The notes beneath the pieces are model-generated. The model did not search any database. It was not told where the DNA came from and saw only the letters and a list, made by a program, of their open reading frames with translations. Below are positions 1-64,000 of a DNA stretch of 64,000 nucleotides, piece by piece. The stretch covers positions 1 to 64,000 of the forward strand of contig CANNHN010000003.1 in the NCBI GenBank assembly GCA_947504725.1. The letters run 5' to 3'. The position numbers and the translations under genes were made by a program. The DNA is from Bacteroidota bacterium. Lineage in GTDB: Bacteria > Bacteroidota > Bacteroidia > 2-12-FULL-35-15. Positions within the stretch are counted from its first letter, which is position 1, and each line of letters begins with the position of its first letter.

Positions 1-67
1 CTCTTCTAGTTTTTCTGCGAATCTCTTTGATGAAATTTTCGGTGGTTTGTTTTTTCTTTGTTTCCAT
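1..67 (-). CDS. IS3-family transposase OrfA, N-terminal fragment
   Basis: Reading from the ATG at 67 down to the window edge gives 22 residues beginning METKKKQTTENF and continuing IKEIRRKTRR. This matches the usual start of a common IS3-family OrfA group, whose next segment is a helix-turn-helix that binds the IS ends. OrfA normally acts with a frameshifted OrfAB transposase. Only the first codons are present, so the group cannot be fixed and intactness cannot be judged. The identification rests on recognising the charged IRRKTRR stretch. Confidence 0.55.
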   Translation of the reverse strand, partial: METKKKQTTENFIKEIRRKTRR

Positions 68-148
68 GGTTATATAAATTTATTGATTTATTGGAAACAC
101 TCTCTTATATTTGATTAAAACTAGTCCACTTTATGCTGAAGATTTACA
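1..148 (-). mobile_element. Left end of an IS3-like insertion sequence, cut by the window edge
   Basis: The stretch holds the first codons of a transposase reading off the left edge and about 80 bases of untranslated leader. The neighbouring surface-protein frame loses family resemblance after residue ~86, close to position 148, where the minus strand reads TGTAAATC; IS3-family ends commonly begin with TG. The exact terminus is inferred, because the other end and the target duplication lie outside the window. Confidence 0.55.
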
Positions 149-406
149 TCCATTAAGTGTAGCAGGTGTAACAGGGACGTTAAGTGTCGCACTTCCTCCA
201 CAAGTACTTGTGAAGTTAATTGTTTGTGATGCTCCAGGATTAAACCCTAAACAATCAACAAATAAATTTAAATTAATTTGATATTGATTTCCCCCCAAAC
301 AAGTGTAAGTGATTTCTCCACCTGCAATATGTGATGCGTTTGAGTGTTTTGGAGCAATGCTCAAAAGCGCTGTTAATCCAATAAATACTGCAATTTTTTT
401 AAACAT
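131..406 (-). pseudogene. 5' remnant of a secreted surface or adhesin-like protein, truncated by the IS
   Basis: The 91-residue frame starts with a signal peptide (residues 1-24, ending near SNA), then SHIAGGEITYTCLGG and a cysteine-containing beta-rich stretch (VDCLGFNPG, TSTCGGS). In Bacteroidota this opening is typical of very large secreted proteins that end in a gliding-motility or T9SS C-terminal domain, usually of many hundreds of residues. Here the frame stops just after entering sequence assigned to the IS; residues ~87-91 are probably IS-derived. It is best read as an interrupted gene whose remainder would lie beyond the IS, left of the window. An intact short secreted protein is the less likely alternative. 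Confidence 0.6.
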
Positions 407-598
407 CTTTCAATAATTATAAGTAGAATGTATTTTATCAATTTCAAAAATAATACCTATTCAGAGTAATCGTGGTGCAAAATTACGACAAAATTAGTAC
501 TTGATACCATGTTTTCATCGACAAAACTCCTTTTTTATTCGACAAGCCTTGCCTTTACTAGATGCTTTTTTTTAGATATAGGTTGCATGATTATGAAG

Positions 599-606
599 TA
601 CTTTTG
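599..606 (+). promoter_or_regulatory. Bacteroidota -7 promoter element (TAnnTTTG) upstream of the methyltransferase
   Basis: TACTTTTG matches the Bacteroidota -7 consensus and lies 28 bases before the GTG start at 635. The -33 partner is weak (a GGTTG at 581-585 is too close), so this is a probable but unproven promoter. Confidence 0.4.
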
Positions 607-634
607 ATTCATTTTTTTCAACTAAATTTACAAA

Positions 635-1420
635 GTGAAAAAACTCCAGATGATATATAACTATCTGATTTACAGGATAAAATCTGTGAACGAACATGGA
701 GTTCATTCCCCTTTTGTGTACGATTTGCTTATAAGTACTATTTATAACAAAAAAAACTTCTATTCTTATATTCAGATAGAGAAAATGAGAAATACTCTTT
801 CTTTATCTAAACATCAAATAGAATGTATCGACTTAGGAGCGGGCTCACTCGTAAATAATAGCACTAAAAAATCGATTCAAACAATTTTACATTCGGCTTC
901 TAAATCTCCAAAATATGCTCAATTATTGTTTCGTTTGGTGAATCATTTTCAACCAGATACAATTTTGGAATTAGGAACTTCTTTGGGAATTAGTTCTGCA
1001 TACATGGCATCAGCGAATTCGAAATCAAAGTTTATATCGATAGAAGGATGCAAAGAAATTGCAATTGTTGCTGGACAAAATTTTAAACAATTAGAATTAA
1101 AAAATGTTGAACAAGTAATTGGAAATTTTGATGAGGTGTTACCAGATGTTTTAAAAAATATAAACCAATTGGACTTTGTTTTTTTTGATGGAAATCATCG
1201 CAAAGAGCCTACAATTAATTATTTTAGACAATGTTTAGAAAAAGCAAGCGAAAAAAGTGTTTTTGTTTTCGATGACATTTATTGGTCTGCAGAAATGACT
1301 GAAGCATGGGAAGAAATAAAAAATCATGAAAAAGTAACTGTTTCGCTCGACTTGTTTTATTTGGGAATTGTTTTCTTTCGAAAAGAGCAATTGAAACAGA
1401 ATTTTATTATTCGTTACTAA
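635..1420 (+). CDS. Class I SAM-dependent methyltransferase
   Basis: 261 residues. The Rossmann core starts with LELGTSLGISSAYMA (about residues 112-126), the glycine-rich SAM loop; an acidic residue follows strand 2 (ISIEGC), and FVFFDGNHR and VFVFDDIYW resemble the later strands and metal or substrate loop of O-methyltransferases. The N-terminal ~95 residues, with HSPFVYDLL, are a lineage-specific extension. The substrate is unknown. The start chosen is GTG at 635; the ATG at 650 (residue 6) is a close alternative. It lies 125 bases upstream of the ABC ATPase gene in the same direction. Confidence 0.8.
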   Translation: MKKLQMIYNYLIYRIKSVNEHGVHSPFVYDLLISTIYNKKNFYSYIQIEKMRNTLSLSKHQIECIDLGAGSLVNNSTKKSIQTILHSASKSPKYAQLLFRLVNHFQPDTILELGTSLGISSAYMASANSKSKFISIEGCKEIAIVAGQNFKQLELKNVEQVIGNFDEVLPDVLKNINQLDFVFFDGNHRKEPTINYFRQCLEKASEKSVFVFDDIYWSAEMTEAWEEIKNHEKVTVSLDLFYLGIVFFRKEQLKQNFIIRY

Positions 1421-1545
1421 TCGTTAATACTGTATTTTAATTAGTAAATTTGTATAACAACATCATCGAATTACAAAAACGGATACAAAAATACCAAATT
1501 CGAATTGTATGTGATTCGTTTGGTTAGCGTACTCAACTATTAACT

Positions 1546-2265
1546 ATGAAACCTATTATAGAACTTTCTAAAATTGCCAAAGCCTATACAATTGGATCGG
1601 AAGAAATTCATGCGTTGCGTTCTGTTTCACTGGAAATATATAAAAATGAATATGTTGCTTTGATGGGTCCTTCTGGTAGTGGAAAGTCTACGTTAATGAA
1701 TATTTTAGGTTGTTTAGATAGTCCAACAAACGGAGAATATATTTTAAATAATCTTGCAGTTGCTAAAATGCTTGACAATGATTTAGCTGACGTTCGTAAT
1801 AAAGAAATTGGTTTTGTGTTTCAATCCTTTAATTTATTGCCACGTTCAACGGCACTAGACAATGTGATACTTCCATTAATATATGCAGGCTTTAGTAAAG
1901 CAGATAGAATTAAAAGAGGTAAGGAAGTGTTAGAGCAAGTTGGATTAGGAGATAGAATTATGCATAAGCCAAATGAGCTTTCTGGTGGTCAACGTCAACG
2001 TGTGGCTATTGCTAGAGCTTTGGTAAACAATCCAGCAATTATTTTAGCCGATGAGCCAACAGGAAATTTGGATTCAAAAACATCAGTTGAAATAATGGGT
2101 TTGTTTGAAGAAATTCATAAAAATGGAAACACTATAATTTTAGTAACGCACGAAGAAGATATCGCACAACATGCACATCGTATCGTTCGATTAAAAGATG
2201 GAATAGTGGAAAAGGATTATAAAAATGAAAATATTACAACTATAAGTAATAGAGTTTTTGCATAA
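1546..2265 (+). CDS. ABC transporter ATP-binding protein, MacB/LolD type
   Basis: 239 residues, the usual length for the LolD/MacB ATPase group. It shows Walker [10 protein letters not shown] (about residues 41-49), Q-loop VFQSFNLLP, signature [15 protein letters not shown], Walker [15 protein letters not shown] and switch histidine VTHEED. This group powers lipoprotein release or mechanotransmission-type export from the inner membrane. No permease gene lies next to it, so its partner is encoded elsewhere. A TAAATTTG element at 1445-1452 is a candidate promoter. The stop codon lies just before the start of the cobalamin adenosyltransferase gene, implying one transcript. Confidence 0.88.
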
Positions 2266-2272
2266 GATGACG

Positions 2273-2836
2273 ATGAAAATTTATACAAAAACAGGTGATA
2301 AGGGTCAAACTTCTTTGATTGGTGGAACTCGTGTTCCTAAACATCACATTCGTATTGAATCTTATGGAACAGTGGATGAGTTAAATTCTTATGTTGGATT
2401 AATTCGTGATCAAGAGATTGATGAGCATTCAAAAAAAATTCTAATCGAAATCCAGGACCGTCTATTTACAATCGGATCATCCTTAGCTTCTGACCCAGAA
2501 AAATCGAAAATGAAAATCCCAGATTTAAAGGAGTCGGATATTGAATTGCTGGAAAAGGAAATGGATGAAATGGATAAGTCGTTGCCTGAAATGAAATCTT
2601 TTGTTTTGCCAGGCGGACATACTACTGTTTCTTATTGTCACATAGCCCGTTGCGTTTGTCGCAGAGCCGAACGATTAACGATTCAACTTTCAGAAGATAG
2701 TTTTGTTGACGAATTGGTAATAAAATACCTCAACCGTTTAAGTGATTATCTGTTTGTCCTTTCAAGAAAATTGACGCAAGATTTGAAGGCTCAAGAAATT
2801 CCTTGGAAACCTCGTTTCTCGGCAGGCTCGAAATGA
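2273..2836 (+). CDS. Cob(I)yrinic acid a,c-diamide adenosyltransferase, PduO type
   Basis: ATP:corrinoid adenosyltransferase, which attaches the 5'-deoxyadenosyl group to reduced cobalamin to make coenzyme B12. Seen: the N-terminal ATP-binding signature IYTKTGDKGQTSL followed by GGTRVPK, then VDELNSYVG, and the C-terminal helices with RCVCRRAER and YLNRLSDYLFVLSRK, all standard for the trimeric PduO/ATR family. Length about 188 residues is normal. The open frame extends upstream to a TTG at 2258, but the family starts at MKIYTKTG, so the ATG at 2273 is chosen (ATG 2267 is possible). It follows the ABC ATPase gene by 7 bases. Confidence 0.88.
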   Translation: MKIYTKTGDKGQTSLIGGTRVPKHHIRIESYGTVDELNSYVGLIRDQEIDEHSKKILIEIQDRLFTIGSSLASDPEKSKMKIPDLKESDIELLEKEMDEMDKSLPEMKSFVLPGGHTTVSYCHIARCVCRRAERLTIQLSEDSFVDELVIKYLNRLSDYLFVLSRKLTQDLKAQEIPWKPRFSAGSK

Positions 2837-2857
2837 CAATTACGTTTTTTTGATCGT

Positions 2858-2881
2858 CATCCCGTGCCACGACACGGGATC
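2858..2881. repeat. Palindromic intergenic element (CCCGTG...CACGGG)
   Basis: The sequence TCCCGTG, a 6-base loop, then CACGGGA forms a perfect 7-bp stem. It sits in a GTCATCCCG context like the element near 8598 and resembles short GTCATCCCG or GTCACCCTGAG intergenic repeats. It may also act as a weak terminator for the adenosyltransferase gene, although no T-run follows. Confidence 0.5.
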
Positions 2882-2983
2882 TCCCTGTTAGGAATTGGAA
2901 AGTTTGTGAGCTACAAATAACCACCTTTCACCGCTTGAAAATCCTTTATTAACAGCTGTTTATTAAAAAAGATACTTTGTCTC

Positions 2984-3013
2984 TTTGATTAGTGGAATTA
3001 ATTTTTACTTTTG
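2984..3013 (+). promoter_or_regulatory. Bacteroidota-type promoter for the DUF2795 gene
   Basis: A TTTG at 2984-2987 and a TACTTTTG at 3006-3013 are separated by 18 bases, close to the TTTG-N19-TAnnTTTG arrangement recognised by the Bacteroidota primary sigma factor. The predicted start of transcription, near 3020, leaves a leader of about 90 bases before the ATG at 3109. Confidence 0.55.
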
Positions 3014-3108
3014 CAGAAATATCGACTGATATTAAAAAAAGTTTTAAAAATTTATTTCAGAATGTAACAACTTAAAAGTTTTTGCGTTCTAAATTCAAAA
3101 CGAACAAA

Positions 3109-3330
3109 ATGTACTGGACACTCGAATTAGCAAAAAACTTAGAAGATGCCCCTTGGCCTGCATCTAAAGATGAATTAATTGACTTTGCAATCCGTTCCGG
3201 AGCACCAATGGAAGTGATTGAAAATCTTCAAGAGATTGAAGATGAAGGGGAGATTTATGAATCCATAGAAGAGATTTGGCCAGATTACCCTACTAAAGAA
3301 GACTTCTTCTTCAATGAAGATGAATATTAA
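3109..3330 (+). CDS. DUF2795 domain protein
   Basis: 73 residues from the ATG at 3109 (MYWTLELAKN). The frame is open back to a TTG at 3082, but the family begins at MYWTLELA and the promoter is upstream. It is small and acidic, ending in EEIWPDYPTKEDFFFNEDEY, a tail I recognise as highly conserved in Bacteroidota. The DUF2795 core (PASKDELIDFAIRSGAP) is a small helical fold with no established activity. It has its own promoter and is followed by a strong terminator, so it is transcribed alone just upstream of secA. Confidence 0.8.
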   Translation: MYWTLELAKNLEDAPWPASKDELIDFAIRSGAPMEVIENLQEIEDEGEIYESIEEIWPDYPTKEDFFFNEDEY

Positions 3331-3653
3331 TGGTATTCTATAATTATTTAAAAGTCCCATAAGTTTGTTCTTATGGGACTTTTTGTTTTCAAAGATTTCA
3401 TGATTCAAATGTCATCTTATGCAACGACATGGTATCTACCGTTTCGAAGCCCTCTTATGTTAATTTGTCATGTTTTTTTAAACGGAACAACTTTTGACTA
3501 TTCCCTACCAATGTTTTATTTTCCTTTTTTGCTTCTTTTCCCTTTATTGATAAGTCATTTGACGGAGCAAGAATTTTCGAGAAATGAAGCCAAAAATTAG
3601 CTATTTTTACATCCCGATAAATCGCGGACAACACTATTAAAAACGATTACCTT
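3331..3653. other. Intergenic region upstream of secA
   Basis: 323 bases without a convincing gene. It holds the terminator of the DUF2795 gene (3350-3384) and an AT-rich leader before secA. A 75-codon open frame starts inside the terminator hairpin and encodes a hydrophobic product with no family likeness; I do not call it. A TATTTTTA at about 3602 is a poor candidate -7 element for secA. Confidence 0.6.
3350..3384 (+). terminator. Intrinsic terminator after the DUF2795 gene
   Basis: AAAAGTCCCATAAG, a 6-base loop, then CTTATGGGACTTTT: a 14-bp perfect stem with a GC-rich part and a T-run. Confidence 0.9.
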
Positions 3654-6600
3654 ATGTTAGATATTTTTACAAAAAGCATTTCTAAATTTTTCGGAACCAA
3701 ATCCGATAGAGATTTAAAAGAAATACAACCCATTCTTGATCAGATATTAATTGAATATCCAAAACTTGCTGGTTTAAGCAACGACCAATTACGTGATAAA
3801 ACAATCGAGTTTAAAAAACGTATTGCCGATCGTTCTTCAAAAGAGAATGGACAAATTTCAGATATCCGCCAAAAAATAGATGGCGATCCAGAGATGGAAG
3901 TGGAAACGAAAGAAAAATTATATGAGGAGATTGATGAACTTGAAAAAACAATCATAAAAAATAACAAAGAAGTTTTAGATGAAATTTTGCCACAAGCTTT
4001 TTCAGTTATTAAAGAAACGGCAAAACGATTAAAAGATAATTCTGTTCTTGAAGTTACAGCAACACAAATGGATCGCGACTTTGCAGCGCAACGTGATTCA
4101 GTTGTTATCAAAGGAGATAAAGCAATTTGGTCAAACACATGGAAAGCGGCAGGAAATGATGTTAAATGGGATATGGTGCATTATGATGTGCAGTTAATTG
4201 GTGGTATTGTTTTACATCAAGGGAAAATTTCGGAGATGGGAACAGGGGAAGGAAAAACATTGGTTGGAACATTGCCTGTTTATTTAAATGCACTTACAGG
4301 TTTAGGTGTTCACGTTGTGACTGTAAATAACTATTTGGCAAAACGAGATTCAGAATGGAATGGACCGCTTTTCGAATTTCACGGATTATCTGTTGATTGT
4401 ATTGACAAACACGAGCCGAATTCTCCTGAGCGTAGACAAGCATATTTAGCTGATATCACTTTTGGAACAAACAACGAATTTGGATTTGATTATTTACGTG
4501 ATAACATGTCGCGCATCCCTGAAGATTTAGTTCAACGTAAACACAATTATGCAATTGTGGATGAGGTGGATAGTGTTTTGATTGATGATGCGCGTACTCC
4601 ATTAATTATTTCTGGTCCAACACCAAAAGGTGATAATCAAGAATTTGCTCCTTTAAAACCACGTATCGAAAAAATTGTAAACGCTCAAAAAAATTATGTG
4701 AACTCTGCTTTAACAGATGCTAAAAAATTATTAGCTGATGGAAAAGAAAAAGAAGGGGGCGTAGCATTGTTGCGCGCTTATAGAGGCTTGCCTAAGAACA
4801 AAGCGTTGATTAAGTTTTTGTCTGAAGCTGGAATGAGAGCACAATTGCAAAAGACAGAAAATTTTTATTTGCAAGATCAATCTCGTGACATGCACAAGGT
4901 GGATGCCGAATTGTTTTTTGTGATTGACGAAAAAAATAATTCCATCGAATTAACAGAAAAAGGATTAGAATTGATTTCTACTTCATCTGAAGATGCAAAA
5001 TTCTTTGTATTGCCAGATGTTGGAACAGAAATAGCTAACCTGGAAAAATCTTCTGCTCCGTTAGAAGAAAAAGCTCAACGCAAAGAAGAATTGATTCGTG
5101 ATTATTCAATTAAATCAGAACGTGTTCATACCATCAACCAATTATTAAAAGCATACACCCTTTTCGAAATTGATGTGGAGTATGTGATTATGGATGGTAA
5201 AATTAAAATTGTTGATGAGCAAACTGGTCGTATCATGGAAGGTCGTAGATATTCCGATGGTTTGCATCAGGCAATTGAAGCGAAGGAGAATGTAAAAGTA
5301 GAAGCTGCAACGCAAACGTATGCAACCGTTACTTTGCAAAACTATTTCCGAATGTACTCTAAGTTGTCAGGTATGACGGGTACTGCAGAAACTGAAGCAG
5401 GTGAATTTTGGGATATTTATAAATTGGATGTTGTGGCAATTCCTACCAATCGACCAATAGCTCGTAAAGATCACGAAGATTTAGTTTTCAAAACGAAACG
5501 TGAAAAATACAATGCAGTAATTGAAGAAGTTGGAAAATGTGTTGAAGCAGGCCGACCAGTGTTAGTTGGAACAACCTCTGTTGAGATTTCTGAATTGTTA
5601 AGTCGTATGTTGAAATTGCGCGGAATCAAACACAATGTATTGAACGCGAAAATGCATCAACGTGAAGCGGAAATTGTTCAAGAAGCTGGATTAGCAGGAA
5701 CAGTTACCATTGCAACCAACATGGCGGGTCGTGGAACGGATATTAAATTGGGTGCAGGAGTAAAAGATGCAGGTGGATTAGCAATTATTGGAACAGAGCG
5801 TCACGAATCTAGACGTGTGGACAGACAGTTGCGTGGTCGTGCTGGTCGTCAGGGTGATCCAGGATCTTCTCAGTTTTTTGCTTCTTTGGAAGATGACTTG
5901 ATGCGTTTATTTGGCTCAGAACGAATTGCAAAGTTGATGGATAGAATGGGAATTAAAGAAGGTGAAGTGATTCAACATTCTATGATTACTAAATCTATCG
6001 AGCGTGCTCAAAAGAAAGTAGAAGAAAATAACTTCGGTACTCGTAAACGTTTGATTGAGTATGACGATGTGATGAACTCTCAACGTGAAGTTATTTATAA
6101 AAAACGTAGACATGCATTGTTTGGCGAGCGTTTGGCAATTGATATTGCTAATTCTATTTATGATACATGTGAATCAATTGTAGCAGAATATCACGAAGGA
6201 AAAGATTTTGATGGTTTCAATATTGAAGTGTTACGTGTATTGTCCATAGAATCTCCTGTGGATGAAAATAGATTTTCAGAAATGAAACATCAAGAAATTG
6301 TGGAAGCGTTATATGAAAAAGCAGACACGCATTACAGCACAAAAAACAATCACATAAAAACAAAATCATTTCCTGTAATAAAAGATGTTTTTGAAAATCA
6401 AGCAGCCGCTTACGAAAACATTGTTACTCCTTTGAGTGATGGAATAAAAACGTTGCAAGTGGTTGTAAACTTAAAACGTGCTTATGAAACTAAAGGTGCT
6501 GAATTGGTTTTAGGTTTAGAAAAAGGAACAGCATTATCAATGATTGACGATTCGTGGAAAGAGCACTTACGTGAAATGGATGAATTAAAGCAATCTGTAC

Positions 6601-6956
6601 AAAATGCGGTTTACGAACAAAAAGATCCATTGCTGATTTATAAATTTGAATCGTTCCAATTGTTTAAGCGAATGGTATCGGATGTAAACAAAGAGATTGT
6701 TTCTTTCTTAATGCGTGCCAATTTACCGAACGAAGTTCAGAACAGTGTGCAGCAAGCTAGAGTTCAAGCTCCTCAACGTCAACAACAAACTCAAACGAGC
6801 AGAACGGAAGTTGGATCAAATACAAACACTAACAATCCAAACGAAGAACAACCGAAAGTGAAAGCACAGCCGGTTAGAGTAGAGCAGAAGATTGGAAGAA
6901 ATGACCCTTGTCCTTGTGGCAGTGGTAAAAAATATAAAGCTTGTCACGGGCAATAA
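3654..6956 (+). CDS. secA: Preprotein translocase ATPase SecA
   Basis: Motor ATPase that drives unfolded precursors through SecYEG. 1100 residues, the long Bacteroidota form (E. coli SecA is about 900), with the extra length mainly in insertions around residues 340-440. Seen: Walker A-type MGTGEGKT (about 195-202), DEAD-type [19 protein letters not shown], preprotein-binding region, motif [14 protein letters not shown] and [14 protein letters not shown] in the second nucleotide-binding domain, the helical scaffold, a Gln/Thr/Asn-rich linker, and the terminal zinc-binding SEC-C motif [17 protein letters not shown], which contacts SecB or ribosomes. The ATG at 3654 gives the usual [14 protein letters not shown] start. 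It has its own terminator. Confidence 0.97.
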
Positions 6957-6974
6957 TAAATTAAAATCATCTTT

Positions 6975-7008
6975 AAAGCCTCTTCGAAATTTTTGAAGAG
7001 GCTTTTTT
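6975..7008 (+). terminator. Intrinsic terminator after secA
   Basis: AAAGCCTCTTC, a loop, then GAAGAGGCTTTTTT: an 11-bp stem followed by T6. Confidence 0.9.
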
Positions 7009-7074
7009 GTCTTTATAAACATCTCAAAATTAATAAGTTTTGATTCTCAGCAAAATTTTGGGAATCGAATGGTT

Positions 7075-7082
7075 TATTTTTG
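7075..7082 (+). promoter_or_regulatory. Bacteroidota -7 element upstream of the DUF1761 gene
   Basis: TATTTTTG matches TAnnTTTG and lies 22 bases before the ATG at 7105. No TTTG sits at the standard distance upstream, so confidence is moderate. Confidence 0.4.
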
Positions 7083-7104
7083 ATTGAACCAAAACTCTAA
7101 CCTC

Positions 7105-7623
7105 ATGGATATAAAAATTAATTTTCTGTATGTTTTTTTAGCAGCTCTTGTACCGATGATTCTCGGCTTTATTTGGTATAATCCTAAAGTATTAGGAAAA
7201 GTATGGATGGATGCCGCTGGTATTACTGAAGACAAGATGAAAGGTGGCAACATGGCTGTCATCTTCGGAGTGTCATTAGTGCTTAGTTTTTTATTGGCAA
7301 TGTCACTAATGCCTCTCACCATTCATCAAATGGGTGTTTTCTCTACACTTGCAACTCCCGATACGATGGCGGATCCTATTAACTCGGAAGGCGCACAGTA
7401 TTTCAAAGACTTTATGTCGAAGTATGGAAGTAATTTCCGCACGTTCAAGCATGGGATGTTTCATGGTATTATGGCTGGATTATTTCTTGTTTTACCTGTA
7501 ATGGGAACAAATGCTCTTTTTGAGCGAAAAGGCTTCAAGTATATCGCAGTGAATTGTGGCTACTGGATACTTTGCCTTGGTATTATGGGTGGTATCATTT
7601 GTCAGTGGGGACTTAGCTATTAA
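7105..7623 (+). CDS. DUF1761-family inner-membrane protein
   Basis: 172 residues with four predicted membrane segments: FLYVFLAALVPMILGFIWY (about 6-24), VIFGVSLVLSFLLAMSLM, GIMAGLFLVLPVMGTNALF and YWILCLGIMGGIICQWG. The GFIWYNPKVLGKVWM stretch after helix 1 is the hallmark of DUF1761. The family is of unknown function and is widespread in Bacteroidota and actinobacteria. The frame extends upstream to TTG 7084, but that overlaps the promoter element, so ATG 7105 is used. It is a single gene between two terminators. Confidence 0.8.
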   Translation: MDIKINFLYVFLAALVPMILGFIWYNPKVLGKVWMDAAGITEDKMKGGNMAVIFGVSLVLSFLLAMSLMPLTIHQMGVFSTLATPDTMADPINSEGAQYFKDFMSKYGSNFRTFKHGMFHGIMAGLFLVLPVMGTNALFERKGFKYIAVNCGYWILCLGIMGGIICQWGLSY

Positions 7624-7660
7624 AAGGTGACTAGGTGATTATGTAACTATGTAATAAGAA
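7624..7660. repeat. Degenerate word repeat (GTGACTAGGTGATTATGTAACTATGTAAT)
   Basis: Imperfect tandem words of about 8-9 bases of the GTGATTA/GTAACTA type lie directly after the stop codon of the DUF1761 gene. They belong to the class of short periodic sequences seen at several gene junctions of this window. No coding or RNA function is evident. Confidence 0.5.
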
Positions 7661-7666
7661 AAAAAT

Positions 7667-7697
7667 GATCCCCTCTGATAATTTACCAGAGGGGATC
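7667..7697. terminator. Bidirectional terminator between convergent genes
   Basis: GATCCCCTCTG, a short loop, then CAGAGGGGATC gives a perfect 11-bp stem, with A-rich sequence on the left and T/A-rich on the right. It can serve both the DUF1761 gene (plus) and the yceI-like gene (minus). Confidence 0.8.
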
Positions 7698-7721
7698 TTA
7701 AATTTTAATTAAAAACAAAAC

Positions 7722-8327
7722 TTATTTAGCACTTGCAACAACGTTGATGCTTAATTCAAATTCATCGCTTAAAGCTTTGTCTCCTAATCCTTCGAAGAAA
7801 CTAGCAGAACCATATTTGATATCAAATTTAGTACGGTTCACCATAATTTTTGCTACTGTAACAAATGTTTTAGCATCCATTTTAATCATCGCTGGAAAAG
7901 AAACTTCATTCGTTATGCCTTTGATCGTTAATTTACCAGTTACATCATAATCATTTCCAGATTTTAATGTAGCTTTTGTAATTTCAAACTTTGCAGTTGG
8001 GAATTTTTCAGTACCGAAAAAATCATCTGCTTTTAAATGTCCAACCAATTTACCATTGTATTCTTTGTCTGTTAAATCAGTACAAGTAATAGAGGTCATA
8101 TCAATTTCGAATGAACCGCCTGTTACTGTTTTTCCATCAGATACAATATTCCCTTTAGAAATTGTAATACCTCCTTCATGTTGACCAGTTACTTTTTTAC
8201 CCAACCATTTAGCAGTTGTAGCTTTTGTGTCGATTGAGTAATTTACGTTAGACGCTTTAGGTGTTGTGAAAGCGAAAGCTCCAATTACAGCTACTGCAAT
8301 TAAGCCAGATGTCATTTTTTTAATCAT
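7722..8327 (-). CDS. YceI-family periplasmic protein
   Basis: 201 residues with a signal peptide (MIKKMTSGLIAVAVIGAFAF, cleavage near residue 25). The mature part is a complete YceI lipocalin-like barrel: YSIDTKATTAKWLGKKV, then SFEIDMTSITCTDL, HLKADDFFGTEKFPTAKFEI, and KLTIKGITNEVSFPA. YceI barrels bind long-chain isoprenoids or fatty amides. It is preceded by two TATATTTG elements, so expression may be strong. Confidence 0.9.
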   Translation of the reverse strand: MIKKMTSGLIAVAVIGAFAFTTPKASNVNYSIDTKATTAKWLGKKVTGQHEGGITISKGNIVSDGKTVTGGSFEIDMTSITCTDLTDKEYNGKLVGHLKADDFFGTEKFPTAKFEITKATLKSGNDYDVTGKLTIKGITNEVSFPAMIKMDAKTFVTVAKIMVNRTKFDIKYGSASFFEGLGDKALSDEFELSINVVASAK

Positions 8328-8358
8328 TGTTTTTAGGTTTTTTTAGAGTTTAATAGTG

Positions 8359-8391
8359 CAAATATATACAAATATATGTATATACATATAA
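8359..8391 (-). promoter_or_regulatory. Promoter and AT palindrome upstream of the yceI-like gene
   Basis: On the minus strand two TATATTTG boxes (8366-8359 and 8376-8369) match TAnnTTTG, 32 and 42 bases before the start codon. They sit inside an AT-only inverted repeat (TATATAC...GTATATA), which could be an operator or only promoter composition. Confidence 0.45.
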
Positions 8392-8529
8392 TGTTTAAAC
8401 ATTATTTTTTTAAAAAGGTTTAGATTTTTTAAAATAAACATGAATTATGCCCAAAAGTTTAAAAGAGAGAATGATTTTTGATAGCCGGAATCGGATATAA
8501 AAGGGTAAAATGGAAAAATAATGCAGGAA

Positions 8530-8622
8530 TAAAGGGCAGAGATTTCTCGACTCTGCTCGAAAGGACAGTTCTAACAACCTGTGTTGTTTTAAATTGTCAT
8601 CCCGAGCGAGGGTGAGGGACTA
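8530..8622. repeat. Intergenic dispersed-repeat remnants (TCGACTCTGCTCGAAAGGAC; GTCATCCCGAGCGAGGG)
   Basis: Two segments resemble common Bacteroidota intergenic elements: one around 8545-8567 with TCGACTCTGCTCGAAA, and GTCATCCCGAGCGAGGGTGAGGGA at 8598-8621, running up to the msrB stop. Similar GTCA(T/C)CC elements occur at 2856, 28560 and 47748. Confidence 0.5.
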
Positions 8623-9105
8623 TTTCTTAAACTCAATAGAAACCGAGTTAATACAATAACGTAAGCCAGTAGGAGCAGGGCCATCATCAAAAACGTGACC
8701 TAAATGACCGCCACATGTTGCACACGTAATCTCGGTACGAATCATTCCATGAGATTTATCCTTAATATAAACCACTTTTGTAGAATCTACCACGTCTGAG
8801 AAACTTGGCCATCCACAGCCAGCATCAAATTTTGTGTCAGATTTAAACAATTCGGAGTTGCAACCTGCACATACGTACATTCCCTTTTCGGTATGTAAAT
8901 AGTATTTACCAGAATAAGGCATTTCTGTTCCTTTTTCTCTTAATACATTGTATTGTTCAGCGCTAAGTGCCTTTTTCCACTCATCATCTGTTTTAACTAC
9001 TTTGTTTGAATCGCTCATTGTACTTTTTGGTTTTTGACTTGTTTGTCCAGTTCCATTGCAGGCAACCAAACTAAAAGAAACTAATAATAAAACTATATTT
9101 TTCAT
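8620..9105 (-). CDS. msrB: Peptide-methionine (R)-S-oxide reductase MsrB, lipoprotein
   Basis: Reduces R-methionine sulfoxide in oxidised proteins. 161 residues from the ATG at 9105; the frame is open 11 codons further, but [16 protein letters not shown] is a clear lipoprotein signal with the lipidated Cys at about residue 16, so the enzyme is membrane-anchored outside the cytoplasm. Seen: two zinc-binding CxxC pairs (CAGC, CATC), [15 protein letters not shown] and the catalytic-cysteine motif [10 protein letters not shown] thiol donor is needed in the periplasm; the DsbD encoded at 23989 is a plausible one, though not adjacent. Confidence 0.92.
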
Positions 9106-9203
9106 AAGACTATATTTATTGTCATATACGTATAACACTTTATAGTTGGATTTAGTTCAAATAATTCTCTTCAAATCTAATAATGTTTTATTCAACAGCC
9201 ATA

Positions 9204-9234
9204 TTGTATACTAGCCAATATTTTTTTATCTTTG
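9204..9234 (+). promoter_or_regulatory. Bacteroidota-type promoter for the T9SS cargo gene
   Basis: TTG at 9204-9206 and TATCTTTG at 9227-9234 are 20 bases apart, fitting the -33/-7 pattern. The ATG at 9256 follows by about 20 bases. Confidence 0.5.
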
Positions 9235-9255
9235 GTTAAACTAAATAAAAGAACT

Positions 9256-10206
9256 ATGAAAAAAATCTACTTAATACTAGCAATCTGCACGTCCTCTGTT
9301 TTAGCAACTGGACAAGTTTTTTGGACTGAAACGTTTGGAACAGGATGTAATCAAGGACAGTTAGCGAGTGCATTCACAGGAGCAAATGGTGCTTGGACAA
9401 TTGCTTCAACTGGAACAAACGATGCAACAGCGAATACATTCTATATAGGTGCTCAAGAAGCTGGAAATGCAATTGGATCATGTGGAACAGGTTGTGCAGG
9501 AACCGTTGATGCAACATTGCATGTTGGAAACATTGCCATAGCTATAGTTTCATTAGTTGCAGATAATGGTGCTTCTTATTTTTCAGGTGTTGCTGGTGCT
9601 TGCGCAGCTGTGGGAATTTGTGCTACAACAAATAGAAGAGCAGAATCTCCAATCATTAATTGCACAGGAAAATCAGGCATTACGCTTTCATGTGGTTACA
9701 TGGAAAATGGAGATGCAACAACTGATGATGCGAGTCTTTGGTATTCTGCTGATGGCGGAACTACTTGGACACTTTTAAATAACATGGCAAAAACAACGCT
9801 TGGTACTTGTGCTCCGCAAGGAACATGGACTGCTTATTCCTTTGCTTTGCCAGCTAGTGCAAACAATAATGCTACCGTGAAAATCGGATTCAATTGGACA
9901 AACAATGATGATGGTTTAGGAACTGATCCTTCTTTTGCAGTTGATGATATTACATTGTCTGGACTTTCAGTTGGAATAACGGATGCTTCTTCTGAATCAC
10001 TACAAGTATTTGCAAATGGAAGTAGTGTAATTATTAAATCAAATGATGTTGTTCAATTACAAGGTGTGTTTGATGTTTTGGGAAGAACAATTACTGCTTC
10101 TTTAGAAAACAATACCATCAATTTAGAAGCGCAACCTTCAGGCGTTTATTTTGTAAGAGTAATTGTGAATGGACAAACGTTTACAAAGAAAGTATTTATC
10201 AAATAG
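9256..10206 (+). CDS. Secreted protein with a T9SS type A sorting domain
   Basis: 316 residues from ATG 9256; the frame extends 8 codons upstream over the promoter. It has a signal peptide (MKKIYLILAICTSSVLATGQ), then a beta-sandwich region rich in Gly, Thr, Asn and Cys resembling a jelly-roll or carbohydrate-binding module (WTETFGTGC at the start, FAVDDITLSG at the end). The C-terminal ~75 residues are a type A sorting domain: QLQGVFDVLGRTI, then SGVYFVRVIVNGQTFTKKVFIK. The sorting domain is recognised by the T9SS and usually removed on export. No catalytic residues are recognised, so the role of the mature protein is unknown. Confidence 0.82.
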   Translation: MKKIYLILAICTSSVLATGQVFWTETFGTGCNQGQLASAFTGANGAWTIASTGTNDATANTFYIGAQEAGNAIGSCGTGCAGTVDATLHVGNIAIAIVSLVADNGASYFSGVAGACAAVGICATTNRRAESPIINCTGKSGITLSCGYMENGDATTDDASLWYSADGGTTWTLLNNMAKTTLGTCAPQGTWTAYSFALPASANNNATVKIGFNWTNNDDGLGTDPSFAVDDITLSGLSVGITDASSESLQVFANGSSVIIKSNDVVQLQGVFDVLGRTITASLENNTINLEAQPSGVYFVRVIVNGQTFTKKVFIK

Positions 10207-10227
10207 ATTGAAATACATTTATAATGC

Positions 10228-10260
10228 TAAAAAGGAGTTCCAATCTGGAGCTCCTTTTTC
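10228..10260 (+). terminator. Intrinsic terminator after the T9SS cargo gene
   Basis: AAAAAGGAG-T-TCCA, loop ATC, TGGA-G-CTCCTTTTT: an almost continuous stem with a T-run. Confidence 0.85.
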
Positions 10261-10419
10261 GTTTCTGATAAAAGTCATATGCTCCAATGACGCAACTTAT
10301 TTTTCATATTCTATTTCCGCCTTAGCTTTGGTGATGATTCTAAACGATAAGAAAGTACGATGTCTCGGATATGAAATTTTCTTTGGTGTTACTTGTCATT
10401 AACATTAACGAGAATAGCA

Positions 10420-11136
10420 ATGAAGCAACTGGCTTTTTATTTCACAAGTATAATTTTGGGTCTAACGAGTTGTGCACCCATTTATACTCCTAATATTGTT
10501 CATGCCCCTCTGTTTTCAGAACAACACGATGCCGATGTTCAAATAGGGATGGGTACTTGCGGATATGATGCTCAGGCGGCCTATGCTCCAACTAATTTTT
10601 TAGGAGTAATGGTCAATTCTTCTTATAGAAACAAAGATGTTTCGGATACAAATTATTATCACAAACATTCATTTGTAGAAGCAGCTGTTGGTTATTATGG
10701 AAAAATAAATGAAGCAGGACGATATGAATGCTATTTAGGGTATGGAAATGGTTCTGCACAAAATTACAACGATTTTTTTAATGGATATGTACAAGGGAAT
10801 TATAATCGGTTTTTTATTCAGCCTTCCATCGGAGCTAAATCAGATGTTTTTGAAGGAGCTTTTTCGTTGAGAGTAGTTTACATTGATATGTATCAGATTT
10901 CAAGAAATATAGGATACAACAGAAATCAGTTGAGTTTGTTTTATTTCGAACCAGTAATCACAGCTCGATTGGGGTATAAATTTGTGAAATTTTTTGCTCA
11001 AGGAGGTTTGTCGATTCCATATGAACATGATGTGAAATATACCGACTCCCCTTTTATATTGAACTTTGGTATGAATTTTAGTTTTTCAAAATCGTATTTG
11101 AAAAATAAAAATCAAGCAGCCGTTTCACTCAATTAG
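10420..11136 (+). CDS. Putative outer-membrane lipoprotein of unknown function
   Basis: 238 residues from ATG 10420; the frame runs 9 codons further upstream from a TTG, ahead of the signal sequence. MKQLAFYFTSIILGLTSC is a lipoprotein signal with lipid attachment at about Cys18. The rest has alternating hydrophobic and aromatic strands (for example GYYGKINEAGRYECYLGYGNG and FFAQGGLSIPYEH) as in small beta-barrel or beta-sandwich envelope proteins. The CAPIYTPNIVHAPLF opening resembles a group of Bacteroidota lipoproteins with a TP(M/L)F motif near the lipid anchor. I do not recognise a function. It is convergent with the next gene, with only 6 bases between the stops. Confidence 0.65.
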   Translation: MKQLAFYFTSIILGLTSCAPIYTPNIVHAPLFSEQHDADVQIGMGTCGYDAQAAYAPTNFLGVMVNSSYRNKDVSDTNYYHKHSFVEAAVGYYGKINEAGRYECYLGYGNGSAQNYNDFFNGYVQGNYNRFFIQPSIGAKSDVFEGAFSLRVVYIDMYQISRNIGYNRNQLSLFYFEPVITARLGYKFVKFFAQGGLSIPYEHDVKYTDSPFILNFGMNFSFSKSYLKNKNQAAVSLN

Positions 11137-11142
11137 AAAATT

Positions 11143-12753
11143 TTACTTCGTTGTAGCCGTTTTTGTTGGCGGTTTTTGAAGTATTATGTTTTTTTCAATT
11201 TCAAAAACATAATTCGCTTTATCATATACATTCACATCCTGAGTATATTCAACAAATCCAGAACTAGTTACTTTGAGAATGTATTTTCCTGGCTCAACAG
11301 CAAAAATATATTTTCCTGATTGTGGATTTATTTCTTTGGAATCAATTTCTTCGTTTGTTTTTTTATCAAGGATAGCAATGGTTGCTTCTAAATCTCGCTT
11401 TGTAGTATCTCCTATTGAAACTATTCCTTTAATAACGGATAAACTTTCTTCTACATCATTAAACGTTACTTTGTAAATATCTAAATCTCCGTAACCTTCT
11501 TTTCTGTAAGCTGAGATGTAAGCATCACGCTTATTTTTTGCAAGTGAAATTTGCATGTTGTCTTCAGGAGTATTTATAGGATAACCAATGTTGATCGGAG
11601 CTCCAAAAGTTTTTGCTTCTGCATTAAATTTAGTTTTAAAAATATCATATCCTCCCATTCCAGTATGACCTTGAGAAGCAAAATACAACATGTTTGTTTT
11701 TTCATCAAACATTGGAAAGTTTTCATCGTACTTCGTATTCACCTTTGAACCTAAATTAATAGGATCGCCCCATTTTCCATTTGGAAGTTTTTTAATAAAA
11801 TATAAATCACAACCTCCAAATCCACCTGGACGATCACTTGAAATAATTAACATGTCTTCATCTTCTGTTACGCAAGCTTCTAGATCGAAATAGGAACCTT
11901 TATTTACTGGTCCACCCAAAACAGTAGGAGCAGGTAATGTTTGTTTTTTTCCAGCAAGAGTAGAAATGTAAAGCTCATCTGAGTCTGATTCATGAAACAT
12001 GTATATAACAATTGTTTTTCCGCTGGGAGTTAAGAAAACACATTGTTCGTCTTCTTCTGTATTAATTAAAGCACCTGCATTCTTTCCTTTAGTCCATTCT
12101 CCTTTTTCTACTTTAGAAACATAAATGTCTGACGTGAAATAACCTGTTTCGCTTTCCACTTCACCCTTCGTTGCACTTCTTCTAGTTGTGTAATAAAGTG
12201 TTCCTTCGTCTCCTGATACAAATGGAAAATAATCTGGCGCTTTGGTATTAATTTCTTTTCCTAAATTTTCGAAAGAAACATTCACCGGTTTTTTGATTAA
12301 TACTTTTGCATTTTCACAATTTTCAATAAAATGATCAACCAGTTCGGTTTCTTCTGGTGTACATTTTTCTCTGTATTTATTGTAGTAAGAAATTGCTTTG
12401 TCGAATTCGTAATGGTAAGCATATGCCATTCCGGTATAAAGCAATACTTCGTTTTTGTACTCACCATTGTTTAATACAAACTCGAAATAAGGAATTGCTT
12501 TTGAGCGATCGTCATTCACATTCAAATAACAAATCCCAAGGTTCAAATTGGTTTGAATGTCTCTTTTGTTTAGTTTGTGTAATTTTAGCAATTCTTTTAG
12601 CGCTCTGTTATAATCTTCATAGCCTAAAAAACCTTTTGCTGCTCTTTTTAGTTCTCTTGGACTTTTTTTGCTTTGAGCAGTCCCATAATTACAAAACAAG
12701 AAAAGTAAAATAGCGATAAGATAACGTTGCATGAATAGCGTTTTATGTTTCAT
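11143..12753 (-). CDS. Secreted TPR / PD40-propeller / carboxypeptidase-regulatory-like protein, PorE-like but without OmpA
   Basis: 536 residues. Signal peptide (MQRYLIAILLFLFCNYGTAQ at residues 8-27; the internal ATG at 12732 is an alternative start), TPR-like helices (about 28-165: KELLKLHKLNKRDIQTNLNLG, AIPYFEFVL), a PD40/WD40-like propeller (about 170-430: DYFPFVSGDEGTLYYTTRR, LIISSDRPGGFGGCDLYF, MLYFASQGHTGMGGYDIF), then a Cna-B or carboxypeptidase-regulatory-like domain (VIKGIVSIGD to IEKNIIL). This is the order found in the T9SS peptidoglycan-linked protein PorE, but the C-terminal OmpA domain is absent. It is probably a periplasmic or outer-membrane-associated scaffold. No neighbour suggests its partner. 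Confidence 0.75.
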   Translation of the reverse strand: MKHKTLFMQRYLIAILLFLFCNYGTAQSKKSPRELKRAAKGFLGYEDYNRALKELLKLHKLNKRDIQTNLNLGICYLNVNDDRSKAIPYFEFVLNNGEYKNEVLLYTGMAYAYHYEFDKAISYYNKYREKCTPEETELVDHFIENCENAKVLIKKPVNVSFENLGKEINTKAPDYFPFVSGDEGTLYYTTRRSATKGEVESETGYFTSDIYVSKVEKGEWTKGKNAGALINTEEDEQCVFLTPSGKTIVIYMFHESDSDELYISTLAGKKQTLPAPTVLGGPVNKGSYFDLEACVTEDEDMLIISSDRPGGFGGCDLYFIKKLPNGKWGDPINLGSKVNTKYDENFPMFDEKTNMLYFASQGHTGMGGYDIFKTKFNAEAKTFGAPINIGYPINTPEDNMQISLAKNKRDAYISAYRKEGYGDLDIYKVTFNDVEESLSVIKGIVSIGDTTKRDLEATIAILDKKTNEEIDSKEINPQSGKYIFAVEPGKYILKVTSSGFVEYTQDVNVYDKANYVFEIEKNIILQKPPTKTATTK

Positions 12754-12845
12754 TTTTTAAATAGCAAGCTAAATTAATGAAAAATAGCTCTGCTTTTTTA
12801 TGCCTGCAATTTTAAACTCTAAAAATCAACAACTCACCAATTTGC

Positions 12846-14384
12846 CTACCCTGCCCAGCCTTCTCTATCTAAGCTTCTGTACTGAATAGCTTCTGCTAAA
12901 TGATTGGTTTCAATGTTTTCACTTTCGTCTAAGTCAGCAATAGTGCGTGCTACTTTTAAAATTCGATCATACGCTCTAGCAGATAATCCTAATTTTTCCA
13001 TTGCTGTTTTTAAGAGTTGATTTCCTGCATCATCAATTTTGCAAACTTCACGTAATTGCTTTGATCCAATTTGTGCATTACAATGAACACCATCATTTTT
13101 TTTAAATCGTTTTTCTTGAATGGCTCTTGCTTTTATGACTCTGGTCCTTACAAATTCACTTTTTTCAGATTTACGTTCTTCTGCTAGTTCATTATAAGAA
13201 ACAGGTGTTACTTCCACATGAATATCTATTCTGTCTAATAATGGTCCTGATATTTTATTCAAATATTTTTGTACCGTTCCTGGAGGACAAACACATTCTT
13301 TCTCTGGGTGATTGTAATAACCGCACGGACAAGGATTCATGGATGCTACCAACATAAAACTTGCTGGATATTCTACTGAAAATTTAGCTCGTGAAATCGT
13401 AACAACTCTATCTTCCAAAGGCTGACGCATCACCTCTAAAACGGTACGTTTGAATTCGGGTAACTCATCTAAAAATAATACACCATTGTGAGATAAAGAA
13501 ATTTCTCCAGGTTGAGGAACGCCACCACCTCCAACTAAAGCAACATCTGAAATTGTATGATGAGGTGAACGAAATGGGCGAATAGAAACTAAACCTGTGT
13601 TCTTTCCCATTTTACCAGCAACACTGTGAATTTTTGTTGTTTCTAATGCTTCTTGCAAATTCATAGGAGGTAAAATGGTTGGTAATCTTTTGGCAAGCAT
13701 TGTTTTTCCAGCTCCTGGAGGACCAATCAAAATTAAATTATGTCCGCCCGATGCTGCAATTTCCAACGCTCTTTTGATATTTTCTTGTCCTTTTACATCC
13801 GAGAAATCGAACTCTGTTTCTTTCAACTTTGAAAAAAATTCATCTTCAGTATTAATAATCGTTCGAACCAATTCTAGCTCTCCGTTAAAAAAATCGATGA
13901 CTTGTTTTATGTTTTCTACTCCATAAACTTCGAGTCCGTCCACAATTCCTGCTTCTTCTGCATTTTGTTTTGGAAGGATAATGCCTTTGAATTTTTCATT
14001 TCGGGCTTGAATGGCAATTGGTAAAACACCTCTGATTGGTTGTAACCCTCCATCTAAGGAAAGTTCACCCATAATCAAATAATCGCCAATACTTTCAGAA
14101 AGAATCTGTTCAGATGCAGCTAAAATTCCAACTGCAATGGTTAAATCGTATGCCGATCCTTCCTTTCGGATATCAGCTGGAGCCATATTGATTACTATGC
14201 TTTTTCCTGGTATTTTGTAGCCATTATTTTTAAGTGCAGCGGCTATTCTTTGTTGACTTTCTTTCACTGCACTATCAGGAAGTCCTACCATTAAAAAATT
14301 TACTCCTGCATTGATGTTTGTCTCCACCGTCACTGTTGTGGCATTAATGCCATAAACGGCACTGCCATACGTCTTCACTAGCAT
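12846..14384 (-). CDS. YifB/ComM-family AAA+ ATPase (Mg-chelatase-like)
   Basis: 512 residues, standard for the family. The N-terminal Lon-protease-like ChlI domain ([18 protein letters not shown] to [14 protein letters not shown], about 1-165) is followed by the AAA+ module with Walker [16 protein letters not shown] (about 219-233), [16 protein letters not shown], Walker [12 protein letters not shown], the cysteine cluster [17 protein letters not shown], and a C-terminal lid with [18 protein letters not shown]. The family member ComM is a hexameric helicase that promotes branch migration in natural transformation. It is flanked by unrelated genes. Confidence 0.92.
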
Positions 14385-14572
14385 AAAATAGGTTTAAAAT
14401 TTTTCGGGAGTAGGCATCAAATGTACAAAAGTACTTCGTACAATAAACGTGTATACACGGCTGTTTTTTTGCCATCAATTACTAAGAATTAATTGAATTT
14501 TAATTTTTTTATTCTGCTTTTTGGTCGTATTTTAGCTAATAAATCAAAAAACAAATCAAACCCAAATACACG

Positions 14573-16618
14573 ATGAAAAAAATTGCTACACTTACCTTGG
14601 GATGTTTGCTAGGCTTAACAGCTGTTCAAGCACAAACATTCTCTGATGATTTTGAAAGTTATACATTAACAACACCGCTTTTAGGGATGCAGTCTCCTGA
14701 TTGGAGAACTTGGACATCTACTACAGGTGGTGGAGCAGAAGATGTTGCGGTAGTTTCTACTGATAATCATACGGTTGCCGGATCAAAATCTATTTATTTT
14801 TCTTCTACGAGTGCAACTGGTGGACCAGATGATGTGATTTTACCTTTCACTACAGGTGCTCCTTTAAATACTGGTCAGTTTTCTTGGAAATCTTGGTTTA
14901 AAATACCAACTGCAAAAACGGCTTATTTCAATTTTCAAGGAACTTCTACAATGGGTGGAATGTACGTATTGGACTGTTGGATGAATGCTGGTGGTGCGAT
15001 ACAAGTTCAAAATACAGGTACTATTGTATCTACTGGTACTTTTCCTGTAGGCGCATGGTTTGAGATGGAAATCAAAGCAAATTTTAATGCAAATGCTTGG
15101 GAATTATTAATCAATGGTGTTTCTCAAGGAACATGGTCAAATGCAAACAATCAAGTTTGGGGTATCGATTATTACCCTGCTGATGCTGCTGCAAGTTTTT
15201 GGGTAGATGATGTTTCTTACAATGTTACTCCTTATACGTTACCTGCATTAAATGCTGCTGGTAACTTATTAAATATTTCTATGGGATTGGCTAGTGCAAC
15301 AAGATTTCCTGCTGTTACTGTCAGAAATTTAGGAACAAGCGTTATTAATTCATTTGATATTTCTATCACTCAAAACGGTGGTGCTCCAGTTGTTAAAAAC
15401 GTAACAGGTTTAACCTTAGCTTCATTAGCGAATACTATTCAAACATATACTGTACCTTTTACACTTGTTGCTGGTTCAAATACATTTGTTGCTACAATTA
15501 GTAACGTAAATGGTGCAGGTGCTGATGGTGACCCTTCAGACGATGTGCTTACAACTGTTTTGAATCCTGTAGTAACTCCAGCTGCTGGTAAAATGGTAGT
15601 TGCTGAAGAAGGAACTGGAACATGGTGTCAGTGGTGCCCTAGAGGTGCTGTTTTTATGGATATAATGGATACAAAATATGCAGGTTTCATTGCTCCAATC
15701 GCAGTTCACAATGGTGACCCAATGACAGTTACTGCTTATGATGCAGCTATCGGTGCATTAATTGGAGGTTACCCAAGTGCTTTGGTTGATCGTTTACCTG
15801 AAATTGACCCAAGTGGACTGGAAACAGATTTCTTAACTCGTATTGTAGTTGCTCCGAAAGCTTTTGTTATGAACGGTGCAACGTATAATTCTACAACTCG
15901 TGTATTAAATGTTTCTGTTACGTATACAAATCAAGCGTTATTAACAGGAAATTATAAAGCACTTTGTGTTATCACAGAAAATGATGTAACTGGAACTACT
16001 GGATATGCTCAATCAAATGCATATGCTGGTGGTGGTGCTGGACCAATGGGTGGTTTCGAATTACTAGCGAATCCTGTTCCTGCTTCTCAAATGCAATATG
16101 ATTTCGTTGCACGTATGATTAGCCCTAGTTTTGCTGGTACTCCAAATGCTCAAGGAACGACTACTGCTATTGGTGGTGTATTTACTTGGACTTACTCATT
16201 TACGTTACCTGCTGGTTATGATGATACACAAGTTCACATTGTGGGTATGTTGGTTGATCCAACAGGTAAAATTGAAAATGCTGATTACACAACTATCCCT
16301 GAAGCAGTAGCTAACGGATATGTTACAGGTTCTGGAGTTGGAATAAATGATATCGCTTCTGCACCGGATGCACAAGTGAGTGTTTATCCTAATCCTACTG
16401 CTAATACTTCTACGATCTCTTTAAATCTTGCAAAAGCATCTACTGTTTCTGTAGCGATTTATGCAGTGGATGGTTCATTAGTAGGAAGCAAATCGTATGG
16501 TGAATTAAACGGTGCAATGTTATTGCCTGTTGATTTAACAATCTATAATGCTGGTTTATATTTTGTAAACGTTACAATCGATGGAAATACTTCGGTATTG
16601 AAATTGGTAAAACAATAA
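14573..16618 (+). CDS. T9SS cargo with an Omp28-like (thioredoxin-like) domain
   Basis: 681 residues. Signal peptide 1-20 (ending QAQ); about 21-220 a lectin-like jelly roll (FSDDFESYTL at the start, ASFWVDDVSYNV at the end); about 225-330 an Ig-like or CARDB module; about 340-590 an Omp28-related region with TGTWCQWCPRGAVFMD, whose CQWC resembles a thioredoxin CxxC, and YPSALVDR; residues ~600-681 a type A sorting domain (VSVYPNPTANTSTISL, GLYFVNVTIDG). The Omp28 domain is frequent in exported Bacteroidota proteins; its redox activity is not proven. It is transcribed alone and followed by a strong terminator. Confidence 0.85.
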   Translation: MKKIATLTLGCLLGLTAVQAQTFSDDFESYTLTTPLLGMQSPDWRTWTSTTGGGAEDVAVVSTDNHTVAGSKSIYFSSTSATGGPDDVILPFTTGAPLNTGQFSWKSWFKIPTAKTAYFNFQGTSTMGGMYVLDCWMNAGGAIQVQNTGTIVSTGTFPVGAWFEMEIKANFNANAWELLINGVSQGTWSNANNQVWGIDYYPADAAASFWVDDVSYNVTPYTLPALNAAGNLLNISMGLASATRFPAVTVRNLGTSVINSFDISITQNGGAPVVKNVTGLTLASLANTIQTYTVPFTLVAGSNTFVATISNVNGAGADGDPSDDVLTTVLNPVVTPAAGKMVVAEEGTGTWCQWCPRGAVFMDIMDTKYAGFIAPIAVHNGDPMTVTAYDAAIGALIGGYPSALVDRLPEIDPSGLETDFLTRIVVAPKAFVMNGATYNSTTRVLNVSVTYTNQALLTGNYKALCVITENDVTGTTGYAQSNAYAGGGAGPMGGFELLANPVPASQMQYDFVARMISPSFAGTPNAQGTTTAIGGVFTWTYSFTLPAGYDDTQVHIVGMLVDPTGKIENADYTTIPEAVANGYVTGSGVGINDIASAPDAQVSVYPNPTANTSTISLNLAKASTVSVAIYAVDGSLVGSKSYGELNGAMLLPVDLTIYNAGLYFVNVTIDGNTSVLKLVKQ

Positions 16619-16636
16619 ATAGATTTAGTTAATACT

Positions 16637-16673
16637 AAAAAAGTCCCGAGTTATACGCTCGGGACTTTTTTTA
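16637..16673. terminator. Terminator between convergent genes
   Basis: AAAAAAGTCCCGAG, a 7-base loop, then CTCGGGACTTTTTTT: a 14-bp stem usable in both directions (cargo gene on plus, gmhA on minus). Confidence 0.9.
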
Positions 16674-16691
16674 TGAAAAAGAATTTGATTT

Positions 16692-17264
16692 TTAAAGTGA
16701 AGCTTCTACTAAATGAATCAACGAATGAATCACTTTTATGTGAATCTCTTGAGCTCTATCTGCATACTCACTGTGTGGTGCGCGGATCTCCACATCACAT
16801 AATCCAGCTATTTTTCCACCATCTTTTCCTGTTAAACCGATAATAAACATTCCTTTTTCTTTTGCTGAGGTGATTGCATTTAGAACATTTGCTGAATTTC
16901 CACTTGTACTGATAGCCAACAAGACATCTCCTTTATTTCCTAGGGCTTCAATGTATCTAGAAAATACTTTATCATAGCCATAATCATTTCCTACGCAGGA
17001 AATATGAGATGGATCTGAAATGGAAATCGCAGGTAATGCTTTTCTATCTTCACGAAAACGACCGCTTAATTCCTCTGCAAAATGCATGGCATCGCACATC
17101 GAACCACCATTTCCACATGAAATAACTTTATTCCCTTTTTTGAATGCTTCAGAAAGCAATTTCCCAGCTTTTTCAATTGCTTCGATGTTTTTTGGCTCCG
17201 CTATAAATTGCTGTAATACCTTTTGGGCTTCGTTTAGGTTATTCTCAATCAATGATTTGTTCAT
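16692..17264 (-). CDS. gmhA: Phosphoheptose isomerase GmhA
   Basis: D-sedoheptulose-7-phosphate isomerase, first step of ADP-heptose synthesis for the lipopolysaccharide inner core. 190 residues, near the E. coli length of 192. SIS-domain features seen: [21 protein letters not shown] (about 50-70), the [12 protein letters not shown] loop, [13 protein letters not shown] (phosphosugar-binding Ser/Thr loop) and the C-terminal [13 protein letters not shown] helix whose His is catalytic in GmhA. It is a single gene; the other heptose genes are not in the window. Confidence 0.9.
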
Positions 17265-17396
17265 AGTTCATTTGGTTATCAAAACATAAAATTAAGTCTT
17301 TTGGCATAACATTTGAAATTATTGCAAGGAATTTATATATTTACCCTATACTAATAGCTCTCAAAGTGATTGGTATTTAAATTAAAACTAATAAAT

Positions 17397-17849
17397 ATGA
17401 AAAAAATCTTTACTACTCTAACATTAATGATGGCTTTTGTTTTTGCTACTAAGGCTCAGGCTCCAGCAACCAAAACGGCTGCAGAAGAAAATAATTGTTA
17501 TACAAAATGGGCTCAAAAGTTTCAGGATAGAGGAGCAGAAGATGTTGTTGATGGAACGTATACGGATGTAATCATTTCAATTAGAAATGGTGCTGATGCA
17601 GAATGTTACAATGGAAAGTGTGATGTAAAAGATGGCAAAATTACTGCGATGTACATCAAATTGGAAGATAGCTCTTTCGAACAAATTAAGAAAAAATCGC
17701 GCTATGAAAATGTTCCTTTAGTTATTACTAACGGAATGTCTAGTCCGCTTTTAACAATGGAAAGTGAATTAATTAACGTTTTGTTTATCAAAAAAATTAA
17801 ACCGAAAAAAGCAGGATTTGTTAAGGCTGCTGAACCTACAGACGATTAA
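17397..17849 (+). CDS. Secreted protein of unknown function
   Basis: 150 residues from ATG 17397; 9 upstream codons are open but precede the signal peptide MKKIFTTLTLMMAFVFATKAQ. The mature protein of about 130 residues has two cysteines in ADAECYNGKCDVKDGKI, possibly a disulfide, and a mixed alpha/beta pattern. It ends KKIKPKKAGFVKAAEPTDD. I do not recognise a family. It lies between terminators, so is transcribed alone. Confidence 0.65.
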   Translation: MKKIFTTLTLMMAFVFATKAQAPATKTAAEENNCYTKWAQKFQDRGAEDVVDGTYTDVIISIRNGADAECYNGKCDVKDGKITAMYIKLEDSSFEQIKKKSRYENVPLVITNGMSSPLLTMESELINVLFIKKIKPKKAGFVKAAEPTDD

Positions 17850-17870
17850 GAAATAAAATAAATAAATGAA

Positions 17871-17906
17871 AACGCCTCTTAGTGAAATACTAAGAGGCGT
17901 TTTTTT
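17871..17906. terminator. Bidirectional terminator
   Basis: AACGCCTCTTAGT, loop, then ACTAAGAGGCGTTTTTTT: a perfect long stem with a T-run, between the secreted-protein gene (plus) and tspO (minus). Confidence 0.9.
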
Positions 17907-17911
17907 ATTAG

Positions 17912-18379
17912 CTAATTCAGCCACCATATTGCACCATTCAATACGGATGCAAAACTTACCCATAATAAATAGGGTATTTGTATAAGCGCTGCTGTTTTAT
18001 TTATTTTATAGAAAACAATAATCATAATGATAATACTTATCCAAATCAATATGATTTCTATAAGTGCGATGCCTAATAGCTGAAATTTGAAAAATAAAAA
18101 GCTCCAACAGAAATTAAGAAAAAGTTGGACTAAAAAAATTGCAATTGCTTTTTTTCTAAATTCATTTTCTTTTTGGTTTAAAATAAGATAAAAAGAAATG
18201 CCCATTAAAATATATAAAGTTGTCCAAACCGGACCGAAAAGATAATTTGGAGGATTAAAAAATGGCTTGTTTAATGTCGTAAACCAACCTGTAATGCTAT
18301 CCGATGTGGCAATGCCAGATAAAGCGCCAACGAAGAGTGTAAATAAAATGCATAAAATTAATAAGAGTGCTTTTTTCAT
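17912..18379 (-). CDS. tspO: TspO/MBR-family membrane protein
   Basis: 155 residues, the normal length, with five membrane helices. Seen: the N-terminal GALSGIATSDSITGWFTTLNKPFFNPPNYLFGPVW region (helix 1, loop and WFTTLNKPFFNPP signature), then helices VWTTLYILMGISFYLIL, LNFCWSFLFFKFQLLG, LIWISIIIMIIVFYKI and IPYLLWVSFASVLNGAIWWLN. TspO binds porphyrins and cholesterol-like ligands and is linked to stress and porphyrin turnover. It starts 2 bases after the stop of the SRPBCC gene, so the two are co-transcribed. Confidence 0.9.
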   Translation of the reverse strand: MKKALLLILCILFTLFVGALSGIATSDSITGWFTTLNKPFFNPPNYLFGPVWTTLYILMGISFYLILNQKENEFRKKAIAIFLVQLFLNFCWSFLFFKFQLLGIALIEIILIWISIIIMIIVFYKINKTAALIQIPYLLWVSFASVLNGAIWWLN

Positions 18380-18380
18380 G

Positions 18381-18848
18381 TTAGTTCATTTTTCCAAATC
18401 GCTTTTCAATAGCAATCGTTCGATAATCAAATATATTTTTCAGTTGCTTTTTTATTAAAATAGCATTCGCTATCGACCCTAAAAAAACCAAAGGTGGTTG
18501 ATAGTTTACGATATCTGTCATTAATACTCCCCCTTCAATTGGTTCTATTTTATGCTGATGGTGCCACATTTTATAAGGTCCAATGCGTTGTTCGTCAACA
18601 AAGTATTCGTTTTCTTTTACATGTGTTATTTCTGTCATCCAGTTTAATTTGATTCCCAAAATAGGACTCACCTTATATGTAATAATCATTCCAGGATACA
18701 TTTTACCTTGACCCGTATTGTTTGTAACCAAAAACCCCATGTGTGGTGGTGTAATCTCTTTTAAGTTGACCGGAGCAGAAATAAAATCCCAAATTTCCGG
18801 AATGGTTGCAGGTATTTTTTGACTTGCTTTGACTTGATAAAATCCCAT
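18381..18848 (-). CDS. SRPBCC-family ligand-binding protein
   Basis: 155 residues. The START/SRPBCC helix-grip pattern is clear: an N-terminal strand (FYQVKASQKIPATIPEIWDF), VNLKEITPPHMGF, then WMTEITHVKENEYFVDEQRIGPYKMWHHQH and the long C-terminal amphipathic helix (GSIANAILIKKQLKNIFDY). The family binds hydrophobic ligands; in Bacteroidota such genes often sit near TspO, photolyase or carotenoid genes. Here only tspO follows, in what looks like a two-gene operon. The specific ligand is unknown. Confidence 0.82.
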   Translation of the reverse strand: MGFYQVKASQKIPATIPEIWDFISAPVNLKEITPPHMGFLVTNNTGQGKMYPGMIITYKVSPILGIKLNWMTEITHVKENEYFVDEQRIGPYKMWHHQHKIEPIEGGVLMTDIVNYQPPLVFLGSIANAILIKKQLKNIFDYRTIAIEKRFGKMN

Positions 18849-18920
18849 GGCGTATTCTTTATATATAACTAGAACCCCAAGCGACTCAAATTGTTTAGAA
18901 TTAGCATAGGTGATTGAATA

Positions 18921-18955
18921 AAAAAGCCCCGAGTGAAATCACTCGGGGCTTTTTA
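18921..18955. terminator. Intrinsic terminator after the FG-GAP cargo gene
   Basis: AAAAAGCCCCGAGTG, loop, then CACTCGGGGCTTTTTA: a strong stem, placed just past the stop of the 957-residue cargo gene on the minus strand. Confidence 0.85.
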
Positions 18956-18971
18956 AATTATTCTAAAACTC

Positions 18972-21845
18972 TTATTTAGTCAATACTAATTTCTGAACTA
19001 ATTTTTGAGTGTCATTTTTAATAGTGATGATGTAAGAACCAGCATTTAAGTCAGCCACATTTACATTTACAACTTGTCCTTGAACAGGATTGTCAATAGA
19101 ATGTGTTTTAACTAATCTTCCTGCTACATCAGTTATTTCAACAACTGTTAATGAATTCATGTTGTATCCGAATTCTACATTTACAAATGTGCTTGCAGGG
19201 TTTGGATAAATTGCTACACCTGTATTTTCTGCACCAGCAGTAATTCCTGTTGCAGTTGTTACTGTAGCAGTAACTGGAACTCTAGGTGAGCTAATACAAT
19301 TTGTGTTAGGTGTTTGAATTTTCCAATCGTAGTAGTAGTAATATGCACTGCTACTTGTTGCAGATCCTGTCCAACCATTTGTTATTGTAACTAATCCTGC
19401 TGTTGTATAAGGATAAGAAACGCCAGCCGTATTTCTTCTTAATGAAGGAGTAGTTGCTTGCGTTAAACGGTATCCAACACCAGGAGTTAATGGGAAATTT
19501 AATGTTACAACAGAAGAGTCAATAGGAAGACTTGCAGTTGTAAAAGTGTTAAGAATAGTCCCAACATTGTTTCTTAATTGGATAGTGCGAGGTCCAGCAG
19601 TTGTTGCATATACCTTCACCGAAACAAGAGTAGCTGGAGCTAATACATCAAAATCAAGTCCACCAACAACAGTACTAGTTCCAGAACCAGAACCATTTGC
19701 TCTTCCGCCATTGTTCAATGATCCAAAATATGTAGTTGTTTCATCAACATAATATGTAGTCGTTGTACTAATTGTCGGAGTTGTATAAGCAGTTCCAGTT
19801 GTTAGAGCAGAGCCTCCAGTTATAGCTGAATACCAATTTAATGTTCCACCAGAACCAGCAGCAGATAAGTTAAATGTTGCAGGGCCAGGACCAGTAGCGC
19901 CAGTTCCTGTTGGACTAGGTGCAGCTAATACAGAAACTACAGTTGGAGCAGCTGTCCAATTTTGACATAATCCTGTTGTAGTTAATGAATAGGTTCCTGA
20001 AAGTGAAGGTGTAATAGATTGAGTTGATGCTGTAAATCCTGAAGGACCTGTCCAAGCATAAGCAGATGCTGTTGAGCTTGTTAAAGTAAATGTTCCAGCA
20101 CATGTATTCGTTCCAGAAGTACTTACAGATGGTGTTTGAACTGGGTTTAATTCAGTAGTTACGTTTGGAGATACGTTAGTGCAACCTGCTGCATTTGTAA
20201 CCTTAACATTGTAGTTTCCTGTTGTGCTAACTACAATAGAAGGAGTAGTAGCTCCATTTGACCATAAGTAAGAAGTATATCCAGCTGGTGCAGTTAATGT
20301 AACTGAACCTGCAGTACAAAATGCATAAGGACCAGGGATTACGTTTCCTGTAATTGAGCAACCGCTTTCCACAACAGTTACGAATTGATCAGCATTTAAA
20401 GTACCAAAAGTAGTTGTTCCACCTGCTGGCCAACTTACTACTGCAGATGTAATTGTAGTAGAAGAACCTAAACCAAAATGCAATTGCATTGAGTTCGCTG
20501 TTCCATAAGTTTCACCTGCTCTAACTTCACGAATTTGTGTTCCAAATGAACCAGTGATTGTAACACGTGCGCCAATTGCATCATGATTACTTGCTGTTCC
20601 CGTTAAGTTGAAAGTAATAAAGTGATTTCCATTTTTGTTATTTAAATACAATACATCATCATCAACTGTTGATGGTGAATTGTAAATGTTACCATAAGAA
20701 GTTTGTAAATCAATAAAACCATCGTGATTTAAATCACCAGTTGCAAAGGATAATAAACCACCTAAGTTAGGAAGTACACCTGTAACTGGAGTGAAAGTCA
20801 TGTCTCCGTTATTGTGCCACATATACCATTGTGAACCAGAAATCATAATGTCCAAATATCCATCATTGTCAAAATCTTCAACAACTGATTCGATTGGGTC
20901 AATAGACGTGTTCCATCCTGTTGTTGCAGTAATGTCTGTAAACATTCCAGATCCATTATTTTCGAAAATTTGTCCATTCTCACCATGGTTCGTCATAACA
21001 AGATCAAAATCTCCATCATTATCTAAGTCACCAAAACTTGAAGTCCAAGATTGTTTGAAGTCTGTAATTTCAATTCCGTAAGTAGCAGATTGTTCTGAAT
21101 AAACGTTACTTCCATTGTTTACAAATAAACGATCTCTTCTTCTTTGATCTGTAGAGCTAGTTGCTGATTGACGGCAATGAGCAATGTATAAATCCAAATC
21201 GCCATCGTTATCAAAATCTAACCAAACACTACCATAGTTTCCTGAATCATAAGGGTCACCGCTGTAGAACATTCCTGGATTAATTTCTGTATCAATTAAC
21301 GATGTCGTTAATGTCATCGTTCCAGCATTGTTCTTGTAAATTTTCATGTAATCATTATCATCACAAACTGCTAAGTCTACCCAGCCATCATTATCAATAT
21401 CACCAAAAGTGACATTCTGAACGAAGTAAGAACCAGCTAATGTAGTTTGTGTTTTAGTGATTGTACTTCCAGACCAGAAAAGTTTAACTAAATACATTGT
21501 TCCGTTAACTCCTGTAGCAACATCTTTCCAACCATTGTGATCCACATCTGCTAAAGCCATTCCCCAAACGTTTGTACCACCTGTGATAGTTCCTAAATCG
21601 TAATTGGTATAGGTTCCGTTTGCGTTTTGTAAATCAATAACCAATACATCTGATTGATCCATTTTAACGATATCATCAAGACCATCGTTATTAATATCTA
21701 CAACTGAAATAGCGCAACCGCTACGAGTTAAATTTGAAATTAAGCTGTTTGAGTTAGTAAATGCAAACTGTGCGTTGGTGTTAATTGCACCAAGTAAGCA
21801 AAGGGAAGCAAGAACTAACGACTTGTGGAAAGTAGTTTTTGTCAT
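18972..21845 (-). CDS. Large T9SS cargo with FG-GAP/VCBS repeats and an ASPIC/UnbV domain
   Basis: 957 residues. Signal peptide 1-25 (TNAQ end). About 30-400: a seven-bladed integrin-like propeller made of FG-GAP/VCBS repeats, each with a calcium-binding DxNxDGxxD loop (DINNDGLDD, DIDNDGWVD, DFDNDGDLD, DLDNDGDFD, DFDNDGYLD, DLNHDGFID). About 418-495: ASPIC/UnbV domain (REVRAGETYGTANSMQLHFG). About 500-640: glycine/threonine-rich Ig-like segments; then a beta domain, and a type A sorting domain (IYPNPASTFVNVEF to LVQKLVLTK). It is likely a surface protein binding calcium and polysaccharide or protein partners. It is a single-gene unit. Confidence 0.88.
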   Translation of the reverse strand: MTKTTFHKSLVLASLCLLGAINTNAQFAFTNSNSLISNLTRSGCAISVVDINNDGLDDIVKMDQSDVLVIDLQNANGTYTNYDLGTITGGTNVWGMALADVDHNGWKDVATGVNGTMYLVKLFWSGSTITKTQTTLAGSYFVQNVTFGDIDNDGWVDLAVCDDNDYMKIYKNNAGTMTLTTSLIDTEINPGMFYSGDPYDSGNYGSVWLDFDNDGDLDLYIAHCRQSATSSTDQRRRDRLFVNNGSNVYSEQSATYGIEITDFKQSWTSSFGDLDNDGDFDLVMTNHGENGQIFENNGSGMFTDITATTGWNTSIDPIESVVEDFDNDGYLDIMISGSQWYMWHNNGDMTFTPVTGVLPNLGGLLSFATGDLNHDGFIDLQTSYGNIYNSPSTVDDDVLYLNNKNGNHFITFNLTGTASNHDAIGARVTITGSFGTQIREVRAGETYGTANSMQLHFGLGSSTTITSAVVSWPAGGTTTFGTLNADQFVTVVESGCSITGNVIPGPYAFCTAGSVTLTAPAGYTSYLWSNGATTPSIVVSTTGNYNVKVTNAAGCTNVSPNVTTELNPVQTPSVSTSGTNTCAGTFTLTSSTASAYAWTGPSGFTASTQSITPSLSGTYSLTTTGLCQNWTAAPTVVSVLAAPSPTGTGATGPGPATFNLSAAGSGGTLNWYSAITGGSALTTGTAYTTPTISTTTTYYVDETTTYFGSLNNGGRANGSGSGTSTVVGGLDFDVLAPATLVSVKVYATTAGPRTIQLRNNVGTILNTFTTASLPIDSSVVTLNFPLTPGVGYRLTQATTPSLRRNTAGVSYPYTTAGLVTITNGWTGSATSSSAYYYYYDWKIQTPNTNCISSPRVPVTATVTTATGITAGAENTGVAIYPNPASTFVNVEFGYNMNSLTVVEITDVAGRLVKTHSIDNPVQGQVVNVNVADLNAGSYIITIKNDTQKLVQKLVLTK

Positions 21846-21906
21846 GGTTGCTGTTTTAATTTTTATTAATTTATTAGTTTAGAGATATATAAAGTAAAGC
21901 AAAAGA

Positions 21907-23859
21907 TTATGATTTTACAACTTTTTTATAGACTATTTTCTTGCCCGTTGTAATTCTTAAGTGATATATGCCCGATGATTGAGGCAGATAAAGGTTTATG
22001 GTAGATTGGAAGCCTAAATTTTGATGCTGTGCTATAAGTTTGCCTTCTGCATTGAAAATATCCACCGATTTAATCAAATCGCCATATTCAGATGAAACAT
22101 AAATTTTCCCATCCAATGAAATAGTTGGCCATGCATTTACCTCTGGTTTCAAATAAGTGTTTACACTTAATAATGGAATAAGAACGTTGTTTATGCTGTC
22201 CTGTGCAACCAAAATTGGTGATTGGTCGGCACTGTTATACATGGTTTCGAATGCGTTTATTTCGGGTGTTGAATATGTAAACATGTTTTCCACCCATTTT
22301 GGTGGAACAGATTGGTAATATACTTTTGATTTGATATTGATATTTCCAACGGCTCCTGCTAAAGGAACAGCAAAATGTACCCAGTCAACACCGCTTCCTT
22401 CAACGGATGCTACTTTATTAAAATCGGCATCTGCAATTGCATCATTTGATACTTTAACTGTGTCATAAACAGAAGAAGCAGAGGTGAAGCCCAATGGTGG
22501 AATTCTATTATCTTTTAATAATATGGCAGCTCGTTCTAGTACAGATGTAAAATTGCCTAGAACATCTCCAGGAACCAATTCATAAATCTGAGGAACATGA
22601 GATTGATTGATCGCATCGTGATGTATTTCGAAGTTTGAATTTTCGCCAACTACACGATATTGATTATTAAAAATACCAGTTTGAAAAATGGTATCTCCTG
22701 TTCCATCAATCACTACAAATTGTAAAACCGCTCTGCGAGACGGGTAACCTGAAGGAAATTTATGGCCAGCTTTATTTTTCAGCATTACTCTGAAATACGC
22801 AGTATCAGTTGTTATAGACACTTGTTGTAAATCAAAATCGAGTGTTTTTTGCTGCAACATTGCAGTAGTTGCTAAAATCGTAGAGTCAAAACTTTTATCT
22901 GGAACATAGATGTCTAAAGCCGTTTTGTTCGCTTTGATTAAGTTAAGCATAAAAACATTGGCCCCTGCAAACGTATGTTGGTTAAAAGGTGTACGTGGCG
23001 TTAAACCTGTAAATCCATTTGCAATAATAATAGATTCGTTAACAGGAGGCATATGACATGTTTGGCACTTAACATTATTGGAAGGATAATCCGAGTTTAC
23101 ATATTCGTGAGCGGTGGCTTGTTCAACAAAATGTCCTCCTGTGTATGCTCCAGCTAAATCAACGCTTTCGGTAATAAGTGTGTGACAAGATGAACAAACT
23201 CTTGATTCATCCATGTGTGGACTGTAAACAGGTGTGAGTCCTTCATATAATTGCATTGGCGCAACAAAGGGAGCAGTAAATGGTCCGTAAACACTTAAAA
23301 TAGTATCATACGGAATGTCTCCTGAGAAGGTAAATCCTACAGTCGGTTTTATAGTATGACAACCCATACAGGACACACCATCTTGTCCTAAAGTATCAGA
23401 AGCTAAATCGGTAAGTGAATAAAAAGGATCTCCATGAAACTTTGAAGTGAAAGCACCCATTGGTGCATGGCAATCTAAACATTTGTTTTGAAGCGGTCCG
23501 GCATGTGCAGGATTAATAGTTATTTCATGAGTTACTTTTGCTTTCCAGAAAGGATCTTTTGCTGATAAAGCCATCATTGAACTTTCCCATCTATCAACTA
23601 AATTCACATCTTCTCCGGCTTCGTTAATGTTTGCAACAGTTGCTGAATCGTAACCGTGGCATCCTCTACAACTAGATGAAGGAAGGAAGTATTCTCCCGG
23701 TGCAATAGGCGCTCTTGTATGAATACCTTTATAGGCATCAAGCTGTGATTGCGTGTGAAACTTTTTTGCTGGGCTATTGGACGCAGCAGAATTCATAAAC
23801 TTGAATCCAATTGCAAACCCTACAATTATAAAAAGAATAGTAATTTTTTTGATACTCAT
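21907..23859 (-). CDS. Five-haem c-type cytochrome with a T9SS-type C-terminal domain
   Basis: 650 residues. Residues 4-22 are a signal or membrane anchor. Five haem-binding CxxCH motifs are visible: CRGCH (64-68), CLDCH (127-131), CMGCH (164-168), CSSCH (222-226) and CQTCH (265-269), as in the cytochrome c554 / NrfA-like multihaem group. A beta-rich domain follows, with AGHKFPSGYPSRRA, a motif I associate with this group. The last ~75 residues (SVDIFNAEGKLIAQHQN to SGIYHLRITTGKKIVYKKVVKS) resemble a type A T9SS sorting domain, so the haem protein may be carried to the cell surface. Substrate and partner are unknown. Confidence 0.8.
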   Translation of the reverse strand: MSIKKITILFIIVGFAIGFKFMNSAASNSPAKKFHTQSQLDAYKGIHTRAPIAPGEYFLPSSSCRGCHGYDSATVANINEAGEDVNLVDRWESSMMALSAKDPFWKAKVTHEITINPAHAGPLQNKCLDCHAPMGAFTSKFHGDPFYSLTDLASDTLGQDGVSCMGCHTIKPTVGFTFSGDIPYDTILSVYGPFTAPFVAPMQLYEGLTPVYSPHMDESRVCSSCHTLITESVDLAGAYTGGHFVEQATAHEYVNSDYPSNNVKCQTCHMPPVNESIIIANGFTGLTPRTPFNQHTFAGANVFMLNLIKANKTALDIYVPDKSFDSTILATTAMLQQKTLDFDLQQVSITTDTAYFRVMLKNKAGHKFPSGYPSRRAVLQFVVIDGTGDTIFQTGIFNNQYRVVGENSNFEIHHDAINQSHVPQIYELVPGDVLGNFTSVLERAAILLKDNRIPPLGFTSASSVYDTVKVSNDAIADADFNKVASVEGSGVDWVHFAVPLAGAVGNINIKSKVYYQSVPPKWVENMFTYSTPEINAFETMYNSADQSPILVAQDSINNVLIPLLSVNTYLKPEVNAWPTISLDGKIYVSSEYGDLIKSVDIFNAEGKLIAQHQNLGFQSTINLYLPQSSGIYHLRITTGKKIVYKKVVKS

Positions 23860-23952
23860 AATTTGTGAATGATAAACAAATATATAGAATAAAGGTTGTA
23901 TTAAAAAGTGAAAATCGCCCAGTGGAAGGATTATTGAGATAAATCATAAAAT

Positions 23953-23987
23953 AAAAACTCCCGAATGGTTATTTTCGGGAGCTTTTA
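23953..23987 (-). terminator. Intrinsic terminator after dsbD
   Basis: CTCCCGAA, loop, TTCGGGAG, flanked by A-run and T-run; read on the minus strand it ends in a U-rich tract. It separates dsbD from the cytochrome gene. Confidence 0.8.
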
Positions 23988-23988
23988 T

Positions 23989-26118
23989 TTATTTGGTAGT
24001 GCGTATCTTAAATTCATTGGTGCCTTCGTCCATCCAATTGACGTATTCAGGTATTCCTGATTTATAACCTCTCGGATTGTTTAGCAATTGTTCGTTGTGG
24101 TCGATTAAAACATACAAAGGTTGTGTGCTTTGTTTATATAATGTTTCTTCCATGTATTTGAATTTATCACCGATGGTAGTAATTTCTCTTTCTTGTCCGA
24201 ACCAAAACACTTTCATATAGTCTTTTGGGTCTAATTCTGTTTTGTCGTCTACATATAATGACACAAGAACAACATCGTTGTTGAGTCTTTTTGTCACTTC
24301 AGTATCCGGCCAAATAAAATCTTCTGTTTTTCTACAGTTAGCACATTGGAATCCGGTAAAGTCAATCATCAAAGGTTTCCCAACTTTTTTTGCATATGCC
24401 AATGCATTTTTATAATCGTTTTTGAAATGCACAATTCCATTTTTACTAGTATGAATATAAGGTGCAAATTCAGGGTCAATGCTAGATGAATGGCTATTGC
24501 CTGAAACGCTTGAGCCACCAAATCCATTTGGCGATTCAGAATTTTCATAAGCAGGTAATACTCCGCTAAATAATTTTAATGGAGCGCCCCACAATCCTGG
24601 AATCAAATAAATTGTTACAAAAAACGAAAGTATAATAAAGAATAATCTGGTTACAGAAATGTGTTTTGTTTCACTGTCATGTGAGGTTTTAAATCCACCT
24701 AATAAATAAATGGTCATTAATCCAAAAACGACAACCCACAAGGAAATAAATACTTCACGTGTTAATATTCCCCAGTTGTAAGCAACATCAACATTGGAAG
24801 CGAATTTTAATGCCAATGCTAATTCTAAAAATCCTAAAACAACTTTAACTGTGTTAAGCCATCCGCCACTTTTTGGCATGGAGTTAAGCATAGAAGGGAA
24901 GAAGGCAAATAATCCAAAAGGTAAAGCTAAGCCTGCAGAAAAACCAAACATTGCCCAAAAGGCACCAGATGTATTTCCTGAAGTAGAAGCAGCTACTAGA
25001 GCATTTCCTACCATTGGGCCTGTACAAGAGAAGGAAACTACAACTAAGGCCAACGCCATAAAAAAGATACCCGCAAAACCGCCTCTGTCTCCTTGCGCAT
25101 CAATTTTGTTTACAAATGCTGAAGGCAGAACAATTTCAAAAGCACCAAGAAATGAGGCTGCAAATACAAGTAATAAAATAAATATCACGAAGTTAAATCC
25201 GGCACTTGTTGCAAATGTATTTAATGCACCACCTCCCCAGATTGCTGAAATCCCTAATCCTAAAGTAACAAAAATCACAATGATGGACAATGCGTACAAT
25301 ACAGCATTTAGTTTCCCTTTCGCTTTTGTTTTGCTTCTCTTTAAAAAGAAACTCACGTTCATAGGAATCAATGGAAAAACACAAGGAGTAAATAAGGCTG
25401 CAAATCCCCACAAGAAGCCTGTTAATAAAATTGACCACCAAGGTTTTCCTTCTAGTGATGTGTCATCTACTTCCGTTTTTAAGGATGTTGGGGTAGTGTT
25501 TGTTGATGCAGGAGCTTCTATTTTGGTTTCTTTTACTTCACTTGTCGATGTATTTTTTAACGTATAAGCTTTAGCAACAGCTTCTGAATCTATAATTAAA
25601 TTTGATCCAGTTTCAATAGGAATAAGCTTCACTCCACCTTTTTCACAATCTGCAGTTCCTTTGAATTTAAATTCGAAAGGTGTTGCAGGCGGGAAAATAC
25701 ATTTTTCTTCGGTACACGCTTGGTATTCGTATTTACCTTTTACAACAATATCCTTATTGGCTTTTAATCTTATTTTTTGTTTGAAAGTTACGGTCTTTTC
25801 AAAATATAGGACTTCCATTTCAAAAACTTTATCCATTGCTTTTATAGGCGTTCCTTCTGTTGGTTTGCCTATTGTTTCGTAATCAGCACTTTTATCTACA
25901 AAAATATTTGCAGGCATTGGGCCATCATTTCCAATCTGATTAAGAGAGTATACATGCCAATGTTCTTCCATAGTGCCAGTGAAAGCGATTTCGTATTCAC
26001 AATCACTTATTTTTTTGCTGGATGTTTTCCATTTAACGGGGTCTACAACTTGCGCTGTTGCTAAGTTTGCAATAAAAATTCCTGCAAGCAGAATAAAAAA
26101 TTTAAAAATATTTTTCAT
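23989..26118 (-). CDS. dsbD: Protein-disulfide reductase DsbD (CcdA-like membrane core plus thioredoxin domain)
   Basis: Carries electrons from cytoplasmic thioredoxin across the inner membrane to periplasmic thiols, for disulfide correction and cytochrome c maturation. 709 residues: signal peptide 1-22, N-terminal immunoglobulin-like alpha domain (about 25-170, with CTEEKCIFPP), a charged linker, the eight-helix beta domain (about 225-505) with its two conserved cysteines in FTPCVFPLIP and SFSCTGPMVG, then a C-terminal thioredoxin-like domain with FTGFQCANCRKTE (CxxC near residue 592). The order matches full-length DsbD; length is slightly above the E. coli protein. It is transcribed alone, upstream of the five-haem cytochrome. 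Confidence 0.93.
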   Translation of the reverse strand: MKNIFKFFILLAGIFIANLATAQVVDPVKWKTSSKKISDCEYEIAFTGTMEEHWHVYSLNQIGNDGPMPANIFVDKSADYETIGKPTEGTPIKAMDKVFEMEVLYFEKTVTFKQKIRLKANKDIVVKGKYEYQACTEEKCIFPPATPFEFKFKGTADCEKGGVKLIPIETGSNLIIDSEAVAKAYTLKNTSTSEVKETKIEAPASTNTTPTSLKTEVDDTSLEGKPWWSILLTGFLWGFAALFTPCVFPLIPMNVSFFLKRSKTKAKGKLNAVLYALSIIVIFVTLGLGISAIWGGGALNTFATSAGFNFVIFILLLVFAASFLGAFEIVLPSAFVNKIDAQGDRGGFAGIFFMALALVVVSFSCTGPMVGNALVAASTSGNTSGAFWAMFGFSAGLALPFGLFAFFPSMLNSMPKSGGWLNTVKVVLGFLELALALKFASNVDVAYNWGILTREVFISLWVVVFGLMTIYLLGGFKTSHDSETKHISVTRLFFIILSFFVTIYLIPGLWGAPLKLFSGVLPAYENSESPNGFGGSSVSGNSHSSSIDPEFAPYIHTSKNGIVHFKNDYKNALAYAKKVGKPLMIDFTGFQCANCRKTEDFIWPDTEVTKRLNNDVVLVSLYVDDKTELDPKDYMKVFWFGQEREITTIGDKFKYMEETLYKQSTQPLYVLIDHNEQLLNNPRGYKSGIPEYVNWMDEGTNEFKIRTTK

Positions 26119-26160
26119 AAGTTGGAGTTAAATTACTTTTTAATTGAACGTTGTAAAGAT

Positions 26161-26195
26161 AAAAAAATAGCCCCGAATCATCGGGGCTATTTTCA
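26161..26195 (-). terminator. Intrinsic terminator after the 98-residue conserved gene
   Basis: AAAATAGCCCCGA-ATCA-TCGGGGCTATTTT: a perfect stem and a T-run in either direction, 60 bases past the stop at 26253 and just upstream of dsbD. Confidence 0.85.
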
Positions 26196-26252
26196 AAATA
26201 TTATTAGTAATTGATAGCCAAATAGTGTTAAAAGCGTATCAGAATCAACGGA

Positions 26253-26549
26253 TTAGGCATTTACATCGTGTATTCGGTGAATCGGAATAACAACTCCTTG
26301 TTTTAAAATAACTCGTTTGTCTGTTACTCCCCAAACAGTTGTATTCACTTGTTTAAGACCTTCAGAATCTTCAAATGTTATTTTGATTTTGTTGTGTTCT
26401 AGATTCCCCAACTTTAAAGCTCTTTCAAGATTAGAATATCTGTTTTTAATCTCTTCTGCAGAATTCAACACATCGTTTTCAGGAAATTTTAACCCGCTGA
26501 TGTTTTCTTTTTCTATTAAAACAGGATTTAGTGGTGTAGCATTTGTCAT
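26253..26549 (-). CDS. Conserved hypothetical protein (98 residues)
   Basis: A small soluble protein. The N-terminal half is helical (NDVLNSAEEIKNRYSNLERALKLGNLEH); the C-terminal half is a four-strand pattern (HNKIKITFEDSEGLKQVNTTV, WGVTDKRVILKQGVVIPIHRI), like a small Sm- or SH3-like barrel. I recognise similar proteins across Bacteroidota, but none with a known role. No cysteine or catalytic motif is present. It is followed by a terminator and not clearly linked to its neighbours. Confidence 0.72.
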   Translation of the reverse strand: MTNATPLNPVLIEKENISGLKFPENDVLNSAEEIKNRYSNLERALKLGNLEHNKIKITFEDSEGLKQVNTTVWGVTDKRVILKQGVVIPIHRIHDVNA

Positions 26550-26646
26550 AGTAAGAGCGTTTTAATTAGTAAAAATTAAATCAAAGGCAGTTTGATTTTA
26601 CGGGCAATTTAAGATTTGGTTACAAATAATGCAAATCTTTTTTTGA

Positions 26647-27180
26647 CTAGTTGTTAGTAGTCAGTTGAATAATAGTCTTTAAGAATTCATCCGATTTTTG
26701 AGTGCCAATGCGATACTTCAGTCCATCTTTATCAGTTAATTCTAAGGCGTCATTGCCTTGCGTAAAAAAGCGAATTTTGTTCTTAAAATGAAGATTGTAA
26801 ACGGGTCTGTTAAGTAAATACTTACTGTACTTCACTTTTTTTACATCTATAATATTACTTAACTCAATTTTCACTTTTCTAGAAGTCCATAAACCATCTA
26901 AAATCAAACTGTTTCCAATAATTTTTGTATGTATGTGTAAAACAAAAATCAAAATCAAGGAAAGTATCATTAAAATAATGCCCATTAAAAAGAACAATTG
27001 TCCTGAATCTTCATCAACAGGAGATGCAGGTATTTCAACCATAGCTACGTCTACGGCTTTAGGGTTTTCACTCCAATAATATAATATAAAGCAAAACATA
27101 GCCAAAACTGTTCGCCAAATCATCGACCATTTATTATAACCGATGTATTGTTTTTCTTCAAAAAGAATTTCCTCTTGCAT
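26647..27180 (-). CDS. Membrane protein with a PH-like cytoplasmic domain, unknown function
   Basis: 177 residues. Two hydrophobic helices (about residues 20-36 and 62-84, FFLMGIILMILSLILIFVL) are followed by a beta-rich domain with IIGNSLILDGLWTSRKVKIELSNIIDVKKVKY and LELTDKDGLKYRIGTQ, a pattern like bacterial PH (bPH2-type) domains. It reads in the same direction as tilS and starts 19 bases after that gene's stop, so they are probably co-transcribed. Function is not recognised. Confidence 0.68.
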   Translation of the reverse strand: MQEEILFEEKQYIGYNKWSMIWRTVLAMFCFILYYWSENPKAVDVAMVEIPASPVDEDSGQLFFLMGIILMILSLILIFVLHIHTKIIGNSLILDGLWTSRKVKIELSNIIDVKKVKYSKYLLNRPVYNLHFKNKIRFFTQGNDALELTDKDGLKYRIGTQKSDEFLKTIIQLTTNN

Positions 27181-27199
27181 TGTGCTTCAAAGTTAAGAA

Positions 27200-28534
27200 C
27201 TAAACCCGTTCTACAAAATATATTTTCTTCGTTTTGTCGATTACTTTATAACGATCATCCAATCTTAATCCAATCACCCAAGCAATTTGATTATTAGAAG
27301 TCAATAACCAGATGTTTTCTTTTTCAGAAATAGAAATTTTCTTGTCAATAAAAAAATCACTCAACTTCTTTTTGCCTTTCATTCCTAAAGGAAAAAAAGT
27401 ATCTCCCTTTTTCCATTTGCGAATCTCTAATGGAAATTGAAGTTTGTCAAAATCAATATTGGCTGATTCATTTGTGGCTTTCAATTTATAGTCTAATTTT
27501 TTTACAACGCTTTTGAAATGTAATTTAAGGTCAGAAGCAATTAGATTTTTTTGATTTTTTTTAATTGAGTATTTTTTTTCTTCTGCTACTTTTGTCTTGT
27601 TGCTTTTGTCTATAACAAGAAAGTCTCTATCCTTAATCAATCGATGTGTTGAAGAATAAAATTGTTTTCCAGATTGTCCGTTTAAGCTTTTAATGACTTC
27701 GTCAACTGTTGTTGAATTAAATCCTAATGGATATAAGAATTCAAACAAATACGGTTCAATCGGATTTAATTTTTTTAACTCTTTAATAGAGATGCGAATT
27801 TCATTTTTATCTTCTTTAATAATTTTCGAACGCGAATCTTTAATTTCCTTTTTATAAACTTTTTCAGTGTCACTTAGTCGTTGAATGTCTTCCGCAATCG
27901 TTTTGTGAATGTTTGGATTTAATTCTTTTAAAAGTGGAATAAGTTTGTGGCGAATTTTATTTCTCACATATTTATCTGAAGCATTGCTGCTATCCTCTCT
28001 GTGTTCTAATTTATTCTTATGTGCAAAGATTTCAATTTGTTCTTTTCTAGTAAAAAGTAAGGGGCGAATAATCGAATTCTGTTTTGGTGAAATTCCATGT
28101 AATCCAGAAATTCCAGTACCGCGAATTAAATTGATAAAAAACGTTTCAATGGAATCATCTTGATGATGAGCCGTTGAAATATATTTGTAATCAAATTGCA
28201 CTCTTATTTCTTCAAACCATTGATAACGTAATTGTCTTGCTGCAACTTGGATGGAAAGTTTATTTTTTTTTGCGAATGAGGAGGTGTCAAATGAAACAGA
28301 ATGAAATTGAACTTCGTATTTTTCTGCCAACTCCTCAACAAATAATTCATCGATATCACTTTCTTCTCCTCTTAATTCAAAATTGCAATGTGCAATTCCA
28401 AATTTTAACCCTGCCTGATGAAAAAGCTCACACATTACAATAGAATCGATTCCTCCGCTAACGGTCAATAGAATAGTATCTGTTTTAGTAAACAGCTTTT
28501 CTTTTTTAATGTATGTGTTGAATTCTTTTAACAT
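27200..28534 (-). CDS. tilS: tRNA(Ile)-lysidine synthase TilS
   Basis: Converts C34 of the CAU-anticodon isoleucine tRNA to lysidine, changing it from Met to Ile decoding. 444 residues, the usual size for the long form. The PP-loop ATP pyrophosphatase motif TVSGGIDSIVM (about 24-34) and the following FGIAHCNFELRGEESDIDE, YISTAHHQDDSIETF and NLIRGTGISGLHGI are diagnostic; the basic C-terminal domain contains IRKWKKGDTFFPLGMKGKKKLSDFF. It is the first gene of a likely unit with the following membrane-protein gene. Confidence 0.95.
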   Translation of the reverse strand: MLKEFNTYIKKEKLFTKTDTILLTVSGGIDSIVMCELFHQAGLKFGIAHCNFELRGEESDIDELFVEELAEKYEVQFHSVSFDTSSFAKKNKLSIQVAARQLRYQWFEEIRVQFDYKYISTAHHQDDSIETFFINLIRGTGISGLHGISPKQNSIIRPLLFTRKEQIEIFAHKNKLEHREDSSNASDKYVRNKIRHKLIPLLKELNPNIHKTIAEDIQRLSDTEKVYKKEIKDSRSKIIKEDKNEIRISIKELKKLNPIEPYLFEFLYPLGFNSTTVDEVIKSLNGQSGKQFYSSTHRLIKDRDFLVIDKSNKTKVAEEKKYSIKKNQKNLIASDLKLHFKSVVKKLDYKLKATNESANIDFDKLQFPLEIRKWKKGDTFFPLGMKGKKKLSDFFIDKKISISEKENIWLLTSNNQIAWVIGLRLDDRYKVIDKTKKIYFVERV

Positions 28535-28559
28535 TGAACAAATTTATCACTTTTTATTT

Positions 28560-28587
28560 GTCACCCTAAGCGGAGTCGAAGGGAGTA
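28560..28587. repeat. Intergenic GTCACCCTAAGCGGAGTCGAAGGG element
   Basis: A single copy of the GTCACCCTGAG(C/T)GGAGTCGAAGGG element, in the short gap between pabB and tilS. Compare the near-identical right arm at 47748-47770. Confidence 0.65.
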
Positions 28588-28607
28588 ATTAGTTGATTTC
28601 TTAAAAA

Positions 28608-30008
28608 TTAATAATTAGTTGTCGCAAGTGCCTCAAACATTGCTTTTGCTTTCAACAAACATTCTTCATATTCTAATTCTGCTTTCGCTTTATCCGTAAT
28701 CGCGCTTCCTACCATAAAAGATAAGTAGTTACTCTCTGAGTTATATAAAATACTTCTGATAACCACGTTGAAGTCGAAATCCCCTTCTGGCGAAATATAT
28801 CCAACCGCTCCGGAATATAAACCACGTTTAGTGCTTTCGTATTCTTCAATCAGTTTCATAGCACTGATTTTTGGTGCTCCAGTCATTGATCCCATCGGAA
28901 ACATACTCTTTAGTATCTCTGTAAAAGAAACTTTATTATCTATTTCGCAACTTATAGTTGATATCATTTGATGCACTTGCTTGAAAGAATAAATTCCAAA
29001 CAATTCATCTACTCTTACGCTTCCTTTTATTGCAATGCGTGATAAATCGTTTCTTACCAAGTCGACAATCATTACATTTTCGCTTCTCTCTTTTGTGTTG
29101 TTAAGTAATTCTTTCTTTAATTGTTCGTCTGTGTTTTTATCTTTAGAGCGCTTGATCGTTCCTTTAATTGGCTGTGAAATCAATGTATTGGAACTTTTTT
29201 GTAAAAATCGTTCAGGGCTGGCACACATTATATAGTGTTTTCCGAATTTACAATAAGCGGCAAATGGAGCTCCGGAAAGAGTATTCAATTTTTTGTAAAT
29301 TTCAGTAGTATTTATTTTAGCATTTTCTGCAAAAAATTCTTGACAAAAATTTACTTCATAAATATCCCCTTTGCGAATATGATTTTGTAATTTCTTTACA
29401 GAATGTATGTATTCTTCTTTCGTGATTTTAGATTGAATTTCTAAAGGTTTTTGATTTTTGTTTGTTGTTTCAGTGTTAATTGAAAATGCAAAATCGTATA
29501 TTTCTTTTACTTCTGATTCAGAAACAAATTTATCATCATATATGACGGAAATATTTTCATTTTCTATCTGTAAAACTACCTTCGGAGAAAAAAAGTGAAG
29601 TAGTGGAAATTCTAATTTGTCTGTGTTTCCTGAATGAAGTTGTTCAATCTCATTTTTTAAATCGTAGGTAAGATATCCAAAAAGCCAACCCTTATTTGAG
29701 TTACAAAATTGTTGTAATTCGGACAAACAAGTTTGTGAAGAGTAAATGCAAATTTCCTGTGTTGTACCAATAGCAATCAATTTAGAGGATGACAAATGTT
29801 TTTTATCATTTTCACTTTCATTTGAATCAAAAACACAAACACGATCAAATCGTTCATTCAGCCCATCAATATTGATAGTTTGGAGCATCGTTGAGCGTGT
29901 ATAGGTTTGTTTTTTTAGCACATGTAAAGATAGTTTTTCAAATTCAATTGACCGAACATCTTTGTTGGTCGATTTAAAGAAGTTCTTAGACCCCAATTTT
30001 TTTCCCAC
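28608..30008 (-). CDS. pabB: Aminodeoxychorismate synthase component I (PabB)
   Basis: Chorismate plus ammonia to 4-amino-4-deoxychorismate, for folate synthesis. 466 residues. The chorismate-binding domain occupies about 215-460, with YIHSVKKLQNHIRKGDIYEVNF, ASPERFL, PIKGTIKRS, LVRNDLSRIA, GSMTGAPKISAMKLIEEYE and RGLYSGAVGYI. The lysine in PIKGT is the residue that separates PabB from anthranilate synthase TrpE (PIAGT). The start shown is GTG at 30008; the first ~40 residues have little family likeness, and ATG 29888 is a possible later start. It is divergent from mraZ; no pabA or pabC is nearby. Confidence 0.85.
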   Translation of the reverse strand: MGKKLGSKNFFKSTNKDVRSIEFEKLSLHVLKKQTYTRSTMLQTINIDGLNERFDRVCVFDSNESENDKKHLSSSKLIAIGTTQEICIYSSQTCLSELQQFCNSNKGWLFGYLTYDLKNEIEQLHSGNTDKLEFPLLHFFSPKVVLQIENENISVIYDDKFVSESEVKEIYDFAFSINTETTNKNQKPLEIQSKITKEEYIHSVKKLQNHIRKGDIYEVNFCQEFFAENAKINTTEIYKKLNTLSGAPFAAYCKFGKHYIMCASPERFLQKSSNTLISQPIKGTIKRSKDKNTDEQLKKELLNNTKERSENVMIVDLVRNDLSRIAIKGSVRVDELFGIYSFKQVHQMISTISCEIDNKVSFTEILKSMFPMGSMTGAPKISAMKLIEEYESTKRGLYSGAVGYISPEGDFDFNVVIRSILYNSESNYLSFMVGSAITDKAKAELEYEECLLKAKAMFEALATTNY

Positions 30009-30159
30009 CTACCCAAAAAACCGTTTTTATTTTTTTTATCCATTTTATATACCTCTTTATTTAAGCCTATTTCAAGCAATTTAGTTGATTTTAATACGGC
30101 AAATAGTTTATTGAATTTTGAATCAATTCGATGTTCAAAAACAGAAAGTTTTCAACAAA

Positions 30160-30186
30160 GTGGGAAATTGTGGTAAAAAGTGGGAA
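30160..30186 (+). promoter_or_regulatory. MraZ operator: three 10-bp-spaced GTGG(G/T) repeats
   Basis: TGGGAAATTG at 30161, TGGTAAAAAG at 30171 and TGGGAAAATT at 30181 recur at exactly 10 bp, each preceded by G. MraZ proteins are known to bind such helically phased TGGG direct repeats upstream of their own gene and repress the dcw cluster. The array ends 39 bases before the mraZ ATG, covering the likely promoter region. Confidence 0.85.
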
Positions 30187-30225
30187 AATTGTTTTTATTT
30201 TTACAGCTTAAAGAACTAAACCGCA

Positions 30226-30705
30226 ATGAATAGCCTATTTGGAGTTTATGAATGTAATGCTGATGCGAAAGGGCGCGTAATGCTTCCTGTTGCCTTCAAG
30301 AAGCAGCTTACCAAAGAGCTGAAGGGTGGTTTTGTTATGAAGCGAAGCATTTTTAGCAAGTCGCTTGAGCTTTATCCAATGGCTACTTGGAATGAAATGG
30401 TGAAAGAGGTAAACAAGCTTAACAAGTTTGTGAAGAAAAATGTAGAGTTCATTCGCATGTTCAATTACGGTGTTGTTCCTGTTGATTTAGATGCTTCTGG
30501 ACGATTATTGATTTCGAAAGATATGATGTCGTTTGCAGGAATGAGCAAAAATATAGTTATGGCTGCTGCTGGTGATCGAATTGAAATGTGGGATAAAAAA
30601 GGCTACGAGAAATTTATAAATAACAGTACTGCAAACTTTGAAAAACTTGCTGAAGACGTAATGGGTGGTATTTCAAGTGGTCAGCCAGAAGAAGACAAAA
30701 AATAA
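30226..30705 (+). CDS. mraZ: Transcriptional regulator MraZ
   Basis: 159 residues, ring-forming DNA-binding protein with two AbrB-like swapped-hairpin domains. Both carry the DxxxR signature: DAKGRVMLP (about 14-22) and DASGRLLIS (about 90-98). It is the first gene of the dcw cluster and sits behind three phased GTGG repeats, so autoregulation is expected. The C-terminal tail is acidic and short. The next gene, rsmH, follows after 88 bases that include a GC-rich hairpin repeat. Confidence 0.93.
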   Translation: MNSLFGVYECNADAKGRVMLPVAFKKQLTKELKGGFVMKRSIFSKSLELYPMATWNEMVKEVNKLNKFVKKNVEFIRMFNYGVVPVDLDASGRLLISKDMMSFAGMSKNIVMAAAGDRIEMWDKKGYEKFINNSTANFEKLAEDVMGGISSGQPEEDKK

Positions 30706-30754
30706 TAATTGGTGATGATAAAGTGTAATTATTATCTGAATCATGAATTGAAAA

Positions 30755-30793
30755 ACTACCCTCTCCTTTGGAGAGGGATGAAGGGAGAGGTAG
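30755..30793. repeat. CCCTCTCC...GGAGAGGG hairpin repeat abutting the rsmH start
   Basis: ACCCTCTCCTTTGGAGAGGGATGAAGGGAGAGGTAG-type element: CCCTCTCC pairs with GGAGAGGG (8 bp, loop TTT and neighbours), followed by a second GGGAGAGG. It ends 1 base before the rsmH ATG at 30794. A relative lies at 52606-52645, beside lptE. Dispersed copies of this word are common in Bacteroidota intergenic DNA, to my knowledge. Confidence 0.7.
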
Positions 30794-31690
30794 ATGGAGT
30801 ATCATAATCCAGTTCTTTTAAAAGAATGTATTGAAGGCTTAAACATCAATCCTGCGGGAACTTATGTGGATGTGACATTTGGTGGTGGCGGACATTCCCG
30901 AGAAATTTTAAAGCATTTAACAACTGGAAAGTTATATGCTTTTGATCAGGATGACGATGCAGTGAAAAACAAAATTAATGATGAACGTTTTGTACTCATT
31001 AAACAGAATTTCAGATATCTGAAAAACTTTTTAAAAATGTACAATGCTCTTCCAATTGATGGTTTGTTAGCTGATTTAGGTGTTTCGTCACATCAATTTG
31101 ATGAAGCTGAACGAGGTTTTTCCATTCGCTTTAATGCGAAACTCGATATGAGAATGGATCAAAACGGAAAACAAACCGCTGCAGATGTTTTGAATGATTA
31201 TAGTGAAGAGGAATTGAAACGTGTTTTCAAATTGTATGGTGAAGTTGATAATGCTGGTTATTTGGCGTCAATCATTTTTCACAATAGAAAAGATAAACAC
31301 ATCGATACGGTGAACGATTTGAAAGTAATGATTACGAAGTGTGTAAAAAAAGGAAGAGAAAATCAGTATTACGCGCAAGTGTTTCAAGCATTAAGAATAG
31401 AAGTTAATAAGGAATTGGATGTTTTACAAGAATTGTTGACGCAAAGTTTAGAGGTTTTAAAGCCGGGAGGTAGATTGGTAGTGATATCCTACCACTCCTT
31501 AGAAGATAGATTAGTAAAGAATATTATGAGAAGTGGAAAGTTTGAAGGAGAAGTAGAGAAAGATTTTTTCGGAAATCAATTGACTCCTTTCAAGCAAATA
31601 ACAAAAAAACCAATAGTGCCTTCTGCAGAGGAAAATGAAATTAATAGCAGAGCAAGAAGTGCGAAATTAAGAATAGCCGAAAAAAAATAA
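30794..31690 (+). CDS. rsmH: 16S rRNA (cytosine(1402)-N4)-methyltransferase RsmH
   Basis: 298 residues, the usual length of RsmH (MraW). Seen: MEYHNPVLLKECIEGLN, the SAM loop YVDVTFGGGGHSREIL, FDQDDDAV, GLLADLGVSSHQFDEAERGFS, and VISYHSLEDRLVKN with EINSRARSAKLRIAEK at the end. It methylates C1402 in the decoding centre and is regularly second in dcw clusters. The start codon is immediately downstream of a hairpin repeat whose GGGAGAGG could serve as a ribosome-binding segment, unusual for Bacteroidota. Confidence 0.96.
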   Translation: MEYHNPVLLKECIEGLNINPAGTYVDVTFGGGGHSREILKHLTTGKLYAFDQDDDAVKNKINDERFVLIKQNFRYLKNFLKMYNALPIDGLLADLGVSSHQFDEAERGFSIRFNAKLDMRMDQNGKQTAADVLNDYSEEELKRVFKLYGEVDNAGYLASIIFHNRKDKHIDTVNDLKVMITKCVKKGRENQYYAQVFQALRIEVNKELDVLQELLTQSLEVLKPGGRLVVISYHSLEDRLVKNIMRSGKFEGEVEKDFFGNQLTPFKQITKKPIVPSAEENEINSRARSAKLRIAEKK

Positions 31691-31745
31691 TAGGCAATTA
31701 AGAAGTAAGCATTTAAATCGAATAAAAAATTGCCAACTGATAAAA

Positions 31746-32159
31746 ATGGGAAACAAGTTTAAAGAACAACCAAAAGTAGAAGAACCCAAATCTGAAAAAC
31801 CTATTAAGGAAAATAAGATTGTGCGTTCTGTTGCTAATGTTGTAAGTGGTAGTTTCCTTTCTCAAGAAGCTACGCTCAAAAAATTGCCCTTTGTTTTCTT
31901 TTTGTCATTTCTAGCTCTTTGTTACATCGCGAAAGGTTATTACGATGATGATCAAGTAAGAAAACATAATCGCTTAACAAACGATATTAAGGAATTCAGA
32001 ACTCAATATATAGTGGTAAAAGATTCTCTTGTCATATTAAGTAAACAAACAGAAGTGGCTAAAGCATTAGCTGCACAAGGAACAGGAATTAAGGAGTCGG
32101 TGGTGCCTCCTAAGAAAATACTAGTACAAACAGTTAAGACAAACTCAAAAGTAGATTAA
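31746..32159 (+). CDS. ftsL: FtsL-like division protein
   Basis: 137 residues: a charged N-terminal cytoplasmic part (about 1-50, EPKSEKPIKENK), a single transmembrane helix (LPFVFFLSFLALCYIAKGYY, about 55-74) and a periplasmic coiled-coil-like stretch. This is the form of FtsL-like proteins in Bacteroidota, and the place between rsmH and the class B PBP is the ftsL position of dcw clusters. FtsL links FtsQ/FtsB with FtsW/FtsI. Sequence similarity in this family is low; the call relies on topology and position. Its stop is 5 bases before the ftsI start. Confidence 0.78.
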   Translation: MGNKFKEQPKVEEPKSEKPIKENKIVRSVANVVSGSFLSQEATLKKLPFVFFLSFLALCYIAKGYYDDDQVRKHNRLTNDIKEFRTQYIVVKDSLVILSKQTEVAKALAAQGTGIKESVVPPKKILVQTVKTNSKVD

Positions 32160-32164
32160 GATCG

Positions 32165-34276
32165 TTGGAAGTTAAAAAAGACATACTGTGGCGTGTATAT
32201 CTCATATATTTTTTTATATGCCTTTTTGGTGTCGCTATTATTTCCAAAATTTTTATCATACAATTCTCTGAAGGTGAAGAGCTAAGGGCTCAAGCTGAAC
32301 GTTTCTCAACAAGGTTTTTTGATATTGAAGCAGTACGTGGCAACATCTATGATGCCAACGGAAGTTTGTTGGCTACTTCTTTGCCTTATTTCGAAGTTGG
32401 AATGGATGTGAATACTGAAGCGATTTCAGATGAATTATTTTTGGAGAATGTTGATTCGCTTTCACTGTGTTTAGCAAATTTATTTCCAGACAAATCGTAT
32501 AAAGAGTATAGGAAGTTATTGAAAAAAGCGCGTGATAGAAATGATAGATGGGTTGTTCTTCAAAGAAATGTTTCCTATACAGATTTGCAAAAAATGAAAA
32601 AATTTCCAATTCTACGAAGAGGAAAAAATCGTGGAGGATTTGTTTATCTGCAAACAAACAAGCGTGAACGACCATTTCAATTTCTTGCAGCTCGTACAAT
32701 TGGTAAAGTAAATGAAAATGGTACAGGAAAGTCTTATGGGTTAGAAGTAGCTTTTGATAGTGTTCTTCAAGGAAAAAGTGGGCAACGGTGGATGCAAAGA
32801 ATTGCAGGAAATGTATGGCGTCCAATTAACGATGAAAACGAGATTGATCCTGAAGATGGAAACGATATTGTTTCAACAATTGATATTAATGTTCAAGACG
32901 TTGCTGAAAATTCTTTAATGAATTCTTTAAAACTACATGGTGCTGATCATGGCTGTTTGGTTTTGATGGAAATAAAAACTGGTGAAATAAAGGCAATTGC
33001 AAATTTAAAACGCACAAAAGATTCTTCTTATGTGGAAAATTTAAATTATGCGATCGGTGTAGCTACTGTTCCGGGTTCCACTTTCAAATTACCATCATTA
33101 ATTGCTGTCATGGAAGATTTTAATGTGAGTTTGAATGAAGTGGTTGATATCGGTGATGGAGTTTGTTTTTATAGTAATAAACGTGTTGCCGATTCTCATC
33201 CACCACAAAAAAGTAAAATCACAGTTCAGGAAGTTTTTGAATTGTCTTCAAATGTTGGTGTAACAAAAATCATTTCGAGATACTACTCAAAAGATCCGAA
33301 AAAATATATTGACAGATTGTATAAGATGAATCTAAACGATCCATTGGATATACCAATTCCAGGAGAAGGCAAGCCATACATTAAAAATACGGATGATAAC
33401 AGCTGGTCTCAAATTTCATTACAATGGATTAGTTATGGTTATGAAACTCGAATTACTCCATTGCAAATTTTAAATTTTTATGCAGCAGTTGCAAACGATG
33501 GAAAAATGATGCGACCAATGTTTGTGAAAGAAATTCGTAAGCGCGGAAAAACAATAAAAACATTTGAACCAGAAGTAATCAATCCTGCTATTTGTTCGAA
33601 AGCAACAGTTGCTAAAGCTCGCACGATGATGGAAGGTGTTGTTACGAATGGCACTGCAAAAAGTTTAAAAGCCGCTGACTATCTAATTGCTGGAAAAACA
33701 GGGACAGCTCAAATGGGTATGGTGAATGGTAAAATGACTTACCAAGCTTCTTTCGTAGGATATTTTCCTGCTGATAATCCTAAGTATGCTTGCATTGTTG
33801 TGGTAAGTGCTCCAAGTGGCGATTCTTATTATGGTGGTGCTGTTGCAGGTCCTGTTTTTAAAGACGTAGCGGATAAAGTGTATTCAACCAGCCTGGAAAT
33901 TCATAAAGAAATCAATCATGTTCAACCTCAATACGCTCTTACTGCTCCGAAAGTTAAAAACGGATATCAAGAAGATATTGAAAATGTATTGACAACATTA
34001 AAAGTGAAAAATAATTCAGCTGATGAAAAATCTGAATGGGTTTTTACAACGAATGATTCACTTTCTGTTTCTCTTTCTTCTCGCGATCATGAAGCAGTTT
34101 TGAAAAGGGGTATAGTTCCAAATTTACTCGGTATGACTGCAAAAGATGTTCTGTATCTATTAGAAAATAATGGCATGAGAGTTAAGTTGATTGGTAGTGG
34201 TGCTGTTGCTGCGCAATCAATCTTAGCAGGGACTCCATTTGTTAAAGGCTCAAAAATCGTATTACAGTTGATTTAA
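32165..34276 (+). CDS. ftsI: Class B penicillin-binding protein (FtsI/PBP3 type) with a C-terminal PASTA domain
   Basis: Septal peptidoglycan transpeptidase. 703 residues: one N-terminal membrane helix (WRVYLIYFFICLFGVAII), a PBP dimerisation domain (about 50-230, VRGNIYDANGSLLAT), and the transpeptidase domain with SxxK in GSTFKLPS, SSN in ELSSNVGV and KTG in IAGKTGTAQMG. The C-terminal ~70 residues form a single PASTA domain (VPNLLGMTAKDVLYLLENNG). The start codon is TTG; no in-frame ATG precedes the membrane helix. It is 5 bases past ftsL and 5 before murE. Confidence 0.93.
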   Translation: MEVKKDILWRVYLIYFFICLFGVAIISKIFIIQFSEGEELRAQAERFSTRFFDIEAVRGNIYDANGSLLATSLPYFEVGMDVNTEAISDELFLENVDSLSLCLANLFPDKSYKEYRKLLKKARDRNDRWVVLQRNVSYTDLQKMKKFPILRRGKNRGGFVYLQTNKRERPFQFLAARTIGKVNENGTGKSYGLEVAFDSVLQGKSGQRWMQRIAGNVWRPINDENEIDPEDGNDIVSTIDINVQDVAENSLMNSLKLHGADHGCLVLMEIKTGEIKAIANLKRTKDSSYVENLNYAIGVATVPGSTFKLPSLIAVMEDFNVSLNEVVDIGDGVCFYSNKRVADSHPPQKSKITVQEVFELSSNVGVTKIISRYYSKDPKKYIDRLYKMNLNDPLDIPIPGEGKPYIKNTDDNSWSQISLQWISYGYETRITPLQILNFYAAVANDGKMMRPMFVKEIRKRGKTIKTFEPEVINPAICSKATVAKARTMMEGVVTNGTAKSLKAADYLIAGKTGTAQMGMVNGKMTYQASFVGYFPADNPKYACIVVVSAPSGDSYYGGAVAGPVFKDVADKVYSTSLEIHKEINHVQPQYALTAPKVKNGYQEDIENVLTTLKVKNNSADEKSEWVFTTNDSLSVSLSSRDHEAVLKRGIVPNLLGMTAKDVLYLLENNGMRVKLIGSGAVAAQSILAGTPFVKGSKIVLQLI

Positions 34277-34281
34277 AAAGG

Positions 34282-35745
34282 ATGAAATTATTAAAAGATA
34301 TATTATATAAAGCAGGAATCATTGAGGTGGTTGGTTCAACCAATGTGGCGATTACTGCCTTGACTTTTGATTCACGCAAGATTGAAAAGGATAGTTTGTT
34401 CGTAGCAATAAAAGGAACTCAAAACGATGGACATGTTTATATCAATGATGTCATCACAATGGGTTCGATCGCCATTTTGTGTGAAGAATTTCCTGCTGAA
34501 GTAAATGACAAAGTGACTTATGTAAAAGTAAAGGACACTTCAGCAGCATTGGGAATTATTGCTTCTAACTTTTATGATAATCCTTCAGAAAAATTAAAAC
34601 TGGTTGGCGTAACAGGTACAAATGGAAAAACGACAACCGTAACCTTGTTATTCAACTTATTTAAAAAATTAGGTTACAAAGTAGGATTGCTTTCTACTGT
34701 TAAAAATCAAATCAATAACGATGTACAAGTTGCAACGCATACTACTCCAGATGCAATTCAGTTAAACGCATTACTGAAACTAATGGTTGATAAAGGTTGT
34801 ACGCATTGCTTTATGGAAGTGAGCTCTCATGCTGTTGTTCAAAATCGTATTGCTGGCATTTATTTCACAGGAGGTGTATTTACAAATATTACTCATGATC
34901 ATTTAGATTACCATAAAACATTTGATGAATACATCAAAGCAAAAAAACGCTTCTTCGATTTGCTAAGTTCAAATGCATTTGCGCTAACAAATAGAGATGA
35001 TGTAAATGGGGAAGTGATGTTGCAAAATTCAAAAGCAGTTAGAAAAACATATTCACTGCGATCGATGGCGGATTATAAATGTAAAGTGGTTGAAAATCAA
35101 TTTAGCGGTTTGCTTTTGAATATTGATAATCAAGAAGTGTGGAGCAAATTAATCGGAAGTTTTAATGCGTATAATTTATTAGCAGTTTATGCAACAGCTC
35201 TTTTGTTGAAAGAAGATAAAATAAATGTGTTAACCACTTTAAGTTCATTAACATCTGTAGAAGGCCGTTTTCAATATGTCCGTACAGACGAAGGTGTGAT
35301 TGGAATTGTTGATTATGCACATACTCCTGATGCATTAGTAAATGTTTTGAAAACAATTATGGATATCCGAACAGGAAATGAACAAGTGATAACTGTAGTT
35401 GGATGTGGTGGAGATAGAGATTCAGCTAAGCGACCAATGATGGCAAAAATTGCTTGTGATTTAAGTAATAAAGTAATTCTTACTTCAGATAATCCGAGAA
35501 GCGAAAATCCAGATGAGATTATTAAGCAAATGCAAAAAGGAGTTGATGTAGTTAATAATAAAAAAACAATTTCTATTACAGATAGAAACGAAGCTATAAA
35601 AACAGCATGCTCTTATGCAAAGCCTGGTGATATTATTCTGGTTGCAGGAAAAGGGCATGAGAAGTATCAAGAAATAAAAGGAGTAAAGCATGATTTTGAC
35701 GACATGCAAGTGCTACAGGAAAACTTAAAGTTATTTGAAAAATAG
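34282..35745 (+). CDS. murE: UDP-MurNAc-tripeptide synthetase MurE
   Basis: Adds the third peptide residue to UDP-MurNAc-L-Ala-D-Glu. 487 residues with all Mur-ligase domains: N-terminal UDP-binding region (about 1-105, ITALTFDSRKIEKDSLFVAI), ATPase P-loop GTNGKTTTVTLLF, SSHAVVQNRI, HDHLDYHKTFDEY, and the C-terminal domain with VDYAHTPDAL. The motif DNPRSENPDEI, with Arg and Glu placed as in DNPR(x)E(x)P, marks meso-diaminopimelate as the added residue rather than lysine. No murF lies between murE and mraY. Confidence 0.96.
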   Translation: MKLLKDILYKAGIIEVVGSTNVAITALTFDSRKIEKDSLFVAIKGTQNDGHVYINDVITMGSIAILCEEFPAEVNDKVTYVKVKDTSAALGIIASNFYDNPSEKLKLVGVTGTNGKTTTVTLLFNLFKKLGYKVGLLSTVKNQINNDVQVATHTTPDAIQLNALLKLMVDKGCTHCFMEVSSHAVVQNRIAGIYFTGGVFTNITHDHLDYHKTFDEYIKAKKRFFDLLSSNAFALTNRDDVNGEVMLQNSKAVRKTYSLRSMADYKCKVVENQFSGLLLNIDNQEVWSKLIGSFNAYNLLAVYATALLLKEDKINVLTTLSSLTSVEGRFQYVRTDEGVIGIVDYAHTPDALVNVLKTIMDIRTGNEQVITVVGCGGDRDSAKRPMMAKIACDLSNKVILTSDNPRSENPDEIIKQMQKGVDVVNNKKTISITDRNEAIKTACSYAKPGDIILVAGKGHEKYQEIKGVKHDFDDMQVLQENLKLFEK

Positions 35746-35871
35746 GCGAGCGCTATTTAAATAAAGAATTAAAACTAATGCGTGCCTATTCAACACGACA
35801 AATTTTAAAAAATAAAAACGTGTTAAATAAGATCCGAAAACGATCAAATAAAATAAAAAAACAATAAAAGA

Positions 35872-37134
35872 ATGTTCTACTACTTATTCGATTTTTTAGA
35901 CAAACAATTTGATGTTCCTGGAGCAGGAGTATTTCAATACATCTCTTTTCGTGCTGCAATGGCATTGATTGTTTCGCTTTTGATTTCATTGGTGTTTGGA
36001 AAACGCATTATTAATTTACTACACAGAAAACAAGTTGGTGAAACTGTACGTGATTTAGGATTAACAGGACAATTGGAGAAAAAAGGGACACCAACAATGG
36101 GTGGATTAATTATTCTTTCTGCAATTGTGATTCCAACATTGTTGTTTGCTAAACTTCACAATGTATATATCATATTAATGTTGTTGTCAACTGTTTGGTT
36201 GGGTGCAATCGGATTTTTAGATGATTACATAAAAGTGTTCAAGAAAAACAAAGCAGGATTAGCAGGAAGGTTTAAAGTGTTAGGACAAATCGGATTAGGG
36301 CTTATTGTTGGAATCACTTTATACTGTAATGATGAAGTTGTGGTAAAAGAAAAAATATTTGCTGGGAAAATTCCAACAATGGATGTGATTAGTACTTCTC
36401 AGCAAAACACTCAAATAGCAGTTTATGCGGATGAGCCTATTAAGTCAATGAAAACGACCATTCCTTTCGTGAAAAATAATGAGTTCGATTATTCATCCGT
36501 GCTTTCATTTTTAGGAGATAATTATCAGAAATGGGCTTGGATTATTTTTATTCCGTTTGTCATAATTATTGTTACTGCAGTTTCAAATGGTGCAAATATT
36601 ACAGATGGTATTGATGGATTAGCAACCGGAACATCTGCTATTATTGGAGTAGTATTAGGAATACTTGCATACGTTTCTGGTAATACTGTTTTTGCGGATT
36701 ACCTGAATATAATGTATATCCCTAATTCTGGGGAGCTCGTAATTTTTATTGCTGCATTTGTTGGTGCATGTGTTGGTTTCTTGTGGTACAACTCTTTTCC
36801 TGCTCAAGTATTCATGGGCGATACAGGAAGTTTGGCGTTGGGTGGAATCATTGCTGTTTTTGCAATCGCTATTCGTAAGGAACTTCTTATTCCAATTTTA
36901 TGTGGTGTGTTCTTGGTGGAAAATCTTTCAGTAATGATGCAAGTAGCATACTTCAAACGAATGAAGAAAAAGTTCGGAATTGAATATGCACGTGAAAACC
37001 GACTTTTTAAAATGGCACCCCTACATCATCACTATCAAAAATTAGGAATGCATGAATCAAAAATTGTTTCTCGCTTCTGGATCATTGGAATTATGTTGGC
37101 GGTGTTGACTATTGTAACATTGAAATTAAGATAG
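35872..37134 (+). CDS. mraY: Phospho-MurNAc-pentapeptide transferase MraY
   Basis: Makes lipid I from UDP-MurNAc-pentapeptide and undecaprenyl phosphate. 420 residues, longer than E. coli MraY (360) because of a ~55-residue loop around 160-215 that is usual in Bacteroidota. Ten membrane helices are visible. Signatures: [52 protein letters not shown] and [12 protein letters not shown]. It ends one codon boundary before murD (TAG ATG), so the two are translated in close coupling. Confidence 0.97.
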
Positions 37135-38475
37135 ATGAAGCGCTTAGTCATACTTGGTGGTGGCGAAAGTGGTGTGGGTACTGCTGTACTTGCACAAAAA
37201 AAAGGATTTGAAGTTTTTCTTTCAGATAAAGGAAAATTAAAAGAGAAGTACAAAGACGTTCTTTCAAAATATGGAATCAAGTGGGAAGAAGAAAAACATT
37301 CTGAAGACTTGATATTAAATGCAGATGAAGTGGTGAAGAGCCCCGGTATTCCCGACAAAGCTGATTTAATAATTGCTTTGAAAAACAAAGGAATTTCGGT
37401 GATATCAGAGATTGAATTTGCTGCGAGATATACCAATGCTAAAAAGATTTGTATCACAGGAAGTAATGGAAAAACAACAACAACATTGCTAACCTATCAC
37501 ATGATGCAAAAAGCTGGATTAAATGTCGGTTTGGCAGGAAATGTTGGAAAGAGTTTCGCAATGCAAGTCGCAGAAAACGACTTTGATTTTTATGTGTTAG
37601 AGTTGAGCAGTTTTCAATTGGATGGAATGTTTGAGTTTAAAGCAGATATCGCGATTCTCTTGAACATCACTCCTGATCACTTAGATAGATATGAGTATAA
37701 ATTAGAAAATTATGCAGATTCAAAATTTAGAATCATCCAGAATCAAACAGAATTGGATGCCTTCATTTATTGCATCGATGATGAAGTGACAATGAATACG
37801 ATTAAAACGAAAGATATTAAAGCAAAACACTATCCAATTTCTATCAAACAAGAATTAGAAATAGGAGCTTACTTAAAAGAAAACAATCAATTAATAATAA
37901 ATACAAATAACACTAATCCCTTATTTATGACAATTCAAGAACTAGCATTACAAGGAAAACACAACATCTACAACTCAATGGCTGCAGGTGTAACCGGTAA
38001 ACTAATTGACATCAGAAAAGAAACGATTCGCGAAAGCCTTTCTGATTTTCACAACATCGATCACAGACTGGAGTTGGTAGGAAATGTTCATGGAATCGAA
38101 TTTATTAATGATTCTAAAGCAACAAATGTTAATTCTACTTGGTATGCTTTAGAAAGTATGAATAATCCTGTTATTCTTATCCTTGGTGGAGTTGACAAAG
38201 GAAATGATTATTCTATGCTTACGGATTTAGTAAAATCTAAAGTGAAAGCAATTATTTGTTTGGGAACAGACAATAAAAAAATTATCAAAGCTTTCGGTGG
38301 ATTGGTTGAAACAATCCTTGAAGCTAAATCTGCAAAAGAAGCAGTTGCGCAGTCGTACAAAATTGGTAAAAAGGGAGATACCGTTTTGTTGTCACCAGCT
38401 TGTGCAAGTTTTGATATGTTTGAGAATTACGAAGATCGTGGAACGCAATTTAAACAAGCTGTTCGCGCACTTTAA
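37135..38475 (+). CDS. murD: UDP-MurNAc-L-alanine:D-glutamate ligase MurD
   Basis: 446 residues. N-terminal Rossmann domain with LGGGESGVGTAVLA, central ATPase with TGSNGKTTTTLLTYH, LELSSFQLD, LNITPDHLDRYE, and the C-terminal domain (about 305-446) with DHRLELV, FINDSKATNVNSTWYAL, LILGGVDKGNDY and LLSPACASFDMFENYEDRG. The Thr of ATN, Lys of VDKG, and Ser and Phe of SPACASFDMF are the positions that contact D-Glu in characterised MurD. It is complete, and directly precedes a free-standing copy of its own C-terminal domain. Confidence 0.96.
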   Translation: MKRLVILGGGESGVGTAVLAQKKGFEVFLSDKGKLKEKYKDVLSKYGIKWEEEKHSEDLILNADEVVKSPGIPDKADLIIALKNKGISVISEIEFAARYTNAKKICITGSNGKTTTTLLTYHMMQKAGLNVGLAGNVGKSFAMQVAENDFDFYVLELSSFQLDGMFEFKADIAILLNITPDHLDRYEYKLENYADSKFRIIQNQTELDAFIYCIDDEVTMNTIKTKDIKAKHYPISIKQELEIGAYLKENNQLIINTNNTNPLFMTIQELALQGKHNIYNSMAAGVTGKLIDIRKETIRESLSDFHNIDHRLELVGNVHGIEFINDSKATNVNSTWYALESMNNPVILILGGVDKGNDYSMLTDLVKSKVKAIICLGTDNKKIIKAFGGLVETILEAKSAKEAVAQSYKIGKKGDTVLLSPACASFDMFENYEDRGTQFKQAVRAL

Positions 38476-38510
38476 TTTTAATTGATTGGTGTTATTTAAA
38501 TTTTATAAAA

Positions 38511-39020
38511 ATGACAGAGAATAATAAAATAAAAAATTATCACGATAAGTTGAATCAGAACTTGTTGTCGCGTAATCGTGTTCGTTCTTCCGAGGATGAT
38601 CATCAATTGGAATTTGTAGATGAAATAAATGGGATTGCTTTCATCAATGATTCTAAATCGATTCGTTTAACAGCAACTCGTAACGCTTTGGAAGCAATAG
38701 AAACTTCTGTGGTGCTTATTTTGGGCGGGAAGGATGACGATAATGATTATTCTGTTTTGTCGCAACAGATAAAACAAAAGGTTGTAGCTATTATTTACCT
38801 TGGTGATGGATGCGATAAAATTTTAAAAAATTACTCTGCACATAAAATGCTTTTCGCGAAAGCATCGACTATTCAGGAAGCAGTTCAGATTTCATCTGTG
38901 TATGCAATTTCCGGTGATGTTGTATTGTTTTCACCTGCTTGCCCAAGTAATCATTCACATGATACTTATAAAAACAGAGGAAATGAATTTAAGGAAGTTG
39001 TTAAAAGCTTAAAAAAATAA
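38511..39020 (+). CDS. Free-standing MurD C-terminal-domain protein
   Basis: 169 residues: a short charged N-terminus (1-29), then residues 30-169 align end to end with the C-terminal domain of the MurD encoded just upstream (DHQLEFV, GIAFINDSK, LILGGKDDDNDY, YLGDGCDKI, LFSPACPS, YKNRGNEF). No N-terminal UDP-binding or ATPase domain is present, so it cannot be a ligase alone. Expected D-Glu contacts differ: ATN to SIR (49-52), VDK to KDD (74-76), and the Phe of DMF to His (150); the Ser of SPAC(A)S remains. The frame is intact, with clean ATG and stop, 35 bases after murD and 3 before ftsW. I infer a regulatory or scaffolding role. It is not recognised as a named family. Confidence 0.85.
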   Translation: MTENNKIKNYHDKLNQNLLSRNRVRSSEDDHQLEFVDEINGIAFINDSKSIRLTATRNALEAIETSVVLILGGKDDDNDYSVLSQQIKQKVVAIIYLGDGCDKILKNYSAHKMLFAKASTIQEAVQISSVYAISGDVVLFSPACPSNHSHDTYKNRGNEFKEVVKSLKK

Positions 39021-39023
39021 AAA

Positions 39024-40172
39024 TTGAATTTATTTAAATATATAAAAGGAGATAAGGTAATTTGGACAGTAGTGTTGCTGTTGTCCTTGTTGTCGGTGTT
39101 GGTTGTGTACAGCTCGGTTGTGGCTTTGGCGTATCGCTATAAAAATGGGGATACGGCTTCCTATTTGATTAAGCATATATTTATTGTTGCGTCTGGTATC
39201 TTCTTGATGTATTTAATACATAAAGTTAAATATTCCTATTTTTCTCGGATATCTCAAATTGCAATTATATTAGCCGCTCCCTTGCTGTTGTATACTTTGT
39301 TGAATGGAGTTAGTGCTGGTGAAGCATCTCGTTGGTTAGCAATACCGGGAACATCATTGACTTTCCAAACTTCCGATTTTGCAAAACTGGCACTCATTGC
39401 CTATGTAGCTCGAATGCTTTCGATTAAACAGGATGTGATTAAAGATTTTAAACAAGGTTTCTTACCAGTAATTATTCCGGTAGTAGTGATTTGTGCGTTG
39501 ATTTTCCCAGCTAACTTTTCTACTGCTGCTTTACTGTTTTTAACATGTTTGGTGTTAATGTTTGTTGGTAGAATGAATGCAAAACACCTTTGGCTGTTAA
39601 TTGGCTCTGGAGTTGTATTTATTGCTCTGCTTGTTTTGATTATTTGGAATTTCCCAAATGCAATTCCACGCGGAGCTACCTGGAAAGCACGTATCGAAAA
39701 TTTTAGTAAAGGTGATAGTGAAAGTAATTTTCAAGCAGAACAAGCGAAAATTGCTATTGCTAGAGGAATTGTTCCGCAAGGTCCAGGAAATAGTATTTCA
39801 AGAAATTTTTTACCACAAGCATCTTCCGATTTTATTTTTGCCATTCTTATCGAAGAGTGGGGATTGATAACTGCTGTTATTATTGTGTTCCTATACATTG
39901 TTTTACTCTTTCGAGGTGTACGTATTGCAAATAAGAGTGAACGAACGTTTGGTAGTTTACTCGCCATTGGATTAACATTTAGTTTGGTGTTCCAAGCAAT
40001 GATTAATATGGCTGTTGCTGTGAATTTATTCCCAGTAACTGGTCAACCTCTTCCATTAATAAGTATGGGAGGAACATCCATTTGGTTTACTAGTATTTCA
40101 ATCGGAATTATTTTGAGTGTAAGTAGAGAGACAGAAATTTCTCAGGAAGGAGGCGAACTTGCAACCGCTTAA
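39024..40172 (+). CDS. ftsW: Peptidoglycan polymerase FtsW (SEDS family)
   Basis: Septal glycan-chain glycosyltransferase working with FtsI. 382 residues with ten membrane helices; SEDS signatures VVYSSVVALAYRY, the loop LLNGVSAGEASRWLAIPGTSLTFQTSDFAKL, and NMAVAVNLFPVTGQPLPLISMGGTS near the C-terminus. It starts with TTG at 39024, 3 bases after the orphan MurD domain; no in-frame ATG precedes the first membrane helix. It overlaps murG by 14 bases, so translation is coupled. Confidence 0.94.
   Translation: MNLFKYIKGDKVIWTVVLLLSLLSVLVVYSSVVALAYRYKNGDTASYLIKHIFIVASGIFLMYLIHKVKYSYFSRISQIAIILAAPLLLYTLLNGVSAGEASRWLAIPGTSLTFQTSDFAKLALIAYVARMLSIKQDVIKDFKQGFLPVIIPVVVICALIFPANFSTAALLFLTCLVLMFVGRMNAKHLWLLIGSGVVFIALLVLIIWNFPNAIPRGATWKARIENFSKGDSESNFQAEQAKIAIARGIVPQGPGNSISRNFLPQASSDFIFAILIEEWGLITAVIIVFLYIVLLFRGVRIANKSERTFGSLLAIGLTFSLVFQAMINMAVAVNLFPVTGQPLPLISMGGTSIWFTSISIGIILSVSRETEISQEGGELATA
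40148..40153 (+). promoter_or_regulatory. Strong Shine-Dalgarno site deciding the TTG start of murG
   Basis: AGGAGG lies 5 bases upstream of TTG 40159, inside the end of ftsW. Such a perfect site is rare in this window and fixes the non-ATG start of murG. Confidence 0.75.
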
Positions 40173-41268
40173 AATTATAGTTAGTGGAGGAGGAACAGGA
40201 GGGCATATCTTCCCAGCTATCGCTATCGCTAATGCAATTAAAAGTTTGAGACCGGATACGGAATTTTTATTTGTTGGCGCAGAAAATAAAATGGAAATGG
40301 AAAAAGTTCCTGCTGCAGGATATAAAATTGAAGGACTTTGGATTTCCGGTTTTCAAAGAAAATTAACATTATCAAATCTTGCTTTTCCTTTTAAAGTGAT
40401 AAGCAGTTTGATGAAAGCTAAAAAAATATTAAAATCGTTTAAGCCAGATGCTGTCATTGGAACAGGTGGTTTTGCCAGCGGTCCGATGCTACAAGTGGCT
40501 GCAAAGAATGGCGTTGTGACATTAGTGCAAGAACAAAATTCATATCCTGGCATCACAAATAAAATCCTTTCTAAAAAAGTAGATAGAATATGTGTGGCAT
40601 ATGCAGGTATGGAAAAATATTTCCCGAAAGAAAAAATTTTACTGACCGGGAATCCTGTGCGACAAGATATTTTAAGTTTGGATGGAAAAAGAGAACGCGG
40701 GTTGGAATACTTCGGATTGAACGGTGATAAAAAAGTGATACTGGTTATTGGTGGAAGCTTGGGTGCTCGTACAATTAATGAAAGCATTGTTAATTGTTTA
40801 GAGGCTTTTGAGAAAAATAATATCCAGTTGATTTGGCAAACCGGAAAAGGATATTATGAGACAGCAAAAACGGCTGTTGCTAGATTCGAAACCAAAGGAA
40901 TTAAAGCATATGACTTCATTCAGAAAATGGATTACGTTTATGCAATTGCTGATTTAGTGATTTCTAGAGCAGGAGCAAGTTCGGTTTCTGAATTGTGTTT
41001 AGTTAAAAAGCCTTGCATTTTAATTCCTTCACCCAATGTGGCAGAAGACCATCAAACAAAAAATGCTATGGCATTGGTTACTTATAATGCTGCGGTTATT
41101 TTAAAAGATGTGGATGCACGTGAACAATTGTGTAGTCAAGCAATTGATTTGATGAATGACTCTGAAAAATGCTTTAAGCTTTCGGAGAACATCGGAAAAT
41201 TAGCTTTTCAAGATTCCGCAATTGTTATCGCAAATGAAGTTTTGAGTTTGATAAATAAAAAGAAGTAA
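40159..41268 (+). CDS. murG: Lipid II synthase MurG
   Basis: Adds GlcNAc to lipid I on the inner membrane face. 369 residues, GT28 fold. Seen: N-terminal GGGTGGHIFPAIAIANAI, FVGAENKMEMEKVP, GTGGFASGPML, QEQNSYPGITNKIL, the C-domain VIGGSLGARTINES, and the UDP-GlcNAc site ISRAGASSVSEL with PSPNVAEDHQTKNAMAL. It starts at TTG 40159 within ftsW, after a clear AGGAGG. Its stop abuts the murC ATG. Confidence 0.96.
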   Translation: MQPLKIIVSGGGTGGHIFPAIAIANAIKSLRPDTEFLFVGAENKMEMEKVPAAGYKIEGLWISGFQRKLTLSNLAFPFKVISSLMKAKKILKSFKPDAVIGTGGFASGPMLQVAAKNGVVTLVQEQNSYPGITNKILSKKVDRICVAYAGMEKYFPKEKILLTGNPVRQDILSLDGKRERGLEYFGLNGDKKVILVIGGSLGARTINESIVNCLEAFEKNNIQLIWQTGKGYYETAKTAVARFETKGIKAYDFIQKMDYVYAIADLVISRAGASSVSELCLVKKPCILIPSPNVAEDHQTKNAMALVTYNAAVILKDVDAREQLCSQAIDLMNDSEKCFKLSENIGKLAFQDSAIVIANEVLSLINKKK

Positions 41269-42675
41269 ATGGAGTTGAGTAAAATACATAGTGTTTATTT
41301 TTTAGGTATTGGCGGTATCGGCATGAGTGCGCTTGCTCGTTACTTCAATGCTATGGGAAAAAAAGTCTCAGGCTATGATAAAACATCAACCAAACTTACA
41401 GATGAATTAATTGCAGAAGGAATAGATATTCATTTCGAAGACCATATTAGAAATATTCCAAAGTACTTAAAAGAATTACCTTTTGATACCGATAACATCT
41501 TAATTGTTTTTACACCTGCCGTTCCAATTGACCACAGCGAGTATGTATTTTTTAATTTAAATGGGTTTAACATTAAAAAAAGAGCTGAAGTATTGGGAAT
41601 GATTACACAATCTGCACATACAATCGCTGTGGCCGGAACGCATGGTAAAACAACCACTTCATCCTTGGTGGCGCACATTTTAAAATCAGCAGGTTTGGAT
41701 CCTTCTGCTTTTTTAGGAGGCATCACTCAGAATTACAATACAAATTTACTTCTTAGCTCAAAACTAAAAAACTCCGAACTCCGAACTCCTGACTCCGAAC
41801 TTATCGTAGTAGAAGCAGATGAGTACGATCGTTCTTTTTTAACACTTCATCCTGAAATTGCTGTGATAACTTCCGTAGATGCAGATCATCTCGACATTTA
41901 TGGAGACAAAGGTCATGTGGAGGAATCGTTTACATTGTTTGCTAAACAGGTGAAATCAAAATTGATTTTGAAAAAAAGTATCGTAGATAAAATTAAAACA
42001 GAAAAAAAGCCCATCACTTATGCCGTGAATGATGAATCGGCAGACTATTTTGCAAGTAATATTCGAATTGAAAATGGATATTATAGCTATTCAATTGTAA
42101 CACCATTATCTATTTATGAAGACATGCTAATGGGTTTACCTGGTTTGCATAATGTTGAAAACTCTGTTGCTGCTGTTGCGATTGCTTGTGAGTTGAATAT
42201 TTCGGAAGAGGTTATTCGAAAAGCATTGGCTTCTTTCAAAGGTGTAAAAAGAAGATTTGATTATCACATTAAAACAGATAAATTGGTTTTTATTGATGAC
42301 TACGCACATCATCCAGAAGAATTAAAGGCGGCAATTAGTTCTGCAAAAGAAATGTATCCTGGAAAAAAAATCACAGGAATATTTCAACCGCATTTATTTT
42401 CACGCACACGGGACTTTGCAGATGATTTTGCTAGCAGTTTAGATTTGTTAGATGAATGCATTTTGATGGAAATTTATCCAGCGCGTGAATTGCCCATTGA
42501 AGGTGTTTCATCACAAATGCTTTTGAATAAAATGAAATCTACAAATAAAAGTATTTGTCAAAAGTCTGATTTAGTTGAAGAAATTGGTAAAAGAGATATT
42601 GAAATACTAATGACAATGGGTGCTGGGGATATCGATACATTTGTAATCCCAATAAAGAATAAGTTAAGTTTTTAG
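41269..42675 (+). CDS. murC: UDP-MurNAc:L-alanine ligase MurC, with an in-frame repeat insertion
   Basis: 468 residues. N-terminal FLGIGGIGMSALARYF, P-loop AGTHGKTTTSSLVAHIL, VVEADEYDRSFLTLHP, SVDADHLDIYGD, HNVENSVAAVAIA and C-terminal YAHHPEELKAAI, FQPHLFSRTRDF. After LLLSS (about residue 164) and before LIVVEADEYD there is a stretch of about 12 residues, KLKNSELRTPDSE, encoded by tandem CTCCGAA words at 41771-41801. Other MurC proteins run directly from the LLLS region into the VVEAD strand. The insertion lies in a loop ahead of an ATP/Mg-binding strand, so the enzyme is probably still active. Confidence 0.93.
   Translation: MELSKIHSVYFLGIGGIGMSALARYFNAMGKKVSGYDKTSTKLTDELIAEGIDIHFEDHIRNIPKYLKELPFDTDNILIVFTPAVPIDHSEYVFFNLNGFNIKKRAEVLGMITQSAHTIAVAGTHGKTTTSSLVAHILKSAGLDPSAFLGGITQNYNTNLLLSSKLKNSELRTPDSELIVVEADEYDRSFLTLHPEIAVITSVDADHLDIYGDKGHVEESFTLFAKQVKSKLILKKSIVDKIKTEKKPITYAVNDESADYFASNIRIENGYYSYSIVTPLSIYEDMLMGLPGLHNVENSVAAVAIACELNISEEVIRKALASFKGVKRRFDYHIKTDKLVFIDDYAHHPEELKAAISSAKEMYPGKKITGIFQPHLFSRTRDFADDFASSLDLLDECILMEIYPARELPIEGVSSQMLLNKMKSTNKSICQKSDLVEEIGKRDIEILMTMGAGDIDTFVIPIKNKLSF
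41771..41801 (+). repeat. CTCCGAA word repeat inside murC
   Basis: ACTCCGAACTCCGAACTCCTGACTCCGAAC: four words of 7-8 bases in tandem, in frame with murC and adding residues absent from homologues. This word is, to my knowledge, common in intergenic DNA of Bacteroidota. Confidence 0.7.
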
Positions 42676-42687
42676 TTTCAAAATAGT

Positions 42688-42717
42688 AATCTGTGAGTGT
42701 CTGTGTAATCTGTGGTA
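42688..42717. repeat. GTAATCTGTG word repeat between murC and ftsQ
   Basis: AGTAATCTGTGAGTGTCTGTGTAATCTGTGGTAA: the word TAATCTGTG occurs twice with a GTGTCTGTG between them. It fills most of the 53-base gap between the two genes. Confidence 0.55.
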
Positions 42718-42728
42718 AAAAGTAAAAA

Positions 42729-43535
42729 TTGAAAAAGTTTAAAAAAATACTATTCGTTTCACTTTGGGTTGTGCTTATTGCAGGACTGTTGTTTACTATG
42801 GGCTTTGTAAATAAGCAGCAAGATGCATTGCTATGCAAAACCTTAAATGTCACCGTAAATCAGGAGAACGATTTATACTTTTTAGATAAATTGGATGTCA
42901 TTCAACTTATAAAGGATAGAGGTGACTCGATTGTTGGACAACCAAAATCAACTGTGAATGTTTCTGAAATTGAAAAATCGCTGAATAGTCATTCGAATAT
43001 TGCTAATGCAGAGGCTTATATGTCTATCAATGGAGAAATGAAAGTTGAAGTAACACAACGTCAGCCGGTAGTGCGTGTGATGAATTTAGATGGTGATAGT
43101 TATTACATTGATAGTGAAGGAAAGTTTATGCCGTTGTCAAATAAATATACTGCAAAAGTGTTGGTAGCTAACGGGATGCTTTCGGAGCCTTTTATTAAAA
43201 GGTATACGTATTCAATTGCTGATATTGGTAAAGATAGTTTGTTGAATGCTACAAGTATGTTGGATGAAATATATGCGATGTCAAATTATATAAATGCTGA
43301 TAAGTTTTGGAGCTCACAAATTCAACAAATTTATATTAATAGAGATAAAGACCTGGAAATTGTTCCTATGGCTGGAGATCAAAAAATAATATTTGGTGAC
43401 ACTACATTTATGGATGAAAAATTTAAAAAACTATTGACATTCTATCAACAAGGATTAAATACAACTGGTTGGTGGGATAAATACAGCACTATTAACTTGA
43501 AATTTAAAAATCAAATTGTTTGTACTAAAAAATAA
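42729..43535 (+). CDS. ftsQ: Cell division protein FtsQ
   Basis: 268 residues. Short cytoplasmic part, one membrane helix (FKKILFVSLWVVLIAGLLF, about 4-22), then a periplasmic POTRA-like domain (about 35-105, LNVTVNQENDLYFLDKLDVIQL, SNIANAEAYMSINGEMKVEVTQRQPVVRV) and a beta domain. The RQPVVRV segment and its place between murC and ftsA are typical of FtsQ/DivIB in Bacteroidota. The start is TTG 42729; no in-frame ATG lies before the helix. Confidence 0.87.
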   Translation: MKKFKKILFVSLWVVLIAGLLFTMGFVNKQQDALLCKTLNVTVNQENDLYFLDKLDVIQLIKDRGDSIVGQPKSTVNVSEIEKSLNSHSNIANAEAYMSINGEMKVEVTQRQPVVRVMNLDGDSYYIDSEGKFMPLSNKYTAKVLVANGMLSEPFIKRYTYSIADIGKDSLLNATSMLDEIYAMSNYINADKFWSSQIQQIYINRDKDLEIVPMAGDQKIIFGDTTFMDEKFKKLLTFYQQGLNTTGWWDKYSTINLKFKNQIVCTKK

Positions 43536-43552
43536 ATTATAATTATTATAAC

Positions 43553-44833
43553 ATGGAACCATCAGAAATTGTAGTAGGATTAGATATCGGGACAACAAAA
43601 ATTGTAGCGATTGTAGGTCGTAGAAATGAATTCGGAAAAATTGAAATTCTTGGAATGGGTAAGTCCGAATCCTTTGGAGTTGCTAGAGGAGTAGTTCAAA
43701 ATATTGATCAGACTGTTCAGTCGATTCAGACTGCTGTGTCGGAAGCTGAAGCAAAATCAGGCGTGGATATAAAAGTTGTAAACGTAGGTATTGCCGGGCA
43801 ACATATTCGCAGTATGCAACATCGTGGTATCAAAACACGTGCAAGTATTGAGCAAGAAATTTCTCAAAACGATATTGATGCGTTGATTGATGATATGTAT
43901 AAATTGATGATGGCACCTGGTGAGGAAATTATTCATGTGCTTCCACAGGAATATATTATCGATAATGAATCGGGAATTAAAAATCCGATTGGTATGTCAG
44001 GAATTCGTTTGGAAGCAAATTTTCATATCATCACTGGACAAATTGCTGCTGCACGAAACATCTATAAGTGTGTTCAAAAAGCTGGATTGGAAGTTTCTGA
44101 ATTAACATTAGAGCCTCTTGCTTCTGCAGATGCCGTTTTAAGTAACGAAGAAAAAGAAGCGGGTGTTGTGTTGGTTGATATAGGTGGCGGAACAACCGAT
44201 GTGGCTATCTTTCAAGATGGAATTATTCGTCACACTGCGGTTATCCCTTTCGGTGGAAATGTAATTACGGAAGATGTAAAAGAAGGCTGTACGATTATTA
44301 AAAGTCAAGCAGAATTATTAAAAATAAAATTTGGTTCTGCTTTGGCGAGCGAAAATCAGGAAAATGAAATTGTTTCAATTCCTGGATTAAGAGGTCGCGC
44401 ACACAAAGAAATTTCAGTTCGTAATCTTTCTGCAATTATTCAAGCACGAATGGAAGAAATTGTAGAGCATGTGTATTATGAAATCAAACATTCGGGATAC
44501 GAGAAAAAATTAATTGCAGGAATTGTCGTTACTGGGGGTGGTGCTCAATTAAAACATGTTTCGCAATTAATTGAATACATCACGGGAATGGATACACGCG
44601 TTGGCTATCCAAACGAACATTTGGCAAAAGGAAGTGAAGATGTTACCAGTCCGTTATTTGCTACTTCTGTAGGTTTGGTCATGAAAGGTTTACAAACCTT
44701 AGATAAACAAAACAAAAAAATGGTTTCAACAACTGGTGATACTAAAGGAATAAAAGGACATTCTAAAGAAAAAACTTCAGGCTTTTTTGATAAGCTAAAA
44801 AGTTTCTTTGATGAGGATGCTGCTCAGAAATAG
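43553..44833 (+). CDS. ftsA: Cell division protein FtsA
   Basis: Actin-like protein that tethers FtsZ filaments to the membrane. 426 residues: VVGLDIGTTKIVAIVGRR (phosphate 1), the SHS2/1C domain (about 80-165, HIRSMQHRGI), VVLVDIGGGTTDVAIF (phosphate 2), VVTGGGAQLKHV (adenosine motif), a Thr/Lys linker and the C-terminal amphipathic helix GFFDKLKSFFDEDA, which would bind the membrane. It is 17 bases after ftsQ and 150 before ftsZ. Confidence 0.96.
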   Translation: MEPSEIVVGLDIGTTKIVAIVGRRNEFGKIEILGMGKSESFGVARGVVQNIDQTVQSIQTAVSEAEAKSGVDIKVVNVGIAGQHIRSMQHRGIKTRASIEQEISQNDIDALIDDMYKLMMAPGEEIIHVLPQEYIIDNESGIKNPIGMSGIRLEANFHIITGQIAAARNIYKCVQKAGLEVSELTLEPLASADAVLSNEEKEAGVVLVDIGGGTTDVAIFQDGIIRHTAVIPFGGNVITEDVKEGCTIIKSQAELLKIKFGSALASENQENEIVSIPGLRGRAHKEISVRNLSAIIQARMEEIVEHVYYEIKHSGYEKKLIAGIVVTGGGAQLKHVSQLIEYITGMDTRVGYPNEHLAKGSEDVTSPLFATSVGLVMKGLQTLDKQNKKMVSTTGDTKGIKGHSKEKTSGFFDKLKSFFDEDAAQK

Positions 44834-44903
44834 AGGGAAATGGGTGTAGAAATTAACATCTCATAGTTAGTAACTATGAACCTATGCGTTAAATCTACAT
44901 TAA

Positions 44904-44953
44904 AAAAAGCCCCAATTTTAGGGCAGTATAAAATTAACACGGGTTAAAACCCA
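44904..44953. other. Two small hairpins in the ftsA-ftsZ gap
   Basis: GCCC-CAATTTTA-GGGC (44909-44924), preceded by A7, and GGGTT-AA-AACCC (44941-44952). On the plus strand no T-run follows, so they are not plus-strand terminators; on the minus strand the first would resemble one. They may influence the ftsZ leader, but no known motif is recognised. Confidence 0.4.
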
Positions 44954-44983
44954 ACATTATCAAACGTTTTAAATAAAAACAAA

Positions 44984-47083
44984 ATGATGAAATTTGATTT
45001 ACCAACAGAAAACTCCTCAATTATAAAGGTAATTGGAGTAGGTGGTGGCGGAAGCAACGCTGTAAACCATATGTACAAACAAGGCATCAAAGGTGTTGAT
45101 TTTATTGTATGTAATACCGACCAACAGGCATTGGACATGAGTCCAGTTCCTTTACGTATAGTTTTAGGTGCTAGTTTAACAAAAGGTCGTGGTGCGGGTT
45201 CTTTACCTGAAGTTGGTAAGAATGCTGCTATCGAAAATATCGAAGAAGTAAAAGCATTGTTAGCTAACAATACCGAAATGGTATTTATTACTGCTGGATT
45301 AGGTGGTGGTACTGGAACAGGTGCTGCTCCAATTATTGCGAAGGCTGCTAAAGAAATGGGAATTTTAACAGTAGGTATTGTTACTATCCCTTTCGGATTT
45401 GAAGGTAAAAAACGTAAAGCTCAAGCAGATGCTGGTTTAGAAGCACTGAAAGAAAATGTTGACACGCTACTTGTTATCAGCAATGATAAATTACGTGAGA
45501 TCTATGGTAATTTAAAAGTAACTGAAGCTTTCGGACATGCAGATGATATTCTAGCAACTGCTGCAAAAGGAATTGCTGATATCATTACAACAACATTACA
45601 AATCAATACCGATATCAACGATGTTAAAACGGTAATGAAAGAAAGCGGTGTTGCGATTATGGGTTCTGCTATGGCGAGTGGTGAACAACGTGCATTACGT
45701 GCTGTTGAACAAGCAATGACTTCTCCTTTATTAAACGATAGTAATATTAAAGGTGCTCGTTATGTTTTAGTGAACGTTACTTGTGGTGAGGATGAAATTA
45801 CAATGGATGAATTTGGAGAAATTACAGATTATATCCAAGATGCAGCAGGTATGTCTGCTGAAGTAATTAAAGGTTATGGTGTTGATCCTTCTTTGGGAGA
45901 TAAAGTAAATGTAACCATCATTGCTACAGGATTTAATTCAAAAGCTGATTTAGGAATTCAAATCGAAAAAGCTCCAGCTAAAAAAGTATTTTCTTTAATG
46001 GATGAATTGAAATTTGAAGTTGTTGCTCCTATTGCGGAAGTTACTCCTCAAGTAGAAGAGATTAAGTTAAAGCCAGTGGAAATGACTTCTTATTTTAAAG
46101 AAGAAGTGAAGAAAGAAGAAGTAAAAGTTGAAGCAACGATTGAATTGATACAAGAAAATCTTCCGTTTGTAGCTGAAGTAGTTGCTGAAGTGAAAGTGGA
46201 AGAAGCGCCAATCATTGTAAATGAAGTTGAAGAAGTTGTTTTAGAGATTGAACCAATCATTGTGAATGAAGTAGTGGTGGAAGAGGAAACTCCATTTATT
46301 GTTAATGAAGTGATCGCTGAAGTAGATATAGTTGAGGAAGATTCATTCTTTGAAAGTGAAACAGAAGAAACATTTGTGGATGAAAATCCAATCATTGTAA
46401 ATGAAATAGTAGCGGTTGAAGAAACACCAATCATCGTAAACGAAATTGTTGCTGAAGAAACTCCAGTTTTCGTAAATGAGGTTGTAGCAGAGGAGACACT
46501 TATCATTGTTAATGAAATTGTTGCTGAAGAAACTCCAGTTTTCGTAAATGAGGTTGTAGCAGAGGAGACACCTATCATTGTGAATGAAGTGGTTGAAGAA
46601 CCAGTTACATTCGTAAGTGAAGAAGTAATGGAGCCGATTTTTGAAGTAGAAGAAGCGAAGACTCCTGTTATTTTCGAATTCGAAATCGCCAACAAGGTTG
46701 TTGCTGAAGAGCCAATTATTGTTAACAATGTAGAAGAAACTATTGTTGCGAGTATTACATTGGATGAAGCATATGCTAAATCTGAGCCAGTTGTTGAGGC
46801 AAAAGAAGAAAATACAATTGTTGCAAAAGTTCAAAACGATGAGCAATTGAAAAAAGCACAAGATCGCGTTGCTAAATTAAAAGAGTTAAGTTTTAAATTA
46901 AAATCTCCGAATGGTTTATCTGAATTAGAAAATGAGCCAGCTTACAAAAGAAGAAACATTAATTTAGATTCTACACCTCATTCTTCTGAATCACAAGTGT
47001 CTCGTTACACTTTGTCTGAAGGCGATGATAAAAAAGTAGAGATTAAACCTAACAACTCTTTTTTACACGATAACGTTGATTAA
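44984..47083 (+). CDS. ftsZ: Cell division protein FtsZ with a long VNE-repeat linker
   Basis: Tubulin-like GTPase that forms the division ring. 699 residues, against about 380-400 in E. coli. The globular core is residues 1-~325: IKVIGVGGGGSNAVNHM, FIVCNTDQQAL, the GTP loop AGLGGGTGTGAAPIIA, and GYGVDPSLGDKVNVTIIATGF. Residues ~330-620 form an acidic linker rich in Val, Glu and Ile; within it (about 408-582) the unit ETPIIVNEIVAE recurs at about 12-residue spacing, nine VNE and one VNN. Residues ~620-699 are the usual Bacteroidota tail, with coiled-coil QLKKAQDRVAKLKELSFKLK and the end SRYTLSEGDDKK to NNSFLHDNVD. Linker DNA contains a 72-bp near-exact duplication. ATG 44987 is an equal start. 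Confidence 0.95.
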   Translation: MMKFDLPTENSSIIKVIGVGGGGSNAVNHMYKQGIKGVDFIVCNTDQQALDMSPVPLRIVLGASLTKGRGAGSLPEVGKNAAIENIEEVKALLANNTEMVFITAGLGGGTGTGAAPIIAKAAKEMGILTVGIVTIPFGFEGKKRKAQADAGLEALKENVDTLLVISNDKLREIYGNLKVTEAFGHADDILATAAKGIADIITTTLQINTDINDVKTVMKESGVAIMGSAMASGEQRALRAVEQAMTSPLLNDSNIKGARYVLVNVTCGEDEITMDEFGEITDYIQDAAGMSAEVIKGYGVDPSLGDKVNVTIIATGFNSKADLGIQIEKAPAKKVFSLMDELKFEVVAPIAEVTPQVEEIKLKPVEMTSYFKEEVKKEEVKVEATIELIQENLPFVAEVVAEVKVEEAPIIVNEVEEVVLEIEPIIVNEVVVEEETPFIVNEVIAEVDIVEEDSFFESETEETFVDENPIIVNEIVAVEETPIIVNEIVAEETPVFVNEVVAEETLIIVNEIVAEETPVFVNEVVAEETPIIVNEVVEEPVTFVSEEVMEPIFEVEEAKTPVIFEFEIANKVVAEEPIIVNNVEETIVASITLDEAYAKSEPVVEAKEENTIVAKVQNDEQLKKAQDRVAKLKELSFKLKSPNGLSELENEPAYKRRNINLDSTPHSSESQVSRYTLSEGDDKKVEIKPNNSFLHDNVD
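46205..46735 (+). repeat. Tandem 36-bp-type repeats in ftsZ (12-residue VNE units)
   Basis: About ten units of the form P(I/V)(I/F)VNE(V/I)VAEET. Two 58-base segments starting at 46442 and 46514 are identical or nearly so (72 bp apart), which points to recent duplication by slippage or unequal crossing-over. Confidence 0.9.
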
Positions 47084-47106
47084 AGAATTAATTAGTTAAT
47101 ACGAAA

Positions 47107-47138
47107 GAATCCCTCGAGCAATCGGGGGATTTTTTTTG
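47107..47138 (+). terminator. Intrinsic terminator after ftsZ
   Basis: AATCCCTCGA-GCAA-TCGGGGGATTTTTTTT: a 10-bp stem with one G-T pair and T8. It separates ftsZ from the yqeY-like gene. Confidence 0.85.
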
Positions 47139-47173
47139 ACTATAATTGTCCGATTATAAATTGCAAAAAATGC

Positions 47174-47228
47174 CTAACTTTAAACTTTCTCCGAAGGAGT
47201 TCCTTCGGAACAAACTTTAAACTTTCAA
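47174..47228. repeat. ACTTTAAACTTTC words flanking a CCGAAGGA hairpin
   Basis: ACTTTAAACTTTC occurs at 47177-47189 and again at 47214-47226, on both sides of the palindrome TCCGAAGGAGTTCCTTCGGA (47190-47209). The same ACTTTAA words recur at 53174-53202. No gene is present. Confidence 0.65.
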
Positions 47229-47237
47229 ACTAAAAAA

Positions 47238-47681
47238 ATGGCTTTAGAAGAAAAAATAAATGCAGACATTAAATCTGCAATGCTCGCGAAAGAAGCTTCC
47301 AAATTAGAAGCATTACGCGCTATTAAATCAGCAATCTTATTGTTAAAGACTTCGCCTGAAGGATTGAATGATGATACAGAAATGAAAGCGCTGTTGAAAA
47401 TGGTGAAGCAACGAAAAGAAACTGCTGATTTGTACGTTACTCAAAACCGTAAAGATTTAGCAGATGTTGAATTGGCTCAAGCAGCAGTTATCGAAGCTTA
47501 CCTTCCAAAACAGATGAGTGAAGAGGATGTGAAAGCGGAAGTTGCAAAAATCATTACCGCTGTTGGAGCAACTTCTCCAGCTGATATGGGGAAAGTAATG
47601 GGTGCTGCATCAAAACAATTAGCTGGGAAAGCAGATGGTAAATTGATTTCTAGTATTGTGAAAGAGCTACTTAGTAAATAA
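47238..47681 (+). CDS. GatB/YqeY domain protein
   Basis: 147 residues, the length of stand-alone YqeY proteins. It is all-helical, with EEKINADIKSAMLAKEASKLEALRAIKSAILL (about 4-35), VKQRKETADLYVTQNRKDLAD, EAYLPKQMSEEDVKAEV and GKVMGAASKQLAGKADGKLIS, the last being the GatB/YqeY signature. The domain binds tRNA in GatB; stand-alone YqeY is of unknown role. It follows ftsZ across a terminator, as is common in Bacteroidota. Confidence 0.9.
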   Translation: MALEEKINADIKSAMLAKEASKLEALRAIKSAILLLKTSPEGLNDDTEMKALLKMVKQRKETADLYVTQNRKDLADVELAQAAVIEAYLPKQMSEEDVKAEVAKIITAVGATSPADMGKVMGAASKQLAGKADGKLISSIVKELLSK

Positions 47682-47688
47682 TAATGAC

Positions 47689-47772
47689 AATGCCCTTCGA
47701 TAGTGTCTGCTTCAACGCAGAATGCTCAGGGTGACTGTTGAGGTTGTCACCCTGAGTGGAGTCGAAGGGCGT
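47689..47772. repeat. Large imperfect palindrome of the GTCACCCTGAG...TCGAAGGGC family
   Basis: Left arm GCCCTTCGA...CTCAGGGTGAC (47692-47735) and right arm GTCACCCTGAG...TCGAAGGGC (47748-47770) are reverse complements at both ends, giving a long interrupted hairpin; the inner TCTGC/GCAGA adds a side stem. The right arm matches the single element at 28560-28587. It lies between convergent genes and may act as their terminator. Confidence 0.75.
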
Positions 47773-47800
47773 AGTTTCGTTTTTTGTTTGCTATCTGTAT

Positions 47801-48640
47801 CTATAAAGAAAACTGGTAGCCCAATACCAATATATTTTCAAACGTCCAAAAATGGTGGTAGGCCTTTCCTTCTCCAATTACTAATACATCTGTATAGTTT
47901 GCAAAAGTTCCTTTGGCAGTATATTCTAAATAAATATGTTTAAAGGCTTCGTAGCGAAATCCAACTTCAAGGCCAGCGCAATATCCTGCCACATGAAATT
48001 TGTTGTTTAAATTTTCTCCGAACAATGTTACTTCTGTTCTCGGTATTACTGGTCCAGCACCCAATTTTGCAACTCCAGAAATTAAATGCTTGTTGTTTTT
48101 TGAAGTGAATAATTTTTGACGCTTCACAAAATTCAACATTAAAAAATTAGCTCCGTCCGAATGCTCAAAATGTAAAAATGTTTTCGGGTCTATTAAGGTA
48201 TCCTGGTCAATCGCTTGTCCACGAATCGTTCCTTCAACTCTGCGCGTTTGAAAATCCTCCATAATGTATTTTGTATGGTCGAAATTAATTTCAATTCCCA
48301 AATCATATTTGTTATTGAAAAAATAGCCAATGCGATAATTGTACTGAGGAATCGTTAAGTCAGTTCTGAAAATATCTTTGATGCCTGGGCGATCTCTGGC
48401 AGTCACATCATAAATTGTAAAGTCGTAAGACTGAACTCCTCCTTTGCTGGCATCAAATTCTGTTGTCGTGTTTTTAAAATGAATGTCACTTTTAGAAAAC
48501 CAACATCTATTATATCCCCAGGAAAGGTAAAAAGTACCTTTCGTTCTTTTTGTAGGTGTTAAATGCAATAATGAATCCTGGCTTTTTGCAAAGGAAAAAG
48601 TAAGAAGGAATAAAAACGTTAAATAGACAATTCTTTTCAT
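47801..48640 (-). CDS. Putative outer-membrane beta-barrel protein
   Basis: 279 residues. Signal peptide MKRIVYLTFLFLLTFSFAKS (cleavage near residue 20). The mature protein has alternating aromatic and polar strands (KGTFYLSWGYNRCWF, YNYRIGYFFNNKYDLGIEINFDHTKY, AGLEVGFRYEAFKHIYLEYTAKG) and ends in the barrel-type strand NILVLGYQFSL with a terminal hydrophobic residue. I recognise related Bacteroidota outer-membrane proteins, but none of known role. The ATG overlaps the stop of the small membrane ORF upstream (TGATG), so they are translationally coupled. Confidence 0.75.
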   Translation of the reverse strand: MKRIVYLTFLFLLTFSFAKSQDSLLHLTPTKRTKGTFYLSWGYNRCWFSKSDIHFKNTTTEFDASKGGVQSYDFTIYDVTARDRPGIKDIFRTDLTIPQYNYRIGYFFNNKYDLGIEINFDHTKYIMEDFQTRRVEGTIRGQAIDQDTLIDPKTFLHFEHSDGANFLMLNFVKRQKLFTSKNNKHLISGVAKLGAGPVIPRTEVTLFGENLNNKFHVAGYCAGLEVGFRYEAFKHIYLEYTAKGTFANYTDVLVIGEGKAYHHFWTFENILVLGYQFSL

Positions 48641-48807
48641 CAGTGCTTATTTTTTTTGTTCGTAAAACCGATAAGCAACATCACTGCCCAAGGCATGTAA
48701 AACGGACTAAGCGCTTTGAGTGAAACGGAGGTAATAAAAAATAACAACAATGCGATGATTGTTGTAACTCCCATACCGATTAATCCTATTTTAATGAGTC
48801 TGCTCAA
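48640..48807 (-). CDS. Small membrane protein (55 residues), coupled to the outer-membrane protein gene
   Basis: Reading from TTG 48807 gives LSRLIKIGLIGMG and onward; the frame is MSRLIKIGLIG at the start, two hydrophobic helices (about residues 5-28, with ALLLFFITS, and about 38-48, with WAVMLLIGF) and a basic end TNKKNKH. The stop TGA overlaps the ATG of the next gene in the sequence TGATG, a typical translation-coupling arrangement. The frame continues upstream of the TTG without an earlier ATG that I can see. It is too short for most annotation cut-offs. Function is unknown; the basic tail suggests the C-terminus is cytoplasmic. Confidence 0.65.
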   Translation of the reverse strand: MSRLIKIGLIGMGVTTIIALLLFFITSVSLKALSPFYMPWAVMLLIGFTNKKNKH

Positions 48808-48880
48808 CGTAAATTTATTATGTGCGAAGATAATGAATTCGTAGCCTTTCTATTTAAAAACAGTCTGATTATTATCATAA

Positions 48881-48915
48881 AAAAGCCCCTTCCTATAACA
48901 GAAGAGGCTTTTATA
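48881..48915 (-). terminator. Intrinsic terminator after groEL
   Basis: AAAAGCC-C-CTTC, loop, GAAG-A-GGCTTTT: a stem with one mismatch; read on the minus strand it ends in a U-rich tract just past the groEL stop. Confidence 0.75.
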
Positions 48916-48932
48916 TTTTAATAAGAAATGAA

Positions 48933-50576
<1,644 letters not shown>

Positions 50577-50608
50577 TTAGTTTATTAGTTAATTTGTTGT
50601 TTTTTAAT

Positions 50609-50637
50609 TGTCACTTCTAGAAGAGTCGAGAAGTGTA
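50609..50637. repeat. CACTTCT...AGAAGTG element between groES and groEL
   Basis: TGTCACTTCTAGAAGAGTCGAGAAGTGTAATG: CACTTCT pairs imperfectly with AGAAGTG around AGAGTCG. The GTCA...AGTCGA pattern is like the GTCACCCTGAG...AGTCGAAGGG repeat family, here with a CACTTC arm. It lies inside the groESL transcript and could shape the groEL leader. Confidence 0.5.
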
Positions 50638-50654
50638 ATGATCTGTTATCAGTA

Positions 50655-50957
50655 TTATACGATTGCGAAAATATCGCTCTCTCTCATGATTAATAAATCT
50701 TTGCCTTCTACCTGAACTTCTGTTCCTGCATATTTACCGTACAAAACAGTGTCGCCAACTTTTACTTCTGGCTTGTTTCCTTTTTCATCTTTTTCGCTAA
50801 CTGCAATTACAATTCCTCTTTGTGGTTTTTCTTTTGCAGTATCCGGAATAATAATTCCACTTGCCGTTTTTTCTTCTGCAGCAGCAGCCTCAACAACTAC
50901 TCTGTTTTGTGTTCCTGCAACTGGCTTGATGTTTACTTTTGAACTTGTCTTTGCCAT
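50655..50957 (-). CDS. groES: Co-chaperonin GroES
   Basis: 100 residues. [28 protein letters not shown] contains the mobile loop that docks on Gro[39 protein letters not shown] is the beta-barrel core. It is first in the groES-groEL operon. No CIRCE inverted repeat (TTAGCACTC...GAGTGCTAA) was seen in the upstream 180 bases. Confidence 0.97.
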
Positions 50958-51082
50958 TTTGAATTCTATTTATTTGTTTAACTTATGTATTTTTTTTGCT
51001 TACCCACTATGGCAGATATTGTACCAATCGGAGAATAATGTATGATTTGAGACAATTTTGCAGTCTTCCTCAGTTATATGAA

Positions 51083-51122
51083 AAAAAAATGTCAGAAGTG
51101 CTGATGAACTCTGACATTTTTT
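51083..51122 (-). terminator. Intrinsic terminator after secG
   Basis: AAAAAATGTCAGA, a 13-base loop, then TCTGACATTTTTT: a 13-bp stem with A/T runs on both sides, just past the secG stop (minus). Confidence 0.85.
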
Positions 51123-51143
51123 GAATGCTATTTTTAAAATCGA

Positions 51144-51512
51144 TTAGTTAGGCGTTGGAGTTCCTGAAGCAGGAGCTGGAGCAGGGCTTGGCGCTGCAGG
51201 TGTATTCGTTGGTTCAGCAGGAGCTGCTCCTTCTGAACTCATTCTTCGTGTTGTTGATTCTACACCCGTTCCTGTTGTTACTCCATCAGAAGTTTTTGTG
51301 AAAGAAGTTGAAATTACACTTAATACTAACAACGATGCTGCTAATGTCCAAGTTGCTTTTTCTAAAAAATCACCTGTTTTACGAACACCCATCACTTGGT
51401 TAGATGAAGCGAATGAAGACGCTAGTCCACCGCCTTTTGAATTTTGTACTAAAACCACTAAGATTAATAGTATACAAACTACTATAATTAAAATTGAAAT
51501 AAGTGAGCTCAT
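51144..51512 (-). CDS. secG: Preprotein translocase subunit SecG
   Basis: 122 residues. Two membrane helices, [21 protein letters not shown] (about 3-23) and [15 protein letters not shown] (about 55-69), enclose the family signature [34 protein letters not shown]. The Pro/Ala/Thr-rich tail after residue 85 is typical of Bacteroidota SecG. It supports SecYEG-mediated export together with SecA. It sits 6 bases after the TPR-like gene, probably in the same transcript. Confidence 0.93.
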
Positions 51513-51518
51513 TGTAAA

Positions 51519-52565
51519 TTATTGCTTTTGTTGATTTATTAATTTTCTCAAATTTTTAATTTGGGATGCAAAGTAAAGTCTTTTTTCTGGATATTTCAAG
51601 CGTAAATTTTCATATGCCTTAATTGCTTTGGCATAATTCCCTTGTAAAACGTAAATTTTGGCCAAAGTTTCACTCACAAAGGTAATGTCCTCTGCTACAC
51701 TTTGTTTCGCCATGTTTATTGGGCTGAAAAATTCAGTTTTTGGTCGATTTAACTTTGGCTCATCACGGATGAATTTATCGATTAATTCGAATGGACTTAA
51801 TTGATTATCAGCATTTTCGGAGTCAATTTCTTCGTTTGATTCTTCTGAGATTGTAGTTCCGGTATTAATATGTTTAAGCCAATCGGTAAAGGAAAGCGAG
51901 TCGATGTTTATCTTTTCTTTTTCTTCTTTTATTTCCTCTGGAATGTTAAGGACAAAATTAGACTCAATTGTCTCCGGTTTTTCTTCGTTAGGAACACTCA
52001 AAGGAGTAGATAAAATCTCAATTTCTACACTTGCATCTATTATTTCGTTCAAATAAGCGGTTTCTAATTGATCTCTAACTTCAAGAGTTTCATTTTCGTT
52101 CGAATCAATTCGTGTTTCTATTTTTTCTTCATCTAAATCTATTTCAATTTCTGGTACAACTGGTAATTCAACTATTGCTTCTTTTAATTCTGGAATGGCA
52201 ATTTCATCAACAATCTTTGGTTCTATTTGTAGTTCTTGTACTTCTTCTTTAATTAGTTTAACAACTGCGATTTCAATTTTTTTATCTTCAATTGGAATAA
52301 TAACTTCGGGAACTTTGATTGTTTCAACTTCTTGTTGCTTCGTAATCAAACGATGTAATACTTTTCTGTCTGTTGCATAAGCAGCAGTAATACGCAACTG
52401 ATTGTTGTAATGAATGCTATTGATGTTGTGTAAGCTCTTTGCAAAAAGCAAATGCGCAGTTTGGAAATAGGGAAAATTTTTCAGCAATTCACCAAGCAGC
52501 ACACTGTCGTGTCCGGAAATTTTTTCTGGAGTTTCAAGGAATGATATGAATTGTACTTTGTTCAT
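51519..52565 (-). CDS. Conserved protein with a C-terminal TPR-like motif, unknown function
   Basis: 348 residues, no signal peptide. N-terminal helical domain (about 1-85: FPYFQTAHLLFAKSLHNINS, LRITAAYATDRKVLHRLI), a long acidic Glu/Ile/Val-rich middle (about 90-240), a helical segment with SFTDWLKHI, and a C-terminal TPR pair (TLAKIYVLQGNYAKAIKAYENLRLKYPEK). It belongs to a Bacteroidota-specific family that I know only as hypothetical. It sits between lptE and secG in the same direction, in a region of export and envelope genes. Confidence 0.75.
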   Translation of the reverse strand: MNKVQFISFLETPEKISGHDSVLLGELLKNFPYFQTAHLLFAKSLHNINSIHYNNQLRITAAYATDRKVLHRLITKQQEVETIKVPEVIIPIEDKKIEIAVVKLIKEEVQELQIEPKIVDEIAIPELKEAIVELPVVPEIEIDLDEEKIETRIDSNENETLEVRDQLETAYLNEIIDASVEIEILSTPLSVPNEEKPETIESNFVLNIPEEIKEEKEKINIDSLSFTDWLKHINTGTTISEESNEEIDSENADNQLSPFELIDKFIRDEPKLNRPKTEFFSPINMAKQSVAEDITFVSETLAKIYVLQGNYAKAIKAYENLRLKYPEKRLYFASQIKNLRKLINQQKQ

Positions 52566-52604
52566 TAATGTAACTCTACTTTGTTTTAGAATGCTAACAC
52601 ATCC

Positions 52605-52645
52605 TGCCCCCTCTCCACCCTGGAGAGGGGATTAAGGGGTGAGGT
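52605..52645. repeat. CCCCTCTCC...GGAGAGGGG hairpin repeat beside lptE
   Basis: CCCCCTCTCCA-CCC-TGGAGAGGGGATTAAGGGGTGAGG: a perfect 10-bp stem followed by a second G-rich word. It abuts the lptE stop and resembles the element at 30755-30793. It may function as a partial terminator inside the operon. Confidence 0.7.
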
Positions 52646-53175
52646 TACCAATTATTTAACGCTCTGTTAAAAATATCTTGCACCAATTGCTCATTAATTT
52701 CTCTTGTTAATTGATCTTCAATTGAAGCAATGTTTTGATCGCTTGTGTAATCGGCATAACGAGAAAACGATTGTTCAAAATTTTTCTTCTCATCAAACAT
52801 ACAAGTATATTTTACATTTACAGTTATTGTTAATCTGTTTAATGCTGCTTGATCTGTACTTTGAATTGCAATTGGTCCGGTTGTATAATTAGAAACACTT
52901 CCTTCAAAACTCAAGTCTCCGCCTTTTTTTACTAATGATAATCGTGTTTGCGAACTTAATTTATCACGCAATGCTTCTGTGAAAGTTTGACTCAAAGTTG
53001 GAGGCGCTAATGAAGCATTGTTTTGAAAATATTGAACAGAAACCGTTTTTGCTTCTGGCGGAACGCTGCCTCCCGTAAATGAATAATGAATCTTGCAACT
53101 TGAAAAAAGTAGCAAGACACAAGACACAAGTATCAAGACAATTCTTGTTTTTAATATGTAATTCGATTTATCCAA
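52645..53175 (-). CDS. lptE: LPS-assembly lipoprotein LptE
   Basis: Partner of LptD at the outer membrane, guiding lipopolysaccharide insertion. 176 residues; lipoprotein signal with lipid attachment in LLFSSCKIHYSF (Cys about residue 27), then the family pattern SVPPEAKTVSVQYFQNNA, LSQTFTEALRDKLSSQTRLSLV, GDLSFEGSVSNYTTGPIAI, LNRLTITVNVKYTCMFDE. The start is TTG 53175, at the end of an ACTTTAAACTTT repeat, since no ATG precedes the signal. Most of the hydrophobic signal core (VLILVSCVLLL) is encoded by GTCTTG words at 53112-53141. It follows the sigma-54 activator gene by 29 bases. Confidence 0.87.
   Translation of the reverse strand: MDKSNYILKTRIVLILVSCVLLLFSSCKIHYSFTGGSVPPEAKTVSVQYFQNNASLAPPTLSQTFTEALRDKLSSQTRLSLVKKGGDLSFEGSVSNYTTGPIAIQSTDQAALNRLTITVNVKYTCMFDEKKNFEQSFSRYADYTSDQNIASIEDQLTREINEQLVQDIFNRALNNW
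53112..53141 (-). repeat. GTCTTG word repeat inside the lptE signal peptide
   Basis: Minus strand GTCTTGATACTTGTGTCTTGTGTCTTGC: four words of the CTTG(T/A) type in tandem. They encode the hydrophobic core of the lipoprotein signal. Confidence 0.6.
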
Positions 53176-53202
53176 CTTTGAACTTTAAACTTTAAAACTT
53201 TG
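53174..53202. repeat. ACTTTGAACTTTAAACTTTAAAACTTTGA word repeat before lptE
   Basis: Four ACTTT words spaced 7-8 bases apart fill the entire gap between the sigma-54 activator gene and lptE. The same word flanks the hairpin at 47174-47228, and a TAACTTT form precedes gldL at 62607. Confidence 0.65.
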
Positions 53203-53204
53203 AT

Positions 53205-54431
53205 CTATTTTATGCCGTATTCATTAATCTTTCGATACAATGTTCTTTCCGAAATTCCCAATTCTTTTGCAGCATTTTTACGTTTGCCTTTGTGTTTTGT
53301 TAAGGCTTTTTTAATCATGTCTTCTTCAATTTCTTGAAGTGATAATGATTCTTCTATTGCTTCTGTAACCGGAATTTGATTTTGGATGATTGGAGTAGTG
53401 TCGTTGTAACCCAATTGAATTGCAGTTTCAGGTGTTCCTACATCTTGAAATAATTTTTTAATCAACTGCGCATTCTCGGGTGGAAAATCTTGATTCAATT
53501 GATTGTCGTTTTCGATTAAATCAACAACTATTTTTTTTAAATCCATCATTTCCTTTTTCATATCGAATAATACTTTGTACAAAATATCACGTTCGCTAAA
53601 ATCATTTCCTGCTGTTGAAGTGCTAGCTAATACTGGAAGTTGAGAGGTTTGATGGATTGGTAAATATTTTATCATCGTATCGGATGTGATATCACGATTT
53701 TTTTCAATTACTGAAATTTGTTCCGTGATATTTTTTAACTGACGAATGTTTCCTTGCCAATAATAATTCGTTAAAATTTGCTCAGCAGATGCATCTAACT
53801 TTATAGTCGGCATTCTATATTTTGCTGAAAAATCAGAGGCAAATTTTCTAAATAATAAATGAATGTCTTGTCTGCGCTCACGTAACGGAGGAACTATAAT
53901 TGGAACAGTATTTAATCGGTAATATAAATCCTCTCTGAACTTTCCTTTTTCAATAGCTTGCTGAACATTTACATTTGTTGCAGCAACTACACGAACATCT
54001 GTTTTTAAAACTTTTGATGAACCAACTTTAATAAATTCTCCGCTTTCTAAAACTCGCAATAAACGAGCTTGAGTAGCAATCGGCATTTCAGCAACTTCAT
54101 CTAAAAAAATTGTTCCGCCATTCGCCACTTCAAAATATCCTTTACGCGCTTCATGTGCTCCGGTGAAAGATCCTTTTTCGTGACCGAATAATTCAGAATC
54201 AATTGTTCCCTCAGGAATCGCTCCGCAGTTTACTGCAATATATTGTCCGTGTTTACGAGCACTTAATGCATGAATAATTTGAGGAAAAACTTCTTTCCCT
54301 GTTCCACTTTCTCCAGTAATTAAAACTGTTAAATCGGTTGGCGAGACTTGCATTGCAATATCGATTGCTCTATCCAAAAGTGCTGAGCTACCAATGATTC
54401 CAAATCTATTTTTTATTTCTTGTACTGTCAT
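53205..54431 (-). CDS. Sigma-54-dependent transcriptional activator without an N-terminal sensor domain
   Basis: 408 residues. The AAA+ domain starts almost at once (about 10-245): Walker A TGESGTGKEVF, the sigma-54-contacting loop GSFTGA, Walker B GGTIFLDEVAEMP, arginine region REDLYYRLN and PPLRERRQDI. The C-terminus has a Fis-type helix-turn-helix (KKALTKHKGKRKNAAKELGISERTLYRKINEYGI). No receiver, GAF or PAS domain precedes the ATPase, so activity may be set by expression or a partner. The 1-base gap to miaB and 29 to lptE indicate co-transcription. No clear -24/-12 site was recognised nearby. Confidence 0.9.
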   Translation of the reverse strand: MTVQEIKNRFGIIGSSALLDRAIDIAMQVSPTDLTVLITGESGTGKEVFPQIIHALSARKHGQYIAVNCGAIPEGTIDSELFGHEKGSFTGAHEARKGYFEVANGGTIFLDEVAEMPIATQARLLRVLESGEFIKVGSSKVLKTDVRVVAATNVNVQQAIEKGKFREDLYYRLNTVPIIVPPLRERRQDIHLLFRKFASDFSAKYRMPTIKLDASAEQILTNYYWQGNIRQLKNITEQISVIEKNRDITSDTMIKYLPIHQTSQLPVLASTSTAGNDFSERDILYKVLFDMKKEMMDLKKIVVDLIENDNQLNQDFPPENAQLIKKLFQDVGTPETAIQLGYNDTTPIIQNQIPVTEAIEESLSLQEIEEDMIKKALTKHKGKRKNAAKELGISERTLYRKINEYGIK

Positions 54432-54432
54432 T

Positions 54433-55863
54433 TTAAATTGCTTTACCGATCAACGTTCCACCTGTACAATTATCTGCCAACACATTTACATAATCTCCTT
54501 TTTTATAATTTTCTTTCGGAAAAACTACAACACAATTCTGTGAATTTCTTCCAAACAATTCTTCTTTCGATTTTTTAGATGTGCCTTCAACCAAAACTCT
54601 ATGCACTTTCCCAACTCCCGCTTTTGTGCGAAATGCTGAATGTTTTAATTGCAATTCAACAATCTCAGCTAATCTTCTGCTTTTTACTTCTGCTGTCACA
54701 TCATCTGGATATTTTCTTTCAGCCAATGTTTTTGGACGCTCACTATACGCAAACATGTAGCCAAAATCATATTTGACAGCTTCCATTAACGATAAAGTAT
54801 CCTGGTGTTCTTCTTCTGTTTCTGAACAAAATCCTGAAATAATATCCATGGAAATACCTGCATCTGGAATAATTTTACGGATAGAATCTATTCGACCCAA
54901 ATACCATTCACGAGTATAACCGCGGTTCATCATTTCTAAAATTCTAGTATTCCCAGATTGAACTGGTAAGTGGATATAACTGCAGATATTATCGTGTTTC
55001 GCAATCGTATACAACACTTCATCATTCATGTCTTTTGGATGCGATGTGCTGAAACGAACTCGTAAATCAGGATTTACCAATGCAACTTTTTCAAGCAATT
55101 GCGAAAATGTAGTTGCGTTTTTTAATTCTACTTCCGAAATATTTTCTTTCTTCAATCCTCCACCAGTCCACAAATAAGAATCAACATTTTGTCCCAGCAA
55201 AGTCACTTCTCTATATCCTTCATTGAATAAATCCTGAGCTTCTTTTACAATTGTTTCTGGGTCTCGACTTCTTTCTCTTCCGCGTGTAAAAGGCACAACG
55301 CAAAATGCACACATGTTGTCGCAGCCGCGTGTAATGCTTATGAATGCAGTAACTCCGTTTGAACCTAATCGAACGGGAGCAATGTCAGCATACGTTTCTT
55401 CTTTCGATAAAAGCACATTTACTGCTTTTTGCCCCGTCTCCGCAATTTCAATCAGTTCAGGCAAGCTACGGTAGGCATCCGGACCAACAACTATATCCAC
55501 CAATTTCTCTTCTTCCAACAATTGTGATTTTAATCTTTCCGCCATACAGCCCAATACACCCACAATTAAATCCGGATTCGTTTTTTTTGCTTTTTTATAT
55601 TCAGTCAAACGTTTTCTAACTCTTTGCTCAGCTCCTTCACGGATAGCACAGGTGTTTACGAAGATTACATCCGCTTCGTTGAAGTCGGTTGTGGTTGTAA
55701 ATCCTTTATCTTTTAAAATCGATGCTACAATTTCGCTATCTGAAAAATTCATTGCACAGCCATAACTTTCCAAAAACAGTTTTTTACCGTTTGGAACAGC
55801 AGGTGTTTCCAACATCAATGCTTCACCTTGTTTGCTCTCGTCAATTACTTTATTCTCGCTCAT
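54433..55863 (-). CDS. miaB: tRNA-2-methylthio-N6-dimethylallyladenosine synthase MiaB
   Basis: Radical-SAM methylthiotransferase that modifies A37 of UNN-reading tRNAs. 476 residues from ATG 55863 ([11 protein letters not shown]); the frame is open 16 codons further but without family likeness. Domains: UPF0004 with [26 protein letters not shown] and VLGCMAERL (three auxiliary-cluster cysteines); radical-SAM core with [19 protein letters not shown] (CxxxCxxC); and a TRAM domain at the end ([24 protein letters not shown]). It heads a minus-strand unit with the sigma-54 activator and lptE. Confidence 0.95.
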
Positions 55864-55944
55864 TTTATTTTTTAATGGAATGCAAAGATAATTAAAATAA
55901 ATGGGTGACAAAATGGCGCATTTCGAATAATTTCACAAAAAAAT

Positions 55945-55982
55945 AAAAAATTTATATATATATATTTATATATATATGTTTT
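55945..55982. other. TA-rich tract between miaB and topA
   Basis: TTTATATATATATATTTATATATATATG: almost pure TA alternation between divergent genes. It is probably an easily melted promoter region; no specific operator is recognised. Confidence 0.4.
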
Positions 55983-56104
55983 GACAAAAGCAAATTTTAT
56001 TTGCAAAAATCGTTTTTGATTTGTTTTCTTTGCAACGAATTTTGAGAAAATGGCGTCTCAACGATAATTCATTTTCATTAAACCAAAAACTAATTAGCTA
56101 GCGT

Positions 56105-58588
56105 ATGAGCAAAAATTTAGTGATAGTGGAGTCCCCTGCAAAGGCAAAAACAATTGAAGGATTTTTAGGAGAAGGATTTACGGTTAAGTCGAGTTATGGC
56201 CACGTTCGTGACCTTGCAAAAAAGGGATTTGGTGTTGATATCGAAAACAATTTTACTCCTAATTATGAAGTATCTCCCGATAAATCAAAAGTAGTTAACG
56301 AGCTAAAAGCATTAGCAAAAAAAGCAGAAGTGGTTTGGTTAGCAACGGATGAGGATCGTGAAGGAGAAGCTATTTCATGGCATTTATTCGAAGCTCTTAA
56401 CCTTTCTGAGAAAAGTACAAAACGTATTGTTTTTCACGAAATCACTAAACCAGCTATTCAAAATGCTATCGCAAACCCGCGTACAATAGATAAACATTTA
56501 GTGGATGCTCAACAGGCTCGTAGAATTTTAGACAGATTGGTTGGATTTGAATTGTCTCCGATTTTATGGAAAAAAGTTCGTCCATCATTGTCGGCTGGAC
56601 GTGTTCAGTCGGTTACAGTTCGTTTGATTGTCGAACGTGAACGTGAAATTGTTGCTTTTAAAAGTACTTCTTCCTATAAAGTAACAGCAAATTTTATCGC
56701 AGGTAATGCGAGCGTAAAAGCAGAACTTTCTACAAAATTTAAATCCTTGGATGAAGCACGCGCATTTTTGAAAAAATGTGAAAATGCTGATTTTACTATC
56801 GATAGCTTAGAAACAAAACCAACTAAAAAATCTCCATCTGCTCCGTTTACAACATCAACCTTACAACAAGAGGCAAGTCGTAAATTAGGTTTCTCTGTTG
56901 CGCAAACAATGGTTGTTGCACAACGATTATACGAAAGTGGAAAGATTACCTACATGAGAACTGATTCTGTGAATCTTTCTGGAACTGCTATTGATCAAGC
57001 GAAAGCAGCTATTACAGGAAATTACGGAGAAAAATATTTAAACATACGTCAATACAAAACAAAATCAAAAGGTGCACAAGAAGCTCACGAGGCTATCCGT
57101 CCAACCTATATTGAAAAACAAACCGTTGATGGTGATGCAGGTGAAAAACGCTTGTACGATTTAATCTGGAAGCGTACCATTTCATCTCAAATGAGTGATG
57201 CTGAATTGGAAAAAACAACAGTTGTAATAACTGCATCTGGAACAACTGAAAAATTTGTTGTGCAAGGTGAAGTGTTGAAATTTGATGGTTTCTTGAAGGT
57301 GTATTTGGAGGGAACTGATGATGAAGACGAAGAAAACAAAGAAGGAATGTTGCCTCCAATGAAAGTAGGAGAACAATTAAAAATGAATGAAATTATTGCG
57401 ATGGAACGCTACACGCACCATCCTGCAAGATATACAGAGGCGAGTTTAGTTAAGAAATTAGAAGAACTAGGAATCGGTCGTCCATCTACATACGCGCCAA
57501 CAATCTCTACTGTTCAAAAGCGCGAATACGTAGTGAAAGAGGATAGAGAAGGAGTGCAACGTAACTTCAATGTGTTGATTTTAAAAGATCAAAAAATTAA
57601 TGATGAAGTTCGAACTGAAGGAACTGGTGCAGAAAAATCTAAACTATTTCCTACAGATATTGGAATGGTTGTGAATGATTTTTTATTTAAGGAATTTCCT
57701 CAAATCATGGATTACAACTTTACTGCGAAAGTAGAAGAGGAGTTTGATGAGATTGCGGAAGGAAAAATTTTGTGGACAAAAATGTTGGCTGATTTCTACA
57801 AGCCTTTTCATAAAAATGTGGTTGACACTTCTGAAAATTCGGAGCGTGCATCAGGTGAACGTTTGCTTGGTGTGGATCCTGTTTCTGGAAAAAATTTATA
57901 TGTTCGTATCGGTCGCTTTGGCCCAATGGCACAGCTTGGTGAAGGGAATGATGAAAATAATAAACCGAAATTTTCGAGTTTACGTAAAGACCAACGTCTA
58001 GATACAATTACATTTCAAGAAGCATTGGATTTATTTAAACTTCCTCGTGTTTCAGGTATGTTTGAAGACAAAGAAATGGTAGTTGCTGTTGGTCGTTTTG
58101 GTCCATATGTGCGTCACAATAGTTTGTTTATCTCATTGAAAAAAGAAGATGACCCAATGACTGTTTCTTCTGAACGATGCGTGGAGTTGATACTTGCAAA
58201 ACGTCAAGCAGAAATTGATAAATACATTAAAGTTTTTGAAGAGCGTCCAGATGTTCAAGTATTAAACGGACGCTGGGGGCCATATTTGGTGATTGATGGA
58301 AACAATTTCAAATTACCAAAAGGAACAGATGCACCAGCTTTAACTTTACAAGAATGTTTGGATATTGCTGCAGATCCTAAAAATGCAAGCAAAGGTAGTC
58401 GTTTCAAGAAAAAATTTGAAAAGAAACCATTTAAGCAAGCTGCTGCTAAGAAAGCTACACCAAAGAAAAAAGCTGTCAAAAAAGTATCTAGTGTTGCGGG
58501 TGGGGCTCCTAAGAAAGCGGCTGTGAAAAAATCAGCCACTAAAAAGGCAGTTAAGAAAGTTGCTAAAAAAGCAGTTGCAAAAAAATAA
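56105..58588 (+). CDS. topA: DNA topoisomerase I TopA
   Basis: Type IA topoisomerase that relaxes negative supercoils. 827 residues. TOPRIM domain with VIVESPAKAKTIEGFLG and ATDEDREGEAISWHL (acidic metal-binding triad), VGFELSPILWKKVRPSLSAGRVQSV, and the active-site tyrosine in GKITYMRTDSVNLS. The C-terminus lacks the zinc-ribbon cysteines of E. coli TopA; instead it has two or three beta repeats (IGRFGPMAQLG, VGRFGPYVRHN, NGRWGPYLVI) and a Lys/Ala tail (about 765-827) resembling histone H1, which would bind DNA without sequence preference. It starts the plus-strand block leading to the T9SS genes. Confidence 0.96.
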   Translation: MSKNLVIVESPAKAKTIEGFLGEGFTVKSSYGHVRDLAKKGFGVDIENNFTPNYEVSPDKSKVVNELKALAKKAEVVWLATDEDREGEAISWHLFEALNLSEKSTKRIVFHEITKPAIQNAIANPRTIDKHLVDAQQARRILDRLVGFELSPILWKKVRPSLSAGRVQSVTVRLIVEREREIVAFKSTSSYKVTANFIAGNASVKAELSTKFKSLDEARAFLKKCENADFTIDSLETKPTKKSPSAPFTTSTLQQEASRKLGFSVAQTMVVAQRLYESGKITYMRTDSVNLSGTAIDQAKAAITGNYGEKYLNIRQYKTKSKGAQEAHEAIRPTYIEKQTVDGDAGEKRLYDLIWKRTISSQMSDAELEKTTVVITASGTTEKFVVQGEVLKFDGFLKVYLEGTDDEDEENKEGMLPPMKVGEQLKMNEIIAMERYTHHPARYTEASLVKKLEELGIGRPSTYAPTISTVQKREYVVKEDREGVQRNFNVLILKDQKINDEVRTEGTGAEKSKLFPTDIGMVVNDFLFKEFPQIMDYNFTAKVEEEFDEIAEGKILWTKMLADFYKPFHKNVVDTSENSERASGERLLGVDPVSGKNLYVRIGRFGPMAQLGEGNDENNKPKFSSLRKDQRLDTITFQEALDLFKLPRVSGMFEDKEMVVAVGRFGPYVRHNSLFISLKKEDDPMTVSSERCVELILAKRQAEIDKYIKVFEERPDVQVLNGRWGPYLVIDGNNFKLPKGTDAPALTLQECLDIAADPKNASKGSRFKKKFEKKPFKQAAAKKATPKKKAVKKVSSVAGGAPKKAAVKKSATKKAVKKVAKKAVAKK

Positions 58589-58729
58589 TTTTGTTTCAAT
58601 TGTAACTTTTTCAGTTAATGGAGTTATAGATGAAAACACTTATTATTTTTGATGCAGAAGGCAACCAAAATAATTTTTGTCGTCATTACTTCAAAGCTGG
58701 TATTTGAATAATTATTCGATATTTGTACG

Positions 58730-59899
58730 ATGCAAGAATTTTTTACACCAATTGATCTAAGTCAATTTAACGGAGCAAATAAGTATCCAGCAACTTCTTA
58801 CGGAAAGCTTATTAATTCATATTTGAAAGGCGGAGATTTCCCTAGTTTAGAAAATATTCAGTTAGCAATTGTTGGAGTTGAAGAAGATCGAAAATCACTG
58901 AATAATGAAGGTTGTGGCCTTGCACCTGATTATGTTCGGGATAACCTTTATAAACTTTTTCAAGGGAATTATAACATAAAAATTGCTGATTTAGGCAACA
59001 TCAAAAAAGGAAGCACCATTGATGATAGTTATTTTGCAGTAACAGATGTTTTATCACAGCTCCTTAAAAAAAATATCATTCCAATTGTGATTGGAGGCTC
59101 TCAAGATTTAACTTTTTGTAATTATTTGGCCTATCAAAAAATGGAGCAAACGATTAATATCGTTGCAGTTGATTCATCATTTGATATAGGAGATGGAGAG
59201 AAAAAACTAGATTCTCAAAGTTATTTAAGTAAAATTATTTTACACAAACCAAACATCCTTTTCAATTTCAGTAATGTTGGTTATCAATCTTATTTTGTAG
59301 ATCAAAATTCTGTTGAGTTGATGGATAAATTGTTTTTTGATACCCATCGATTAGGAAAGATTAGAAAAAACATGGAAAGTGTTGAACCAATCGTTCGAAA
59401 TGCAGATTTAGTAAGTTTTGATGTTTCTGCTATCCGTCAAAGTGATGCTCCTGGAAACGGAAATGCTTCGCCCAATGGATTTTACGGGGAAGAAGCTTGT
59501 CAAATTACGCGTTATGCTGGAATGAGTGACAAGCTTACATCTATCGGTTTTTATGAAATCAACCCTGCTTTTGATGCCAATAAGCAAACGGTACATTTAG
59601 TTGCTCAAATGATTTGGTATTTCATCGATGGATTCTATAGTCGTAAACAAGATTATCCAATTGTAGATAAATCAGAATATACGAAATACCGTGTATCCAT
59701 TAAGGATCATGAGCATGAAATTATTTTTTATAAAAGTAATAAGAGTGATAGATGGTGGATGGATGTGCCTTATCCAATAAATCATCAAATAAAATTTGAA
59801 CGTCATCATATGGTTCCATGCTCCTACAGCGATTATGAAACGGCATGTAATGATGAATTACCTGATAATTGGTGGCAGACCTACCAAAAATTGGGGTAA
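58730..59899 (+). CDS. Ureohydrolase-fold (arginase/formimidoylglutamase-like) protein with degenerate metal site
   Basis: 389 residues. The arginase-fold landmarks are visible but altered: GGSQDLTF (about 122-129) replaces GGDHS, losing the metal His; VDSSFDIGDG (about 145-154) replaces DAHxD, keeping both Asp but losing the His; SFDVSAIRQSDAPG (about 228-241) replaces SxDxDxxDP, keeping the first Asp only. Three of the six usual Mn ligands are therefore absent. A C-terminal extension of about 80 residues ends in WWQTYQKL. It lies between topA and porP/gldK. Often named formimidoylglutamase by similarity, but catalysis is unlikely. A structural or T9SS-related role is only an inference from position. 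Confidence 0.78.
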   Translation: MQEFFTPIDLSQFNGANKYPATSYGKLINSYLKGGDFPSLENIQLAIVGVEEDRKSLNNEGCGLAPDYVRDNLYKLFQGNYNIKIADLGNIKKGSTIDDSYFAVTDVLSQLLKKNIIPIVIGGSQDLTFCNYLAYQKMEQTINIVAVDSSFDIGDGEKKLDSQSYLSKIILHKPNILFNFSNVGYQSYFVDQNSVELMDKLFFDTHRLGKIRKNMESVEPIVRNADLVSFDVSAIRQSDAPGNGNASPNGFYGEEACQITRYAGMSDKLTSIGFYEINPAFDANKQTVHLVAQMIWYFIDGFYSRKQDYPIVDKSEYTKYRVSIKDHEHEIIFYKSNKSDRWWMDVPYPINHQIKFERHHMVPCSYSDYETACNDELPDNWWQTYQKLG

Positions 59900-60029
59900 T
59901 CTTGACAAAATGTTGACTCAATCAACAATAAAATGTTTAAAAAGTTTGTTTTTATTAAACTAATACCTAATTTAGCGACCTAACTTTAATAAAAACAGCA
60001 GAAACACTGTTTAATTTAAAAAGTAAAAA

Positions 60030-60995
60030 ATGAAAAAAACCCTTACTATCATTGCATTTTCGATTACAGGATTGGTAACATTTGCTCAGCAAGATGCACA
60101 ATTCAGTATGAATATGTTTAATCGCTTAGCGATCAATCCAGGTTATGCTGGAACGAACAAAGCGTTATGTGCTACGATTTTATATCGTGACCAATGGGAT
60201 AAATTCCCTGGAGCACCTAAAACAGGACTTTTGAGTGTTGACTATGGTCAAATTGCTCATGGTGGTGTAGGTTTCACAATCGACCAAGATCAATTGGGTT
60301 TTGATAAAACGTTGAAAGCTAAATTGGCTTATTCGTTTCATTTGCAATTAGGTGCTGAAGGTGTTTTGGGTATTGGATTGGATGCAGGTATGATTAACAA
60401 ATCAATGAATGGTAATTTTATTGCACCAGACGGTACTACAACACTTGGTGGTGGTGGAACAGATAACGCTATTCCTTGGACTGGTACTTCAGCTACAACG
60501 TATGATGTTGGTTTTGGTTTATATTATACAAATCAAAAATTATATGTAGGATTATCTTCTTTACATTTACCAGCTCAAAAAATTAACGATAAAAGTAGTG
60601 CAGGTAATACGTATCCTTTATCATACGATTTCCAATACCAAGTTGCTCGTCACTATTATGTAATGGCTGGATACAAATTCCAAATTAATAACGAATTTGA
60701 TGTTACTCCTTCTATTTTGACAAAATCGGATGCTTCATCTACACAATTGGATTTCAATGTGTTAGCTAGATGGAACAAAATGGTGTTTGTTGGAGCTTCT
60801 TATCGTTTAACGGATGCAATTCCTGTTATGGTAGGTTTGGAGTGGAAAGGATTTAAATTAGGGTATGCATATGATGTAACGCTATCAGCTCTAAAGGATC
60901 ACAGTGCTGGTACTCATGAATTAATGCTTGGATATTGCAAGAAATTCACAAAACCACCGGTTAAACAAGGTCACATGAATGTGAGATTTTTGTAA
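60030..60995 (+). CDS. PorP/SprF-family T9SS outer-membrane protein
   Basis: 321 residues. Signal peptide 1-20 (ending TFAQ), then QDAQFSMNMFNRLAINPGYAG, the standard PorP/SprF opening, followed by ATILYRDQWDKFPGAPKTGLLSVDY and a beta-barrel of about 12-14 strands ending HELMLGYCKKF. PorP is tied to the PorK/PorN (GldK/GldN) ring, whereas SprF helps deliver gliding adhesins. The position directly upstream of gldK favours PorP, but the family is hard to split by sequence. It is the first gene of the T9SS block, 126 bases before gldK. Confidence 0.9.
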   Translation: MKKTLTIIAFSITGLVTFAQQDAQFSMNMFNRLAINPGYAGTNKALCATILYRDQWDKFPGAPKTGLLSVDYGQIAHGGVGFTIDQDQLGFDKTLKAKLAYSFHLQLGAEGVLGIGLDAGMINKSMNGNFIAPDGTTTLGGGGTDNAIPWTGTSATTYDVGFGLYYTNQKLYVGLSSLHLPAQKINDKSSAGNTYPLSYDFQYQVARHYYVMAGYKFQINNEFDVTPSILTKSDASSTQLDFNVLARWNKMVFVGASYRLTDAIPVMVGLEWKGFKLGYAYDVTLSALKDHSAGTHELMLGYCKKFTKPPVKQGHMNVRFL

Positions 60996-61121
60996 AAAAG
61001 TGATTTTTTTGTAACCTTAAATTTTTAGTATCGTTTAAGCTACTCTATTTGCTTTCGAATCATCATACTTTAGGTATGGTGATTTTCTATCAAAAAGGGG
61101 TTTAATATAAAAACAACAAAT

Positions 61122-62570
61122 ATGAAAAAGTTGCTCTTGTTATTTTCTGTCGTTGCTATTGCTTTTACTTCTTGTAAAACAAGCACTGGAGAACTTGTAG
61201 GTGTTCACCCACGCGCTGAATGGTTCGATATCGATCCGTTTGGTACATTGTATATTCCTATGGGAAGTTACAATATGGGCCCAAGTGATCAGGATACTCC
61301 TTATTCACACACTACCAAGTCTAAAGTGGTTTCTGTTCAGGCTTTTTACATTGACCAAACTGAAATTTCAAACAACGAATATCGTCAGTTCGTATATTGG
61401 GTTAGAGACTCAATAGCGCACCGTGCTTTATTTGAAGATGGTAGAGCTGAACACGGTGTTGAAACCGATGATTATGAGCAGCCTATTGATCCTCCATTGG
61501 TTAATTTTGATGAGGAAGTAGCTTATGATGAAACTGATGTAAGAGAAGTACTTGAATTTATGTACCTGCCAGTTGAAGAACGTTTCTATAAACGTAGAGA
61601 AATTGACTCTCGTAAATTAAACTATGAATATTATTGGATTAACCTTCGTTTGGCTGCTCAAAAGTCGAATCGTTTCAAGCCTTCAAAATCTCCGGATGAT
61701 AAGGGTCGTGATTTCATAAATGGTTACCAGTCTACAAGTGTTGGTGATAACAAAACGTTAGGTCACTATGATGTGAAAGATGCTGTTTCTGATGGAAGTG
61801 GTAATTACAGCACACGTGAACAAAAAGATAAAGACAGAAGTGTATTCATTGTAAAAGATATCATTAATGTATACCCTGATACTTTAGCTTGGGTTCATGA
61901 TTTCACTTACTCATTTAATGAGCCAATGACAAACATGTATTTCTGGCATCCAGCTTATGACGACTATCCTGTGGTTGGTGTTAGTTGGAAACAAGCCCGT
62001 TCTTTTTGTGTTTGGAGAACTCAATTATTCAACAATTGGTTATTAGGTAATGGTCAGTCTTATGTGAATGATTTCCGTTTACCAACTGAATCTGAGTGGG
62101 AATATGCTGCTAGAGGAGGAAATGCTTTAAGTCCATTCCCTTGGGGTGGTCCTTACATCAGAAATGCTCTTGGATGTTTCTTAGGAAACTTTAAACCAAT
62201 GCGTGGTTCTTATATTGATGATGGTGGTTTCCATACTGTGAAAATTGCATCTTACAATCCGAATGATTATGGTTTATATTGTATGGCTGGAAATGCTGCT
62301 GAGTGGACCAGCAATGCATTTGATGAATCAGCGTATGATTTTTCTCACGATTTAAATCCTGATTATGTTTATGAAGCTCAAGATAATGAAGCGACAGTGT
62401 TGAAGCGTAAAGTTATCAGAGGTGGTTCTTGGAAAGACGTTGGATATTATTTACAAACTAGTACAAGAACTTATGAGTATCAAGATACAGCGAAATGTTA
62501 CGTTGGATTCCGTTGTGTTCAAACATACCTTGGTCGTCAAAGAGGAGACGCTCCAGGTGAAGGCTTTTAA
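61122..62570 (+). CDS. gldK: T9SS ring lipoprotein GldK (PorK)
   Basis: Outer-membrane lipoprotein that with GldN forms the periplasmic ring around the secretion pore. 482 residues; MKKLLLLFSVVAIAFTSC is a lipoprotein signal with Cys at about residue 18. The rest is a formylglycine-generating-enzyme-like (SUMF1) fold: LYIPMGSYNMGPSDQD, AFYIDQTEISNNEYRQF, PVVGVSWKQARSFCVWR, DFRLPTESEWEYAARGG, GNAAEWTSNAF and KVIRGGSWKD. It has no enzymatic role in GldK. It is followed by gldL after 56 bases, in one operon. Confidence 0.95.
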   Translation: MKKLLLLFSVVAIAFTSCKTSTGELVGVHPRAEWFDIDPFGTLYIPMGSYNMGPSDQDTPYSHTTKSKVVSVQAFYIDQTEISNNEYRQFVYWVRDSIAHRALFEDGRAEHGVETDDYEQPIDPPLVNFDEEVAYDETDVREVLEFMYLPVEERFYKRREIDSRKLNYEYYWINLRLAAQKSNRFKPSKSPDDKGRDFINGYQSTSVGDNKTLGHYDVKDAVSDGSGNYSTREQKDKDRSVFIVKDIINVYPDTLAWVHDFTYSFNEPMTNMYFWHPAYDDYPVVGVSWKQARSFCVWRTQLFNNWLLGNGQSYVNDFRLPTESEWEYAARGGNALSPFPWGGPYIRNALGCFLGNFKPMRGSYIDDGGFHTVKIASYNPNDYGLYCMAGNAAEWTSNAFDESAYDFSHDLNPDYVYEAQDNEATVLKRKVIRGGSWKDVGYYLQTSTRTYEYQDTAKCYVGFRCVQTYLGRQRGDAPGEGF

Positions 62571-62601
62571 TTTGTATTCTCTAATCTAAACTAAATAATA
62601 A

Positions 62602-62623
62602 TTATTAACTTTTAACTTTTAAA
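62602..62623. repeat. TTAACTTTTAACTTTTAAAA word before gldL
   Basis: ATTAACTTTTAACTTTTAAAATTATG: a TAACTTT word in two tandem copies ending just before the gldL ATG at 62627. It is a member of the ACTTTAA family seen at 47174 and 53174, or an AT-rich leader of similar composition. Confidence 0.4.
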
Positions 62624-62626
62624 ATT

Positions 62627-63409
62627 ATGGGTGGTAAAAAATGGAAAAGTTTCATGGCCAAATTGTATGGCTTTGGTGCAGCAATCGTAATCATTGGTGC
62701 GATGTTTAAAATTATGCACTGGCCTGGTGCAGGACCAATGCTTGTTGTTGGTTTATCTACAGAGGCCGTAATCTTCTTTTTCTCGGCATTTGAACCACCA
62801 CATGAAGATGTGGATTGGAGTTTAGTATATCCAGAATTAGCTGGTATGCATGGTGAAGAAGGTGATCACAAACAAATTGAAGAAGATAAAGGTTCTATTA
62901 CAGAACAATTAGATACAATGCTTGAGGACGCTAAAATCGGACCGGAACTTATTGCAAGTTTAGGAGAAGGTATGCGTAGTTTAAGTGATCAAGCTGGAAA
63001 ATTGAATAATATCACTGATGCTTCTGTTGCAACAAACGAATATGTATCAAGTGTGAAATCAGCAGCTAAAAATGTTGAGTCATTATCTGACGCTTATACA
63101 AAAGCAGCTGATTCATTAACAGGACTTACTGTTAGCGGACCAGACAGCACAAACTTAGGTGAGCAAATTGTTAAGGTTTCTAAAAACTTATCTGCTTTAA
63201 ATGCTTCTTACGAATTGCAATTGCAAGGATCTAACGAACATTTAAAAGCTACTTCTAAATTCTATAGCGGATTAGAAGAGTTAGTTCAAAACTTAAACGA
63301 TTCTGTTGACGATACTAAGAAATACAAGGAGCAAATCGCTTCATTGTCTTCTAACTTAGAATCATTGAACACTATTTACGGTAACATGCTTACTGCAATG
63401 AGAAAATAA
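62627..63409 (+). CDS. gldL: T9SS motor protein GldL
   Basis: Inner-membrane stator of the proton-driven T9SS/gliding motor; works with GldM. 260 residues. Two membrane helices (about 14-30, YGFGAAIVIIGAMFKIM, and 36-54, GPMLVVGLSTEAVIFFFSA) with a glutamate in the second (residue 46, GLSTEAVIF), the position of the proton-carrying Glu49 in the Flavobacterium protein; then DVDWSLVYPEL and a long helical cytoplasmic part (about 90-260). The stop is inside a hairpin that resembles a terminator. Confidence 0.96.
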   Translation: MGGKKWKSFMAKLYGFGAAIVIIGAMFKIMHWPGAGPMLVVGLSTEAVIFFFSAFEPPHEDVDWSLVYPELAGMHGEEGDHKQIEEDKGSITEQLDTMLEDAKIGPELIASLGEGMRSLSDQAGKLNNITDASVATNEYVSSVKSAAKNVESLSDAYTKAADSLTGLTVSGPDSTNLGEQIVKVSKNLSALNASYELQLQGSNEHLKATSKFYSGLEELVQNLNDSVDDTKKYKEQIASLSSNLESLNTIYGNMLTAMRK

Positions 63410-63433
63410 TTCCTTAGTACGGAATTATTTTTT
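63402..63433 (+). terminator. Terminator-like hairpin between gldL and gldM
   Basis: AAATAATTCC, a 7-base loop TTAGTAC, then GGAATTATTT followed by four more T: a perfect 10-bp stem. The gldL stop is in the left arm. The GC content is low, so it would probably terminate only partly; gldM follows 74 bases further and needs read-through or its own promoter. Confidence 0.6.
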
Positions 63434-63506
63434 CTATTTGTTGAAGATAGTATCTTCAGCAGCGACTTATTAATTTAATATTAATCTATAGAAATAATAT
63501 AGAACT

Positions 63507-64000
63507 ATGTCAGGTGGAAAAGAAACCCCAAGGCAGAAGATGATTGGTATGATGTACCTGGTGTTAACAGCACTTTTGGCACTTAACGTATCCAAAGAAA
63601 TTCTGAACGCCTTTGTTATTATTGAGGAAGGTTTGAATACAACAAACGTGAATTTCGATAGTAAAAATGGAATATTGTATTCTAAATTCGCGAAAGCAAT
63701 GGCCGATAATCCAGCCAAAACTAAGCCTTGGAATGCAAAAGCTCAAGACGCTAAAAAGAAGTCAGCTGAGCTTTGTGCTTATATTGACGAAATTAAGAGT
63801 GATATGTATCAGCGAATTCAGAAATTAGAAAAATCTGTTGCCGATACGTTTCAATTGAAAAATCTTGATAGTAAGGATGAGAATAATATTCCTACAGAAA
63901 TAATGATCGGTGCTGGTGCAGAACCAGAAAACCCAACAGGCAAAGCGAAAGATCTGAAGGAAAAAATTGAAAAGTTTAAAAAGGATATGACTGCTTTAGT
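63507..64000 (+). CDS. gldM: T9SS motor protein GldM, N-terminal part (runs off the window)
   Basis: Starts at ATG 63507 with MSGGKETPRQKMIGMMYLV; the single membrane helix (about residues 13-33, MIGMMYLVLTALLALNVSKEI) carries the polar loop typical of GldM, followed by FVIIEEGLNTTNVNF, the start of the periplasmic domain chain. 164 codons are present; full GldM is about 500-520 residues. GldM spans the periplasm and passes torque or force to GldK/GldN. The right window edge cuts it; gldN is expected next. Confidence 0.93.
   Translation, partial: MSGGKETPRQKMIGMMYLVLTALLALNVSKEILNAFVIIEEGLNTTNVNFDSKNGILYSKFAKAMADNPAKTKPWNAKAQDAKKKSAELCAYIDEIKSDMYQRIQKLEKSVADTFQLKNLDSKDENNIPTEIMIGAGAEPENPTGKAKDLKEKIEKFKKDMTAL

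Follow-up and report, generated by a model that had tools for sequence, protein, structure and literature searches.

A penta-haem cytochrome with a predicted type A T9SS sorting domain, encoded beside a CRTAC1-like propeller protein in Bacteroidota

Introduction

Discussion of surface-exposed cytochromes in Gram-negative bacteria usually centres on lipoproteins with porin conduits, or on filaments. The penta-haem cytochrome c552 of Thermochromatium tepidum (5ze8), whose fold recurs in the protein considered here, is one that we take to be soluble, as described, and the second of its two parts is presumably Ig-like. The excerpted parts of one study present ExtKL as a five-haem protein, reported in both the outer and the cytoplasmic membranes and in higher abundance with Fe(III) (PMC5877670). 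Excerpts of a paper on cable bacteria place ExtKL together with the so-called 'PHC' cytochromes, point to a similarity with c552 and cite a proposal that c552 is related to AvECN, an archaeal nanowire (PMC11976967). On the side of secretion, the type A sorting domains of T9SS cargo are described, again in excerpt, as Ig-like sandwiches of seven strands that PorV recognises (PMC12618676), in which two residues are reported as functional, a glycine that begins strand 4 and a lysine within strand 7 (PMC11285876); an almost invariant lysine is likewise reported for these domains (PMC10994853, in excerpt). HBP35 of P. gingivalis, which has a domain of this type, is by its name a haem-binding cargo. 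To our knowledge HBP35 is not a CxxCH cytochrome, and we know of no CxxCH cytochrome among the characterised T9SS cargo. Here we describe a protein that joins the two, encoded in a 64,000-nucleotide stretch of a Bacteroidota genome (contig CANNHN010000003.1; hereafter the window), together with its gene neighbourhood and its relatives.

Results

The cytochrome gene (P0001) occupies positions 21907 to 23859 of the window on the minus strand and encodes a protein of 650 amino acid residues, supported by full-length homologues. The open reading frame that the original prediction placed in this interval is thus real, but its strand is corrected to minus, the plus-strand frame of 21907-23859 being riddled with stops. 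Residues 1-27 (23779..23859, minus strand) resemble a signal peptide by inspection, with a Lys-containing start followed by a hydrophobic stretch and small residues, and the model has a helix over residues 3-24. Behind it, the five-haem domain (residues ~57-275; 23035..23691, minus strand; limits set by eye from the alignment and the structure match) carries five haem motifs on the minus strand, namely CRGCH (C64-H68, 23656..23670), CLDCH (C127-H131, 23467..23481), CMGCH (C164-H168, 23356..23370), CSSCH (C222-H226, 23182..23196) and CQTCH (C265-H269, 23053..23067), so that all five lie, as foreseen, within the first 270 residues, the last haem His being residue 269. The protein contains exactly ten cysteines, each of them in a CxxCH motif; among 20,000 shuffles of its residues, 19,913 had no CxxCH, 87 had one and none had more. 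The motif Cys and His are invariant across a 28-row alignment (27 of 43 related loci plus the window protein), and the five haem His are kept in all 47 rows of a wider alignment, as is characteristic of a multihaem c-type cytochrome with several conserved CxxCH behind a signal sequence, the latter recognised by inspection. Outside the motifs, histidines of the 47-row alignment are retained at H295 and H366 (47 rows each), H413 (43, the other four being gaps) and H215 (36), and methionines at Met202 (43/47) and Met304 (42/47). Five bis-His haems ligated from a single chain would call for more fully conserved extra histidines than these, so that some of the haems are probably served by Met ligands, open sites or partners.

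The haem domain is followed by a beta-rich domain (residues ~340-560; 22180..22842, minus strand), delimited by eye from the model and from its alignment with the second part of penta-haem c552, and containing the signature GHKFPSGYPSRR (residues 365-376; 22732..22767, minus strand). Residues 52-558 matched T. tepidum c552 with a Foldseek E of 4.7e-15 and a VIA-align Z of 22.9 (rmsd 2.9, 349 residues, 24% identity), structure matches that rest on a template-free AlphaFold2 model of mean pLDDT 74.6 and pTM 0.71. Both the five-haem domain and the second domain of the c552 fold are present in the model, and the family profile found the 5ze8 chain by sequence at 6.9e-09 and MccSep (9wt8) at 4.3e-05. 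The two proteins are alike in having five haems in one chain, aligned along residues 52-558; unlike the window protein, c552 carries Ala in place of Tyr at this point of the signature, and its 435-residue chain stops where the T9SS tail of the window protein starts.

With ExtKL, MccSep and 'PHC' of Geobacter and cable bacteria the protein has the GH-x-x-P-x-G-x-P signature in common, and with ExtKL the number of five haems, and 44 of the 46 aligned members matched the ExtKL model NF040886 at E<=0.01 (best 6.1e-16). It is nevertheless rejected as an ExtKL equivalog, scoring 39 bits against a cut-off of 250 and having Tyr372 where MccSep has selenocysteine 325; over the 47 rows this column holds Y in 37, F in five, I in four and D in one, with neither Sec nor Cys. 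The added T9SS tail is a further difference from this group, and, unlike ExtKL, the window cytochrome has no ext-type cluster among the neighbours seen. The cytochrome is therefore a c552-fold member of the wider family that contains ExtKL, and not an ExtKL. The decahaem OmcA/MtrC type, which resembles it in the idea of a surface multihaem protein and whose model PF22113 was weakly matched (31.7 bits, cut-off 30), was also rejected, given ten haems there against five here and a TIGR03507 score of 12.1 against 209.3 bits; besides, no MtrB/PioB over cut-off accompanies the cytochrome in its genome.

The last 79 residues of the protein (572-650; 21910..22146, minus strand) were assigned to a T9SS type A C-terminal domain by profiles, model and structure match. 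The type A-like sorting domain claimed for the C-terminus was recovered by TIGR04183 ('T9SS type A sorting domain'), which scored 33.7 bits on residues 596-649 in the protein scan and 38.1 bits for the cytochrome in the genome search, against a cut-off of 23, with a match spanning only model positions 19/20-71 of 72. A second T9SS model did not follow, as Pfam PF18962 reached 24.6 bits against 27, a narrow miss that probably reflects a degenerate PNP motif: [YFVLG]PNP is missing from every one of the 12 rows in the window's clade and from 16 of the 38 tail-bearing rows overall. The Pfam miss and the absent PNP make efficient recognition of the tail less than certain. In the template-free AlphaFold2 model, residues 572-650 form a seven-strand sandwich at the extreme C-terminus, which VIA-align superimposed on the translocon-bound cargo domains of RemA (8gl6; Z 10.7, rmsd 1.9 A, 74 residues), NucA (8glk; Z 10.6, rmsd 1.8 A) and RemZ (8gl8; Z 9.7), and on RgpB (5ag8) at Z 8.0, the last being level with unrelated rows (8.3 to 7.3). 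A C-terminal seven-strand sorting domain is thus shared with these four cargo proteins (Z 8.0-10.7), which, unlike the window protein, are not cytochromes. Matched by eye, from their position in the model, to the strand-4 glycine and the strand-7 lysine of type A domains, G606 and K646 are present in 38 and 29 of the 38 tail-bearing rows, respectively; G630 is kept in all 38 and Y632 in 37. Of the parts of the protein, the tail has diverged fastest, its mean identity to the window being 30.5% as compared with 51.9% for the haem part and 47.5% for the Ig part. In each of the order's 20 full-length matches it aligned up to query residue 649 or 650.

The genome of the window (3.40 Mb, 99.6% complete) encodes both the T9SS translocon and the sortase, searched for as SprA (one full copy, 2574 bits) and PorU (one over cut-off, 1344 bits), as well as at least 150 type A tails among 210 candidates, all of those scored being over cut-off. 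Cytochrom_C_asm gave two matches, in separate frames on another contig. The CxxCH pattern occurred at no fewer than 249 sites, against 131 in the reversed control, and the Cytochrome_C7 profile, which misses other kinds of cytochrome, found only a six-CxxCH ActA-like protein, a 7-haem TPR protein and the window cytochrome. No MtrB/PioB-type porin was over cut-off in this genome, the two weaker matches scoring 19.6 and 14.9 bits against 23.

Directly upstream of the cytochrome lies the DsbD gene (23989-26118, minus strand), which the original prediction had mentioned as needed in cytochrome c maturation. Its position was given correctly, but a functional link is not supported and DsbD was rejected as a functional partner, because the synteny is only local and a terminator-like hairpin intervenes (23949..23990, minus strand; 17 pairs, 5 G-C; hairpin scan with 8 terminator-like sites overall against 4.8 in shuffles, sd 2.2). 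DsbD adjoins the cytochrome in the window and in L002-L009, loci that also share the order of the genes around; in the flanks retrieved for L010-L015, whose identity is about 62-63%, no DsbD relative was found. The promoter scan returned 21 sigma-70-like sites, fewer than in shuffles (mean 29.1), and so says nothing. Upstream of the cytochrome, TATATTTG stands at 23884-23877; we take it to resemble the Bacteroidetes -7 element.

A conserved partner gene lies on the other side of the cytochrome, downstream, and had gone unmentioned in the original prediction. This gene (18972..21845, minus strand) encodes a CRTAC1-like propeller protein of 957 amino acid residues, with FG-GAP repeats (PF13517) bearing seven DxDxDG-type loops, an ASPIC/UnbV domain (PF07593), an Ig_7 region and a clear T9SS type A tail of its own (40.3 bits). 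Its model (pLDDT 67.4, pTM 0.52) superimposed on CRTAC1 (9etn) with a VIA-align Z of 31.8 (rmsd 3.1, 427 residues); it is thus CRTAC1-like in its FG-GAP propeller, ASPIC/UnbV domain and fold, and unlike CRTAC1 in the added Ig_7 region and T9SS tail. The scan found no terminator-like hairpin in the 61-nt AT-rich gap between the two genes, and the propeller gene is followed by a terminator-like palindrome (18921..18954, minus strand; 15 pairs, 8 G-C), which the scan listed on the plus strand only and whose near-symmetry would serve either strand.

Within the window's order, sampled as 36 genomes of one genus (ten of them <90% complete or >5% contaminated), a full-length cytochrome was found in 20 genomes and tail-only matches in four more. 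The propeller, searched with up to 24 candidates scored per genome, was found in the same 20 genomes, although fragmented or truncated by the end of a contig in G299, G300 and G311; in the other 16 the best match stayed below 150 bits and fell on Ig, tail or a short propeller part. In all 20 genomes the two genes are adjacent on the same strand, with 49-90 nt between them if the stop codon is counted. The linkage is strong, yet this co-occurrence is phylogenetically non-independent and does not amount to 20 separate events, since inheritance or loss of the pair as a single unit would produce the same match. Beyond the genus, the same pairing was seen in L024 and at one of the three paralogues in G045 (L067), with a cytochrome identity of about 39%. 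L024 and L067 are sister rows on the tree and represent one further clade only; among the 20 stretches that took in L067, the other 19 have no adjacent propeller. In L034, a 638-aa protein with a weaker propeller-profile match (167 bits) lies ~4 kb from the cytochrome and was not counted as a pair. A propeller next to a haem protein is not unique, as CRTAC1-family FG-GAP genes adjoin, in some clades, genes for hydrazine-synthase-like subunits (excerpted from PMC12758564). The pairing with the propeller gene is a better functional lead than DsbD.

The relatives of the cytochrome were compared on a tree of its core only, with 47 rows: the window, 28 of the 43 loci and 18 rows from genome searches, L054 and L062-L064 being left out. 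The loci set aside were L025 and L041 (cut, the latter by a contig end), L034 (frame broken), L035 (a long near-copy of L032), L043 and L044 (short and distant) and the near-copies L003, L009, L015, L019-L022, L037 and L039. In the genome searches, a match of at least 145 bits occurred in 18 of 296 genomes; the tally of 110 of 296 genomes is not a count of the cytochrome, many of its rows being tail-only or short haem-only. Thirty-eight rows of the tree have a T9SS-like tail and nine have none, as called from the C termini, or, for L036, L038, L040 and L042, from the lack of TIGR04183. That model matched 36 of the 46 members at E<=0.01, with 37 of the 46 called tailed, and at least two tailed rows are under its 23-bit cut-off (L024, 21.8 bits; L030, 16.6 bits). 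The tailless rows comprise two Gammaproteobacteria, one Acidobacteriota, bacterium HR15 and five genomes of the same phylum, Bacteroidota. The four outside Bacteroidota have no TIGR04183 match, and two of them, L038 and HR15, carry other C-terminal stretches; the five tailless Bacteroidota proteins end where the tail would start. In these five, the cytochrome adjoins a homologous upstream neighbour, not the propeller, and that of L079 is a cytochrome c (PF13442).

The tail label requires at least three changes on the core tree, two of them forced by well-supported branches, with gain and loss not distinguishable and L042 and L060 on long, unsure branches. As the tailless relatives keep the core, the tail is a module separable from a conserved core. 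All 18 genomes checked, tailed and tailless (five) alike, had SprA over cut-off, so that presence of the tail does not simply track the T9SS, in a comparison without power; the occurrence of tailless relatives in five of these 18 SprA-bearing genomes indicates that the core can act without the T9SS there.

Discussion

Taken with its neighbour, the cytochrome is probably exported by the T9SS as a holoprotein and located at the cell surface, most likely as one redox unit with the propeller protein. The protein would leave the cytoplasm by the Sec route, and its five haems would be covalently attached in the periplasm by cytochrome c assembly proteins, followed by folding of the haem, Ig-like and type A sorting domains. 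The sorting domain would then bind PorV in the SprA pore, and the cytochrome would be released to the outer surface, cleaved by PorU and attached there. Together with the seven-bladed CRTAC1-like propeller, which has its own type A tail, it would most likely act as one surface redox unit. Export in the haem-loaded state appears the likeliest route, as the tail passes the type A model, the modelled sandwich matches translocon-bound cargo, and SprA and PorU are encoded in the same genome.

A rival to surface location is that the cytochrome may stay periplasmic, its tail being a degenerate leftover. The loss of PNP in the window's clade, the PF18962 score under cut-off and the tailless homologues with the same core all fit such a leftover; nevertheless, a tail that reaches the last or next-to-last residue in every full-length match of the order, that conserves G606, G630 and mostly the C-terminal Lys, that is modelled like the domains of working cargo and that is echoed by the clear tail of the adjoining partner makes it an improbable reading. 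If the protein is at the surface, it could form the outer end of a respiratory chain to outside acceptors, the sense in which extracellular electron transfer had been suggested. The near-universal match of the family to the ExtKL model is in line with this, as are the abundance of ExtKL with Fe(III) and its place in the outer and cytoplasmic membranes (PMC5877670, in excerpt), and so are the links, in the excerpted parts of PMC11976967, of the ExtKL family to extracellular transfer and of c552 to the AvECN nanowire fold. That suggestion does not hold up well in a genome that is 99.6% complete, where the best MtrB/PioB match is below cut-off, the Cytochrome_C7 profile, blind to other kinds of cytochrome, yields only two other multihaem proteins and no path from the quinone pool to the surface is visible, and we consider it unlikely. 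The lack of an MtrB-type porin over cut-off and the small number of multihaem genes found favour a surface electron-transfer protein or an enzyme over a respiratory outlet.

An enzyme of this kind would act on some small molecule at the surface, through at least one open haem site that the propeller would help to shape. It is compatible with the preferred reading of a T9SS-exported redox unit and is, in our judgement, somewhat doubtful as a specific function. With the fully conserved extra histidines numbering fewer than the five haems, there would be room for open sites, and small and large penta-haem cytochromes are classed as potentially catalytic (PMC11976967, in excerpt), whereas the hydrazine-synthase parallel suggested by CRTAC1-family genes (PMC12758564, in excerpt) is one of gene neighbourhood only. 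Far less probable is that the exported cytochrome stacks into a conducting filament like archaeal AvECN. The excerpted text of PMC11976967 cites the c552-AvECN relation and aligns four of the five haems of a cable-bacteria relative with AvECN, and the non-motif histidines conserved in most rows, only H295, H366, H413 and H215, give room for ligands from a neighbouring subunit; however, the conserved Met202 and Met304 could ligate as well, and a type A cargo that is attached to the surface does not obviously lend itself to building a filament. Returning to the exported holo-cytochrome, we tentatively entertain a bolder possibility, in which the T9SS carries the haem-loaded protein through SprA independently of any porin, and the cytochrome forms a two-protein complex with the propeller at the surface, possibly assembling further like its nanowire-related fold cousins.

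The T9SS tail and the penta-haem cytochrome are each known, and it is their combination that appears to be new: searches of the open-access literature for multihaem or c-type cytochromes together with the T9SS gave no such protein among the matches listed. We propose that many Bacteroidota may carry a penta-haem cytochrome of the c552 fold outside the cell by means of the T9SS. With a type A tail joined to a conserved penta-haem core, the T9SS would become a further route for surface cytochromes, and the cytochrome would directly test the passage through SprA of a large protein with covalently bound haems, for which the tailless relatives are a ready natural control. Within the genus, the constant propeller neighbour gives a concrete function to seek.

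Further propeller and T9SS-tailed proteins

The window genome encodes a second CRTAC1-like propeller (locus L104, C1:222861-225758), which is 65% identical to the propeller partner of the cytochrome and has no CxxCH gene among its neighbours. Among the matches listed, second propeller copies occurred only in genomes that also bear the cytochrome. Genome G045 harbors three paralogues of the tailed cytochrome (L065, L066 and L067), only one of them with the propeller partner beside it. The plus strand of the window encodes a further protein (14573-16618) that ends in a T9SS type A tail (46.3 bits at C3:16382-16615), and its relatives in L002, L003 and L006-L009 weakly cross-match the profile of the partner propeller.

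Other multihaem proteins of the window genome

Elsewhere in the genome, locus L001 (C1:325505-328612) encodes a 676-aa protein that combines seven CxxCH motifs with a TPR half and matches both Cytochrome_C554 and Cytochrome_C7. Locus L096 (C2, near 139400) encodes an ActA-like protein of 428 aa with six CxxCH motifs, and the ORF after it has a twin-arginine-like start; Pfam searches found haem domains in the former and no domain in the latter, and we take the two to be possibly an alternative complex III.

Homologues lacking the T9SS tail

At its C terminus, the Methylococcaceae homologue L036 has a hydrophobic segment and then two arginines, which looks like a membrane anchor substituting for the T9SS tail. 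Immediately upstream of each of the tailless same-phylum cytochromes L075 (G227), L077 (G203), L078 (G242), L079 (G286) and L080 (G215) lies a homologous gene, whose product comprises 380-397 aa (the L078 copy being called as 174 aa), carries a single CxxCH in four of the five cases and ends in a conserved Trp-rich stretch. The L079 neighbour, the sole one of the five tested, matched PF13442. The tailless core and its upstream neighbour are a conserved pair, differing from the pairing of this core with the propeller.

Follow-up and report, generated by a model that had tools for sequence, protein, structure and literature searches.

The window, by which we mean the whole 64,000-nucleotide stretch of Bacteroidota DNA analysed here, contains a run of genes in the order murE-mraY-murD-orphan-ftsW-murG-murC, in which 'orphan' denotes a small open reading frame (ORF) resembling only the C-terminal domain of MurD. 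The features discussed below are as follows; MurD positions such as Arg302 are numbered as in the 437-residue E. coli MurD structures.

35872..37134, + strand: mraY, named from sequence and gene order; synteny reference
37135..38475, + strand: complete canonical murD, 446 aa (TIGR01087, 398 bits; invariant active-site set), parent of the duplication
38511..39020, + strand: orphan MurD C-terminal-domain gene, 169 aa (profile and BLASTP match, orthologues)
38511..38597, + strand: N-terminal tail, residues 1-29, kept within the genus (alignment); residues 1-20 predicted disordered
38598..39017, + strand: Mur ligase C-terminal domain, residues 30-169 (BLASTP, predicted model, structural matches)
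38604..38606, + strand: Gln at the position of Arg302 (ATP side), from alignment to MurD
38661..38663, + strand: Ile at the position of Thr321 (D-Glu contact), from alignment and PMC3527612
38736..38738, + strand: Asp at the position of Lys348 (D-Glu contact), from alignment and PMC3527612
38943..38960, + strand: PSNHSH replacing ASFDMF (A414 to P, S415 kept, L416 to N, D417 to H, His at 419)
39024..40172, + strand: ftsW, 3 bases past the orphan stop codon
40159..41268, + strand: murG, named from sequence and gene order

An earlier note on this DNA described an intact 169-residue ORF between murD and ftsW that aligns with the C-terminal domain of the upstream MurD and lacks the UDP-binding and ATPase domains, and each of these observations was borne out. 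The ORF (38511-39020) has an ATG start and is flanked by complete murD and ftsW genes. Its residues 30-167 match residues 309-446 of the adjacent MurD in a gap-free alignment (44% identity, BLASTP E 5e-35), a resemblance that, judged by sequence, is far beyond chance, and these two proteins are the only matches to the orphan in the window genome. Mur_ligase_C (PF02875) is the sole Pfam domain, scoring 29.9 bits against a gathering cut-off of 28.4. The whole-protein MurD model TIGR01087 gives 122.8 bits, below its cut-off of 211.95, and matches at profile positions 305-440 only, so that neither the N-terminal (UDP-binding) domain nor the central ATPase domain was found in the ORF by Pfam or TIGR01087, and the three-domain MurD architecture is absent. 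The possibility, also raised in the note, that the missing N-terminal domains are joined by a frameshift is ruled out, because the neighbouring MurD is whole.

The predicted structure agrees with this assignment. An AlphaFold2 model built with 51 orphans has a pLDDT of 83, with 93 residues at or above 90; pLDDT exceeds 80 over most of the C-terminal domain and 90 over many stretches of it, and residues 1-20 are disordered (pLDDT below 50). Its best structural matches are solved MurD C-domains (Z 19-24 over ∼140 residues), and the orphan is thus predicted to adopt the Mur ligase C-terminal fold that PF02875 describes. A fold of the MurD-orphan read-through chain from locus L047, run without an alignment to look for docking, reached a pLDDT of only 32 and was uninformative.

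In characterized MurD, D-Glu is held by K348 and T321 at one carboxylate and by S415 and F422 at the other (PMC3527612). Of the four C-domain residues R302, T321, K348 and S415, the window orphan keeps only the last, with Q, I and D at the other three positions. The earlier note had listed three altered D-Glu contacts, two of which (T321 to I, K348 to D) are real; the third, the Phe of DMF, falls at position 419 and is distinct from F422, which aligns with a Tyr in both Bacteroidia MurD and the window orphan. Four changes not on that list are R302 to Q, A414 to P, L416 to N (the MurD of Bacteroidia has F at this position) and D417 to H. The accompanying idea of a selective loss of D-Glu residues therefore holds in part: T321 and K348 are gone, but so is R302 on the ATP side, and T321 is kept in 36 of 59 orphans across the class.

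The retention of such an ORF between murD and ftsW in related genomes, proposed in the note as a check, was found in 14 of 36 sampled congeners (∼33 scorable); at least 17 further families have an orphan beside ftsW. Two genomes of the window's genus lack any match, and nearly all other non-carriers have murD followed directly by ftsW. Because more than half of the genus lacks it, the orphan is dispensable in some backgrounds. Its presence requires four changes on the MurD+FtsW tree of the genus, versus 11 for shuffled labels. One non-carrier (G018) has a C-terminal remnant between murD and ftsW (L045:4597-4733, the decayed last ∼30 codons of an orphan; it scores 108 in the alignment, against at most 43 in 100 shuffles), which shows loss by deletion; it was the only remnant in the six murD-ftsW gaps of non-carriers that were searched.

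Beyond the genus, 296 genomes of class Bacteroidia were searched for a second match to the orphan. Some families have one throughout (8/8, 7/7, 6/6 and 11/12 sampled genomes), and fetched loci place the orphan beside or upstream of ftsW, with murD nearly always immediately before it, in at least 18 of the families sampled: f1, f4, f5 (part), f9, f10, f12, f13, f24, f27, f29, f31, f36, f40 (part), f41, f43, f45, f54 and f73. Family f73 has two orphans in tandem, both strongly diverged, between murD and ftsW (G311, L175:2534-3638). Second matches in two genomes (G116, G040) proved to be unrelated weak matches. No orphan was seen in the 89 genomes sampled from the phylum's other classes. It is also absent at the named loci of Mucilaginibacter, Pedobacter, Chryseobacterium, Flavobacterium, Tenacibaculum and Barnesiella, an absence that may be the reason the gene has gone unnoticed; the four named carriers are metagenome-assembled Bacteroidota.

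Neutral evolution, which would have spoken against a function, is not what the orphans display. Pairwise omega for the four closest pairs in the window's genus is 0.083, 0.069, 0.111 and 0.115 (95% bootstrap upper limits 0.155, 0.119, 0.187 and 0.191), values that are rough for two of the four pairs because dS is near 1 there. These ratios of ∼0.07-0.12 point to purifying selection at the amino-acid level; MurD omega is lower still in the same pairs, a mark of stronger constraint. A functionless, decaying remnant of a tandem duplication would fit the patchy occurrence within the genus and the decayed copy in G018, yet this reading, which we find scarcely credible, is already contradicted by a dN/dS of ∼0.1, by the lack of stops in the intact orphans fetched, by fixation in whole families and by the age that the tree implies. 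It is also very improbable that the stretch is retained at the DNA or RNA level, for an ftsW promoter or translational coupling inside the copied murD 3' end: the 3-base spacing to ftsW in the window would suit such a role, but selection acts on amino acids (omega ∼0.1) and the spacing to ftsW varies widely, with ∼120-240 bases or more in f12 and two extra ORFs in one f5 genome. In that genome (G217, L196:1581-2307), the starts of the two small ORFs between orphan and ftsW resemble export signals.

In a maximum-likelihood tree of the C-domain, 37 orphans are split from 53 MurDs by one branch (support 91/82), rising to 98/87 when very long branches are removed. With the most divergent copies added (99 rows), the free tree needs two changes, yet constraining the orphans to stay together improves the score by 13.3 log units (p-AU 0.70). 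An early, quick FastTree tree did not recover one orphan clade. Because the orphans form one clade in the better-resolved trees, a single ancient duplication early in class Bacteroidia, followed by many losses, is likely; it is likely rather than proved, as the alignment has only 142 columns. A separate origin in each family is unsupported, given the 13.3 log units in favor of the orphans-together tree, and a recent local duplication is ruled out, since orphans do not group with the MurD of their own genome.

Comparison of 59 orphans with 152 MurDs (two frameshifted MurDs, L126 and L144, were left out of residue counts and trees) separates what has been kept from what has drifted. All 59 orphans share H301, N316, S318, the Pro of SPA, R425 and G426, and S409 (56/59) and S415 (52/59) are nearly invariant. 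T321 is accompanied at intermediate levels by K319 (33/59) and R302 (27/59), and D417 (22/59), A414 (19/59), K348 (14/59) and L416 (13/59) are kept least, whereas the active-site set is retained in 149-152 of 152 MurDs at each position. By these counts, the core of the fold persists together with part of the pocket, and catalytic and specificity residues drift, differently from family to family. No orphan-specific invariant surface stands out: strongly conserved positions are almost all common to MurD, a pattern that would also fit simple fold maintenance.

The residue pattern bears on two alternatives. One is that the orphan is an in-trans or backup catalytic C-domain that pairs with the first two domains of MurD. 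Family f12 lends this some color, as its orphans keep nearly all MurD active-site residues, making a ligand-binding or in-trans role possible there; at the f12 loci (L036, L187, L191) the MurD C-domains themselves lie on long branches. For the orphans as a whole we consider it highly unlikely, because MurD itself has an intact active-site set almost without exception (149-152 of 152 genomes per position) and no complementation is needed, and because the window orphan lacks R302, T321 and K348. The other alternative is a ligand sensor, in which the MurD-C pocket has been re-tooled for a nucleotide precursor or amino acid and reports pool size to the divisome. Part of the pocket scaffold is indeed kept (S415 in 52/59, N316 and S318 in 59/59) with varying specificity residues; however, these residues differ between families without a new consensus, unlike a conserved ligand site, and the orphan has no effector domain, so we judge a sensor improbable.

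Two families provide natural experiments. The f41 genome G075 has a disrupted dcw cluster, in which one contig holds mraY and murD and a separate contig carries the orphan immediately ahead of ftsW (loci L201 and L200 compared). In f72, the dcw cluster of all 11 genomes is without a canonical murD yet retains a MurD C-domain ORF. That ORF sits between mraY and ftsW in 10 genomes; the eleventh genome is fragmented, and its contig stops within the orphan. Apart from this ORF, the orphan profile matches nothing in f72 but a MurD-type ligase encoded elsewhere in the genome, fused to MurL in five genomes (open frames of 885-922 residues); the family is represented by L206:2764-5394 (-) in G284 and by genomes G410-G419. 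MurL was found in 11 of 11 genomes (10 genera), with matches below the curated cut-off of a model named for Xanthomonadales, and MurI in none of 11. Because MurL is present and MurI absent, as in PMC8788868, the f72 ligase presumably uses L-Glu; that paper records the MurL/MurD2 route from Proteobacteria and actinobacteria alone. MurD2 resembles the orphan in being MurD-like with a changed Lys348 position (PMC8788868), but it is a complete ligase, and the window genome has both a canonical MurD and a MurI above its cut-off.

The f72 copy may have a separate origin from the other orphans. Its N-terminus starts earlier in MurD, at about residue 267 (by eye), and its least diverged copies branch within MurD, away from other orphans; forcing f72 into the common orphan clade costs 7.7 log units, a placement that the test does not reject (p-AU 0.28). 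Under either reading of its origin, f72 had reason to keep the C-domain alone once the catalytic enzyme was dispensed with; the domain therefore acts by itself, without the parent enzyme, and this family offers the strongest clue to its function. Because f72 keeps the orphan although canonical MurD and MurI are gone, binding MurD is not needed for such a domain to be retained.

These observations weigh on the main rival to the adaptor role that we favor, namely that the orphan is a MurD regulator, binding the N-terminal and central domains of MurD and mimicking or competing with the mobile C-domain to tune the ligase. The orphan is a paralogue of the domain it would mimic and adjoins murD in nearly all carriers, and MigC offers a precedent, binding the central region of MurD and inhibiting it (PMC12208494), although MigC is a COG0523 GTPase unrelated to the orphan. 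Against regulation, the f72 orphan is kept after canonical murD has been replaced, and the f41 orphan stays with ftsW, away from murD. We hold this reading to be unlikely overall; since the f72 copy is possibly of separate origin, the case is not closed for the window copy, for which regulation could still be right.

That a duplicated domain was kept for a new role, as the earlier note proposed, is strongly supported by its occurrence in at least 18 families, by purifying selection, by the single clade of the better-resolved trees and by recurrent loss of catalytic residues. The orphan is probably an undescribed non-catalytic part of the cell-wall building machinery of Bacteroidia. More specifically, and tentatively, we favor a small non-catalytic adaptor, a pseudoenzyme domain derived by MurD duplication, that docks precursor enzymes near MraY, FtsW and MurG. 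The 3' part of murD would have been duplicated early in class Bacteroidia; the stand-alone C-domain would have lost catalytic residues and become a pseudoenzyme domain, and purifying selection has kept it in the dcw cluster beside ftsW. The protein would work in the cytosol as an adaptor: its folded Mur-ligase-C part, which carries a flexible and variable N-terminal tail, would serve as a platform on which Mur ligases (MurD-type or others) or MurG dock close to MraY/FtsW. We infer the protein-protein adaptor role and the identity of the partners, with support from precedents: GatD docks on the C-domain of MurT (PMC6113224), Mur ligases interact with FtsW in mycobacteria (PMC3605390) and MurE-MurF binds MurG (PMC6420597). 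The adjacency of the orphan to ftsW may be historical.

A broader reading, which we hold somewhat more doubtfully, is that the MurD C-domain has a second, non-catalytic function in Bacteroidia peptidoglycan synthesis and was split off at least once by duplication, and probably again in f72, when a MurL/MurD2 takeover displaced the rest of canonical murD; the domain would then be an undescribed structural part of a MraY-FtsW-MurG assembly. Known systems offer partial parallels. Like canonical MurD, the orphan has a C-domain close to that of its neighbor (44% identical) and to solved structures (Z 19-24), but it lacks the UDP- and ATP-binding domains, falls short of the TIGR01087 cut-off and, in the window, has lost R302, T321, K348, A414 and L416. 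MurT, of the MurT/GatD amidotransferase, is likewise a divergent Mur ligase whose C-domain serves as a protein docking platform (PMC6113224); unlike the orphan, a C-domain alone, it is catalytic and has the central ATPase domain that is absent from the orphan ORF.

We found no description of a stand-alone MurD domain or a Mur pseudoenzyme in open papers, the literature that our search covered. Few bacterial gene clusters have been studied as closely as the dcw cluster, and still this extra conserved gene is present in many uncultured Bacteroidia families. It suggests that roles of Mur ligase domains are separable from catalysis, and it is relevant to the old question of whether the precursor enzymes assemble into a complex. 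Because f72 has lost the catalytic gene but kept a C-domain, the family amounts to a natural experiment in which the role of that domain can be tested directly.

Diverged relatives of the orphan also lie outside the dcw cluster. Second, more diverged copies in f4 and f45 (L033:4283-4822, L204:3617-4156, L203:3195-3833) are each convergent with an aldehyde dehydrogenase gene, and the f41 genome G075 encodes a diverged, 205-aa MurD-C-like protein with eroded active-site motifs (L202:2871-3488).
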